Below, piece by piece: positions 1 through 64,000 of a stretch of DNA of 64,000 nucleotides (position 1 is the first letter of the stretch; every line of letters starts with the position of its first letter). The notes beneath the pieces are model-generated. The model had not been told where the DNA came from and did not search any database. It was given only the letters and a program-made list of their open reading frames with translations. Origin of the DNA: Chrysoperla carnea. Lineage: Eukaryota > Arthropoda > Insecta > Neuroptera > Chrysopidae. The stretch is from contig NC_058338.1 in assembly GCF_905475395.1 (NCBI RefSeq), positions 90,753,435-90,817,434 on the forward strand, given 5' to 3'. The position numbers and the translations under genes were made by a program.

Positions 1-111
1 GAACACCAATACCAAAATTTGGTTCGTAACACCAATATTTTTAAGCGTTACAAACTTGGGACTGAACTTAATATACCTTGGTATATGTCATATACATGGT
101 ATAAAAATCAA
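1..111 (+). repeat. Family A repeat, 3' end (copy A1)
   Basis: Matches the terminal block of the dominant repeat: ACACC(T/A)ATACCAAAATTT, then TTTTTAAGCGTTACAAACTT, then CATATACATGGTATAAA. It is cut by the window edge and followed at 111-150 by a fragment of the family D end in inverse orientation. Confidence 0.8.
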
Positions 112-552
112 GCCTTTTATTTAAAATTGCCTTGGTGTTCGTACGTCCTTAGAAACGCATTTTGTTTATTTCCTCAAAAATAAAAAAAATATCTTACTTG
201 GATCACTATAGTTTCACCGCTCTCAATTTTTTGTTTCAAAACATTAAAATCTTCAACTGTAAAGTTTAAGATAAACCGTACAGTTTTCATGAAAACACCG
301 GGGATTATAATATGAGTTAAAACTGGAGGTCAGCTTTTTGATAAAAATATAGTTTGATAAATGTGTTTGTTTTTAGAATGCGAATATGCCTTCATAAATT
401 ATTTATATTAAAATTTGTTTATTAATTGTTTATTCAATTAGATTATTTGAAACAAAAATAAAATTATCAAAATAATAATAAATAATGACATAATTTATTG
501 ACCACAGGCTAGATTTCTCTTTCAGTTAGAAATGACACAAAATTAATTTATA

Positions 553-1461
553 CTACACTGAAGAAAAAAATTAAAATAATGACAACCTCAAACCGAAGTT
601 GGCCGTTTCATATTGAAATAAAGTAAAAATACTTTCAAACAATTTACTAATGATTGGATCAAGTACAGCTAAATATTTGTATTTACAATAGAATGTCATT
701 GAATTTAAAATATGAATTCATTGATACAAAATCACTGAAGTTAAATAAACAAAATCATTACTTCTATGAAGAAAGAGATTGATTTTAGTTTAAAGTCAAG
801 CATTTTATTGATGGGAAATGTAATTGTAGTAATTGGCATATATATAATTGTGTAAATAAAGCGAATCGATGAATTAATAGAAAATTCGTTTGCGTTTGCT
901 TTAAATATAGAATTTGATTATTACGAACACATGCTTGTCATGTCTAGTCTATATGTGATTGGTTTAACTACATGAAGATTGTTGTTACTAAACTATAAGG
1001 AGTTTGAAATAAACTTATTGATCATTTTTATTATATATAGCATATTTTGATACTTATGTAACAACCATCGATAGCCTAGTTGGCACAGCAGTGGACTAGA
1101 CAAGACTGCAATATCAATAGTAATCCATATGTCGCTGGTTCAAGTCCGACTCGAAGCAATTTATTTATTTTTTTAATAAACCTAATAAACCCGCCTATGT
1201 GGTTGTACCAATCACATCATTGTTTTGTTATAATATTTATAAGTGGTAGATCCCATCAAAAAGAGATTGATGAATTCCAAAACAACAATATTTCAAATTT
1301 GTTAGACAGTATACTACTTTCGTTCAAACAACTCATGCGTTTGTGTCAACTTCACTGCTCAACCCCGTTGGTAGTTGTATCACATTCGTCATATTTGCTC
1401 TCGCGATGAGGTTGAGACAACCTCATATCGGTTGATATTAAAAATATTGTTTTCAGTGTAG
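553..1461. mobile_element. Family C element with terminal inverted repeats and internal tRNA-like segment (copy C1)
   Basis: Bounded by CTACACTGAAGAAAA and TTTTCAGTGTAG, which are mutual inverted complements. At 1066-1160 on the plus strand there is a tRNA-like stretch: an A-box-like TAGCCTAGTTGG and a B-box-like GGTTCAAGTCC about 60 nt apart. The 110-codon open frame at 1080-1409 lies within the repeat and is not a gene. Three other copies in the window carry the same arrangement. Non-autonomous; no transposase seen. Confidence 0.75.
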
Positions 1462-3167
1462 ACTTATAAAGTCTTTCTATCATCTATTGAGGAAAAAATT
1501 AAATTTATGTGATTAAAAAAACAAAATAATGTCTTATGTCAAAATACATTTTAAATGAAACCAAATAATAATTTACAATTTTCTTAGTACTTAATTTAAT
1601 TTAATGATCAAGGTTTTTAAAGTCGCATACTTCTCTGCCCCACTATGTATTTTCGTTAACAAATTTTTGTTGATATTTTTCAATGGGGTTAATCTAGTTT
1701 ATCTGTAAATAATTAATATATAAATACATTATTTGAAAAGCTTTCTTTGGTAGATAAGAATATCGGATAAAAGTATTAGTAAAATAAATTAAAGAAATCG
1801 ATAACATTTTATTGTTGTAGTTGAATTTGTTGTCATAATGATGAATCAATCACATGATTTACTGATTGAGTAAACACTTCCATGTGACCTGAGTGAATAA
1901 AAATACTCGACTATTGTAAATAAAAGTACATTTTGTATTGAATTTTATGTTCTGTAATACTGTAGGAAACGAAGCATTTGACCCGGGAAAAAATTATAAA
2001 CATCGAAAACGGTGAGGTTAGGTAAAATATGTCAATTTTACGCCAATTCCGCGATTTTTTCGTTTCAACGCTTATACAGGGTATCAAATATTATTTTAGA
2101 ATTTTGATAAGCTCTACAATATAATTTTAAGACCCGTTTTTCAGCTTTTAAAATGGCCTTTTTGAAGTTTTTCCAAACATTGAACTGTTAATATTTCGAA
2201 AACGAAACAGTTTACGAAAAAATCACAAAGAGCCTCTTTGACGATAAATAACCCATAGAATCAAGAGTAACTTTTACTTGATTCAAAAAAAATGTCATTT
2301 AACTGTTTCTTTGGAGGGGGGGGGGTATAAAAAAATTGGACCAATAGGGTTTCTGGCAAGATTCACAATATTAATCTATAAGCTTTTCTGATCAAGAATC
2401 AGAATCAAGAATTCAGATGAAGAATTCTCATTTAACGAATAAAAAAGTGAATTTATTATTAAACAAAGAGTAAGATACCCACTAGTGACGTCATACATGA
2501 GTACCACCTTACAGATTACATATAAAACTTTGTTTTGCTAAAAAGAGATGGGAAATCTTTTAATGCAATCTTTGATTGTTTATAACTTCTTCGTTTTTTA
2601 ATTAATTTTAATTTCCCTTTCAAATTTTATCATGGTATCAATCCTAGTTTTACATTTTTATGGGTAATATGGCTAATTCGACATCAGGATTATCCCCTAT
2701 CATATCTCTCAAACAGTACGGCAAGAAAAACTAATTTTCGTTCTCTTAACTAAGGAAACTCTAATATTCTGAATATATTTTTAAAAAGTAACCCACCTAA
2801 TAACCCACAATACTAAAATATGACTACTTTAATTTGTAACTATAACAAAGTTTTAAAATTAATAACAAAATAAAAAAAAATAAAAAATGAAACATGATTA
2901 TATAATATATAGTATTGATTATTTATTTTCTAGTTATATAGAGCTTGCTTGAGCTATGTTATTCCACTATTACCGTACCGTCATACATAATATGCGATGC
3001 ATTCAAGCTTCCTGCTTTGTGATGATGCATTTAGAGTTAACATGCTTTGTGATTCCCTAGCAACGATTCAGACAAATAACTATCTGATCTGTTACTGTTC
3101 CACTTCCATTTTCCGTAGTTACGGAGTGGAAGTCTATTTAATATTATAATTTAGTAAAAAACACAAA
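1462..3167. other. AT-rich intergenic stretch with no gene
   Basis: No exon-like frame with splice sites was seen on either strand. A run of ten G at about 2317-2326 stands out from the AT-rich surroundings. The rest is low-complexity AT and unclassified sequence, without a match to the repeat families named here. Confidence 0.5.
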
Positions 3168-4172
3168 TACAGTGCAACCTTAATATCACGTAATTCTACT
3201 TAATATAACGACTCTCTCGATTTAACAAATTCTTCGTAATTCTCATAAATTTATGGACAATTTATGAGGTTTACGAAGAATTTGTTAAATCGAGAGAGTA
3301 AGAGTCAATGTAAAATATATCTTTTCATTGCGAACATTTTTTGGGAACGGCGAATTTTCAACTATCAAAAAAGTGCGAATACCTCGAATTAACGAATTTT
3401 GTCCCATAGTGTGTGATTCATGTCGCGGTTATTGTTTTTTGATGGAAAGTAATCATTGCTGCTCGTCACTATTGTTAAAGATTCAAGTTGCAATGGCTCA
3501 GAAACGTAAAGGATGTTCCTTATCAGTCGCAGAAAAGCGAAACATCATTAATTACCTCTTTATAACAAATTTTATACCAACCTAACCTCAATAGGCTTTT
3601 ATCCACAAATAAAAAAACGGTTGGATACAAGTTTCTAATGATTAATCATCATCTGTCGATAACAAAACACCAAATTATTGTTTAAAAAGAATAAGGGTTA
3701 TTATTTAAAAAAAGTTATATCAATAAAATTATGCATCCGGTCACGTGACAGCAAACACCAATCAAATTTATTGTGAAAATATTACGTCACGCCATTTGAA
3801 ACACTATGTAAACAACATTACATTTTAACAGGACTGAACAGACCGAAGCAGGTTAGTTGATCACAGCTGCTACAACTTCAATACACAAAAATGATTGTAC
3901 GACAATTTTTGATGTCATTCAAGACGCCATGATACTCTGCACTGTTTTCGAAGTAAATTTGAATTGGTTTTCGAAAATGCAAATTACATAATGTAAACAG
4001 AGTTTTTTTTTTAAATAATACTTTTTAGATGTAAATTAGATACTACTGTAACGTATAAACCAATTTTTCAAATTTAGGACAAAAGCCTGTATAACTTCAA
4101 TTTAACGAATTACTTGATATAACGAATATTCAATTGTTCCCTTCCGATTTTTTATATTAAGGTTGAACTGTA
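3168..4172 (+). mobile_element. Tigger/pogo-like DNA transposon remnant
   Basis: Ends are TACAGTGCAACCTTAATAT at the left and its near complement at the right (TACAGTTCAACCTTAATAT read inward), beginning with the TA expected of the Tc1/mariner-pogo group. At 3493 an ATG opens MAQKRKGCSLSVAEKRNIIN, which resembles the N-terminal helix-turn-helix of Tigger/CENP-B-type transposases. The frame stops after about 30 residues and the rest of the transposase is missing. A short inverted repeat at 3209-3302 lies inside the left end. Inactive. Confidence 0.65.
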
Positions 4173-5628
4173 ACATGTTTACTTATTATAAAGTTTTATG
4201 ATGAATATTATAAATTTTTATGTGAAATTTTCTTAATTTAACTTGACAAGGTTTTTATATCCGCAACTTCGCTTACGTTTATATGTTGTGCTCACGTCGT
4301 AATGTATATGCATTTCATTAAGAGACCCTTGTTATTAAAAAGTAATGAATGCGATTGAAATTAACAGATTTTATCGAATATCAATCTTTTAATGCGAGCT
4401 ACTAGAAATGGCAACTATTATTAAGTTGAATTGAATTAATACGGGTTGACCTATGTTGGCGATCCGTGCTCGAAGAATTCTAAAAACTAATATGGTTCAA
4501 AATAAATACTTGGCGTGATCGACAATTTTGTTTTCTTTTTATTATCATTGTTATCTTTATAATCTTTACTTATTGTTCTGCGGAAGTGGGTTTGGTAAAC
4601 TTCAATTTTACCGTTAATTCAGTACTAAACCAAAAAAGCGAATCAACGTAACTAGATCCACTTAAACAAATTTTGATACATTTTTTCTTAATTGATGAAT
4701 TGTACAGAATCGGTCTTTTTGATATAGATTAGATGTATAAACTAATAAAGCATTTCTGCCATCTATTGAGAAAAAAAAAAGTTTGGGAGACTTAAAACAA
4801 ATGAACATATATGTCAAAAAGTATTTTTAACAATCTTTAAAAAAATAATGTGTTTTCAACAAAATAAAGTAGATAATTTTAAGAAAAAATTTTCTATAAA
4901 AGTTCAAAATTATGTCATATTTGTTTTCAATCAAGTACAGTCGATTCTCGATAGTTTGATACTCAAGGGTTCAGAGAAATAATTTCAAATTATTAAAAGT
5001 TTCAAAAGCCAAATGCAAACTGCAATCTCAATCATTATTTCATTTATGTAAACAAACGACAGGTCTGTGCATGACCAACGTTTTTACGGATCTTTTTTTT
5101 CCAGTCTATTTTAGCGAATTGCCGAAGGGAATGGAGCTATTGCTTTTGTACTGATGATGGAATTTTGGAAAAATTTCTTCCAACGTTCATCGATTCTACA
5201 TAATAGATCTCAAAAATGATCATCGTTAAAATTTATTCTGGGTGTCCCGTAAGTACCGCACGCTTTTGTTACACCAGGTAGAAAATAAAATTCTAAGACG
5301 AAAAGTCCTCTTCCATTTTTTGATTCAATGCCCGGATAGCTAGCTATTAATTAAAATAGACAGTCAATCAGAAGCATTGTAACTAAAAATTAAAACCACT
5401 CGACTTTGATAGACTGACTAATTAATGATTTTTATTTTAATTATTAATAATTCATTTTATAATAGAAGGAGCCAGGCCAAAAAAAATTCGTTGAATTTAC
5501 TAAAGCTGATCGTTTGAGGATTGGTTATTGTAGTTGTGTACACACACATACTGCGGTCAGTCAAGCGAATGATAGAACAGGAGTCAGATATATGCAGTCG
5601 AAACGGTGCAGTTTTACGTAGTACTAAA
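4173..5628. other. Intergenic stretch with no gene recognised
   Basis: AT-rich sequence without exon-like frames. A transposon-end-like motif, GTACAGTCGATTCTCGATA, occurs near 4935 without a partner. Minus-strand frames around 5457-5675 overlap the start of the tandem duplication and have no coding character. Confidence 0.4.
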
Positions 5629-5980
5629 ATGAATTTATTAAAGCTGCAAATTGTTATATAGCTTGTATATTGCATATAGATAACAGTTATAACAGTCAGT
5701 CAGTTAAACGTTAGAACAGGGTCGGTCAGTCAGCTCTTATTTATGAACAATAAATAGATAAAATTCATTTATGATTTCCGTGGTATTTAAATGAATTTAT
5801 TAAAGCTGAAAAATGCTATACAGCTTGTATATTGCATATAGATAACAGTTATGATAGTCTGTCAGTTAAACGTTAGAACAGGGTCGGTCAGTCAGCCCTT
5901 ATTTATGAACAATAAATAAATAAAATTCATTTATGATTTCCGTGGTATTTAAATGAATTTATTAATACTGAAAATTGTTA
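5629..5980. repeat. 162-bp tandem duplication (about 2.1 copies)
   Basis: ATGAATTTATTAA recurs at 5629, 5791 and 5953, a period of exactly 162 bp. The first two units are nearly identical and both include GTCGGTCAGTCAGC and GATTTCCGTGGTATTTAAA. The third is only a start. The low divergence indicates a recent duplication. Confidence 0.9.
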
Positions 5981-6369
5981 TATTCGATTTTAGGAAAAAT
6001 GTGTTAAGAAAACTTTTTTCAATCTCTGAGGGAATTCGCTTAGCTAATGCAGCTCCTGTTATACGATTTTTTTTTCTAATCATACATACACCTACCTAAT
6101 ATAAATAAGATATATCGTTATTATTTATCATATTCAATACAATACAATTTGATTAAAGTATATTATCATTACCTATATTTGTTTATTGATTCAAGTTTTA
6201 TTTATTTACAATTTATTATTTCAATCCAAAAATAGAACGTAATAAACTACGATGGCTATTTAGTTCGATTCGAGCAAATTATGAATTTAGTTTGTATAAA
6301 TTCTAAAACGAGCAGTTTCTAAAAGTTATTAGAAAATTCTCAACTTCCTATCTTTTATAATTTTTGAGA

Positions 6370-6805
6370 AAATGAACACCAAATTTGTGTCCTAATTTGC
6401 GCCCTGGTGGATAAACAGTGATGTTCAGGGTTCAGGAAAAAATGTTTTAAACAAAAGTTGTTTATTTTTTTATTAGGAACATTTTTTACGTTTAAACTTT
6501 AGTTCCATCTGTAACGATTTACAAGGAGGGTCCGTAGGACACCTATGTTGTTCATTTTACGAACTTAAACTCACTTTTTACGTTCTGAGCCCGCTATAAA
6601 AATTTCACTTTGATATCTATTTTCGTTTTTGAATTATCGCGCTAAAAGATAGACGGACATATCGGAAATGGGCTAATTAGGTGATTTTATGAACATTTAT
6701 AAAAAAATTTTGTTTGTATCATCAATATTTCTAAGCGTTACAAACTGGGAAATAAAATATATATACGTTGATATATATTTCATATATACAGTACAGGGTA
6801 TAATA
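6370..6805 (+). repeat. Family A repeat, degenerate copy (A2)
   Basis: Matches the central and right parts of family A (AAACAGTGATGTT, GTTGTTTATTTTTTTATTAGGAAC, ATTTCTAAGCGTTACAAACT) with many substitutions, so it is an old copy. Confidence 0.7.
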
Positions 6806-6812
6806 ATTTATT

Positions 6813-7190
6813 TTAAGATAGTCCGGCTCTTTGAGCAAGTACGGTGCAATGCTCATTTTTTGCGGTAGATGACCGTTCAAAGACCTTTGATCACAATAAA
6901 CACAGTTTTAGGGCCTCTTGCGGGGACAAAATTTGAATTATTTCATTTTAAAATTGTGATTTATAAAAATTTCCAAAAATTAATCGGTGATTCGAGCTTC
7001 AAAAAAGATTTCATCATGAAGAAAATTTATCACAGATTCTGTTTATGCAAAACAAACTTTACCTTACGACGCTTTCCAAAAAAAACATGAAAAAACTTTG
7101 GTTTTGGACGCTTTTACGGTATTTTTAAACCATTTTATTACATTTTCGTCATACAAATTGCTTAGTCACGTGACAGTCGGATTACTTTAA
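6813..7190. mobile_element. Family G MITE with TTAA ends (copy G1)
   Basis: Left end TTAAGATAGTCCGGCT and right end AGTCGGATTACTTTAA are imperfect inverted complements. The interior matches 29743-30219 in the opposite orientation, including TTTTAGGGCCTCTTGCGGGGAC and GTCACGTGACAGTCG. The 73-codon open frame at 6869-7090 lies within this repeat and is not a gene. Confidence 0.65.
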
Positions 7191-7548
7191 AGTGAAATTA
7201 AGATTAGTTTTAATTTAAATTTCCACACCATATCCCAACAATATTTAAAAAAAATTAAAACATACAATTTTACGTTGGAGAACTTTTTCTAAATTTAATA
7301 AAAATAAACTAATAATAAATAAGTAACTAATTTTCCCAGACAATCAAAATATTGAAGTCCTTGTGTTGTGTGTTTGTGTGTCAATCATTAAAAAAAGTCA
7401 AGTACTTAAGCTTTATCATTCTTTGGATAAAGTACATGACCTCTTCTTCATTCTGTAGCAGAACTTTGTGTATATTGTTATTATAAGTACCAATAAATAA
7501 GTACATATTCTTCTGATTACAATAAAAACATCCGTATAATATTGTTTT

Positions 7549-7695
7549 AAGGATGTACGAGCGCCAAGGCAATTTTTGATAAAAGACTTGATTTTTCTTA
7601 TATAAAGTTGGACTTAGTCCAAATCAATTCTGAAAACTGTTGTGGTGGGAGATGTTGTTGCCCGATTAGGAGTTAGGAGATTAGAAGTTGTAGGC
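7549..7695. mobile_element. Family D MITE, one end (copy D2)
   Basis: Starts AAGGATGTACGAGCGCCAAG, the terminal motif of family D, and continues through GATAAAAGACTTGATTTTT and TTGCCCGATTA as in the other copies. It is truncated where family C copy C2 begins. Confidence 0.65.
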
Positions 7696-7700
7696 ACATT

Positions 7701-8563
7701 TACACTGAAAACCAAAATTTTTAATATCCGCCAATATGAGGTTGTCTCAACCTCATCGCGAGATCAAAAATATTGCGAATGGGGCCACGAATGTGATACA
7801 ACTACCGTACGGGGTTGAGTGGCGAAGTTGACACAAACGCGTAAGTTGTTTGTATAAAAGTAATATACTATCTAACAAACAAATATTTTTGTTTTGAAAT
7901 GCAACATAGTTTTAAACAATCTCTTTTTGATTGGTAAAACCAATCAAAAAATCTTTTTTTGGTTTATAAATATTATAACAAAATAGTGATGTGATTGACG
8001 CAAGCACATGGGCAGGTTTCTTAGGTTTATTTAAAAAAAAATTAGATTGTTCGAGTCGATTAAAATGTCTTATGTCCACCGCTGTACCAACTGGGCTACC
8101 GATGGTTGTTATATAGGTATCAAAATATGGTTATATATATTAAAAATTATCAATAAGTTTATTTCAAGCTCTCTATAAACTAGTAACAACAATCTTCATG
8201 TAGCTTAGACATGACAGATATGTGTTCGTAATAACCAAATCCTATATTTAAAGCCAACGTAAAGATATATTCTTTTAATTCGTCTGTTCGCTTTATTTAC
8301 ACGATTATATATTCCAAGTAAGTATTTTAGTTTCCATCAATAAAATGCATGACTTTAAACTAAAATCAATCTTTTTCATAGAAATAATGATTTTGTTTAT
8401 TTAACTTCAGTGATTTTGTATCAATTAATTCATATTTTAAATTACCATTCAATTGCAAATACAAATATTTAGCTATATTTGTTCCAATCATTAGGAAAGC
8501 CTTTGAAAGTATTTTTACTTTATTGAAACGGCCAACTTCGGGTTATCATTTTTTTTTTAGTGA
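7701..8563. mobile_element. Family C element with tRNA-like segment (copy C2, inverse of C1)
   Basis: Starts TACACTGAAAACCAAAATTTT and carries the shared AATATGAGGTTGTCTCAACC block. Read on the minus strand near 8106-8040 it has GGTAGCCCAGTTGGTACAGC, a better tRNA A-box than in C1. The right end is worn (TTTTAGTGAA). Confidence 0.7.
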
Positions 8564-8929
8564 AACATTGGTTTTATGATAAAATGGTAGATGGATGATA
8601 TGTTTTAAATTATTATTATAATTAAAAGTAATACTACTAAAATTTAATTTCCTATTTTATATTTAAAACGAAATTCATACAAAATCGTTGATTTAGCATA
8701 AACTTATGATTGATTAGCAATTAAGTTGAATGCAAAATATTTATTAAAAAGAAATGAGTCAGGTAATAATAATGAACGTTAAATATGTATTAATTAATTT
8801 AGTGCGGATGTTGCTATTTTATTTTAAAATTTTACATATTTTTAATGCAATAATAATTATACAATAATGTATTTATATTTCTTTTAGAAATATTCACATT
8901 TAATTGTACCTTTTATCATGTAATTATTA

Positions 8930-9503
8930 TACAGTAGAATCTCAATAAGTTAAACCTCGGTAACATAAAAACCTTAGTTACTTCAAAAAATACTACGTTC
9001 CCTTCCCATCAGGGCCCAAAACCTCTATAGCTTAAAATACGCAACCTCTATAACTTAAATAAATAATTTCTGTTAGGCCCTCAGTAACTAAAAGAAATGT
9101 TTCCACAACCTCTATAACATAAAATTGTGTGAATGAGTCATTTTGAAAGAGTGTCAAAACAACTGTACGATCATTTATAGAGCAGTGTAGCAACATAGAA
9201 GATAATGTATTCTCCTTTCTATTTGTCATTGAAAATCAAATCGATTTAGAAACAGTGAATTTTTTAAAACAAAAGAAAATCACAGATTTTTATAAGTAGA
9301 CTAAACCTTTAGTTGTTGTTTTATTTTTATGTAATGTAAGTAATGTGAATAAATATGATTACATATGTATTTTATTTTCAGTATTTTATTGAACCCATCC
9401 TTCTGATGCATTCAATTACATAGACCCTTGATAACTAAAAACCTCTATAACTTAAAATATTTTTTGTTTCCCTTGGACTTTAACTTATCGAGATTCTACT
9501 GTA
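8930..9503. mobile_element. Pogo/Tigger-type MITE
   Basis: A 24-25 bp terminal inverted repeat, TACAGTAGAATCTCAATAAG inward from 8930 and TACAGTAGAATCTCGATAAG inward from 9503, differs at one base and begins with TA. Internal CCTCTATAACTTAAA repeats are typical of such elements. At 574 bp with no transposase it is non-autonomous. The near-identical ends indicate a fairly young insertion. Confidence 0.8.
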
Positions 9504-9552
9504 TTTGTGTTTTTATCAAAAAGGTGATACACAAAAGTGGCATTGAAATTTC

Positions 9553-10116
9553 TTTTTATACCATGTATATATGAAATAGATCATAGTATATTAAGTTTAG
9601 TCCCAAGTTTGTAACGCCTAAAAATATTGATGCTACGAAAAAAATTTTGGTATAGGTGTTCATAGAATCACCTAATTATTCCATTTCCGGTTGTCTGTGC
9701 GTCTGTCTGCCCGTCCATCTATCAACACGATAACTTAAAAACGAAAAATCATATCAAGCTGAAATTTTTACAGCGTGCTCAGGAAATACAAAGTGAGGTC
9801 AAGTTCGTAAATGAGCAACATAGGTCAATTGGATTTTGGGTCCGTAGAACTCATCTTGTAAACTGTTAGAGATAGAGTTTCTTATAAAAAAATAACAACA
9901 TTTGTTTGAAACATTTTTTCGTAAACATTACTGTTTACCCGTGAGGGCGCAAATTATATAGTATGTATCATATGGGAATATCAGTTATGTTTGTGTGACA
10001 TGTATGTATGTGTAACGTGACTGTGTAATCTATACATGATATAGATTAAACGTGGTAAATAGTCTATACATGTTAATTCAACAATTCACTAAGTCAATTG
10101 TTTGTTTACTTGTTTT
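9553..10116 (-). repeat. Family A repeat, near full length (A3)
   Basis: Full architecture in reverse: TTTTTATACCATGTATATATG, then AACGCCTAAAAATATTGATGC, a GTCTGTCTGCCCGTCCATC microsatellite core, GTGAGGTCAAGTTCGTAAATG, TTTACCCGTGAGGGCGC, and an end in CAATTGTTTGTTTACTTG. Confidence 0.85.
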
Positions 10117-10261
10117 CAATTAATTCTTTTAAAAAAAAATTTATTATTTCCAAAAAATTTTCCGTAATATTTATTAATCAGGCACGTGGAAAATACTTAA
10201 TATTATTACAGACTAATAAAGTATTCCTGCCATGAAAAAAGCATATTTGGAAAACAAAACA

Positions 10262-10404
10262 ACATTTACAGGGTGGATTCGTTTTTAAGTTGACATGCTT
10301 GAAATACGAAAAATAAGGTATCGATAAAAATGCTTCAAGCAAAAAATGTTGGGTCTATAGATGCACATCTTATGCAGACATTAAACTTGACACAGGATTT
10401 AAAG
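10262..10404 (+). repeat. Family E repeat, left part, split by a hAT insertion
   Basis: Contains AAGTTGACATGCTTGAAATAC, GATAAAAATGCTTCAAGC and AAAAATGTTGGGTCTATA, shared with copies at 25597-25985, 18778-19010 and 52205-52620. It resumes at 11691 after the hAT element (ATTTAAAGGTCAATGAAAAG) and runs to about 11960. Confidence 0.75.
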
Positions 10405-11690
10405 CAGGGTTCGAAAATATCCGATATTTATTATAAACATCAAAATATCGGATATTTTTTATATATATACGATATATATCAAAATTTTGATATTTAAAAA
10501 AAAAAAACTACAATGTTTTAAATGTTTTATTTACTTAGGCACTTCAAATCAGACAAATGAAACCAAAACATAAAATATTCTTCTAGATCAGGCAAAATCA
10601 ATTAAAAATCATAAAATTTTTATAAATAAAAATCAATTTTAAAACAAAAAACAATTTTATAAATTGTTATCAGTCAATGGTCATACCTACACTTAGGCAA
10701 CATAACAATAAACATTACAAATAATAACTCTAGAGTATAATCAATCTTTTAATTATCAAATCAGTCATCAGTCATTCGTAATAAACTGTTAATTATCAAA
10801 TAAAAAATAGGTCGTTTCATAATTGTGCTTGGTTTGACTGCAAGGAAGATAAAGCTAGATCATCTTCCGATTCTGAATCTTACTTTAACTTACTCTTTAG
10901 TAACGAACTTTTTCTGACACGACACGATTTGAACTTAGTATTAGTAGGTTTTAACTCTACTCCAAGGCCATCAAAATTGGGGAAGTAGAAATACAGTCAT
11001 AAACGCCAAAAATTACTAAATAATATTAAATTTTTATACCATGTATATATGAAATATACATAGTATTATAAGTTTAGGCCCAAGTTTGTAACGCCTAAAA
11101 ATATTGATGCTACAAAAAAAAATTGGTATAGGTGTTCATAAAATCACCTAATTAATCCATTTCCGGTTGTCCGTCCGTCCGTCCGTCTGTGGACACGATT
11201 ACTCAAAAACGAAAAGAGATATCAAGCTGAAATTTTTACAGCGTGCTTAGGACGTAAAAAGTGAGGTCAAGTTCGTAAATGAGCAACATGGGTCAATTGG
11301 GTCATGGGTTCGTAGTACCCATCTTGTAAACCGTTAGAGATAGAATAAAATTTAAATCTAAGAAATGTTCCTTACAAAAAATTAAACAACTTTTGTTTGA
11401 AACATTTTTTCGTAAACATCACTGTTTACCCGTGAGGGCGACAATTAGGGCGGAAATTTTATAATATGTACTATACTTGATTATCAGTTATGTATGTGTC
11501 ACATGTTGGTATATGTAATGTGATAAAGAAATCAACACTGACTATACATGGTATTTTAACAATTAACTCAGTCAATTGTTTGTTTTCACTTGTTTAAAAT
11601 CATTTTTGTATTGATATATATCATAAAAATTCACGTGATATATATCGGATATCATCATAAATATCCATTGATATATATCCTCGAACCCTG
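10405..11690. mobile_element. hAT-like non-autonomous element with 8-bp target duplication
   Basis: Begins CAGGGTTCGAAAATATCCG and ends ATATATCCTCGAACCCTG, inverted complements in the CAGGG style of hAT elements. It is flanked on both sides by ATTTAAAG (10397-10404 and 11691-11698), an exact 8-bp target duplication as expected for hAT. It interrupts a family E repeat, and itself contains a family A copy at 11031-11595. No transposase frame is visible. Confidence 0.85.
11031..11595 (-). repeat. Family A repeat, full length, nested in the hAT element (A4)
   Basis: Starts TTTTTATACCATGTATATATG and ends TCAATTGTTTGTTTTCACTTG. The core reads GTCCGTCCGTCCGTCTGTGG. It lies wholly inside the hAT element at 10405-11690, so it was inserted later or was carried along. 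Confidence 0.85.
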
Positions 11691-12628
11691 ATTTAAAGGT
11701 CAATGAAAAGCTCACTTTACGAAATCTAGGCACTCTTCGAAAAAAATTATCCAATAAATCTAATAAGAGTGTTGTTTTTCTATAAAGTACATTTTTGTTC
11801 AAAATGAATGAACAAAAAAACTAGATTTTTGATATCAATTACTAAACTATTCGGTTTACAAAAAAATATTTGCGTATTTATAAAGAATAACTTTCTAATT
11901 CCAAGCGTTCTAAAAAAATTCTACAACATATTTTCGAAAATCAAATAAATAGCGGTCGAAATACCGCCATAATCGTGTTGGCTTTTTAATCACTTCTAAT
12001 TTATTAAAAAAATAACGCAAGCACTGACATTCAACTCTTTCTATACAGAGGATTTCAACAGTTAACTCAGTCAATTGTTTGATTTCATTTGATTTTTTTT
12101 AATTACTATTTATTAATATTTCTTTCAGGCACAATTCCGAATTTGATAATAAATGTTATAATTAAACACAATTAGTACAAAAGTGTAAAATACTTATAAT
12201 TACTTTCATTGTAAATATGTAGCCACTAGGGTTAAATTAGTGTCATCTAGACGAGGTAAATATATGTATAGTACCATATGACATTTGAAAAACTAGATAC
12301 AGTTTCCAAGAGTATTATATTCGAATGCAGTGGGCGTATAACCTTAAACCATCCTATTTTAGAGTATATTATGAAAGGACATATAACTAATTTAAAAAAA
12401 ATTTTTATCTTATGAAATTGAACACCAGCCAAACTATTTATATTCCTTTGTTTTATGAAAATTGAAAATCATGTAAATAAATATGTTACAGGTTTTACAG
12501 TAATATTTTCTTTTTTCTTGAATGTCCAATATTCTATCCCCGAGGTCTTATTTCTATCTGAATTTTAAAGTAGTCTTGATTGAACGAAGCCTTAGAAATA
12601 ATAACTGAACTGATTTTAAATTTTCATT

Positions 12629-13050
12629 TTTACACCATGTATATATGACATATATCAAGGTGTTCTAAGCTTAGTCCTAAGTTTGAAACGCTTATATTAA
12701 TTATACGAACAAAATTTTGGTATAGTTGCTCATAAAAATATCTAATTAATCCACTTCCGGTTTTCCGCCTGTCTCTACGTTCGTCAACATGATAACTCTA
12801 AAGAAAAAAATAGAAACTTTTTATAGCGTCCTCAGAACGTAAAAAGTGAGTTCGTAAATGAGCAACATAGCAATTGGATCGGATTGGATAGAGCAATTGG
12901 ATCTTGGATTCGTCATCTTGTAGACTGTTAGAAAAAAAGTTTAAATGTAAAAAAAGGTTCCTTATAAAAAAATAAACAACTTTTGTTTGAAACATTTTTT
13001 CGTAAACATCAATGTCTACGTGTGAGGACGCAACTTAGGCCAAAGTTTTG
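12629..13050 (-). repeat. Family A repeat, degenerate partial copy (A5)
   Basis: TTTTTACACCATGTATATATG, TTAGTCCTAAGTTTG and AACTTTTGTTTGAAACATTTT mark the family, but the last third is missing. A separate fragment of the terminal block (TTAACTCAGTCAATTGTTTG) lies at about 12040-12090. Confidence 0.65.
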
Positions 13051-14487
13051 GTGTCCAATTTCTCTAACTATAAAAGACTCACGAAAAAATGAAAAATCGG
13101 GAAAATAGTACAAAAATCCATTTAACCACTTAAGCCTTGAAAGCCTTAGATTCCCAAACAAATTGTGTAAATCGTTGTTCTCACGATAAGACAATCGCTT
13201 AGTAAGTTTTGTTGATTTTTTTTTTCTTTTGGCGAATGGCTAATGGCTTCTAAGAGATTATTTTGTTCGCTGTACACGAATTTTTGCGGCCATTTTAGTC
13301 CCCGAGATGAGGAAAAAAGATGAAGAAGACTCATATGTCCATTTTTACGATTATTTTTGAATGGGATGTTGACTCTATAAAAAATATATGAATGCCGGGA
13401 AAGATAGTGGTTTTTATGTTGTTTTTTTTTACTTATAAATAAACTATTCCCGGAAAATCATATAATTAAATTTTTAGGCAATCGAATCGAATCTGAACCG
13501 GAGATATTGATCAAAACGTTTGGGCCAAAAATGGGTGGTAGGTTTGGACACTCTTAGTCTAAATCCAAATTTACTACTTCTTAGCTACCAATAAAAAATT
13601 TTACAGCGCTTTGAAGATGAAAGAAAAACAGTGCGCGCGGTACCCCAGCTGCGGACGGATCATCGGTATACTGTGTTTATGAAGCAGTATCTTGTCTTTT
13701 CGCTTTGAATTAAAATTTTTATCTCTTTTGCCCGTCTTTGTTTAATTTTTTATCTCCGCCCGTCTTGCCGAATGAACTACGATGAGAACGGTTCATTCTT
13801 TGTCAAACAAAGAGTTTTTGATATCTGATTATTTTATAGTCATCAAGCCATAATCAAATTTTGTGTTTTTTGTTCTCGGACCTTTATTTAGATATTACAA
13901 GAAATTATCAAGAGATAAAAATACAGAACCTACAAAACATGACTCTGAAAAGTTGGTTTTCCTTAAATACAGAATTACTTCCATTTAAGAGTCGGAAATT
14001 GTGGTAACTTTCTCATATATGAGTAATAATATATTACAAATTCTTGAAAATTGAATAAATCTTGATCAAAATTCTCAGAACCCAAGGTTAAATTTTCATA
14101 CTATTTATTTTGAATCATTAATTTGTGATAAAGGCTCCCCGTGATAAAAAATACCATCCAGATTAATAACTCATTTTTTAGATCGGTTAAAAACAATATT
14201 TAACTACCCACCAAAAATTAACTTCCATCAAACTTGACTATCCGATAAAATATAATCTGATAACAACAAAAAAAAAAACAATTTCAAAAAGAAAGTTTTA
14301 ACAATTTTTTCCAGGGCCACAAACCGCAAAGTACATTATATTTACGTATCTTTTTACAAATACAATGAAATTACAAATTTATAATAATATTGTGTAAATG
14401 TTAGGTTAGTTATTTCAAAATAATGAAAAGTTGATCCAAAAATAATAAATTTTGTGTCGATTTGATATGAAATGTTTACAAACTTAC
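13051..14487. other. Repeat-poor stretch downstream of the secreted-protein exon
   Basis: If the exon at 14488-14700 is real, this is its first intron. I searched both strands for an exon continuing in phase 0 and saw none that convinced. Short minus-strand frames near 13009-13334 lack splice sites and coding character. Confidence 0.35.
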
Positions 14488-14700
14488 ATGTGTTGTTATA
14501 ATCGACGGATGTTCTGGAATAGCTTCCCGTTTATTTCTACTATGTTCGAATATACGTTCATCACTAATATCATCCTTAGTAAACACAAACGGTTCGTTTA
14601 AACTTCCAATCGGATCATTATAAACTGTCAACTTAGCATTTAATTGTAAAATACACTCAAAATATAATAATATAAAAATAATGTTCGAACACACAGCCAT
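14488..14700 (-). CDS. First coding exon of a probable secreted or membrane protein (partial gene)
   Basis: The ATG at 14700 opens 71 codons ending in CAT, followed at once by a strong GTAAGT donor (14487-14482). Residues 1-22 form a hydrophobic signal peptide, with likely cleavage after NA, before KLTVYND. The exported part is acidic and carries RNKR at 55-58, a furin-type processing site, followed by EAIPEHPSIITTH. I do not recognise the family. The remaining exons should lie at lower coordinates, but I found no convincing partner exon in 1-14487, so either the first intron is longer than the window or the later exons are short and missed. Codon use and the clean donor argue for a real exon rather than chance. 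Confidence 0.6.
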
Positions 14701-15550
14701 TATACACGAATCACTTAATAAAAAAGTTTTTAACTGTAACTAGTTATTTTTTAAAAGGATGTAATCGATTAACTTATTATTTACGAGTTAAATGTTTTTC
14801 TCTTAAGTCTTGGCTGGATAATGTTGTTCATTCATTCGATAAATACAACTGTGAAGTATGAATATGAATACATGATTCATTTGTGTTGACTGTTGTCACT
14901 ATTGGTCATTTTTTTAGAGTTTGTGTAAAACCAGCAGATACTTTAGACTCGTATAAGTAACTGTTTACGATCATTATTTTTGTAATTAATTAATTTATTT
15001 CAAAAGCATGGTCACTATACAAGAATACTCAACTCCATGTAACCAAATATCTGCCAAAAACAAGATGGCAGTAGTGTTTCTTTTGCACCGTGATAGAGAT
15101 TCAAACGTAGACATAGAGAGTGGCATAAGCAATATCCTCAAGAAATTAAGTCCACTCATGTGGTCAATACCTGTCTCTTTTCTGTAAGCCTCTGAAGCAT
15201 AGACATAGAGAACGATCGACTGACCAGCCATACATTTGTCTCATTTATAAATTTCTGCTTTTAAGAAGAATCAACTATCCGCACATAGATTTGTCTCTCT
15301 TATAAATTTCTGCTTTTATATGGCTTTTATTTAGTGTACAGTTAAGGTGTATTTTCATGACGACGTTTGACGTTGAGTTTGAGCGTCCAATTAGGTCAGT
15401 TTAGACTGTGCTACCAACTGGATAAAGAAAACAAACTTCAGCAGCGTCAAATCGTAAAAAGCTAAACATTGTTTATCTAGTTGACAGTACAGCCTACACA
15501 TTATGTTTTGGCACTGATAAGCCTACAATAGTCCATAAATATTCAACAAA

Positions 15551-15600
15551 ATGGGCCAAAGAAGTTTTCTCGAGGGTTTTTGGGATGACATAGTTCCGAA
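15551..15600 (+). CDS. Candidate short first exon on the plus strand
   Basis: The ATG at 15551 sits in a good context (AACAAAATGG). It is followed by 50 nt reading MGQRSFLEGFWDDIVP and then a GTAAGA donor at 15601. The preceding 500 bp (about 15050-15550) show no repeat seen elsewhere in the window and are less AT-biased, as a promoter or 5' UTR could be. Without splicing the frame stops at once (AAG TAA). No downstream partner exon was identified and I recognise no family, so this is only a candidate. Confidence 0.2.
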
Positions 15601-15614
15601 GTAAGAATTTTGTA

Positions 15615-16110
15615 ATATTCCCTCTCTACTGGGATAATTTGTCCCCGCTGGTTCAAAATATCAACTGTAAATATTCGTCAAAATTATGAATTATGACAGG
15701 GGGAGGGGGAGCATATAGGAATTTTTACTTCGTAATTGTAATCAGCTACCCTAGAAACTCTCGAATATACTTTTTTGACCTATCTTATTGAATATTTGCA
15801 GAATATTAATGTTTTGAGCCAGCAGAGGGTAAATTATCCTAGGAGGGGGAAGGGAAAATATATCGAAATTCTGACTCGAAATCGTGATCAGCGACCCCAA
15901 AAACACTTGAATATACCTTTTTGGTCCATTTGTCGAATATTTACATGTGTAGACCAACAGGCTGCACTTCCTACTGGTTTGGACAAGCAGGAGCTGAATT
16001 ACCTCTGGAAGCGACAGTATATTGAAAATCTGACTTCGGAATCGGAATCAGAGACCCTTTAAGCCCCAGGATATACTTTTCCATTTAGTGGAATATTTAC
16101 AAAATATTGC
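15615..16110. repeat. Degenerate tandem repeat, about three units of 145-160 bp
   Basis: A TTTTACTTCGTAATTG / TCTGACTCGAAATCG / TCTGACTTCGGAATCG block recurs at about 15724, 15869 and 16029. Each time it is followed by ATCAGC(T/G)ACCC, GAATATACTTTTT and GAATATTT(G/A)CA. The 95-codon plus-strand frame at 15775-16062 lies across these units and is not treated as a gene. Confidence 0.6.
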
Positions 16111-16799
16111 TGTTTTGTACCAAAAAATTTTACACCAACTCAACAACAATATGATAAACACGCATGTGCAGTAAACTGACAATAATGATGAAGTCTTTTT
16201 ATTGTGGATATTTTGACGTCTTTTAAAATTGTTAATTTAATTTGCTAGCACAAAAACTGTGCTCAAAGCTCATTTAACAAAACGTTTGAAAATCTTAAAG
16301 AATCTGACGAATATATATATATAATTTAATTAGTATAAATTTATCGTGGAAAATTCCATATGTTAGAAAAGGTTATGTTTTTTTATTTACAATTGTGGAC
16401 TGCTTGTGATTACGTCGTTAATAAAATGACTTGACATAAACATAAAACTTTTGAAATTTTCTGTTATTTTTAGAAATAAATAAATCATAATAACATAGAG
16501 GAGAATATTTTTCATAGAGGAAGTTTTACATTACGTAGCATTTTTCGTACGTTCCTAGATAAAGGGAAGGTAAATTTGCACTTTATCGACTTTCCTGGGG
16601 AGCTTCTTTCCTGAAAAAAGCTTCTATAACGTCAGGCAAAAAACCAAATTAAAGCATTTTTTACGTAGAATACGAATCCGTGAGCAGGTGAAAAATGTTA
16701 ATTAACGAAAATATTTACAAATTTACAGGGTCAATAAAAGTTATTTTTCGTATATAGAAATGGATAAATGGGTTAATTAAAAATGTTATCAATTATCTT
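16111..16799. other. Intergenic stretch with no gene recognised
   Basis: AT-rich, with no match to the repeat families named here and no exon-like frames on either strand. Confidence 0.4.
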
Positions 16800-17142
16800 A
16801 TTATACCATGAAATATACATAGTAGGGCCCATCTTGTAAACCTTTAGAGAAGGAACAAAAGTTTAAATGTAAAAAATGTTCCTTATAAAAAAAATAAACA
16901 ACTTTTGTTTGAAACTTTTTTTTGTAAAAATCATTGTTTACCCACGAAGGCGCTAAGCAGGTGCAAATTTTATAGTATGTAGTAATATGGGATTATCAGT
17001 TATGTGTGTGTGCCTATTTAAGAGTGGATATCTTTCTTTATTTACGTGACGTCAAAAAACAAACAATTGCGTCATCAACACTGTCTTAACATGGTATTTC
17101 CACAATTAACTCAGTCAATTGTTTGTTTTCACTTGTTTGTTA
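16800..17142 (-). repeat. Family A repeat with internal deletion (A6)
   Basis: TTATACCATGAAATATACATAG jumps straight to GGGCCCATCTTGTAAACC, skipping the microsatellite core. The remainder, to TTTGTTTTCACTTG, is intact. Confidence 0.75.
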
Positions 17143-17399
17143 TTAAATATGCTTAAAATGTACCACAGCTTGTACAGTTCAGGCAAATCATTGGATGTTA
17201 ACTTTTTTTTTTTAATTGCAGGTTTTTTATGTCCTTTCGGATAGTGGCAACGGTTTTTTCTCAAAACCTGATTATGAGGCGAAACATTACAAAACAAAAA
17301 TGCAAAAACTCGAAAAAATCCTGATTTGCATCATTACAAGGTAGTGCAATTTATTAAAAAAAAAGTTAAAATCTGTTGATTTTCATGAACTGAACAAGC

Positions 17400-18206
17400 T
17401 GTTGAAATTTTTCAGAAAAAAATCGTTTTTCTCAAAATTGAGGTTAGATATCGGGCTAAAATTTACCACGCTTTTTTAAGATTATTAGTTCTTTTTCCAG
17501 AATTGCAACTCAATTCCTTCATTTTTCGAAAAGTTATCAGAGAAAGTGGAAAATATGTGGTTACTGCGTTTTTTGAGATTTTGAGGTTATTTTGCTATGT
17601 TCAGGGTTCGATAGCAAGCAAGGTCGATTCAGAAATTCTTAACAGACAAATCTTTTTTTATTCGTTTCAATCTGATCAATAGAAGCAGAGATATTCAAGA
17701 AAACGCCACCTAAGAAAACAATGTAGAGATAAACTGTCTCAAAACAGCGATAAAAACCGCGTGAAGAATGTCGTGCAGATCGTTCCGGTAACGAAAAACT
17801 CCTTTTCTGCATTTTTTTACAACAAAAGGAACCTAATAAAAAAAAGTAGCCTTTTACCGAATTTATTATCAAAATCCGGAGCTTTCCTCGGTATATTTAC
17901 AGTTAAAAAAGTATAAATTTTATCACTAATATAAGATCCGTTTAAAATGTCTCTACACAAATACCATTTTGAATGTCCCGGTAATGTAGGTACTTTATTT
18001 CGTCGCCAATAGATGTCAGGAGGAGTTATATTTTCCTAAAAACACGGATAAATCGACGATTTCTAAAAATGAAACCTGGCCAAATCGATTTTTCGTCCCA
18101 AAAAATTAACTGCTGCTACTAATTTTCATGAAAATCATTGGAGCCGTTTCCGAGATTGCTGATATATGTATAAATATACAAGAATTGCTCGTTTAAATAT
18201 ATAAGA
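17400..18206. repeat. Families H and B repeats, adjacent copies
   Basis: 17400-17860 shares TTCAGGGTTCGATAGCA, ATAGAAGCAGAGATATTCAA and CGTGCAGATCGTTCCGG with the foldback at 34072-34783. 17860-18206 shares CTTTCCTCGGTA, GAATGTCCCGG, CGCCAATAGATGTC and AAGAATTGCTCGTTTA with 23925-24310 and 31892-32236. The 77-codon minus-strand frame here is repeat-derived. Confidence 0.65.
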
Positions 18207-18305
18207 TAACTTTTTTTTACAAATTAGATTGAAATTTATACAGAGTTTTAAACAATTAATTATGTTATGTATCTCTTTAAAGAACCATAAATATTAAATA
18301 CATTC

Positions 18306-18311
18306 TTTATT
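18306..18311 (-). promoter_or_regulatory. Poly(A) signal AATAAA of FMO copy 1
   Basis: On the minus strand, AATAAA starts about 28 nt after the TGA of the last FMO copy 1 exon. This implies a very short 3' UTR. No other AATAAA is closer to the stop. Confidence 0.55.
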
Positions 18312-18338
18312 TCATAATAATTACAATAGTTAATATAA

Positions 18339-21300
18339 TCAATAAAAATCAATAGTACTTCGAACAACATAGAAACTCTTATCATCAATAATGGTATACA
18401 AATCACCCTTATAACGTTTCAAATCTGTTTTAGATCTATTTTCCCGATCTTCATACAATTTCAATATTACTGGTGGTACGGGTTTGATTTGTGCAATTTT
18501 TGATAAGTTATTGAAATATGCCCCTTGTAAATCACCTAATTGATGAAATTGTTTGACTGTTTGACCAAGTTTCATTCGCATTTCTTCTTCTCTTTCCTTG
18601 TCCATATACATTCGACGTTTTGTTGGGAATTTTGAAGGGTTTTTTAAATATTCGGTATAAAAACGAGCCTGGAAATAATGCAAATTAATTTAGTAAAAAT
18701 ACTTAGATACGAAAAAAAAAAAATTAAAAAATTATGGCAATAAAATTCAAATAATGCCACTATGTTTAAAATAATACAAAGTGTCTTTTTGAAGTTGACA
18801 TATGCATGAAACTCAAAAATAGCTTTTGTCGATAAAAATTCTTAGATGAAGACTTTAATTATTTTGCAAATTAGGCAAAAACGGATTAGGAAGTTTTACC
18901 CAAAATTGTTTCTTCGTATCAAAATTGTAATTTCGGATAATTGTTTCTGCGAACTCTAGGTAGTCTTCGAAAAAAAGTTTTCCAACAAATCCAATATAAG
19001 GACCAGATAGTGCAAAATTAAATGTTTTGGATTCTGATGACGTTGTAAAGTTAAAAAATTCGATTTTTTTGATAATAGAGACAAATTTGATCCGATTTTA
19101 TTGGAATTTTTTTTGAAACTCACTAATTTTGGGTCATTTTTTTCAGCTGTGATATCAGTTTGTCGCTAGCTATCATTTATGTGCTTAATTCCGGGACTAG
19201 GACTCCACATTCTTAAAACCCATTGGAGCTAGGTTAATTTTGATCACAAATTTGAAAAGTATGACCCAAATTTAGTAGAATTACATACTTGGTTTATCAA
19301 AATTGGATAAAATTTGAATGTGATAGAACAAAATTAAATTTTTAGGATTTTAATGACGTTATAAATTTAAAAAAGTCTACTTTTTTATAACACAGGCAAA
19401 TTTGATCCGATCTCATTGGATTTTTGTTTTGAAACCCATTAATTTTAGGTCATTCTTTTCAGTTGTAATGTCAGTTTTTCAGTAGCTATCACTCATGTGC
19501 TTAATTCCGGGACCAGGAATCCACATTCTTGAAATCTATTACATCTAGGTGAATTTTGATACCAAATTCGAAAAGTATGACCCCAAGTTAGTGGGATTAC
19601 ATACTTGGTTTATTAAAATTGGATAAAATTTGGATGTGATAAAGCAAAATTAAATTTTTTGAATTCTAATGGCGTAATAAGTTAAAAAATTCGATTTTTT
19701 TTGATACAACAGGTAATTTAACCGCATCTCATTGGAATTTTTTTTTGAAACCTACTAATTTTGGGTCATTCTTTTCAGCTACGATGTCACTTTTTCTCTA
19801 GCTATCATTTATGTGCTTAATTCCGGGACCAGAAGTCCACATTATTGAAATATATTAGAGCTAGGTTAATTTTGATCACAAATTCGAAAAGTATGTCCTA
19901 AAATTAGGAGGACTTCATACTTGGTTTATCAAAATTGGATAAAATTTGGATGTGATAGAGCAAAATAGAATTTTTTTTATTCTGATGACGCCATAAAGTT
20001 AAAAAATTTGATTTTTTTATAACACAGGCAAATTTGATCCGATCTTAATGGAATTTTTTTTTAAACCTACTAATTTTAGGTCATTTTTTTCAGCTGCTAT
20101 GCCACTTTTTCTCTAGCTATCATTTATGTGCTTCATTCGGGGACCAGGAGTCCACATTCTTGAAACCTATTAGAGCTAGGTTAATTTTGATCACAAATGT
20201 GAAAATTATGTCCTAAACTTAGCAGGATCACGTACTTGGTTTATCAAAATTGGATAAAATTTGGATGTGATAGAGGAAAATTAAATTTTTTTTATTCTGA
20301 TGACGCCATAAGGTTAAAAAATTTGATTTTTTTATAACACAGGCAAATTTGATCCGATCTTAATGGAATTTTTTTTGAAAACCACTTATAGCTCGACTAC
20401 CCGCTTTTTTATCGAATATGACTTCATAGCGATAAATATCAAACTCTTAACATTCATATTGACAATTATTTCACTTTCATTGTGAAACTGAATATGCCTG
20501 TATCAATTTTCAGATATAAAGGGTTTCGTAATTTGCGATAAAGTAAATATTACCTGCAAGTCTAGCGTAGGGAATATTGATGTAACATATGGAATACCCA
20601 TAAATCCCATAGTTGGATATTCAATATTTATAATATGCTTGTATAGTGGATTAATATAATCATTTTCAAATGTTAAACCTGATTCTGGAGTTAAAAATGG
20701 AAATGACATTTTGAAACCTTTGCAAAAAAAAAAAAAAAAATATTAATATTATTCTAAAAGTAAGACGAGAAGCATTGATTCTCTCGGGGGTCATGGATAT
20801 CAAGGCACGATTGTGTTATCCGTGACGCCACGAAGATAATACTTACCGGTACAATATAATATGGAATTCACATCTTCTGTACTTTCATCTTTAAAATGTA
20901 CACTTGAATTATCCACATAAGCTACATCAGGTTTTGAGATGACATTGTTTGGATAAAATTCACTTATATCGTATTTTAAATGATTACTCAAAAATACCTA
21001 AAATTGATTAATCTTAAAAAAGTGCCCATAAATGTTCCGCCTGCGATTAAATCTGGGATATGATTATTTTTCAAATCCTAGTGTGCTATTATAAATAATT
21101 ATATAAGATGATCCTTCAAGTTATAACAGCAACACTTGACAATTTTTCAATACGTTTATAACAAGAAAATGTCCTTTTTTAGATTCAAGGTATTAAAATT
21201 TAAAACAAAAAGTGAAAACAAACAATTAACTTACTAAATTGTTGAAATACCATGTATAGACAGTGTTGATGACTCTTATCTTACACATACATTAATGTCA

Positions 21301-24300
21301 CATATACATAAGTGTTATTCCCATATAATACATACTATACAATTTGCGCCTAATTCTCACCTTCACAGGTAAACAGTGATGTTTACGAAAAAATGTTTCA
21401 AACAAAAGTTGTTTATTTTTTTGTTGTTTTATTAGGAACATTTTTTACATTTAAACTTTGGTTCTATCTCTAAAGGCTTACAAAATGGGTCCTACAGACC
21501 CAAGACCCAATTGACCTATGTTGATCATTTACAAACTCGACCTCACTTTTTACGTCCTGAGTACGATGTAAAAATTTCAGCTTGATATCATTTTTCGTTT
21601 TTGACTTATCGAGTTGACAGACGGACAGACAACCGAAAATGGACTAATTAGCTGATTTTATGAATACCAATTAGTAGAGTGAAATTACGCCTTGTGTATG
21701 GATTAAAAGTTCGAGCAGTGAAACTTTGGGGTTTTTCTTTTCACATCAAAATAAGTATTTTTTGAAATTTTTTACTTTCTCGGAGTGGTGCAACATGTTT
21801 AAAAAACAAAATGGCGTCAAGAATGAAATTTTTTTCAGAAATTTTATCATTTTTATTTTATATTCGCAAAAGGAGGCATCGGTGCATATCCTAATTTGGT
21901 AGGTTTGTAGTCCATGTTAAGAACTACTCCTCATAATTTTTTGGTGGGGTTTCGTCCCTTCCCCTCCCAGTTATATATATATGTATACATACATATGGTA
22001 AAACAGTTCATTTGACTATAACTTGAAAAATATTCGATTGATTTTAATGAAACTAATATCAATAGTAGATTTTATTACTTACAACTTTCGGTTAAAATTT
22101 TAGCGAAATCCGTTAAATAGTTCGGCCAAAATTTCCAATTTAGGGAATTGTTTAAAATGGCTGCCATTTTATGCCATTTTGTCCTACGAGGTTAAATTTT
22201 TTTTTAAATTGTAGCATTTTTTATTATCTTTCGATTTTATAATAAGTGGCTTACCCGTAAAATGACTCCTTGATCCATATTTTTGCGAAAAACGGAAAAT
22301 TTAACACTTTCTGGAAATAATTGTTTGGGGGGGTGTATGGGGGGTGTTTTTTGCTTTGGCATGAGAAAACTATTTTTAAAAGAGGTCTATATGGTTTAAA
22401 GCAAAATTTTTAAGTTTTAGCCCCCGCGCTGTAAGGGGGAAGGGGTGTATGAAATAAATGTATTTTAAAAGATTTTAAAAAGAGGTCAAAATTGTTTAAA
22501 ATGCTAAAGTAACCCAAAATTTTAGATGCTTTTATTAATATAGCACCTTTTACAACATCCACCCCTTCCCCTCCCGCTTTCCTATTTTTTGCAAATTCAA
22601 AATTTGTATGACGTATAAAGGGGTTTTTGGGGTCGCTGATCTCGAACTTTTGGCCCAAATAAGTACACCCCCTAAAAATATTACAATTGTTTTTGATAAT
22701 CTATTGCAAAATTCGAGATCAGCGACCCCAAAAACCCCTTTATACGTCATACAAATTTTGAATTAGCAAAATATATGAAAGCGGGAGGGGAAGGGGTGGA
22801 TGTTGTAAAAAGTGCTATATTAATAAAAGCATCTAAAATTTTGGGTTACTTTAGCATTTTAAACAATTTTGACCTCTTTTTAAAATCTTTTAAAATACAT
22901 TTATTTCATACACCCCTTCCCCCTTACAGCGCGGGGGCTAAAACTTAAAAATTTTGCTTTAAACCATATAGACCTCTTTTAAAAATAGTTTTCTCATGCC
23001 AAAGCAAAAAACACCCCCCATACACCCCCCCAAACAATTATTTCCAGAAAGTGTTAAATTTTCCGTTTTTCGCAAAAATATGGATCAAGGAGTCATTTTA
23101 CGGGTAAGCCACTTATTATAAAATCGAAAGATAATAAAAAATGCTACAATTTAAAAAAAAATTTAACCTCGTAGGACAAAATGGCATAAAATGGCAGCCA
23201 TTTTAAACAATTCCCTAAATTGGAAATTTTGGCCGAACTATTTAACGGATTTCGCTAAAATTTTAACCGAAAGTTGTAAGTAATAAAATCTACTATTGAT
23301 ATTAGTTTCATTAAAATCAATCGAATATTTTTCAAGTTATAGTCAAATGAACTGTTTTACCATATGTATGTATACATATATATATAACTGGGAGGGGAAG
23401 GGACGAAACCCCACCAAAAAATTATGAGGAGTAGTTCTTAACATGGACTACAAACCTACCAAATTAGGATATGCACCGATGCCTCCTTTTGCGAATATAA
23501 AATAAAAATGATAAAATTTCTGAAAAAAATTTCATTCTTGACGCCATTTTGTTTTTTAAACATGTTGCACCACTCCGGGAAAGTAAAAAATTTCAAAAAA
23601 TACTTATTTTGATGTGAAAAGAAAAACCCCAAAGTTTCGTTGCTCGAACTTTTAATCCATATAACAGCCTTTTTTTGCTTAGATTTACTCCAGTAAATAC
23701 CAAAATTTTGTTCATAGTATCCATATTTTTAAGCGTTACAAACTTGGGACTAAACTTAGTATACCTTGGTATATTTCATATACATGGTATAAAAACTGGA
23801 ACGAAAAAAGTAAGTCCAGTAAGTGCTGCTTCGAAAAATTTATGATTTGGTGCTCCAAGCATGGGTATATTGTTTAACGTTGATAAACTTGAATTTTTTC
23901 TCGAAACGGAGTGATATTTTGGCTATGCTAATAAAAAGTACCTGCATGATCGAGCTTTACTCGGTAGGTATTTTTTGAGTTAAAAAGACACAAAATTTAT
24001 CACTGATATAAAAACCGTTTCCATACAAATACCAATTTGAATGTCCCGAGAATCACACCAGCCATTTATCAACCAAAACTGACATGGCCACACGGACCGC
24101 ACAATATAAAATACATACGAAACGAACCACATACAATGTATATACTCGCCAATAGATGCCTTGAAGAGTCATATTTTGCAGTTTATGTTTCGGTTTTTCC
24201 TGAAAACACGGATGAAATGACGTTTTCTAAAAATAAAACCTAGCTAGATAGATTTTTCGCCCCAAAAACCCCTCTGTAACTAAATGTCATGAAAATTGTT

Positions 24301-27300
24301 TCCTTGATTTCAATTATATACATATTATACAGAAGAAAATTCCACAGTCTGTATCCAGAAAAGAACGCTTTCTCGGGTGTAAGAGTAATGAAAAATTGTC
24401 AATATTTTAACATTTTCTATCATTTGATGAAGTCCTACTGTTATAACTTGGACCATCCTGCTGAAATCACCTTATCAGCAGCTTCACTTAGATGATATGT
24501 GATATCCAATCCAGACGCTCCGGCGCCTATCACCAAAACTTGATCATTTTCAAATGGTTTTGGATTTCGATAATCATGACTGTGTAGTTGTTTTCCTTCA
24601 AAAGTTTCTATCCCTTTCAAATGGGGATATTTTGGTACGCTACGACGACCATTTGCAATTATAACTGCATCGAATTCATATACTTTTTCCTCCTTCGTTT
24701 GAAGATCCAGAGAAATTATTTCCCATCTATTGTTTGCAATAGGTTTCACTTTCTTCACATGATTGTAAAACTAAAAAAAAAAAAGGTTCGGTGAAACATA
24801 TTTGATTACTGACAGTGTTGAATCTACACTGGGGGCACTAGAAACTAGTGACCAGCGCGGCGAAGTGCGGCAAAATTAAGGATATGCATTTTTTTTTAGC
24901 GTTATCGAAAAACTTTAAGTGTGCTCGTTTTAAAATATAAACAAGTGAAAACAAACATTTGACTGAGTAAATTGTTGAAATACCATGTATAGGCAGTGTT
25001 GATTACTTTGTCACATTACAATTACAGACATACATGTCACACATATGTAGCTGATATTCCCATATATAATACATATTCCCATATTATACAATTTGCGCTT
25101 TCACGGGTAAATAGTGATATTTACGAAAAAATGTTTCAATCAAAAGTTGTTAATTTTTTTATAAGGAACATTTATTACATTTAAACTAATTGTTCTATTT
25201 CTAATGGTTAACAAGATGGATCCTACGAACCCAAGACCCAATTGACCTATGTTGCTCATTTATGAACTCGACTCCACTTTTTATGCCATAAGCTCGCTAT
25301 AAAAATTTCAGCTTGATATATTTTTTCGTTTTTTAGTAATCGTGATGACAGACGGGCAGACAGACAGGCAGACGACAGACAAACAACCGGAAATGGATTA
25401 ATTAGATGATTTTATGAACACCTATACTAAAATTTTGTTCATAGTATCAATATTTTTAACCGTTACAAACTTGGGACTAAACTTAGTATACCTTAGTATA
25501 TTTCATATACATGGTATAATAAATAACAACCAGTTCGACTCGTGCGGAATTCTGGATTGCGGTATTCGTGGTTAAAAACATGCCAAAGAAATAATATACA
25601 GGATGCCTTTTTAAGTTGATATATGCTTGAAACTCGAAAAATAACTTTTATCGATAAAAATGCTTCAAGAAAAAAATGTTGGGTCTATATAATCGCACAT
25701 CTTACGCAGGCATTAAACTTGATTCGGGTTTTCAGGCTCAATGAAAAGCTCACTTTATTTCCTACCTGAAAAGTTGTTATTGATCAAAAAGAAAACATTT
25801 TTTGTAAATCGTACAGTTTTTATCCAAAAACAGACTCAAAATTGTTTTTCGTATAATCGTTTCTGTAAATATAAATCCAATAAAACTGATTTGTTTTTCT
25901 ATAAAGCCCAATTTTGTTCAAATTGAATGAACAAATGCACAAAAAGCAAAATTTTTGCTACCAATTACTGTCTAAACAATAGGCATTTCAAGGAACAGCT
26001 GTTTTCGTTTCTTTACTCAATTTATGATATAGGTAATGGGGCGGAAGGTATCACGATGCCCCAAGGCGGCACTTAAGGAAAATCTAACTCCGATTACTGA
26101 ACTCTTAAAATTCAATTTTGAAGGAGCGTGCAATGAATGAATCAAACAGTGCTTGAAGTATGAGAGATCTTTAATGACATCTGGATCAAATACCTCTGCT
26201 ATAATTTAGGAGGGGGTCACCATTGAGACTTTAGACCTTAGATCTATAAGTACTGCGATTCTTTCTTTAGGAATAACAAGTAGACAAAAATGAGACTCTA
26301 TTCAGAACAAAGATACCGCCGGAAAATTACAATGAGGGATCTACTCATGATTTCCGGTCACTTTGAAATATCTTCAGGTGTCAGTTTATGTTATTTGCAA
26401 ATGAAGCTATAAGACGGTGGGCAGAGGTAACGTAGAACGCTTAAAATTTCATTAATGTCTCAAAAGAATGTAGACTTCTTTATGTGAATTTAACAGATAG
26501 ATATAAAAAGATACTTACGTACTTTTATATGTTTCTTTAAGTCAAAATGATCAGCGAACGCATGAAGATATTTTAACACGTCTTCATGGTTAACATACGA
26601 TGTAAAATTGTATGATGTTATATTGTTTGGATAATCTGGAATACTCATCATTTGTATAGGTACATTCGATCTAAAAATTACCATATGATTCACTATTATT
26701 ACAAACAAACAAAAATTTAAATAAACAAGTGAAAACAAACAATTGACTGAGTTAATTGTTGAAATACCATATATAGACAGTGTTGATTACTTTGTCACAT
26801 TACACATACATACATGTCACGTCACTGATATATATATATTTAACTGATATTACCATATAATACATACTATACAATTTGAAGTAAGAGTTTTTTAAATTTT
26901 TTTGTAATGAAAATTTATTAAAACATTTTGGTTGTAGTTAATTCACTGGCTTAACCGGCTCAGTAGTCGAGCGGTCTAAGGCGTGAGTCTTTGACCGTTT
27001 GGCTACTGACCGGGAGGTTGCGAGTTCGAATCCAGGCAGGGGCAGTGTAAACAAATTATAATTAATGGGAGGTGCAGAATTGATCACATTGTCCACCCAC
27101 ATCATAAACTGTAATTGTATATATGTAGTTAAATAAATAAAGATTAACAAATAGTGATGTGGGTGGCCTCTGGTAAGGCATATGTCAGAGATAAATTTCG
27201 ATTTTTGCCCCAATTTCCTAGATCAGTTTTTTGTATTTTTAAAATACGTATTTTCGACTACCAAGTAGTCATCATCAGTAAGAATTAGCTAGTGAATGTT

Positions 27301-30300
27301 ACTCTTTGCTAATTTGGTGGCGGACTGCACGTGCAAACTGCAGTCCGCCACTAACTGAGCCGGTTAAGCCAGTGAATTAACTACAACCAAAATGTTTTAA
27401 TGAATTTTCATTAAAAAAAAATTTTAATTGCACATGCAGTCCGCCACGTTAGCAAAGAGTAACATTCACTAGCTAATTCTTACTGATGATGACTACTTGG
27501 TAGTCGAAAATACGTATTTTAAAAATACAAAAAACTGATCTAGGAAATTGGGGCAAAAATCGAAATTTATTTCGACATATCCTAGAGTTCTCATTTATTA
27601 TCTTCGAGAATATTTATATATGTCAGAGAAACGGAGGTTAAAGCCCATTATTATCATTATTATTATTACTACACAATTTAGGGATCCAAGACCCAATTGA
27701 CCTATGTTGCTCATTTAAGAAATTGACCTCACTTTTTACATCCTTAGCACGCTATAAAAATTTCAGCTTGATATCTCTTTCCTTTCTAGTTATCGTGATG
27801 ACAGACGGACAGACAGACGACAGAAAGACAGACAACCGGAAATGGACTAATTAGGTGGTTTTATGAACACCTATACCAAAATTTTTTGCTTAGCATCAAT
27901 ATTTTTAAGCGTTACAAACTTGGGACTAAACTTAGTATACCTTGGTATATTTCATATACATGGTATAAGGTACATAAAAACTGTTTATTGTTTAAAATTA
28001 AAGAATAATTTTTGCTATAAGTCTCTCATACTTGACTATAAGCAAAAGCTTGAGGCGCTCCGAATCATTCTTGATATTTTAAAATGAGCGCCTCTATCTT
28101 TTACGAATAGCCAAAAATGAGTACAATAAACTTTTTAGTACAATAAAAGCAGCTTATTCCTTAGAAGTATTTTTTATTTAGTTTTAAATTTTAAAACGTT
28201 TTTAGTTTTAAACTTTTAATGAATTAAAAATAGCCATGAACACTTTTCGGTAGAAAAACTATAATAGAAGTGTTTATAAATCAATTAAATTTCATAAGGT
28301 TATCAAATGGGTTAAGATCAACCTTATAAGCCGTCTCTTAGACTATTTATTCAAATTAATTTTGCTGTTATTTACGCAGTTACATTTTATCAAGCAAATT
28401 ATTTTATATACATATAGGTGCGCAACAATACAGTCATATGCACCTTAATAAGTGTGTCAAGTGTATACAGAATGTTCGTTTGACATCTAGGCATATAAAT
28501 ATCACGAGTATAACAGAGTACATGAGTTAAGCAATTTATCTAAATAAGAGGTATTATAGGTGTTATATGAAATTGCAAAAGTGACTTGTATCGTGGATTA
28601 TCTGTTGTAATTCATCTATTCAACTAAGAAACTCCCACTCTCCAAGCCTCTTACAACTATCTCAACGCATATCGAAGCTTCAACACATGCATATAATACC
28701 TCTCACTTTAAGATGCTTTGCTTAACGCACATATTCTGTCATACTCCTGATATTTATATGCCTAGATGTATACCGAACATTCTGTATATGAAATTGAAAT
28801 CACGGATTATTTTGTTTTTTTTGATATTCACATTCCGCTGCACTTCACTTCATTTCTATGCCACTATGCCACTACATTTTACAATTTTCTCAAGGATAAA
28901 TAAATGCCCGAAGGAAACTTTTCGATGCACGTTTGTTCAAATATAATAAAAAATCTATCGTTTGAGTGTTATCCGTTGATCCGTTTAGTTCGCTTAACGA
29001 AGTTCCCAAAAAATCACGTTTTGTTAGGATCATCTTTAAATTGACTCTCAAAATTTATAAACACGTAAATTTTTTAATAGGTACCCCTTACGATGTTAAA
29101 TTTATTGATTTGAGGTGTTAAAGTTTGCGTTTTTAATATGCAAATCCTATATTGTAGTGTTTTTAAAGGTATGTATTTTCAGAATCCACCCTTAAAATTT
29201 GAAACTCAAGTCTCAAATATGTGCATACACTCATTTTTTTGGGAACGTCCTTAAGGAAACTGTTTCATTAAAAATTTTCAAAAAATCAATTTTTTTACAT
29301 TATAATATTGCTATAAATAGTCTTAAATAAATTTCAACTTGAAAAAAAGTTATAGCTTTAAACGTGTAACTTTAAACATTGTTTTTCTTAAAAATACGTT
29401 TTCAAACTGATACGACGTTATTCTCCTAGTCTACGAGACCGATCTTTAAAAATCAAATGGTGCGTTTATGAAATTTTTAGACAAACGTTTATAAAAACCA
29501 TAAAAATAATACAAAAATTACTTTTTAAAGGTTTGTTGTCTGACTTTCAGTTTGATTCTAAACATTTTGCATTACAAAAAAAATTTTTTAAGGAGGTCAG
29601 TTAAGTGTCACATCCCAAAAGAAAATATCGGAGTTATCCTGATATTTAATCCAGTTTTTCCCAGGTAGTTTTTTTAACATTGTTGTTTGCTATTGGCATT
29701 GTGTCAGAAAAATGTAAAAATTTTTATACTTATTAAAGCGGTTCGACTGTCACGTGACTCGGCTGTCAATTAGTCAACTGGGCAATTTTTATGACGTAAA
29801 TATAGTAAAATGCTCATAAAATATCGTAAACTAGGAAATTAGTCTGACGTAAATGTAATAAAAATAAAATGCTCTAAAGATATCGCAAAGCGTCAAAAAC
29901 TAAAGTTTTTCCTTTTTTCTTTTTGGAAAGCGCTGTAATGTAATGCTTCTTTTTTTTTTTCATAAACAGAATTTATTATTTATTATTAAAACTTTTTTGA
30001 AGCTCATTCATCCATTAATTTTTGTACAATTAACATTATTGTGAGTTCTTACATGAGATACTATGTTAAAAATCACAATTTTAAAATGAAATAATTCAAA
30101 ATTTTGTCTCGCAAGAGGCCCCAAAACTGTGTTTATTGTGATCAAGGGACTGTGAACTATCATTTACCACAAAAAAATGAACATTCACCGTATTTGCTCA
30201 AACAGCCGACCTACTTTAATATAAAAAAAAAAAAGAATGCATAAATTGAATACCTTAATCCTTCATATAAACTTGAATGTACGGGTAATCCAAATTCATC

Positions 30301-30444
30301 AGTACCCACTTTATCCGTATACACCCATAATCCACCAATTTCTTTACCCTGTTCAAATACCGTATATTCACCTAAATTATTTTTAATAGCATGATGTAAG
30401 GATAATAAACCCGCAATTCCAGCACCAATTATTGCAATATGCAT
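18339..30444 (-). CDS. Flavin-containing monooxygenase, copy 1 (six coding exons)
   Basis: Exons in coding order: 30254-30444, 26523-26670, 24471-24770, 20847-20997, 20554-20717, 18339-18668. Joined, they give 427 codons plus TGA with all splice phases consistent. Seen: the FAD-binding motif IGAGIAG at residues 6-12; an LRSNVP block near 63-68; the FMO signature FEGKQLHSHDY at 170-180; a second dinucleotide (NADPH) motif IGAGASG at 194-200; and ILYCTGF at 259-265. The length matches insect FMOs (about 430 aa). Known for the family: NADPH- and FAD-dependent oxygenation of nucleophilic N or S atoms in xenobiotics or plant alkaloids. The substrate here is unknown. No N-terminal signal peptide is visible. 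The start is the ATG at 30444; an in-frame upstream GTG is not a plausible eukaryotic start. The exon 3 donor is GTGATT, weaker than the GTAAAT of copy 2. The linker motif usually read as ATG is ANG (residues 152-154). Introns are swollen by repeats. Confidence 0.93.
18778..19002 (+). repeat. Family E repeat, partial (in FMO copy 1 intron 5)
   Basis: GTGTCTTTTTGAAGTTGACATATGC and CGATAAAAATTCTTAGA mark the left part of family E. It runs into the 315-bp tandem array. Confidence 0.6.
19003..20385. repeat. 315-bp tandem array (about 4.4 units) in FMO copy 1 intron 5
   Basis: The landmark AAATTTGATCCGAT (or close variants) falls at 19083, 19398, 19714, 20030 and 20345, giving a period of 315-316 bp. 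Each unit also has TGTGCTTAATTCCGGGAC, CCACATT(C/A)TTGAAA and TTGGTTTATCAAAATTGGA. Units differ by scattered substitutions and not by length, as in a moderately old satellite-like array. Confidence 0.9.
21205..21670 (+). repeat. Family A repeat, left part, split by the 2-kb foldback (A7)
   Basis: Begins AAGTGAAAACAAACAATTAAC and runs through the AACAGTGATGTTTACGAAAAA and GACAGACGGACAGACAACCG blocks to TTATGAATACCAA. It resumes at 23696 with AATACCAAAATTTTGTTCATA and ends at about 23790 in ATACATGGTAT. The copy was therefore complete before the insertion. Confidence 0.85.
21671..23695. mobile_element. 2-kb foldback element (near-perfect palindrome) in FMO copy 1 intron 3
   Basis: The left arm (21697-22646) and right arm (22712-23660), each about 950 bp, are inverted complements with very few mismatches. 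The loop is only about 65 bp. The outer ends TTAGTAGAGTGAAATTA and TACTGGAGTAAATCTAA (read inward) are imperfect terminal repeats. AATACCAA flanks both sides (21663-21670 and 23696-23703), which fits an 8-bp target duplication in a family A repeat. Open frames at 22410-22750 are arms of the palindrome, not genes. No transposase is present. Confidence 0.85.
23925..24310 (+). repeat. Family B repeat
   Basis: Shares GAGCTTTACTCGGTAGGTAT, AAATTTATCACTGATATAA, AATTTGAATGTCCCG and CGCCAATAGATGCC with 17860-18206. About 90 bp of unrelated sequence (roughly 24046-24140) interrupts it between GTCCCG and CGCCAATAG, so the 68-codon frame there is not a gene. Confidence 0.65.
24939..25520 (+). repeat. 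Family A repeat, full length (A8), FMO copy 1 intron 2
   Basis: ACAAGTGAAAACAAACA to TATACATGGTATAAT, with an expanded core of GACAG(A/G)C units at about 25351-25383. Confidence 0.85.
25597..25985 (+). repeat. Family E repeat, uninterrupted copy
   Basis: CAGGATGCCTTTTTAAGTTG to about TTGCTACCAATTACTG. This copy shows the family E sequence without the hAT insertion seen at 10405-11690. Its 61-codon frame is repeat sequence. Confidence 0.7.
26881..27669 (+). mobile_element. tRNA-derived SINE carrying a nested foldback
   Basis: The head has CAGTAGTCGAGCGGTCTAAG (A box) and GAGTTCGAATCCAGGC (B box) at about 26968-27040, resembling a Leu/Ser-type tRNA. The tail ends in (ATT)n at about 27648-27665. 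CTATACAATTT at the left and CTACACAATTT at the right look like its target duplication. A 12-bp direct repeat, ATATGTCAGAGA, at 27180-27191 and 27618-27629 marks a second insertion inside the SINE body. Confidence 0.7.
27192..27617. repeat. Foldback insertion inside the SINE, interleaved palindromes
   Basis: Arm b (27187-27345) pairs with 27427-27573. Between them, 27353-27425 is the inverted complement of 26890-26963, which lies outside the insertion. The arms therefore interleave (a, b, a', b'). Landmarks are TAAGAATTAGCTAGTGAATG with its complement, and CCGGTTAAGCCAGTGAATTA with its complement. Confidence 0.75.
27968..29742. other. Intronic stretch of FMO copy 1 (intron 1) without recognised repeats
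   Basis: No match to the families named here. A plus-strand frame at 28713-28946 (77 codons) has no recognisable similarity and no coding character. A tail-to-tail similarity between CTAGGCATATAAATATC near 28490 and GATATTTATATGCCTAGATG near 28750 suggests a weak inverted repeat of about 270 bp. Confidence 0.4.
29743..30219. mobile_element. Family G MITE with TTAA ends (copy G2), 35 bp from FMO exon 1
   Basis: TTAAAGCGGTTCGACTGTC at the left and TTAAAGTAGGTCGGCTGT inward from the right are terminal inverted repeats. TTAA at both ends (29743-29746 and 30216-30219) could be a TTAA target duplication, as used by piggyBac-type elements. The inside matches 6813-7190 in inverse orientation. Confidence 0.7.
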
Positions 30445-31016
30445 TGTTGATTCCACTATTTTTTAATAAATATTATTATAGTTAAATTAATTTATTAATT
30501 TAAACAACAAAAACTTTTATTAGCACAGCATTTTTATTTTGTATAGATAAATAAATAAATAAATAAAACCTGTTTAATTTATCTAAAAATTCATCTCTTT
30601 TGTTGAGTAAATAATACTAGATAAATCAATAGAGTCAATTGAAAGTTAGTTATTTATTTCTTTGAGGAAAATATGCACTATAATTATTTTTTATCAATTA
30701 TTGATTTCCTGATTATTGAAATTATTGTGTTCACCTCGAAAATCGAAAAGTGTATTTTAATTCAGTGGCGTTCTTGAGAAATTTTGTAAGTAAGGGCCAA
30801 AAAAGGTTTTTTGAGCTTTATTATTCGACAGTCGATTGTTGAATATAAAAAAACTTGGAACAAAAAAAAACCGTAAAAAGTTATTACTTTCCTGATCTTC
30901 GTCTTATTTGAATATTGAAAAAAAAATGTGTTTTATGTTTTTGATCGGGCAGACGCTTTGATTATATTTTTCCTTTATTTTAATCGGATTCTAAATGGCT
31001 CATACTAAGCGGGAAA
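30445..31016. other. Upstream region of FMO copy 1
   Basis: Presumed promoter and 5' UTR (minus strand). It contains an (AAAT)n run at 30546-30568. I see no certain TATA box or initiator. Confidence 0.35.
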
Positions 31017-31517
31017 CCCGTGACAGTAAAACTTCACTTACGATAGGTACAATATGGAGGTGTGCCAGGGTTTATCCTGGCAGAAATATTTTATATATTT
31101 TTTATAATTACAAGTATTTTGCACTTTCATGGAAATTAATTTGTAAGAGACTATTTTATTGCAAATTTTATCTATTTTCAGGAAAATTTGGTGTGACAGC
31201 TCTTATCGTGGCAGAAAAGTCGGTCACACCGATTTTTAATATATAGAGCCAACAATCTTTTACCCTTATTGTGGAAATACTTTTTCTTTTAATTCGTCCG
31301 TGTTGAGTTCTACTTTTACTCAAAATATATCGGTGTGACAGCTCAAAACTTGACCAAAATATCTGTCACACCAGTAAAAAATAAATAAATCCTGGCAAAA
31401 AATATTCTGTTAGGATAAACCCTAGCACACCTAGTCCATATTGTACCTATCGTTAAATAGTATTGATTCATATGCGACATATCGAAATGCGTGTAAGTGT
31501 AGTTTTACTGTCACGGG
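31017..31517. mobile_element. MITE/foldback with CCCGTGACAGTAAAAC ends
   Basis: The first 80 bp (CCCGTGACAGTAAAACTTCAC, CGATAGGTACAATATGGA, GTGTGCCAGGGTTTATCCTG) recur as the inverted complement at 31385-31517, with one 50-bp indel. The inside has a second pair, GGTGTGACAGCTC, at about 31191 and 31333. The 83-codon frame at 30995-31246 overlaps the arm. Confidence 0.75.
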
Positions 31518-31891
31518 CTCCATGGCTATAAATAAATTAGCCAAAGAATGTATTACTCATAGAGGTTCCTCTCTTGTTAGGTAATTATTTACAAACAAAA
31601 AAATGATTACTAATTCATTTTCAACGTTAATTAGTTTTTCTTATCACTTTTCCTACTATATTAAATCGTTCTTATCACTATGTTGGTTTTTTTTCAAGAT
31701 TTTCAAAATAATAGTTTTTCTTTTATCCCTTAATAAAGCACAAAAAAATTGAATGCGAGTAAAATAAATTAGCTGTTGGAATTTTCGTTCTAAATTCTAT
31801 TAAGTTTCAGCGACTGAAATATACTTAGACTTATTAAAATTTACTGCTACAAAAACTATCAAAAACACAAAATTTAGAATTGTACGGTCAT

Positions 31892-32236
31892 CGTACAATT
31901 CTATATAAACGAGCAATTCTTGTATATATATATATCAGCAATCTCGGAAACGTCTCCAACGATTTTCATGAAAATTGGGGCGAAAAATTGATCCAGCTAG
32001 GTTTCATTTTTAGAAAATGTCGTTTTATCCGTGTTTTCAGGAAAATAAATGAAACATTGACTGCAAAATAGGACTCTTCCTGACATCTATTGGCGACGAA
32101 ATGAAGTACATTCCGGGACATTCAAATTGGTATTTGTGTGGAGACATTTTAAATGGTTCTTATATCAGTGATAAAATTTGTGCCTTTTTAACTCAAAAAA
32201 TACCGAGGAAAGCTCGACCATCCAGGTACTTATTAT
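31892..32236 (-). repeat. Family B repeat (inverse orientation)
   Basis: AAACGAGCAATTCTTGTATA, GAAAATGTCGTTTTATCCGTG, CATCTATTGGCGACGAAATG and TACCGAGGAAAGCTCGACC are the complements of the 17860-18206 copy. Confidence 0.7.
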
Positions 32237-34071
32237 TAAAATGACAAATATTAGTCTGGTTTCTAAAAGTGATGGCCACTATTTTTTTACCGTCTGATGA
32301 ACCAAATACCACCTAAGAATGCAACGGAAAAATTTATCAATATAAACAGCTATTAATTATGCAACAATGTAGTTTTTTAAGATCACATAAAACATATTGA
32401 TTTTAACTCTTATACACGGTCAGTGAGTCACCAGCTTCGCCCGTGACGGGTTCAAGCAAGATTAATTAGTATTTATAATATATTAATTAATGCTGCGTTA
32501 AATAAACAAGTATTTGCTCTTTGTCAGATATACACTAAAAGAAAAAAAACGACAGCTTTTATTTCGCTAAAAATACACAATATTTGCAGGTTGATTATTT
32601 TTTATCCTTGATCTTTTTGGGCCCTAGCAAATTTTAAGGTAAAGAAGTTTATATAAGAGTTAAGGTGGGGAAAATTGTCTTGATTTCTGAAAAAATATTG
32701 TCAGAAAATTTGAAGTCATTATAGAAGCAAAATTTGCAGAGCTTAGACAATTGAGTTCCCGGGGCACTTGATCTCTCTGACTGTCACTAAGCTATTAAGG
32801 TATTAGTCATGTATCAAACATTAACCGCGTTTTTTTTTAAACTTTTTTTTAAGTCTACAGTCAAAATTTCTCGAAAACCTTCGAATCGATTTCGCCTATA
32901 CTTTGCACACTTCATTTGAATACTAATTAATCGTTTCTGAACGAAGGATTTTTTTTTGGAACTATATTCCTTATTTCAATTACAACTTATTTTTTAATCC
33001 CGGAACTAACAAAAAGGGGTGTCATAAGTTTGACCGCTATGTGTGTCTATCTGTCTGTCTGTGGTAACGTAGTACCTGGACGAATGAATTGATTTTGATT
33101 TTTTTGGTTTCGTTTGGAAGGTATATATAATAGAGATAGTTCTTAGCAAAAAAACTAAAAATATTGGCGATGATCTTCAAAATCGGCTCAATTTGGGAAA
33201 GGCTTTAAGAAAAAAGATAATTTAATGGAAAGTGTTCTTAGATGTTTCAAGTGCGAGTTTAGAGTTCCGTACCCGAAAAATTTGTCGGGGGTTTTTAAAA
33301 TTTTGTAAATTTCACTTGTTAATTAAACAAAAATAGCAATTTTTGGTAAAAATAAAATTTTTTTTATTGCACTTCATCACCAAAAATTTAAAACAGAATT
33401 TTAAAAATTTAAAACAGAATGAAGAAATGAAGATAAACTTATGTAATAAAGAAATCCCTTTGGTTTTTTCATTTCAGATGATCATGATTTCAGACTGTCT
33501 ACCGCATGGAAACTTTTTTTCGAGGAGACTCGGTTGTCACCAGTACCACTGGCTGAATTTTCAATATTCTTTTATGAAAATGTATTAGAATATTCTTAAA
33601 ATAATGCTTAATAATACTAAATAATTATTTTCGCTTTTTCATGTACATAGAAAGTTAAACACCTTATGCCTTTTATTCCAACATGAAAATTATCTTATAA
33701 TTTTTCCTTTGTTACTTAACCCAAAAAGCTTTAACATTACCCTTTAATTTTTACTTATCGAGGTTCTACTGTATTTGGCTTCTTATTAACTGAAATAAAA
33801 ATTTTCTTTATATGGAATATATATTTTTTCTATACCGCTTTTACTATAATTAAAATTCATGTACAATCTTGTTTCGATTTGGCTACAAATCATTATCAAT
33901 GTTAAAAGAAAACGTGTTTGGCATGTAAATTAAAATTTGTAAATAATGGTACGACAGCTGGCAACGTCTTCGAGAGTTTATTTTATTATTTTATCTAATT
34001 ATAAAACTAATTCCTATTAAAATTACAGCCACACTAAAACTGTCTGGCAATCATAATTTATATTGCTAAAA
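32237..34071. other. Intergenic stretch between the FMO copies with no gene recognised
   Basis: Part of 33000-33300 (CATAAGTTTGACCGCT, GTCTATCTGTCTGTCTG, GTTCCGTACCCGAAAA) recurs inverted at 41495-41810, so it is another dispersed repeat. A solo transposon end, TTACTTATCGAGGTTCTACTGTA, sits near 33750. The 81-codon frame at 33343 shows no domain. Confidence 0.45.
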
Positions 34072-34783
34072 TAGTTGGATAGATCTACCGATTTTGATAA
34101 TAAATTCGGAAAATTTTGAGAGAAGGCGAATTTAAGAAAAAAAGGTTTCTTTCACTGTAAAAAATACAGAACAGTAGTTTTCCGGTTCCGGAACGATTCG
34201 CACGACTTTCTGCACGCGTTTTTGGGACAATTTATCTTTATATTGTTTTCTTAGGTGGCGTTTTCTTGAATATCTCTGCTTCTATTGATCGGATTGAGGC
34301 AAATGAAAAAAAATTGTTTATCAAGAATTTCTGCATCGACCTTGCCTGCTATCGAACCCTGAACATAGCAAAATAATCTCAAAATCTCAAGAAAACCGCA
34401 GTAATAATATTTTCAACTGAATACTTTTCGAAAAATGAAGGAATTGAATTGAAATTGAAAAAAGATGTAACTGATCATCATAAAAATGGGTGGTAAATTT
34501 TAGCCCGATATCTAATCTCAATTTTTAAAAAAAGTTCAAGAAAATCATTCAATTTTAACTTTCGATCAATAGAAGCAGAGATATTCAAAAAAACCAAAAA
34601 AAATAATGTAGAGATGAATTGTCCCAAAACCGCGTGCAGAAGATCGTGCGGGTCATTCCGGAACCGGAAAACTCTTTTCCTACATTTTTTACAACGTAAG
34701 AAACCTATTTTAAAAAAATTAACCTCCTCTCAAAATTTTCCGAATTTATTACAAAATCCGGTAGATTTATCCAACTAAAAAGG
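34072..34783. mobile_element. Family H foldback element, 215-bp arms
   Basis: 34072-34289 (TAGTTGGATAGATCTACCG to ATATCTCTGCTTCTATTGATC) is repeated as the inverted complement at 34566-34783, with a spacer of about 275 bp. The spacer matches 17400-17860. No coding capacity. Confidence 0.8.
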
Positions 34784-34872
34784 AATGATTTGACTAAAAG
34801 TAATTTTTACAGTTTTTTTGGGGAATACGCACTAATAAACTCAATAGACGCAACCGTCCACGTGTGCCAAAA

Positions 34873-34903
<31 letters not shown>

Positions 34904-35792
34904 AATAAATAAATAAATAACTAAAAAATCTGAACTTGAAATCAACTTTTCCGTTGCTAGCTCTTATACCATAATAAAAGTGAAATAGCAAAATAAATTG
35001 CAGTTGTTGGAATTTTCTTTTACAATTCCGTCAATGATTTTATAAATAAAACAAGGAAGTAATAGTACGTAGTAGGGGATCTACCTTGGGGCCCAAGGAA
35101 GGGATAGAAGAACCAAGGGAACTGAGGTGCTTCGTTATGGACCTTTTGAAGTGGCGACAGTGTATACAAATATTACTTACTAACTCGACCCGTTCAGAAT
35201 TGGGCTCCTGTAGCCTGTGACTTACCTGTACCCGTGGCTAAAAACAACAAACAACAAATTTCGTAGAAAAGTGGTGAAAAAAACCAAAGGTTCTTAAATT
35301 AATATTATTAGAACATGTATTAAAAATAGTAATTATATGTCTAGTGCAGTAGGAGAGCATTTGTAAAAAGTAACATGTTTGCCTAATCAACTTATTATTT
35401 AAATTTAAGATATTTTTTCGTTCAAATTAGCTTTTTTAGTTAGTTTTTTTTCCTAAGCGGTACATTTCTAGACCGTGAGTATGTTTATATCGTCAAACCC
35501 AGACATTAAGCTTGAAAATGGCGGGAATCATGGAATTTGACAAAGGAATAAGGAAGATAACTAAGTGTAGGACAGAAAAAAACTTGCTAGAGTAATAAAT
35601 ATATATAAAATAATTTAGTCAATCAATAATTTTGTATTTTTTTAAAATGAAAATATTTCTACAAAACACAATCATTGAGGTCACAAATTTATAGAACTAA
35701 ATTTTATGGACTTTCCCAAAAATTCATTCACAGGGGAAAATAAATAATCGATGAAGGTTATCTCTTGTCATTGAGTAACAGATTACACTTAA
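34784..35792. other. Intergenic stretch with a (TAAA)n microsatellite
   Basis: The tetranucleotide run lies at about 34870-34921. The remainder, up to the stop of FMO copy 2, holds no recognised gene; the part nearest the stop is presumably its 3' UTR. Confidence 0.5.
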
Positions 35793-38700
35793 TCAATAAA
35801 ATTCAATTTTACTTCGAACCACTGTAAAGTTTTCATCATCAATAATATTATACAAGTCACCACGATAATGTGCTAATTCTGATTTGGCTCTATTTAATCG
35901 ATCTTCGTATATTTTAAAATCTACCGGTCGTATATTTTTTATTTGTGCAATTTTTGATAAACTTGTGAAATATGCGTCATTTAAATCAGCTAATTGATGA
36001 AATTTATGCATTTTTCTACCAATTTTCCTTAGTAATTCCTCATCTTTCTGTTTTTCCATATACATTTGATGTTTTCTTGGAAATTTTGATGGGTTTTTTA
36101 AATATTCAATATAAAAACGTGTCTGGAAATAATATTTTATATCTACACTGTAAAATAAAGTACCAAGAAATATGTTTTTAACATGGTAGCAAGTAAATAT
36201 TTTTTTGAATTAAGTACTGATATCGTTGAGTCAAGAAATATTTACTTGTTATAAGGACCGATAGACGTATTTTTTTACTGTGTATTTACAGTGGCGGATT
36301 TGCATCGGAAGGCGCGATTTTTTGCCACGAAATACAAAGCAGTCTTAATCATATTAGGCGCCCTTCTCATGTAAATAACCTAAACTTCTTAAATTTTGCC
36401 ACACTTTAAATGTTGTCGTTCCTTAGTTCAGGCCTCACAAAAGTAATCCTAAATCCGCTTCGGTGTGTTTATATTAATCAGTCTAGTTAAAATAATCTGC
36501 CCAATCGGTAACATTTCGCGGATTAATTACAGTACCTTGATAATATTAGGTTAAAAAGGAAATAAATCCAAAAGACTTGCTCTTTTAGGATTTGATAGAG
36601 ATTAGAGTATGTTATTAGAGCCTAGAATTCTCCAAAAGATTAAGTAAATTTTATTCTCTGAATTTGTGAACGTTTTGTTGCAAAATGGGAACGACAATGA
36701 AGCTACACCCAAGGAGCGCCGTTAAGAGTACTAGATTCTATTAAAATTGGGAATTGCTATAAAATTGGCGGACATACTTAAAGAATTTAAAGAATTGGCG
36801 GGTCCCTTGTGGAAATAAATCTTTTTTGCTAAACTTTGAGCATAGTTTAGCTTGCTTACATTTTCGAAATTATGGTCCTCACTGATTATTTCATTTTTAT
36901 ATTAAATATATGGTCATTCGCACAAGAGAAATGTTGACATCTTGTGTATATATATTATATTGAATATTCGATCACTCTTCAGAGCTTATAAATAAATCAA
37001 AAAAACTCTATTAATGTGTTAAATTTATATAGAAATTTTCCCTATAACATAAGTTTTATTCATCGTCATATTATCGTAAACTAAAAATTTTTATCGAATT
37101 ATTCGTCATTCGTAATAAAAAAAGTAAATCGTAAAGTAAATCGAAAAATTTTTCTTGTCCCAGAATTTGATAAAACTTAGTTCACAAGGTAATTTAGAGC
37201 CAAATTCAAAAATCGGCTTCATTTAGCGATTGGGGTAGTATAGTTTCAGAGAAAAACGATATCCCGGATCGATTTTCGACGTTATCTCGAAAACTAATCG
37301 TCCAAATGTTAAATAAATTTGATTTTTTATTTTTTTTGGTCAAAATTAACCCATAACACGAGTTTTATTCAAATCGAAAACAAAAAAATTTCTGGAATTC
37401 GTACCTATTTTTTAAGACAAAATCGAAAAATTGTTCTTGTTACAGAATTAGACTAAAAAAATTAAAAAAACCGTGTTCATTTGGCGATTGGGATAGTAGT
37501 TTCGGAGAAAACGTCGACATCATATGTATTCAATATTCGATCACTCTGGTTTCTCTTCAGAGCTAATAAATAAATCAGAAAAACTCTATTAATGTGACAT
37601 ATTTTAAATTTTACTGAATTCTGAAAAACTCTTACTTTAATTAGGTAACTAAGTTTTCATAAAATCTCTGATTAACTAATCTTAAAAAAATTACATTACC
37701 TGCAAATCTAATAAATTGAATATGACCGTATGGAACGGTAATCCGATTATGGCCATAGTTGGATGTTCAATATTAATTATCTGTTTATACAGAGGCTTAA
37801 CATACTCGTTTTCATATGTTAGGCCTGCTTCAGGAGTTAAAAATGGAAATGTAAGTTTGTAACCTTAACAAAAACACAAAATAAGTATTAGTTTAATAAT
37901 TCTAGGAAAGAAACGTCATTGATTCGTTAGGCCAGGGATGGCGAGCCAATGGCACTTATACTTTTGATGGCTCGCGACACAATATATAAAAGTTCACTAT
38001 AAAGTACCTTTTTTCTCACGAACGAACGCGAGTATTCTACCGCGCACTTGGTTGTAATTGTAATAGGTAGGGTATTCTACTATATTCGAAAAAGTAGATC
38101 AAAAGGTTCATTTTCATAATAAAAACCCACACAGAAATATATTTCAGCAAAATAAACAAACTTTCTTGCCATAAAATTAAACTAAATTAATAAACCTTTT
38201 TTATTCCCGCAAAAACGCTGTCAGCCATTTTGGTGACGTAATATTGGTAAAGACAGTCGTGTGTGTAATTATTATATGTATAGATAAAGTTAATGGTAAT
38301 ATAACCTACAATTACTATGAAAGCCATCATTACCTACCTATATGATGTCACGTCATGGTGGCTCGTGATTTAGGTCACGTGATATACAGATTAAAAATTG
38401 TGACTTTTAATTTCAATATAATAAAACTATAATGTGCTTTTATGACTCAAATAAGAATATTTAATACAAATTTTAATTTTTATCAAATTTCATAATTTAT
38501 TTTCACTACCGAAAGTACCCTATTACATCGTGGATTACAATTGGCATTTTGAAACAAATACGAATCCGTTAATCAAAAAAGCAAACCATAGAAAAAGGAA
38601 TTAATTGCATGTGCAATAAAAAACAGGAAGAAGAAAGTAAACAGTCGACGTCTATGATTAAATATGATGGTAAAAATTGGCATAGGAGCGCGGTAAGTTA

Positions 38701-41128
38701 CTCGGTTTTCTTACTCTTTGATTATTTCGATTATAAAGATAAGAGAATTTAGCGCATCAAATATACTCTTATATCTAGAAACACAATAAATGAAAGAATC
38801 TTTCAACTGTGCAGAAATATTACAGATCCACAATAGTCTTGATGAAAGCACTGACATCAAGTTTCTGCACGTTTAACAGTTTTTGATCTATATTGCGTGG
38901 GAAACGTCATTAAGGAAGAATTAATTGCGCATCTTAACCATCACGAAGTCTAAATTATTTGACGTCTAGGGCCTTCTTAAGCATTTCCTTGAGAAAAATG
39001 GTAAGTTTATATAGGTACCTAAAGGTTCGCCCCCCCTGCGCCAGGCTAATAATTACCGGTGCAATATAATATTGAGTCGACTTCTTCTGTAGTTCCATCC
39101 TTAAAATGGATATTTGATTTATCCACATGATCGACATCCGGTTTTAATATGACATTAATTGGATAAAATTTACTGATATCATCAGCCAAATGGTTGCTTA
39201 AAAATACCTAAAATACGTAATATTTGTCTGTAATAATTAATGAGAATTTTTTTTAATCAAAAATTATTTACCTTTTGAGCGACTTTGCTTAGATGATATG
39301 TTAAATCCAAACCTGAAAATCCTGCACCAATAAGTAATACTCGTTGATTTTTAAACGGTCTTGGATTTCGAAAATCATGACTGTGTAGTTTTTTTCCATT
39401 AAAAGTTTCAATTCCCTTTAAATGTGGATAGTTTGGTGCATGACGTGGACCAGTTGCAATTATCACAGCATCAAACTGATATAGTGTTTCTTCTTTTGAA
39501 AGAAGATTTAAAGAAGTCAACTCCCATCGATTATTTCCAATGGGTTTAACTTTTTTTACGTGATTATAAAACTAAAAAAAAATATTTAAAATTGTAAGTA
39601 ACATTCCTGAATAATGCTGAGAAAGACTCTATCTAGCGATAGAAAAAAGTACTATAGATTTTAGCTCGCATAGATATATAATATTTAACGGAAATTTTGT
39701 GTACAATCTTGTAAATCATACACAAAGAAAATCATACAATATCGTACACTTATAAAAGAGGTTAATGTAACAATTTCGACTTCTACGTTATCGAGGTTCT
39801 ATTGTACAAAAAAATAATTGTTGCTTACCTTTACATGTTTCCGTAAATCGAAATGATCAGCGAAGTCATGAATATATTTTAAAACGTCTTCATGCTTAAG
39901 ATACGATGTAAAATTGTATGATGTTATATTATTTGGATAATCTGGAATACTCATTAATTGTGATGGTAAGTTTGATCTACAAATAATGAAAAGTATTTTA
40001 TTTCGGTTAGTATTTAGCTTAAATTGAAATCATTTTAAATTAATGCCACGCGAAAATTATTGCTGCTACTTTGCCGTTTTCACGGTCAAAAAGGGTTATT
40101 TCATTATTTGTAACATCAAGTCAATTAAAAGGTCTTTTCAAATTAAAAAAAGAAAAAGAAATTTATTATTTAAGGATGTATGGAGTGCCAGAGCAATTTT
40201 GAATAAAAGGCTTGATTTTTTTATATGAAATTTTGCTCCTACTTTGCCGTTTATCGCGGTCAAAAAGGGTTATTTGTAACAGCAAGTCAATTAAAGGGTC
40301 TTTTCAGTTAAAAAAAAAAGAAATTGATTATTATTTAAGGATGTATGGAGTGCTAGAGCAATTTTGGATAAAAGGTTTGATTTTTTTTATATGAAGTGGA
40401 ACTAAGTCTAAATCAAATTTGAAAATTTTAGAGGGGTTGCCCGATTATTTAAAAAAATTAATGACTTCAAAAGTAGACATATTTAACATTGGTCTTATGG
40501 CAAAACGGCCATATGGATGGATGATATGTTTTCATAGTTTTCTCCAAAACTAGTTGGAAATTAAAAAAAAAACAACTGTTTAAATTAAAGTTAAAACCTT
40601 AATAAATTATCGAAAAAAAACTCGTTGTGCCCGACTAATTAAGGGTGTATAAAGACGGCAGTAGGGACACAAATTAAAAATTTTTTTTTCAATTTTAATG
40701 GTGTATTATGTTATAACTTGAATATAAGACGAAAAGCAAGAACAAAATTTTTCGATATCTGAAATAATTTTCAAAATATGCAAAATTGAAAATTTTGTTT
40801 AATTATTTAGCTTTCATCAAAGTTGAAAATAAGGTACAAATAATTTCAACCACAAGTCTAAACTTGCCTTGGCGCACGTACTACCTTAAAAGTAGTTTTG
40901 ATCGGCTAAGAGTTTTGACTGTAACATGTACATTCAATACCTTAAGCCTTCATATAAACTTGTGTGTACAGGTAATCCAAATTCGTCGGTACCAACTTTA
41001 TCCGTGTACAACCAGACTCCTCCAACATCTTTAGATTGTTCAAATACTGTGCACTGTATATTATTTTTAATAGCATGATGTAAGGATAGCAAACCTGCGA
41101 TCCCAGCACCAATTATTGCAATATGCAT
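35793..41128 (-). CDS. Flavin-containing monooxygenase, copy 2 (six coding exons)
   Basis: Exons in coding order: 40941-41128, 39829-39976, 39272-39571, 39057-39207, 37700-37863, 35793-36122. They join to 426 codons plus TGA, and every intron has the same position and phase as in copy 1. Seen: IGAGIAG at 6-12 (FAD); FNGKKLHSHDF at 169-179 (FMO signature); IGAGFSG at 193-199 (NADPH); ILYCTGY at 258-264; and the usual ATG linker in VIIATGPRHAP. By eye the protein is roughly two thirds identical to copy 1, so the two are tandem duplicates in the same orientation. Family knowledge: monooxygenase of soft nucleophiles. A detoxification role is inferred, not shown. Intron 3 is only 64 bp, while intron 4 holds a degraded hAT element that ends about 19 bp from exon 4. 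All donors are good GT sites (GTATTG, GTAAGC, GTAAAT, GTAATT, GTAATG). Confidence 0.94.
36925..37600. repeat. Degenerate direct duplication in FMO copy 2 intron 5
   Basis: ATTCGATCACTCTTCAGAGC, TAAATAAATCA and AACTCTATTAATGTG at about 36960-37020 recur at about 37540-37600. AGCGATTGGGGTAGTA at 37224 recurs as GGCGATTGGGATAGTA at about 37482. Two diverged units separated by roughly 580 bp. Confidence 0.55.
37933..39038 (+). mobile_element. Degraded hAT transposon in FMO copy 2 intron 4
   Basis: The left end CAGGGATGGCGAGCC and the right end read inward CAGGGGGGGCGAACC match at 12 of 15 bases. Flanks CGTTAGGC (37925-37932) and CGCCAGGC (39039-39046) agree at 6 of 8, consistent with an aged 8-bp target duplication. 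At about 38835 on the plus strand a frame reads SLDESTDI, the conserved block of hAT transposases, but the frame is broken by stops within ten residues. Inactive. Confidence 0.75.
40055..40396 (+). repeat. Tandem duplication of about 170 bp (two units)
   Basis: CTACTTTGCCGTTT...CGGTCAAAAAGGGTTATTT...AAGGATGTATGGAGTGC occurs at 40069-40190 and again at 40242-40354 with small indels. Two 60-codon open frames here are the same repeat read twice. Confidence 0.8.
40172..40887. mobile_element. Family D MITE (copy D3), upstream part inside FMO copy 2 intron 1
   Basis: AAGGATGTATGGAGTGCCAG at the left and TTGGCGCACGTACTACCTT at the right are the family D terminal inverted repeats. The left end is itself duplicated by the 170-bp tandem repeat. 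The element ends about 54 bp short of exon 1. Confidence 0.7.
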
Positions 41129-42702
41129 TGTATTTTATTCACATAAAAATATAATTACAACTATTAATTAAATAATTAAACTGACAAACTTTAAGCATAC
41201 ATATATTGATGATACATAATCGTTATTCAAATACAGAGTGTTTCGGTTAAAATTTAAAGAAACTTCTTTCATAGTAATAATATTATTCTAAACAAGTATG
41301 GGTGGGTATGGGTATGGAGGTTAGTGGGCCATGCTCGAGCAACGGGCCTCGAAGCAATGGTTCAGAGCACCTAGCCAAATAGACCATTGTACTCTATCCC
41401 CGCTACGCTTTTCAGTGGCTATTATAACCAACTGATGTACTGAAACCCAGGATCTTTCTAAACAAGTAAAATTTACAAAATTTAGAAAACTTCCGACAAA
41501 CTTGTGGGTACGGAGCCCTAAAATCGCACTTGAAACATATCTAAGATCTCTTTCTATTAAATTACCTCTTGTCTTAAAGCCTTTTCTAAACTGAACCGAT
41601 TTTGAAGATCATTGCCAATATTTTAATTTTTTCGGGTACGGAACCCTAAACTCGCCCTAGAAACATAGCAAAGAACACTCTCCATTAAATTACCTATAAA
41701 ACGAAACAAAAAAATATTTCAAAAAGAGTTCATCCGTTTAAGCGCTATGATGCAACAGACAGACAAACAGATAGACAGACAAAGCGGTCAAACTTATAAC
41801 ACCCCTTTTTTTAGTTTGAGGGTTAACAAGTTATTAAGGCTGTTTTGTACAATTTTGATTGGGGTGAAAATTGCTAAGAATCTTCTTAAATACCTATTCA
41901 TTGACGTGAAAAATAATTGATAAAGAAAAGTGGTTTTTCAGACATGAATGATTAAAGTTACAAATGAATTTCAAGCTCTGCGATTATACCCTTTACTCTA
42001 TCGATTTGAAATTTGGATATGTTATAGGTATTCATACTCTACCCACCCTGGGTGTTATTTTTCGAAAATCTTTTTATTTTTTCGAATTTTCATGATTCAC
42101 ACCCAGGTATTTTTTATTATTCAATTGTACCTGAATATGAACAATGATTTACATGGGAAAATTAACAAGATTTTCGAAAAATAAAAGTACACATGGCAGG
42201 TAGAATATAATATATCCAAATAACATCAAATCGATAGAGTAAAGGGTATAATCGCAATGCTTGATTCTCTACAACTTTTGATACAAAGAAACGAGGTATT
42301 CTCAAAAAACTGATTTACCTTTAACCTTTAACCTTGCTTGTCTAAGGATGCTGCCACGTTCTTGACCACAGTCACGTGACCATATGTGACTTTTAAAGGT
42401 TTGTATAAATATTCAGCTTATTTCGTAAGTTGACCGTCTTTTTTTACTAAGATGAGTGAATTATAATACAGATATTGGTTATACGTACAAATTTACTTAA
42501 AACGATATGTGCGGGAATCTAGTAAACACCATATTGACGTGAACCACCGTATACATTTTATGAATGAATTCTTTATCTGCATATTTGAATTTAAAAACAG
42601 ATTTAAAGGGTAAACAATTATTGACCTTGATAAACTCTCATTACGTATTCCTTCGGAAGCATATAATTATTTTAACTACAATTAAATAATTTTTATCTTT
42701 CA
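41129..42702. other. Region upstream of FMO copy 2
   Basis: Presumed promoter and 5' UTR lie nearest 41129, with no certain core promoter motif. 41495-41810 is a dispersed repeat related to 33000-33300 (inverted). 41985-42240 holds a foldback: ATTATACCCTTTACTCTATCG with its complement near 42232-42252, and CCACCCTGGGTG with its partner. Confidence 0.5.
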
Positions 42703-43268
42703 TTTTTATACCATGCATATATGTAATATGCAAGGTATTCTAAGTTTAGTCCAAAGTTTGTAACGCTTAAAAATAATGATGCTAGGGAAAAAATTTTGTC
42801 ATAACTGTTCATAAAATCACCTAATTAGTCCATTTCCGGTTGTCCGTCCGTCCGTCCGTCTGTGGACACGATAACTCAAAAACGAAAAAAGATATCGAGC
42901 TGATATTTTTACAGCGTACTCAGGACGTAAAAAGTGAGGTCGAGTTCGTAAATGAGCATCATAGGTCAATTGGGTCTTGGGTCCGTAGGATCCATCTTGT
43001 AAACCGTTAGAGATAACACAAAAGTTTAAATGTAAAAAATATTCCTTATAAAAAAATAAACAACTTTTGCTTGAAACATTTTTTTGTAAACATCACGGTT
43101 TACCCGTGAGGGCGCCAATTAGGCGGAAATTTTATAGTATGTACCATACTTGAATATTAGTTATGTATGTGTCACATGTTTGTATGTGTAATGTGATAAA
43201 GAAATCAACACTGACTATGCATGGTATTTTAACAATTAATTCAGTCAATTGTTTGTTTTCACTTGTTT
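42703..43268 (-). repeat. Family A repeat, full length (A10)
   Basis: TTTTTATACCATGCATATATG to CAATTGTTTGTTTTCACTTG, core GTCCGTCCGTCCGTCTGTGG. One of the least diverged copies. Confidence 0.88.
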
Positions 43269-43428
43269 TTTTATGCAATGATCCGATTGAAATTTTTCCA
43301 CAAACAATTATAGAAATAAATTATAGGCATTTACAATAATTTTAAATTTTAATCAATTGTAGTTTGTAAAAACCTTTTTTTTGTAGGTTTTTTTGAGGTC
43401 CAAAGTGTTTTTGCACGCTTTAATTAAA

Positions 43429-43890
43429 AACCAGTGAAAACACAAAATTGACTGAGTTAGTTGCTGAGATACCCTGTATAGAAAGTCAGTGTTTGTATTA
43501 TTTTTAATAAATTAGAAGGTGATATTTCATAAGACCAGTAATTGAAGTTACCTGAAAATTTTCAACTCCCTATCTTTTATAGTTTTGGATCAAACACACC
43601 AAACTTTTATTCTAATTTGTGCCCTAACGGGCAAACAATAATGTTTATGAAAAAATGTTTAAAACAAAAGTTGTGCATTTTTGTATAAAGAACATTTTTT
43701 ATATTTAAACTATTGTTCTATCTTTAATGGTTTACAAGAAGTTACGCATTTACGAACTCAAACTCAATGTTTACGTCCCAAGCACACTATAAAAATTTCA
43801 GTTTATAGACGGACGGACACATAGACGGGCAAATTAACAGAAATGAACTAATTAGGTGATTTTATGGATATTTCTACGCGTTACAAACTA
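43429..43890 (+). repeat. Family A repeat, degenerate (A11)
   Basis: CAGTGAAAACACAAAATTGAC, then TGCCCTAACGGGCAAAC, TTGTTCTATCTTTAATGG and GAACTAATTAGGTGATTTTAT. It stops short of the terminal block. Confidence 0.7.
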
Positions 43891-44588
43891 ACGAAGCTAA
43901 AAATTTTTACCCCAATTATTTTAACTTTAAATTTTGTTAATAAGCAAGTGTCTAACAATTGCTGAAAATTAACTTTAAGATAAATCCCTTAAAGTATTTA
44001 GAATACACCATAATTTTTTCAAATTTTTTTAAACTAATATTTAATACCTTAAAAAATTTATTTAGTGTGAGATACTTGTTTTTGACGATAATACAACAAT
44101 CTAAAAATGGCACTAGTGTTAAATTAAAATTATAAATAATGGAGATAGACTTCCGGGAGTGGAAGTTTTCTCCACTTTAAGAATCTTTTTTTTTAAATTT
44201 CTTATATTAATATTTTATGAAATATTGGCGAAAAAGGAAATACTTTTTTTTTTTTTTTACTTTTTCAATTTTTTACTTGTTGAAACACGCTTCGGATACA
44301 TTTTTCTAGATTCCGAATCCAACGAGCTATCACACGTATTTTACGACCCTTTATATTTCACCAATTTGAACTTGTCGACTAGACTATTAATAGAATGTTG
44401 GAAAAAATTCCATTCACAAAGATAAAAGTGGGATTCAAAAAATTGTGAAGATTATAAAAACAATTTTTATTTTGCTTTTTTAATATAAAAAAAAAATTTC
44501 CAAAATTAATTTTTATACAGCTTAAAGTTAAATCAATGTTACTTGCTTAGTAATATACCTACAGTTTTTCAAATTTTCTTTTTACATT

Positions 44589-47500
44589 TCATGCTTGATA
44601 ATTTATTTTTTCTGCGCAACTTGAATCTTTTCTTTTGTCTAATAAATCAACAGCCTCTGTCATGCAAACATTTATGCCAAATTTCTAAAATTTACAAAAT
44701 ATATTCACGTATATTTATTTTAATGAAACAGAAAGAACATCGTAAACCCTGCATTATTAATCTAAGACCTATTGGTCAACCCTACACTGGAAAAAAATTC
44801 TTAATATCAATCGATATGAGGTTGTCTCAACATCATCGCGAGATCAAATATGGCAAATGGGGCCACGAATTTGATACAATTACCATACGAGGTTGAGTGG
44901 TGAAGTTGACACAAACGCATGACTTGTTTGTATATGAAAGTCATATACTGTCTAATAAATTTCAAATATTGTTGTGCAACATAGTTTATATCATAGTTTC
45001 ATTATCGAAATGCAACATAGTTTTAAACAATCTTTTTTTGATTGGTTCTACCACTTATAAATATTATAACAAAATAGTGATGTTATTGGTACAACCACAT
45101 GGGTAGGTTTATTAGGTTTATTTAAAAAAAAAATTAGATTGCTTCGATTCGGACTTGAAACAACCACCTTTGGCTAACTATTGACTATCTTATCTTAAGT
45201 CTTAACTAGTTCTTAAGTTTATTTCAAACTCTCCTATAATTTAGTAACAACAATCTTTATGTAGTTGAGCCAACCACATATAGACTAGACATGACAGGTA
45301 TGTGTTCGTAGTAAGAAAATCCTATATTTGAAGCAAACGCGAAGATATGTTCTTTTAATTTGTCTATTCGCTTAATTTACACGATTATATATTCCAACTA
45401 AGTACAATTTTATTTTCCATCAATAAAATGCATGACTTTAAACTATAATCAATCTCTTTCATAGAAGTAATGATTTCGTTTATTTAAATTCAGTGATTCT
45501 GTATCAATGAATTCATATTTTAAATTCAATCCTATTCTATTGTAAATACAAATATTTAGCTGTTCTTGTTCCAATCATTAGTAAAAAGTTTGAAATTATT
45601 TTTACTTTATTTCAATATGAAACGGCCAACTTCGGTATGAAGTTGTCATTATTTTAATTTTTTCAGTGTAGTAGTAGTAGCTCAGGTGATTAAAGTGTAG
45701 CCAATTCCTTTCACGGTATGCCTAGGGTAGCGAGTACGATTCCCGCCGTCACAACCAAAATTAATTTAATTAATAATTTGATGGGCTGGTGTAGTGCATG
45801 GTGCAGTTTGAATCATCAATTTGTCCAGTTTTTACTTTCCATAGTACACTAGTTATTAAATTTAAAAATTAACTTTTAGAAGTAGTTTGCTATAGAATGT
45901 AAAAACTGGACAAATTGATAACTTTTAGTGTTTTGTATTCAAATATTTCAATAAACTTGTAATAATTTTGAGTAAAGACCAAAATAATGAAGAAAGTAAA
46001 AATGCAAATTTTGTCATGAAAATCGATATATGGGTATAAACAAATATTCAACTGTTCCAAATAGTTTTTTTTTTTCGATATCTCTAACCATCTCTGACGC
46101 TAGACAAAATATTAAGAATCGGCCATTTTTGTCAATTTGTAGTAGACTGAGTTTAATGTTCTGATTCCGGTTAAGTTTCTTAAAAAATTTGGCCTATCAC
46201 CTTGTATGGCTGTGCAAAATTTCAAATTGATATTCGTATATAAATAACGAAAATATGAGGGTCTTCATCTTAAATGCTACTCACTGTATATTGAGAGTGG
46301 AAAAATCATAATTGTATTTACCTCATTGTATTTTTCTTTACTATCAAATGATTGACTAACAACACTTTTTGGTCTCAAAAACGGTGCTAAATATAAAGGA
46401 TCCACATCTTCAATTTTATTAAAACCAGTTAAGTAACTTATTATTAAACCCAGAACTACTGTAAATATTGAACCAATTGCCATGTTCAATACAAATGAGA
46501 TTCGATACATAAAGAATACATTGCTACAAAAAAAAAAAAAAACAATTTTAAAATCAAACAACTTTTGTTTGAAACATTTTTTCATATAAATTCTATAGAT
46601 TCGTCAGGATTTCAAATATTATATAGAAATCTCATTTTACGTTTCATCGAAGTCATTCGTTGGTAGAGATGTGGGTAAAGGTTCTGTTATATTAAATGTA
46701 CAACCATCTGTGAAAACAGGTTTTTCTGGATGACGCATTTTTCCAGATGCTAGCATAGACTGAGCACCAAAACAAATCCAACCCATAAACAGTATTCCAC
46801 TAAAACCTGCGTATAATGCACCCTAAAATGTAATGTTTCATGTATTAATTAAACCTATGCATACCAATTTTTTCCAAGTGAATCTTATTGGGATTTATAC
46901 AGGGTAGATCATTTTAATTTATTGTGACTAATAGCTCGTTTTCGCCAATCAAAAAATAACTTAAATACAAGTTTTAGAGTTTGCCGAAGGACATCATGTT
47001 CTGACATCAGACTGGACATAGTTCTCCGGGTTGCTTTAATAGTCAATTTATATCCTAAAAGGTAAAAGCTAGAATAACACTTTAAATTGTAAAATTGTTC
47101 CTCATAAGAAAATTAACTTTCTTAGCTATAGAAAAATGCTTCAGCAAATATGCCTGAAATAATAATATACGTGTCTAAAAATGACCTTTATTGTCGTTGA
47201 TAACTTTTGTCTAAACAATTTTTCTAAAGCTAGCGTATTTTATTTCGATTAAATGTAATAATAATATATTTTTAAGTCTGATTTCCTACGAAAGCTATCG
47301 ATTTATGAAAAAATGTTTTTTATTATCATGGACCAAAAATAACCTTGAAACTAGAATTTCAGGTCGAAGGCTTAAGTTCTGGACACAGATGAATGTCTAT
47401 TTCTCTTTTGGTTAAAACATTTTTCTGTTGCTAAAAATGTAAGTTTTCTTATGAGGATCAACATTCTAATTTAAAGACTTGATTTTTTTTATATGAAGCT

Positions 47501-50500
47501 GGATTAAGTCTAAATCAATTTTTAAAAGGTCACGGAGGGAGGGGGTGTTGCCCGATTATCTTAATAAATAATTGACTTCAAAAGTAGACATATTTAATAT
47601 GCCTACTTATGGTAAAACGGCAGATGGATATATTTTCATAGATTTCTCCAAAACTAGTCGGTAAAAATAAAAAAAAAAACATTTAAATTAAAATTTTAAT
47701 AAATTATTCAAAACATAAAAAAAAACCCGGCTAATTAAGGATGTACAAACACGGTAGTGAAGACACAAATTTAAAAAAATAATATGTTTCCTATTTTGAT
47801 GGTGAATTATGTTATAACTTGACAATAGAAGACGAAAAATAAGAATGAAATTTTTCTATATCTGGAGTAATTTTCAACATATCGAAAATTGAAACTTTTT
47901 TTTAGTTATTTAGCTTTCGTTATATCGAAAACCAAGGCAGATATCGGAAAATTTTATTCATATTTTTCGTTTACATTCATGAAGTTGTAACAAAATAAAT
48001 CATCAAAGTTTAAAATATGGTACAAATAATTTCAACCACAAGTCTAAACTTGTCTTGGCGCTCGTACTACCTTCAAGTAACTCGGAGAAATAGGTCCAAT
48101 CTGATGTCAGAACAAGTTTTCCGCCATCAAACTCTGCTACTTTTGTTACCTGTTTTGGATTGATTAACTACAAAACGAGCTATTATCCGTAATATATTAA
48201 AATGGCCACCCTGTAAGTTTATCTTGTATACTTTTTTATACCATGCATATATGTAATATGCAAGGTATACTAAGTTTAGTCCCAAGTTTCTAACGCTTAG
48301 AAATATTGATGCTATGAACAAAATTTTGGTATAGGTGTTCATAAAATCACCTAATTAGTCCATTTTCGGCTGTCTGTACATCTGTCTGCCAACACGATAA
48401 CTCAAAAACGAAAAAAGATATCAAGCTGAAATTTTTACAGCGTATTCAGGACGTAAAAGGTGAGGTCGAATTCGTAAATGAGCAACATAGGTCAATTGGG
48501 TCTTGACTTATGGGTCCATAGAACCCATCTTGTAAACGTTAGAGATAGAACAAAAGTTTAAATGTAAGAAATCTTCCTTATCAAAAACTAAACAACTTTT
48601 GTTTGAAATATTTTTTCGTAAACATCACTGTTTACCCGTGAGGGCGCAAATTAGGCGTAAATTGTATAGTTGTATTATTTGGGGATATCAGTTATGTATG
48701 TGTAATGTGATAGAGTAATCAACTCTGTCTATGCATGGTATTTCAACAATTAACTTCAACAATTTCAGTCAATTGTTTGTTTTCACTTGTTAATTCCGAA
48801 CATTTAGACTAAATGACTTGCTTATATCATATATGCTTGAAATATTAATATACTTGTCTAAAACATTTCGTTGGTGGACTTTTATTTTCCCTACCCACAA
48901 ATCATTGGCACTGTTCAATTTATTCTGCAGTAATTTCATTCCTTCAAAAGTATTTTAAACTTAAGTTACCCAAACTATCTCCTTTTATGCTTAAGAAATA
49001 TTTCTGGAAGGAATTCCATTTCATGTATTTCAAATTACCTTTGCATTTGCCCATGGAAATAATATTCCCAAAGTAAACACTCCGAGTAAAGGACCTGACG
49101 AAATTGAAGATATGGCATCGTATAACTAAAAATAAAATTATAAGAATTGAAAATTAAAAACTATTTTCCACTAGAAAATGACATACCGGTAATACTTGTC
49201 CGAATTTTTCCACTATTCCAGCTAAACCAACTATAACAATTCCTGCTACAAAAACCACTGTTTTAACAATAATTTGTTCTTGTTTTGGTGATAATTTTCT
49301 AAAAATTGGCTTAAAACAATCTTCTAAAATCACAGCTGACAATGAATTTAAGCCACTTGATAAAGAGCTAAGTGATGCACTAAGAACACCTGCTAAAAAT
49401 ATTCCAGAAGCGCCTGGAAAATCTTTTAATGTGTCAACAACTAATAATGGTAAAAGTTGATCTCTTTCAGATACAATCTGAAAAAAAAAAATTTAACCAG
49501 TTTTTTAACTATTTTCTAAAAATAAGTTTACGTTTTGCTTACTTTTGTTGAAATAGGATCACAATTGAAATAAGTTGCAAAAATAATCAGACCTAAGGAA
49601 GTACATAATCCTATAAAAATTGTTTTAACTATCAAAAATAACCACACTACCCTAAAAACAAATTAGACAATATGATTTTTAAACCGACGAAACGTTTTAT
49701 GAAATTTGTTATTAAAACTGAAAAAGAGTTTATCAATAACTAAAGCTTAGGGCATTTAATTCTTACATCGTGTAAAATCGGCAAAGTTTATTTCTTAAGA
49801 CAAATAACGATGTATACAGGATGTTCTCTAATTGATCCTGGAAAACTTTAATATGAAATTAAGCTCATTCAGACGAACAAAAAAGCTCTTAACCAAATTT
49901 AGATCTGATGTGCCCTTTCATCAATTTGACGAGTGGAGAAAATTCAAAACAAATTGATAGACACTTCGATTTTCTATATATACTATGCTAATAAAATTAA
50001 ATAGAATAAAGATAAGTTCAATTTAAAGTTCTAGCTGAAGTATTTCTGCACTTTTTCTGTTTTTTTCAAAATTTTTGCAAGTTTTTCTGAAATATGGTTT
50101 TGTTTTTCTAGAATCTTTCACAAAACCTTGTTGAAGTTAACCTGATAAAAATCAACACACTTTTTTTTGTAGTTTTAGAGAAAATGGGCACCAAAGTTTT
50201 TTCCTAAGTTGCGCCGTCGCGGGTAAACAGTGATGTTTACGAAAGAATGATTCAAATAAAAGTTGTCAATTTTTTTATAAGGAATAACTTTTACATTTAA
50301 ACTTTTGTTCTATCTCTTATGGTTTACACGATGGATACTTTTTCATTTGATTGAATGAGCAACAAAATTCCATTTTAAAATTGTGCATATTTCGATCAAC
50401 TTTGAAGCTAGAAAGTCGAAAAAAAACGAAAATGTGCACAAATACTTCAACTTTTAATTGAACTTTTTTTTACTTGATGCAAAGTTTTTTTATACTTTTC

Positions 50501-53500
50501 AAAAAACTGATTAAAAATCCAAACTACACCCCAAAAAATAGAGTTAGGTAAGCCCCTCGGGGGTCGACTTTTTTACGAAATGCTTACACCCTAATAAACA
50601 ACTGTGGAAAATTTCAAAGATGCATTAATTTTTTCCATTTAGATATTCAGTTTAATTGTACTATACCGTTTAGCCTGTTTTATCGATGGCAACGAGACAT
50701 ATCTTTGCATCATTACTTGATCAAGCACTCCATTATTTACGACACCAAATGTACCTCCAAACACCATTGCCGGGAACGTTAACCGTTTAGTTAAACTTAA
50801 TTCCATACTGTTAAAAACGAAATTCTTAAAATAAGTTTAATAAAATTCAACTTCTTAAAATAAGTCTTAGTCTTGCGCAAATAAGTTTTGGTTTTGAAGA
50901 AATAGGTCTTGGTCTTGCAGAGTTGGGTATTGGTCTTGATCTTAGTTCATATAGATAGGGTCTTGTCAAAGTGAAACTTAATTGGCCTTGGTCTTGACCT
51001 TAGTTCATATAGATAAGGTCTTATCGAAGTGACCCTAAATTGGCCTTGGTCTTGGTCTTTTTTTATCGCCTTAAAAAATTTTAAGGTCATCGCGAGATCA
51101 AATATGGCAAATGGGGCAACGAATGTGATACAACTACCGTACGGGGTTGAGTGGTGAAGTTGACACAAACTCATGAGTTGTTTGTATGAAAGTAATATAC
51201 TGTCTAACAAATTTTTAATATTTTAGTTTTGAAATGCATAGTTTTAAACAATCTTTTTTAAATTGATTCTACCACTTATAAATAATATAACAAAATACTG
51301 ATGTGATTGCCACAACCACATGGGCAGGTTTATTAGGTTTATTTAAAAAACAAATTAGATTTCTTCGAGTCCGAACCAGCGACAAGTATTATCTTATTTT
51401 CCATCAATAAAATGCATAACTTTAAACTTTAATCAATCTCTTTCATAGAAGTAATGATTTTGTTTATTTAACTTCAGTGATTTTGTATCCATGAATTCAT
51501 ATTTTAAATTCAATCCCATTCTATTGTAAATACAAATATTAAGCTGTACTTGTTCCAATCATTATTAAATTGTTTGAAAGTATTTTTACTATATTTCAAT
51601 ATGAAACGGCCAACTTCGGGATGAGGTTGTCATTATTTTATTTTTTTTCAGTGTGGAAATCAAACACTATGGCATTCGTTTGACTTTTTTCCTACTATAA
51701 AAAATAATGAAGTGGAAACAAATCAAAAAATTTTAACCATCATTATCCATCATTAATTAATTCTTACTCTGGATATTCTATTCTTCCAGTGGCTACATTA
51801 CGTTCGATTACTGTTCCCAAACCACCAACATCCCAGGTTGCTTTAATTATCACTAGAATCACTGAGCTTATCATTAAAAACGCTTGTAGAAAATCAGTCC
51901 ATATTACTGCACGAATTCCTCCCTAAAAAAATGTTTTGTAAAATTAACCATTTTTCATTGAATATCAAAATAATATTAATAATTACCAAGCAAGTATAGA
52001 AAATGCATACAGCGCAGACAATTGGAGTTATGATATGAGTGTTGATGCCAGTTACTAGAATTAAACATTTCGGTCTTCATCTTTAAATAATAATTCTAGC
52101 AAAGTAGTATTTTATAAATTAATTAAAACACTATTTCCTTTTATTGATTGATTCATTTATAGCTATTTAGCTATTTAGCTTTTTTGTCGCTCTTAACATA
52201 AAATATACGAGGTGTCTTTAAGTTGACATATATGCTTGAAAATATTGGTTTCAAAGGCACATATCTTATACCGGCGTCGAATTCGATCTAAGTTTTCAGG
52301 TTCAATTAAAACTTCACTTTGAGTCATAACTTACAAACATCAGACGAACGCTTTAAATTACAAAGTTGTTCTTTATAACTACGCAAACATTTTTTGTTTG
52401 AAACTTTTTTTTGTAAACCTTTTTGTAAATAGTTTAGACAGTAAATGATAGCAAAAATCTAGCTTTTTCTCCAATTTGTTCATTCAATTTGAACTAAAAC
52501 AGTCTTTATAGAAATGTACGGTTTGCGGAAAATTTTTTCGAACAATAAATCTTCCGTTTTTATAACATCTTTCTAATCTAAAGTGTTCATCTACCAATTT
52601 CCAGTTCTCAGCCAGGTTCACCTTTAAACTTTAATATTTGAAACAGTCAACTTACCATGGTTAAGCGCCATCGCTGGTACGTATATTACAATTGGAAGCC
52701 ATAAAAACTGAAAAAAATATTAAATAGATTTCATACGAAGGAATAATATTAAGGGGTTATATCCAGGTGCGAGTTGGGAAGACCATTTATTTTACAAAAA
52801 TATAAAAAACGTATTCTTATAGGACGTTTCTTTAATTTTAAGATCCCGTTGTCCGTTTGAAATTTTTCGAGAATATACTTAAATATATGTACATTCCGGA
52901 AATGCAAATCGATTTTTTGAAAATTCTAAATGGATATAACCCCCTATAAATAAATTTTTATTTATATTTTCAAGGAAATATATTTTTTTTTCAAAATCCA
53001 AAAATCAATTCATGAAAAGCTTGGACAAATACTTTCCTCGTTCCCTAGACATTGTTTCTTATTAAATGAGCTAATTTTTACGTACCACACCGATAATGAA
53101 TAAAATTGATCCAAGTCGCCGCAATGATTTATCAAATCGTCGTTCCAAATACTGAAAAAAAATTAACAAAGAATATAATAATTAATAAAAAATAGTCAAT
53201 TGCCATCTTTTAAAGATAACACGAACCTCGTAAGTGGAAGTTAATCGCAACTCCATAAAAACTGGTAGATATATTTTGTTAATAATAAATGCTGCAAATA
53301 ATCCATTAAATTGCAAATACACATATTGTATACCAGAAACATAAGTTTCTGAAGGAAATCCCAATAACGATATTCCAGAAATATAGCTAAAAAATTACAA
53401 TTAATCGATTAAATGAATCAATGTAGGGGAGAGTGGGAAAAAATTACAATTAATCGATTAAAAATTTGGGGTAAATAATCTACGATTCGATGTAGGGAAG

Positions 53501-54517
53501 AGTAAAGCATTAATAAGTAACACTTGCATTAATCACATTGGCTACCAGGCTTTTATATAACAAAAAAAAAAAAAAAATTAATTTATAAAATAAAAAAACC
53601 CGTGCGCATTAAAGAGATATGCAAGGATTGAATAATACTTGGGATTTCAATAAAACTTTATAAATACACTTTTTGATTAACAAAGTTTACAAAAATCAAA
53701 AAAAATTCCTAGGTCATCGGGCATTTTATTATTATTTTGTCGTTCAAAGTTGGCCGAAAAAATAACGAATCGTATAGGTTATCCTTTTCAATTGGATATT
53801 TCTACATCAACAAATCTATATAGTGTGATAAAAAACTATCTAAAATATTTAGAAAATCTTGTATTTTATAATAATATCATAAAAATATAAGATCGATGAA
53901 ATAAAAACAAAATTTTAATTTAATTATGAACTCGTCAAAGATCCATGAACAGAGACGACTATAGTTAAAGTATTGATGATTGAAGAGCGATATCTATATT
54001 ATCAAATTTATAATCATCACTTGCACACAATATATTATATATTTTTGTAGTTGCGTGGTATTGTAAAGCTAAAAATAACTCATTTATTGACTACAAAGCA
54101 TGTATTTGGTTTATATGTATGTACCGTGCAATAAACCAAAACTTTTTTTACAATACTGTAGGTTTACAATCACCTTAAATAAAAACTGAAAAGAAAAAAC
54201 AAATCCTGTAGTTTACATAGCGACTTAAAAGTCGGGAACCATTGTTGGGAAAATTTCAACCGGTCTAGATTTTAATGGACCCCGACTGTTAAATCGCTTT
54301 GTAAGCTACTCGACTTTTTTTATTTATTAACATACCTGACAACAAGTGATATTGTTACTGGCCATACGGTCATATTTTTATTTCCAATTAAATACTCTTT
54401 CACATTTTTTGATGCTCTAAAGAATCCAAAATATACTCCAATAAATAAACAAACCAGTAACATTAAAATAAATACCACATAATCTGGCCATGTGAATGCA
54501 TTTTTTGGGATATCCAT
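44589..54517 (-). CDS. SLC5-family sodium/solute symporter, copy A (13 coding exons)
   Basis: Exons in coding order: 54336-54517, 53227-53386, 53086-53151, 52656-52707, 51987-52054, 51768-51922, 50667-50807, 49543-49651, 49187-49477, 49039-49125, 46641-46822, 46322-46523, 44589-44684. They join to 596 codons plus TGA, the usual size for insect sodium-coupled monocarboxylate or multivitamin transporter-like proteins. Seen: hydrophobic first segment at about 13-33; EYLIGNK, YISGISLLGFPSE and YEYLERRFD blocks; GGIRAVIWTD at 177-186 (SLC5 signature); LSASLSSLSSGLNSL at about 343-357; a potential N-glycosylation site NIT at about 481-483; many other hydrophobic segments. Inferred role: Na+-driven uptake of a small organic solute at the plasma membrane; substrate unknown. 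The apparent stops after DFDE and KYNE are splice donors (AC|GTAAAA and GAG|GTAAAT). The last exon encodes a 31-residue hydrophilic tail. Confidence 0.93.
44782..45671. mobile_element. Family C element (copy C3, inverse of C1)
   Basis: CTACACTGGAAAAAAATTC at the left and TTTTTTCAGTGTAG at the right. GATATGAGGTTGTCTCAAC and GAAACGGCCAACTTCGG are shared with C1, C2 and C4. The open frames at 44543-44896 (right half) and 44897-45106 are repeat sequence. Confidence 0.75.
45671..45770 (+). mobile_element. tRNA-like SINE head abutting family C copy C3
   Basis: GTAGCTCAGGTGATTAAAG (A box) and GAGTACGATTCCCGCC (B box) are about 50 nt apart, as in a tRNA, but there is no acceptor-stem pairing. It begins exactly at the end of C3. 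The following 160 bp contain an inverted pair, ATCAATTTGTCCAGTTTTTAC and its complement (about 45818 and 45898). Confidence 0.55.
46900..48220. repeat. Foldback with 130-bp arms in SLC5 copy A intron 10
   Basis: ACAGGGTAGATCATTTTAAT...TAATAGCTCGTTTT...CTGACATCAGACTGGACATA at 46900-47030 is repeated as the inverted complement at 48092-48220. The interior includes a family D element (47475-48073). Confidence 0.7.
47475..48073. mobile_element. Family D MITE (copy D4)
   Basis: Begins within the D left region (GACTTGATTTTTTTTATATG; terminal bases missing) and ends TTGGCGCTCGTACTACCTT. Shares TTGCCCGATTAT and ACCACAAGTCTAAACTTG with D3 and D5. Confidence 0.65.
48233..48790 (-). repeat. Family A repeat, full length (A12), SLC5 copy A intron 10
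   Basis: TTTTTTATACCATGCATATATG to TTGTTTGTTTTCACTTGT, with a shortened microsatellite core and a small duplication (AACAATTAACTTCAACAATT) near the end. Confidence 0.85.
50165..50345 (+). repeat. Family A repeat, partial (A13)
   Basis: GGGCACCAAAGTTTTTTCCTAA through CGTCGCGGGTAAACAGTGATG to TTACACGATGGATAC: the middle third of the family only. Confidence 0.65.
50931..51058. repeat. 58-bp tandem duplication
   Basis: TGGTCTTGA(T/C)CTTAGTTCATATAGATA recurs 58 bp apart (50931 and 50989), with flanking GGTCTTGGTCTT runs. It sits at the broken edge of family C copy C4. Confidence 0.7.
51087..51655. mobile_element. Family C element, truncated (copy C4), SLC5 copy A intron 6
   Basis: GTCATCGCGAGATCAAATATGG to TTTTTTTTCAGTGTGG. 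The left terminal inverted repeat is missing, while GAAACGGCCAACTTCGG and the right end remain. The 87-codon minus-strand frame at 50947-51210 is not a gene. Confidence 0.65.
52205..52620 (+). repeat. Family E repeat, diverged copy, SLC5 copy A intron 4
   Basis: ACGAGGTGTCTTTAAGTTGAC, ATATGCTTGAAAATATTGG and a GCACATATCTTATAC segment match the other family E copies loosely. Confidence 0.5.
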
Positions 54518-56928
54518 TATTCAGCAATCCACGATTATATTACACTCGTAATTGGATTTAACAGTAATAAATCCCAACTACTCCAAAAATGGTATTTTTT
54601 AAAAGGTAGTAAATTAGATGTTTACATTCACAAAACTGAATAATAGTACCTAGAGTTCATTTTGTTTTTTTCTCAAATAAAATTGCAAGTGAATCAACGC
54701 ACAGTGAAGTATTTATATCAAATTTTTGACCAAAAGTCAGAAAACTCACCTCTTTTGTTTTGCATTGAAAGTTGTTTTTTGGTGTAGATAACTACTATAT
54801 CACAAACAAGCTGCTCGAGTAACCTCAGCTTCATCCTCCATCTGTTTTGTAAGCACCAATCTATTTACTCTTACGAATACATTTTATTATTGTTGTCGCT
54901 TTCGATTTACCGTGTCATTCAATTTATGTTTATTGTATTTGTTAGTGCAATTATAAGTAAAGATTTATATTGGAAATTGGAGACGAAGGTTTGTGCTTTA
55001 TTTATTAGTGTTTAAAGTTAACGTTTCTATTTAAATAATTAATTAGAATTGATCAAAACACATCATAAATGAAAAACTAAAAAGTCCTCATCGATACGAG
55101 ATGTGGAAAAAAATTTACGTCCGGTCAAAGGCATCAAAAATGGGTTATTCGCGATTTTCAGCGAAACGGTAAGTTTTATCATAAAATTACTTTAGACAAA
55201 AATTTTAGATTGGGTAATTAAATATAAAAAATATCTATAATTATTATTAAATATCTAAATATTTTTTCCTAAGAGTCACCGTTTCTGAGATATAACTATT
55301 CAAAAAGTTGGAGTTGTAATCGTCAAATGATTTTATGGATGGACATATAATTCTATGGCTGAAACATATAATTATATTGAAATATTAATAATTTTTTCTA
55401 ACAAATTTAAATTAGTAATTTAAATTAGGTTATTTATAAAATTTAATATATTATTTTCGCAATTTCTAATGCAACAACTTTAATTAATTGCTATATTTCA
55501 ATAATTTTAACCGGGCATTTACTATAGGTACCATTTACATGTAAAGGATTGAAAATTATAACCGGGCTACACTTTAACGTTTAGTAGAGTTAACATAAAT
55601 CATTAACACCTTACAGTCATTTACAATTAAGGCATCCTAAGCGTCCTAGTAGGAGCATCCACCAAAAACAAAAACAAAATACAACCGCGCTAAACTCGCC
55701 GCTGCTTAACTGGGCCGGCTCCACCAAAAATCTGTCTAAAGACCACAATAGTTGTAAATACGGAACTGTGTGCAGCAGGTTTTCTTTTAGATAATATATA
55801 TTTAAACTTAAATAGAATAGAAAATTGTCATAAATTTAAGACGTCCTGCATTTTTTCGGAATACTAATTCTATTCTTTTGATTTTCTTTAAACAAAAGAT
55901 ACAAACACTGACTGAATTTATTTATGATTGCGTATTTATTTTACAATAAATAATAAATATTCCACAAAAAAATCCACGACAAAAGTAAAGATAAATGAAC
56001 TAAATTTAGGTACTAGATATTATTACTATATGAAGAAAGGGAATCGTATTTATTTATAATAGTGGAGTGCTCTTAGGTATTAAATCTTGGAAAAATCGAA
56101 AAAGACCTTCAGCTATTTTAATCTATCCTTATCTTAGTCTTAAAAGAAAATGCGCAAATTCGCGCAAGATATTTTTTCATAAACATATTATAGAATACTT
56201 AAACTTTGCCTTGTTACAAAAAATTTCGCCCGACAAAACCTGAAACAACAAAAAGTTTTGAGTATGATAAATTTAATGAATTAATTGAGTGAAGGAACAA
56301 AAATTCTCACCTTGCTAAAATTTGGTAGGACTGTGCGTAGCACCATTATAAATGAAGTCTAAAAACTCCGCATAGATCCGAGACGTGGAAAAAAATTTAC
56401 GCGTGGTCAAAGGTCACAAAAACGTTTTTTTCGTAAAATTCAGAAAAACGATAAGATTTATCATAAAATTAGCTTAGATGAAAATTGTAGATCGGATAAT
56501 TAAATATAAAAATGTCTCAATACTTTTTTCCCAAGAACCACGGGTTCTGAGATATAACGATTCAAAAAAAATTGGAAAAGTTGCAACCGTCAGAATATGT
56601 ATAAGTACGCCACGTACATAACTGAAGCTCTGATACAAGTAAAAATATTTTTCTATCGTTCAGTGTAACTTACATATATACAATTTTTACTTTTACATAT
56701 ACGTTGGGTACGTAGTCGTGGTTGGGACAATCAAATCGACGCCAGCACTTGCAATGGATAATTTTGGCGTAAAGAAACAAATTTCATCAACCTTTTGCAA
56801 AACATTAGCTCTTTCTTTTACTTCTAAGATTGTATAAGATCTGATGAAAATATGAAAGCGCCAGGAATAATAGATATTATGAATTTCTACGGGGTATCTA
56901 GCGAAGATTTACGAAAAAAAATTATTAT
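54518..56928. other. Intergenic region upstream of SLC5 copy A, with a direct repeat pair
   Basis: Presumed promoter and 5' UTR lie next to 54518, with no certain motif. 55067-55335 and 56353-56610 are diverged direct copies, sharing GTGGAAAAAAATTTACG, GGTCAAAGG, TTTATCATAAAATTA and TTCTGAGATATAAC. No gene recognised. Confidence 0.55.
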
Positions 56929-57645
56929 TTATAAAAAGCTCTGCTTTCAAAAATATTAACATTCAGCTATTCACTTTTCACATCGAATATACAGGGTGCC
57001 ACAAATTGAGAAAATTCGATAGGAATATTAATGGTCGTTTATAAATGTAGACCATTTAGAACAAATAATAAGGGAAATGGTTCAAGAAATCACTCCCGAG
57101 GTATGTAGGAGTATATTTTAACAATTTTGTAAAAGAGCAATTACATGTATGGAACACGAAAGTTGATACGAAAGTGGCAAATACGAACTGAAGATAACTG
57201 TTTAAGAATGAATGGTTAACGATGGGAATGTTTTGACCACTTCAATTTTAAATTAAATTTCGCAAATCCTACTTCTAAAACACGGTAAGTGTTATCTAAA
57301 TTAACCAATCATCATACTTAAAATGTTTATTTGCTAATTTGAAACATTTATAACAAAATAAATAATACAGAACATTTATTTTTCATACATTACGTTACAA
57401 TTATTATTGTTGACGTAAGTAAAAACAGTTATCTTCAGTTTGTTTTTGCCTTAACGTATCCACCTTCGCGTTGAATACATCTAATTGTTTTTTTACAAAA
57501 TTGTTAAAATACACTCCTACATACCTCGAGAGTGATTTCTTGAACCGTTTCCCTTATTATCTGTTCTAAATGGTCTGGCACCCTGTATATTAAATGCCTT
57601 TAATGTCAAAAGTGAATAGGAAAGCTTTTTATATAGAATACATTA
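56929..57645. mobile_element. Foldback element, arms about 230-280 bp
   Basis: The left arm (TATAAAAAGCTCTGCTTTC, CTATTCACTTTTCACATCG, ATACAGGGTGCCA, GAAATCACTCCCGAGGTATG) pairs with the right arm around 57415-57645. A further copy of the left end runs off the window at 63911-64000. Confidence 0.78.
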
Positions 57646-57666
57646 TTATCGTAAACCTTATAATAA

Positions 57667-58178
57667 ACAAGTGAAAACAAACAATTGACTGAGTTAATTG
57701 TTGAAATACCATGCATAATCAGTGTTGATTTCTTTATCAAATTACACATACAAACATGTAATTGGCGCCCTCACGGGTAAACAGTGATATTTACGAAAAA
57801 ATGTTTCAAACAAAAGTTGTTTAATTTTTGATAAGGAACATTTTTTTCATTTAAGCTTTTGTTCTATCTCTAACGGTTTACAAGATGGGCCTTACGGACC
57901 CAAGACCCAATTGATCTATGATGCTCATTTACGAACTTGACCTCACTTTTTACGTCCTGAGTACGCTGTAATAATTTCAGCTCGATATCTTTTTCGTTTT
58001 TGAATTATCGTGTCCACAGACGGACGGACGGACGGGCAACCGGAAATGGACTAATTAGGTGATTTAGTGAACACCTATGACAAATTTTTTTCCTAGCATC
58101 ATTATTTTTAAGCGTTACAAACTTGGGACTAAACTTAATATACCATGTATATTTCATATACATATACATGGTATAAAA
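57667..58178 (+). repeat. Family A repeat, full length (A14)
   Basis: AACAAGTGAAAACAAACAAT to ATATACATGGTATAAAA, with the core CAGACGGACGGACGGACGGGC. It abuts the foldback at 56929-57645. Confidence 0.87.
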
Positions 58179-58523
58179 AGTTTCCCATATAACTTAGCTA
58201 GATATAATAAAAGCTATAATAAAAGTTTCCAATAACTTAGCTAAACACCCTGTATATTATTCATACCTAGATATAAATCAACAATACTTTGTAAGTTTGT
58301 ACTCTAAGTGTGAGTTGTAAGTGCAATGCTTAAAGTTTCGAAAGATTACAAAAGGATTTACTTTCACGGTAAGTTATAGGATATGAAGGCTCTAGAAATT
58401 ATGATAGTTGAAAATAAACAGCAAAGAATTATGAAAATAAATATTTATTCCATTGATATAATGTACACAATATACACAATAAAGGATTGAAATCGCATTG
58501 TTTATAAACGTATTTTCGGGCAG

Positions 58524-58529
58524 TTTATT
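58524..58529 (-). promoter_or_regulatory. Possible poly(A) signal AATAAA of SLC5 copy B
   Basis: AATAAA on the minus strand, about 90 nt after the TAA stop of SLC5 copy B. In AT-rich DNA the hexamer is frequent, so only its position supports it. Confidence 0.35.
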
Positions 58530-58618
58530 TATACACGGAACGTGGTTAAATCAATTCGATTGACGTATATACTTATAGTTTTTCCAAATCTATTTTCTTT
58601 CGCTTCATGCTTCGAAAT

Positions 58619-61600
58619 TTATTTTTTTTCTGTACAATTTGAATCGATTTTTTTGTCTAATAGTTCAACAGCTTCTGGCATGGGTATATTCGTATCAAAT
58701 TTCTGAAATTTTCAAAATATATCAATTGGATTTTTTTCTTCTAAGAAAATACTATATTACTAATTATCGAGGGCCATGCTGAGCTAGTTTTGTAACGGCT
58801 ACTTGACGATCGTTTAATCGTTACTAGTAAAATCGTCTATTTCCTGGTGGAAAAGTATTTGAAGAAACAAAAAGTCTTAATAAGTCTTAGAAATTCGGAA
58901 GTCTTAGTAACTCTGAATAACTCTAAATTTCTAAACGTTTTTGGGCTGTCTAATTCAGACTTATTACGTGTGGATAAGTCTGAATTAGACAGTCCAAAAA
59001 CGAGTTATTCAGAGTTCCTAAGACTTTTTTAGAGTTTCCAAGACTTTTTAAAGATTTTTTTTTCTTCAAATATTTTTCCACCAAGATGCAATCAAATTTA
59101 CTAGCAGATAGTTATTTTACTCGATAACTATCAGCAATTTATTCATTTGGATACGGCGATACTGCAGAGATGAAGGCAATGAAACAGCCGATGAACTTGC
59201 CCATTAAAGAGCAGACTACCGTGACAAGTATACGACAATATCGCCCTTAAATAACTGGGTGGATAAGTCCATGAACAGAAAATGGAAAGCTAAGCAAGTT
59301 TCAGGCAAATATCTGAGTACAATGCCGCAAGATTATACTGGCTTATTAGCAAAAATCAGAAAAGCATATACATATTATTTGCCAACAGTTTATTTAAAAA
59401 GCATCTATATCGTATTGGGCTGGAGGACAGCGGAATCTACCCGAGCTTGAAATCGTGATGTGTACGTCATTTTACCTTTACACAGGATTCATTATAATGG
59501 GAATCTGTCCTACTAGTATAAAAGAGATACAAAAATACAAGCTTTCAAAATTCTAGCTTTCATGCAATTTAAGGGCAACATAGCATGCTCAGACTGTTAC
59601 GGGGTGAATAAAACACGATATTTTGGGGAAATGTCCTTTCAAAGCTAATCTTATTCTGCCTAAACTTTTCTAGTTAGATCAAAGTGGGAAAGCTAGTAAT
59701 AAACTACAGACAATGGCCACAGTGTCATAGGGAATGAACCAGGCAAAGGAGAGGCTTCTTTAAAAGTCTCAACTTTACTTTTAAAATTCCAAATTCAACC
59801 TCATTTCATTTAGGTATAGATTAGCAGCTCCCATAATTCTACCCACGATTCCAGAATTTAAAACATGGCTGAAGAAAAATTATATGGTTTAAGTAAAAGT
59901 TTTAAAAGACTAGGTTGATTTTAAAAGATTATTTCAGATCTGAAATAACAAGGTTTGGGAAAGCTTTACCTCATATTGTAAACAATAATTATCAATGATA
60001 AGAAAGATATTCATTCTTTTAATAATTTGACATCTGTATCTGAAATTATTCGTAGCTTGCACGGTCATAGATTTCACTTTCTTATTTTGAATCGAACAAT
60101 ATTTGGATTCAAAACTTACTCTGGTGGAAATATTTTCTACCAATAGTCTAATTTAATCTTGCAGTGTTCTGAAAAACAATTCTAGAAAAATGAGTAGGTC
60201 TAAAAAATTCGGAAAAAGTAAGAAAAGATTTATGAAAAGCTTACTAAGCAGTTTGAAGACTGCATTTTTTGCTGCAAGTTTTTGGACTCTATAGAAGAAG
60301 AATTTATCCGAGATTTCACGAAAACTTAGCTTAAGTTAGAAAAACTCTAAATAATTTCCTGGCAAGTTTTTATATTTCTTGTGAGAAGTATTAAATATGA
60401 TAAAACCCTACAGGATTTAATTTTTCGGAAATTTGAAATGTTTTAAATTTTACTGATTAATTGTGAAAAAGTTATACTCTTACTTTAGCAATATTTTCAT
60501 GCAATCTTTGATTTCTAAAAAAGTCTTCTAGGAGAGTTCAAAAACTTGTCAAAATGCAGTCTTCAAACTTCTTCATAAGTTTTACATAGATCTTTTCGTA
60601 CTTTTTCAGAATGTTTCAGAATTTTTCAGACTTACTCATTCTTCTAGAATTGTTTTTCAGAACATTTCAAGATTAAATTAGATTATTGTCAAAATATATT
60701 TCCACCAGTGTAGAAAATAGGAAAAGGTAAGAAAAATCATTATAGTATCTAATACCTCATTATATTGCTCTTTATTTTCTTTAAATGATTTGCTATCGAT
60801 TGTTGCTTTTGGTCTCAAAAACGGTGCTAAATATAAAGGATCCACATCTTCAATTTTATTAAAACCAGTTAAGTAACTTATTATTAAACCAAAGACTACA
60901 GTAAACGTTGTACCCATTGCTGTATACAATAAGAATGTTATTCGATACAAGAAGAATACATTCCTACAAGAAATAAAAAAGTTAGTAACTTTTGATTTCG
61001 AAACGTTAAGAATGTACGAGCGCCAGGGCAATTTTGGATAAAAGGATTAGTTTTTTTTATATGTTGAACTAAATCTAAATCAATTCTGAAAATTTTAAGG
61101 GGAAAGAATTGCCCGATTATTTAAATAAGCAAATGACTTCAAAAATAGGCATATTTAACATTGGTTTTATAGTAGGTACTTGATAACATAAGACGAAAAA
61201 TAAGAATAAAATTTTTCGATATCTGGAGTAATTTTCAAAAATCGAAAATTGAAACTCGAAATTGCGCTTGCTACGCCACTGATAATATTAAAATATTTTC
61301 AACCACAAGTCTACGTATTCCTTGGCGCTTGTACTACCTTAAGTGGGTATAATATAGTTTACGTTTCATCGTAGTCATCCGGTGGTTGAGGTGTGCTTAC
61401 AAGCTCTGTAATATTAAATGTACAACCATCTGTATAAACAGGTTTTATTGGATAATGCATTTTTCCTGTTGCTAGCATCGTTTGAGCACCAAAACAAATC
61501 CATGCCATAAAGATTAATCCACTAAAACCTGCATACAAAGCACCCTAAAATAGAGTGATATATTTTAAATCGGAATCTAAAAATTCTTCGAAAGAGTTTT

Positions 61601-63835
61601 CGCAGAAAGAAAACTTCTCTACAATTTTCTCTAAAACTATTATGTTGCAGAAAATTCTGTTCTTATAATTTATATTAATTTAACTTACCTTGGCATTTGC
61701 TCTTGGAAATAAGATACCCAAAGTAAATACACCAAGTAAAGGACCAGATGAAATTGATCCAAGTGCAGCAGATAACTGAAAATAAATTTTGGTGTTAACA
61801 ATTAACCCGGCAATATAAATAATCCGTCGTTATAAACAACCCGATGATATATTCATTCAACACTATAATTCTAGGCAATTCTAAAAAGAAATAAACAATA
61901 TCGTTTTATATTACTTAAACATAGATAAAAAACATACACAAGTAAAATATATGCAATAGAACATACGTGACAGTTCTAGAATTTGCTAAACCGTACGTTA
62001 ACAATTGATTGTAACTATATAAACAGCGCACAATGTGCGATACCGTCAGATTACAATACAGACTCTTCAAGTTAACTACAGTCAAGTTTTATCATCTATC
62101 AGCATAACATTAAAATAAAAGTATTGTGAACTATATTGTATTTGTATGTGGTAAAAAACTTAACAATAAAAAATCGTATAAGTATTTGAGTATAGACAGT
62201 TCATTTTTTTATTACACTAATTTGATTACGTTAAATAAAAATTAATTATTAGATAAATTTTTACAAAACTAAGCATACTTGTAATATCTGTCCCAATTTT
62301 TCAACTATGGCTGCTAATCCAACTATGATAACTCCTGTAACAAAAACCACAGTTTTCACAATGACTTGTTCTTGCTTTGGTGTCAATTTCGTAAAAATAG
62401 GTTTAAAACAATCTTCTAAAAATACAGCGGCCAATGAATTTAAACCACTTGATAGAGAACTCAGCGATGCACTAAAAACACCTGCTAAAAATAGTCCTGA
62501 TGCTCCAGGGAAATCTTTCAAAGTGTCAATAACCAGTAATGGTAAAAGTTGATCTTTTGATGTTACAATCTAAAAAGCAGTCGAAGTACAATTTGTTGAA
62601 AACAATTTTTTATTTTTCATTGTGTTATATACTTGCCTTTGTTGAAAAAGGATCACAATTGAAATAAGCTGCAAAAATAACTAGACCTGCATAAGCACAT
62701 AATCCTAGAAAGATTGTTTTGGCTAAAATAAACAACCATACTACCCTAAAAAAAATCGAAATATGATAATTTTTATTCTTATCTGTCTTCGAATAAAAAG
62801 AAGGTTTGTAGAATAAACAAATGTATACTTACGATTTAGCCTCTTTTAGGGAAGGCAAAGAAACATATCTTTGCATCATCACTTGATTAATAATTCCAGA
62901 ATTAATTACATTAAATGTACCTCCAAACATCAAAACAGGGAATGTTAATCGTTTGGTTAAACTTAATTCCATGCTAAAAAGAAGTTATATTTGAAAAATA
63001 ATATTGCTTTTAAGCCAATTCGAATAACTAACTTTCTCAAAGAAGAGACAGTTACTTCTGCCAAAATAAAAATAGAAAATAAAAGTAAAAGGTTGCAAAA
63101 GAAATGAACAAGTTCTAGAACAAGTTCTAGACTTCTCGCCAAAATTCAATTACCTTCTCCTTTTTTACATATTAATACTAAACATTAAATAAAATCACTA
63201 CACAATTTGTTCCGACCGAAGGTGGAAACAATATATTTTCAATCACTTGGTAATACGTTCACGAATTAAATCAACAAGGTATCGCTATTTCTAAGCCACC
63301 AAATATGTAACAGATAAAATGAGTAAGTTTACAAACTTTATCAAAGAAGAGATAGTTACTTCTTCCAAAATAAAAATAAGTAAAAGGTTTGCAAAAGGAA
63401 AATAAAAAGGTCTAGAATTGACTTCTCGCAAAGATTCGATTACCTTCTCCCTTTTTTACATATTAGTCTTAAATAAATCACTATCTCCATTAAACATTAA
63501 GTAAAATCACTATCTCCATTTAATAATTGAAATTAATTCTTACTCTGGATATTCCAATCTTCCAGAAGCTACATTACGTTCGATTACTGTTCCCAAACCA
63601 CCAAGGTCCCAAGTTGCTTTAATTAGTACTAAAACCATTGAACTAACCATTAAGAATGCTTGTAAAAAATCGGTCCATATCACTGCACGTATTCCACCCT
63701 TAAAAATAATTACATAATATTAATAATTTTTCATTAACTTAATTAAAATTAAGTAAAATTTAATTACCACACAAGTGTAGAAAATACACACGGCACTGAC
63801 TATTGGTGTTATAATGTGCACATTGATTCCAGTTA
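58619..63835 (-). CDS. SLC5-family sodium/solute symporter, copy B (3' part, exons 5-13; 5' end outside window)
   Basis: Exons in coding order: 63768-63835, 63544-63698, 62833-62973, 62637-62745, 62279-62569, 61689-61775, 61363-61544, 60756-60963, 58619-58702. They give 441 codons plus TAA. Every junction matches copy A in position and phase. Exons 1-4 must lie beyond base 64000; nothing coding is visible at 63836-64000. The exon 9 segment (97 aa) is about 81% identical to copy A, so this is a tandem duplicate in the same orientation. Seen: VTGINVHIITPI, GGIRAVIWTD, LSSLSSGLNSL, a NIT glycosylation site, and a terminal exon reading KFDTNIPMPEAVELL and ending CTEKK. Exon 8 ends AAG|GCAAGT, a GC donor where copy A has GT. 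Inferred: plasma-membrane Na+/solute symport, substrate unknown. The sequence after the stop also resembles copy A, so the duplication extended past the coding end. Confidence 0.92.
58843..59086. mobile_element. Hairpin MITE of about 244 bp, SLC5 copy B intron 12
   Basis: GGTGGAAAAGTATTTGAAGAA and TTCTTCAAATATTTTTCCACC are the outer ends. The sequence folds on itself through ACTCTGAATAACTC and CTGTCTAATTCAGACTTAT to a loop near 58970. The 61-codon frame is the hairpin. Confidence 0.75.
59087..60118. other. SLC5 copy B intron 12, no gene recognised
   Basis: The 63-codon plus-strand frame at 59259-59450, with TGGATAAGTCCATGAACAG and GGCTGGAGGACAGCGGAATC upstream and within, has the look of a retroelement (reverse transcriptase/RNase H) remnant, but it is too short to classify. 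Confidence 0.35.
60119..60714. mobile_element. Foldback element, arms about 190 bp, next to SLC5 copy B exon 12
   Basis: CTCTGGTGGAAATATTTTC at the left and ATATATTTCCACCAGTGTAG at the right. AACAATTCTAGAA(A/G)AATGAGTA and AGTTTGAAGACTGCATTTT recur as inverted complements in both arms. It shares the CTGGTGGAAA terminus with 58843-59086 and ends about 40 bp from the exon 12 donor. Confidence 0.75.
61008..61340. mobile_element. Family D MITE (copy D5), SLC5 copy B intron 11
   Basis: AAGAATGTACGAGCGCCAGG and TTGGCGCTTGTACTACCTT form terminal inverted repeats. At 333 bp this is the shortest copy. It ends 22 bp before exon 11's donor side (61363). Confidence 0.7.
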
Positions 63836-63910
63836 CTAAAACACAAAAGCCAATTATTATTCATTCGAAATAATGTGATTCGGGACTGACCCAATATACA
63901 AAATTCATTC

Positions 63911-64000
63911 TTTATATAAAGCTCTGCTTTCAAAAATATTAACATTCAGCTATTCACTTTTGACCACGAATGTACAGGGTTTCCACAAATTGAAATGTTC
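63911..64000 (+). repeat. Partial foldback end, as at 56929
   Basis: TATATAAAGCTCTGCTTTCAA, CAGCTATTCACTTTTGACCACG and TACAGGGTTTCCACAAATTG match the left arm at 56929-57030. It is cut by the window edge, inside intron 4 of SLC5 copy B. Confidence 0.7.

Follow-up and report, generated by a model that had tools for sequence, protein, structure and literature searches.

The palindrome at positions 21672..23695 (plus strand) of the window, a 64,000-nt stretch of the genome of the green lacewing Chrysoperla carnea (C2:90753435-90817434), is very probably a copy of a non-autonomous transposon, a long palindromic, foldback-like MITE whose arms are copied one from the other, and whose loop is inverted, after insertion. 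We searched the whole genome (559.5 Mb in 337 contigs) for further copies and compared their ends, arms and loops.

The palindrome and its insertion site

The copy in the window is 2,024 bp long, the commonest full length in the family being 2,044 bp. Inverted-repeat detection paired 21682-22650 with 22708-23676, a match of 969 nt that is 98% complementary with 57 nt between, and the arm core of this copy has two differences in 851 aligned columns, which bears out the near-perfect 2-kb palindrome described in the initial annotation. The asymmetric loop, there given as 65 bp, is 57 nt long (22651..22707) and lies in the orientation that we call flip. The left arm is at 21697..22650 (plus strand) and the right arm at 22708..23661 (minus strand). 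The outermost 25 bp on the left (21672..21696, plus strand) and 34 bp on the right (23662..23695, minus strand) are not arm sequence; they are two distinct conserved tips, one found at the left end and the other at the right end of all 55 full-length copies described below (55/55 for each). The two tips share a resemblance (TAGTAGAGTGAAAT, TACTGGAGTAAATC) like that of short imperfect terminal inverted repeats; the termini of the element are TAGT/TACT. The right end at 23695 is thus as first annotated, and the left end lies one base further in than the 21671 then given. The palindrome is far above chance expectation; within 21000-24400, the inverted pair listed next in length measures 34 nt and itself falls inside the palindrome, and the other longest inverted self-matches of the window, among the 20 top matches, have partners at least 6 kb apart with 80-91% identity. 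The unit had been described as lacking a transposase, and indeed its three longest open reading frames (79, 82 and 96 aa) have no Pfam match at E 0.01.

Three FMO-type minus-strand frames surround the palindrome in profile order (26493-26786, 24444-24770 and 20506-20742, the last of these weak), which places it within an intron of an FMO gene. The exon upstream of that intron (24444..24770, minus strand; an open frame, splice sites not set) matches PF00743 with E 2.2e-17 over profile positions 121-210, and the downstream exon (20506..20742, minus strand; also an open frame) matches PF00743 weakly, with E 0.0043 over profile positions 325-387, under the curated cut-off. Insertion inside a family A repeat, as initially described, is confirmed by the two flanks, which are parts of one family A copy, the insertion target: the left part at 21401..21668 (plus strand; 21401 is the start of the query and not the end of the repeat) and the right part at 23699..23795 (plus strand, from similarity to family A). 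Copies of family A lie on either strand of the window, at least ten in its 64 kb, and have a GACAGACGGACAGAC-type stretch; pairs of them align over up to ~500 bp. They are at 6450-6786, 9553-9876, 11031-11397, 12627-12987, 21401-23795, 25141-25522, 27683-27968, 42703-43069, 48233-48603 and 57809-58179. A tandem array with a 316-bp unit (4.4 copies, 19006-20386) adjoins the FMO exons, and the sequence by the break of a copy of the element consisting of the left arm only (L025) resembles this array. Two related minus-strand open frames lie ~17 kb apart at 18342-18689 and 35793-36209 (YFQARFYTEYLKNPSKF and YFQTRFYIEYLKNPSKF); these are perhaps exons of duplicated genes, and the frame at 18342-18689 has no Pfam match.

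The target-site duplication is the triplet AAT, at 21669..21671 and 23696..23698. Both tips are present at 67 of the 75 places that we examined (the window and 74 fetched copies; the eight without both tips are L011, L025, L027, L028, L037, L051, L059 and L064), and an exact 3-bp duplication flanks 65 of these 67, L020 and L033 being the exceptions. Longer exact flank matches among the 67 are of 4 bp in two copies, 6 bp in none, 7 bp in two and 8 bp in none. The triplets are AT-rich and of no single type, with TAA in five and TTA in four of 65 and others such as ATA, TAT, TCC, AAC and GAT. With a single AAT between them, the joined flanks read ATGAATACCAATACCAAAA, and this sequence aligns ungapped at the junction with the family A copy ATGAACACCTATACCAAAA; against all eight other family A copies of the window that were tested, this 3-bp model of the empty site outscores an 8-bp model, which requires a 6-bp gap in the displayed family A alignment. 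The initial annotation had proposed an 8-bp duplication, AATACCAA, and a hAT-like mode of insertion. Since the 3-bp empty site fits better, we read AATACCAA as a chance match to a near-repeat that the family A target itself contains, and with exact 8-bp duplications in 0/67 copies, against 3 bp in 65/67, we reject hAT membership.

Abundance and decay of the family

An exact 30-mer from the left tip occurs at 385 places genome-wide, an exact 35-mer from the right tip at 343 and an exact 30-mer from the arm at 437, and the reversed control of each occurs at none; a first-look arm search returned 1,089 candidates, of which 40 places were scored. The copies are dispersed over C1-C5 and smaller contigs. 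Searching the genome with the arm for other copies had been suggested as a check, and the hundreds of dispersed copies with target-site duplications support a mobile palindromic insertion that lacks a transposase of its own. Long palindromes are classic sources of artefacts, so an origin of this one in assembly or library preparation, for example as a fold-back chimaera, has to be considered. We give it next to no credence, because the arms differ, the flanks on either side come from a single copy of family A, and many copies have the same anatomy. The arms differ by substitutions and the tips differ from each other; target duplications are exact in 65/67 copies; and 600-bp outer flanks are without mirrored similarity in 64/67 two-tipped copies, and in the others (L014, L058 and L067) the mirrored stretches are short, 47-172 bp at 86-96% identity, and not in register with the element. 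In addition, the source assembly, inChrCarn1.1, was built with 40-fold PacBio HiFi long reads (PMC10116181).

Many copies are incomplete. Of the 100 left tips that come first in coordinate order along C1, 72 have an exact right tip no more than 30 kb away; the spans of these 72 pairs are 2,030-2,060 bp in 39 cases and shorter in 33 (436-2,024 bp, six of them at least 1,998 bp), and none is longer. The 28 unpaired left tips include full-length copies with an altered right tip, such as L061. Among 20 places on C1 that we read in coordinate order, passing over three retrieved earlier, nine copies are full length, eight are clearly shortened and three lack the right tip. The missing part spans the centre in 8/8 of the clearly shortened copies, which retain their tips and target-site duplication. 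The palindrome had been predicted to be prone to deletion in cloning and assembly; these copies, together with the 33/72 paired copies shorter than 2,030 bp, support such deletion in nature.

We did not find a transposase-bearing copy: from the first 100 of the 385 left tips, no exact right tip is met at a distance of 2,060 bp to 30 kb, and L022, which is described below, is alone among the 67 two-tipped copies in exceeding 2,060 bp. The tails of seven broken copies, inspected by eye for frames of at least 80 codons, contain none that looks like a partner transposase. Beside L011, a copy with only the left arm, a 455-codon open frame on the minus strand after position 1691 resembles, on inspection by eye, a Ty1/copia reverse transcriptase. 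Four copies that have the left arm alone (L011, L025, L027 and L028) end at query positions 964-981. We make no claim of preferred breakage at the apex because the search that found these four favoured long matches, and L051, L059 and L064, from the coordinate-ordered sample, break at 84, 483 and 278. There is no sign of a second family with the same tips, since matches to their first 14 bp are near control counts (right tip, six places versus two for the reversed control; left tip, three versus two). The palindrome has no match in a phage collection, and one 29-bp arm pattern has no exact match in viral contigs. At C1:114972357-114972580, two left tips stand back to back, ~165 bp apart and facing outward, which reflects either two neighbouring insertions or a rearrangement.

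The initial annotation also expected the transcribed unit to form a very long hairpin. The computed fold of the intron RNA is indeed a near-perfect hairpin, with -1076.9 kcal/mol for 1,351 nt, and on the basis of this model the palindrome may plausibly be a source of endogenous siRNAs. It is conceivable that the palindrome is an hpRNA locus kept by selection as such a source, with selection for pairing maintaining the identity of the arms; its position within the FMO gene and the computed fold are in keeping with this, but there are hundreds of dispersed copies, many of them decayed, and an Rfam search of the palindrome gave no family match, and we judge this explanation very unlikely. We saw no sign of a host function in Rfam or in Pfam matches of the three longest open reading frames; the intron of the FMO gene is simply one of hundreds of insertion sites.

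Probable copying between the arms and inversion of the loop

We compared the arm core (columns 60-948 of 1,073) in 55 full-length copies. Thirty-one of these (the window and 30 others) are among the copies most like the left arm of the window and are thus a biased set; nine came from the places read on C1, and a further 15 C1 places were chosen solely for full-length tip spacing, such that none of the 24 added C1 copies was picked by arm similarity. Arms differ by 0.67% within a copy versus 2.05% between copies for all 55, and by 0.51% versus 2.65% for the 24 added C1 copies. In a quick tree with midpoint rooting, 48/55 copies have their own two arms as sisters. Of the variants among the 55 copies, 182 are confined to a single arm and 151 are private to the two arms of a single copy; 14 occur in one arm of each of two copies and 93 in at least three arms. 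Arms at the same locus are thus more alike than arms at different loci and share private variants, as in a palindrome with arm-to-arm gene conversion, with L019 as an exception. By contrast, the tips are 27% different within copies versus ~1-1.5% within each tip type (31 copies), which indicates that the tips are not homogenised.

Arm-to-arm copying would be unnecessary if the family were young and its subfamilies had spread with arms that already matched. The trees are nearly star-like and the copies ~2% apart, as such a history would predict; against it stand the 151 private both-arm variants versus 14 in two copies, and a 10-bp deletion present in both arms of the window copy and unique in the genome, which contradicts it unless the deletion happened twice. 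We regard this history as extremely improbable. The deletion lies within 22317..22354 of the left arm (plus strand) and 23004..23041 of the right arm (minus strand), and its junction, allowing at most one mismatch, occurs at two places genome-wide, one in each arm of the window copy. Three of the six both-arm substitutions of the window copy adjoin the deletion and are one event with it.

Including this deletion, we traced a single both-arm variant per copy through the genome for five copies, and in 4/5 the variant is confined to its own copy; those of L039, L040 and L031 have exactly two matches each, one per arm. The variant of L019 has ten matches at six places, in both arms at four of them, which indicates that some both-arm variants were inherited through transposition and not made on site. 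The arms could instead be equalised during transposition itself, if every new insertion derived from one arm alone, as might happen when a single-stranded intermediate is copied through a hairpin; variants in both arms would then predate insertion and variants in one arm would postdate it. The spread of the L019 variant is consistent with this, as are the presence of only both-arm private variants in L039 and L031 and of only one-arm variants in L016. However, four of the five both-arm variants are absent from other copies (although a donor that has moved away could also explain this), in the first 31 copies both classes of variant are somewhat clustered along the arm (p = 0.035), and in L022 a mirrored copy of the local flank indicates copying that postdates insertion. 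We therefore consider assembly from a single arm unlikely.

L022 begins with a CTA target-site duplication, followed by the left arm, the loop and a right arm whose end is a left tip in mirror image. Beyond this tip is a 374-bp inverted copy of the element's own left flank (372 identities, one mismatch and one gap), and then a 111-bp remnant of the right end, with the right tip and the second CTA. The simplest reading of this single case is that, once the element had inserted, its right arm was synthesised anew with the left arm as template, that synthesis overran the left tip, and that the new end was joined to the old right end within A-rich sequence; the event and the enzymes behind it are deduced from the arrangement of the copy. 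Since L022 carries a mirrored copy of its own flank, arm-to-arm copying acted after insertion at this locus, and the copy looks like a fossil of that process.

Assuming unbiased copying in which half of the events erase a variant, we estimate roughly that per-site copying outpaces mutation by a factor of ~140 (31 copies) to 320 (24 copies), which is probably an overestimate because some both-arm variants are inherited. GC bias of the both-arm variants, as expected under biased gene conversion, is not significant in the 55 copies (p = 0.20; 0.07 with the first 31), and neither is their position along the arm (p = 0.12; 0.01 with the first 31). We therefore dropped the idea of conversion biased towards the apex and towards GC.

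The loop is found in both orientations, with 26 flip and 29 flop among the 55 copies (13 and 11 among the 24 C1 copies). Orientation changes 21 times on the tree of copies versus 18.6 times for shuffled labels, and two close pairs, L072/L082 (support 100) and L045/L083 (support 93), have opposite loops. Inversion thus recurs and is no mark of subfamilies. Near the loop, orientation retains some association with sequence, given that four of the 28 variants common to at least four copies lie near the loop and track the flip orientation (uncorrected p 0.02-0.04). Exchange between the arms would be the simplest cause of the inversions. Along C1, loop orientation forms 12 runs in 33 copies, with a shuffled mean of 17.5 (one-sided p 0.04, noticed post hoc); this clustering is probably chance, or perhaps reflects local hopping.

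We propose that a transposase acting in trans would cut and insert the element, as its tips and target-site duplications suggest, by recognising two distinct short tips, TAGTAGAGTGAAAT... and TACTGGAGTAAATC..., and making the 3-bp duplication. The interior is one ~0.95-kb sequence present as two inverted copies around the 57-nt loop. After insertion, one arm would template repair of the other, as the shared private variants and L022 suggest, and exchanges between the arms would invert the loop, which would account for the two orientations observed. Copying tracts would normally stop inside the arms; the tips would stay different because the DNA outside them is non-homologous and copying would end within the arms. 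The centre has been lost in many copies. A stronger version of this model, which we advance tentatively as a possibility, is that exchange is continual: the loop would be at flip/flop equilibrium, the arms would be overwritten at about a hundred or more times the mutation rate, and repair of hairpins or cruciforms, rather than transposition, would keep the element palindromic and mobile. Loop orientation would then be expected to differ between haplotypes, and perhaps between reads from one animal.

Relation to known elements

In structure, the family belongs with long-TIR MITEs or foldback-like elements, having dispersed copies, inverted arms, a precise target-site duplication and no transposase frame. 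PIF-Harbinger elements make a 3-bp duplication of the TWA type; the lacewing family matches these in the length of the duplication but not in its sequence. Elements of the P superfamily have a P-type transposase and a 7-8 bp duplication (7 bp in Galileo), and we exclude the family from this group, since exact 7-bp matches occur in 2/67 copies versus 3-bp matches in 65/67. Foldback elements of Drosophila (FB) have 9-bp duplications and repeated arm units. The profile PF07592, which we take to be that of the Zator/ISAzo13-group transposases, has no match in the lacewing genome, but control genomes are likewise without a match, which makes this absence uninformative.

Published descriptions of other groups allow further comparisons. 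Zator/ISAzo13 elements have a 3-bp duplication (PMC10045372), and the length therefore fits that group too; the wider PHIS group has no duplication or one of 1-4 bp (PMC10045372). CMC/Chapaev3 elements are defined by 5'-CAC...GTG-3' termini and a 3-bp TWA duplication (PMC4079192), and we reject this assignment for a family with TAGT/TACT termini in which TAA and TTA are the duplication in only five and four of 65 cases and the rest are other triplets. IS3EU/GingerRoot elements have TA..TA termini and usually a 6-bp duplication (PMC10045372); the termini of the lacewing family fit but an exact 6-bp duplication is found in 0/67 copies, and this group is also rejected.

The closest parallels that we found are in behaviour and layout. 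Galileo, a P-superfamily element of Drosophila, has terminal inverted repeats (TIRs) that are 98-100% identical within a copy, and a repair model has been proposed in which one TIR is the template for the other and copying continues past its end, so extending the TIR (PMC3573991). Like Galileo copies with two TIRs, the lacewing element is non-autonomous and has two long inverted arms that are near-identical within a copy. The TIRs of Galileo are internally repetitive and transposase-bearing copies are known, whereas the lacewing family has a 3-bp duplication, both loop orientations and no autonomous copy that we could find. Long inverted arms also dominate foldback elements (Drosophila FB, Tetris and Tm1). 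In the large palindromes of mammalian sex chromosomes, gene conversion keeps arms more than 99% identical (PMC8981503); the lacewing palindromes differ from these in having 1-kb arms and in being dispersed over C1-C5 and smaller contigs. Among the open-licence papers that our searches listed, we found no description of this family, no named match for its superfamily, and no account of free loop flipping in a dispersed transposon. The class of element is known; within it, the lacewing family and its documented behaviour are a form that we have not seen described.

Long palindromes are fragile and are sites of gene conversion and, to our knowledge, the well-studied natural ones are few, each unique and often on a sex chromosome. 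In the lacewing, one sequence with 1-kb arms is present in hundreds of dispersed places, as insertions with target duplications of their own. L022 provides a concrete case in which one inverted arm was probably rebuilt from the other and extended, a step that has been proposed for the growth of TIRs. Replication of this kind should make it possible to measure from existing long reads how fast arms are converted, loops inverted and centres deleted, making the lacewing family a natural experiment on how chromosomes handle long palindromes.
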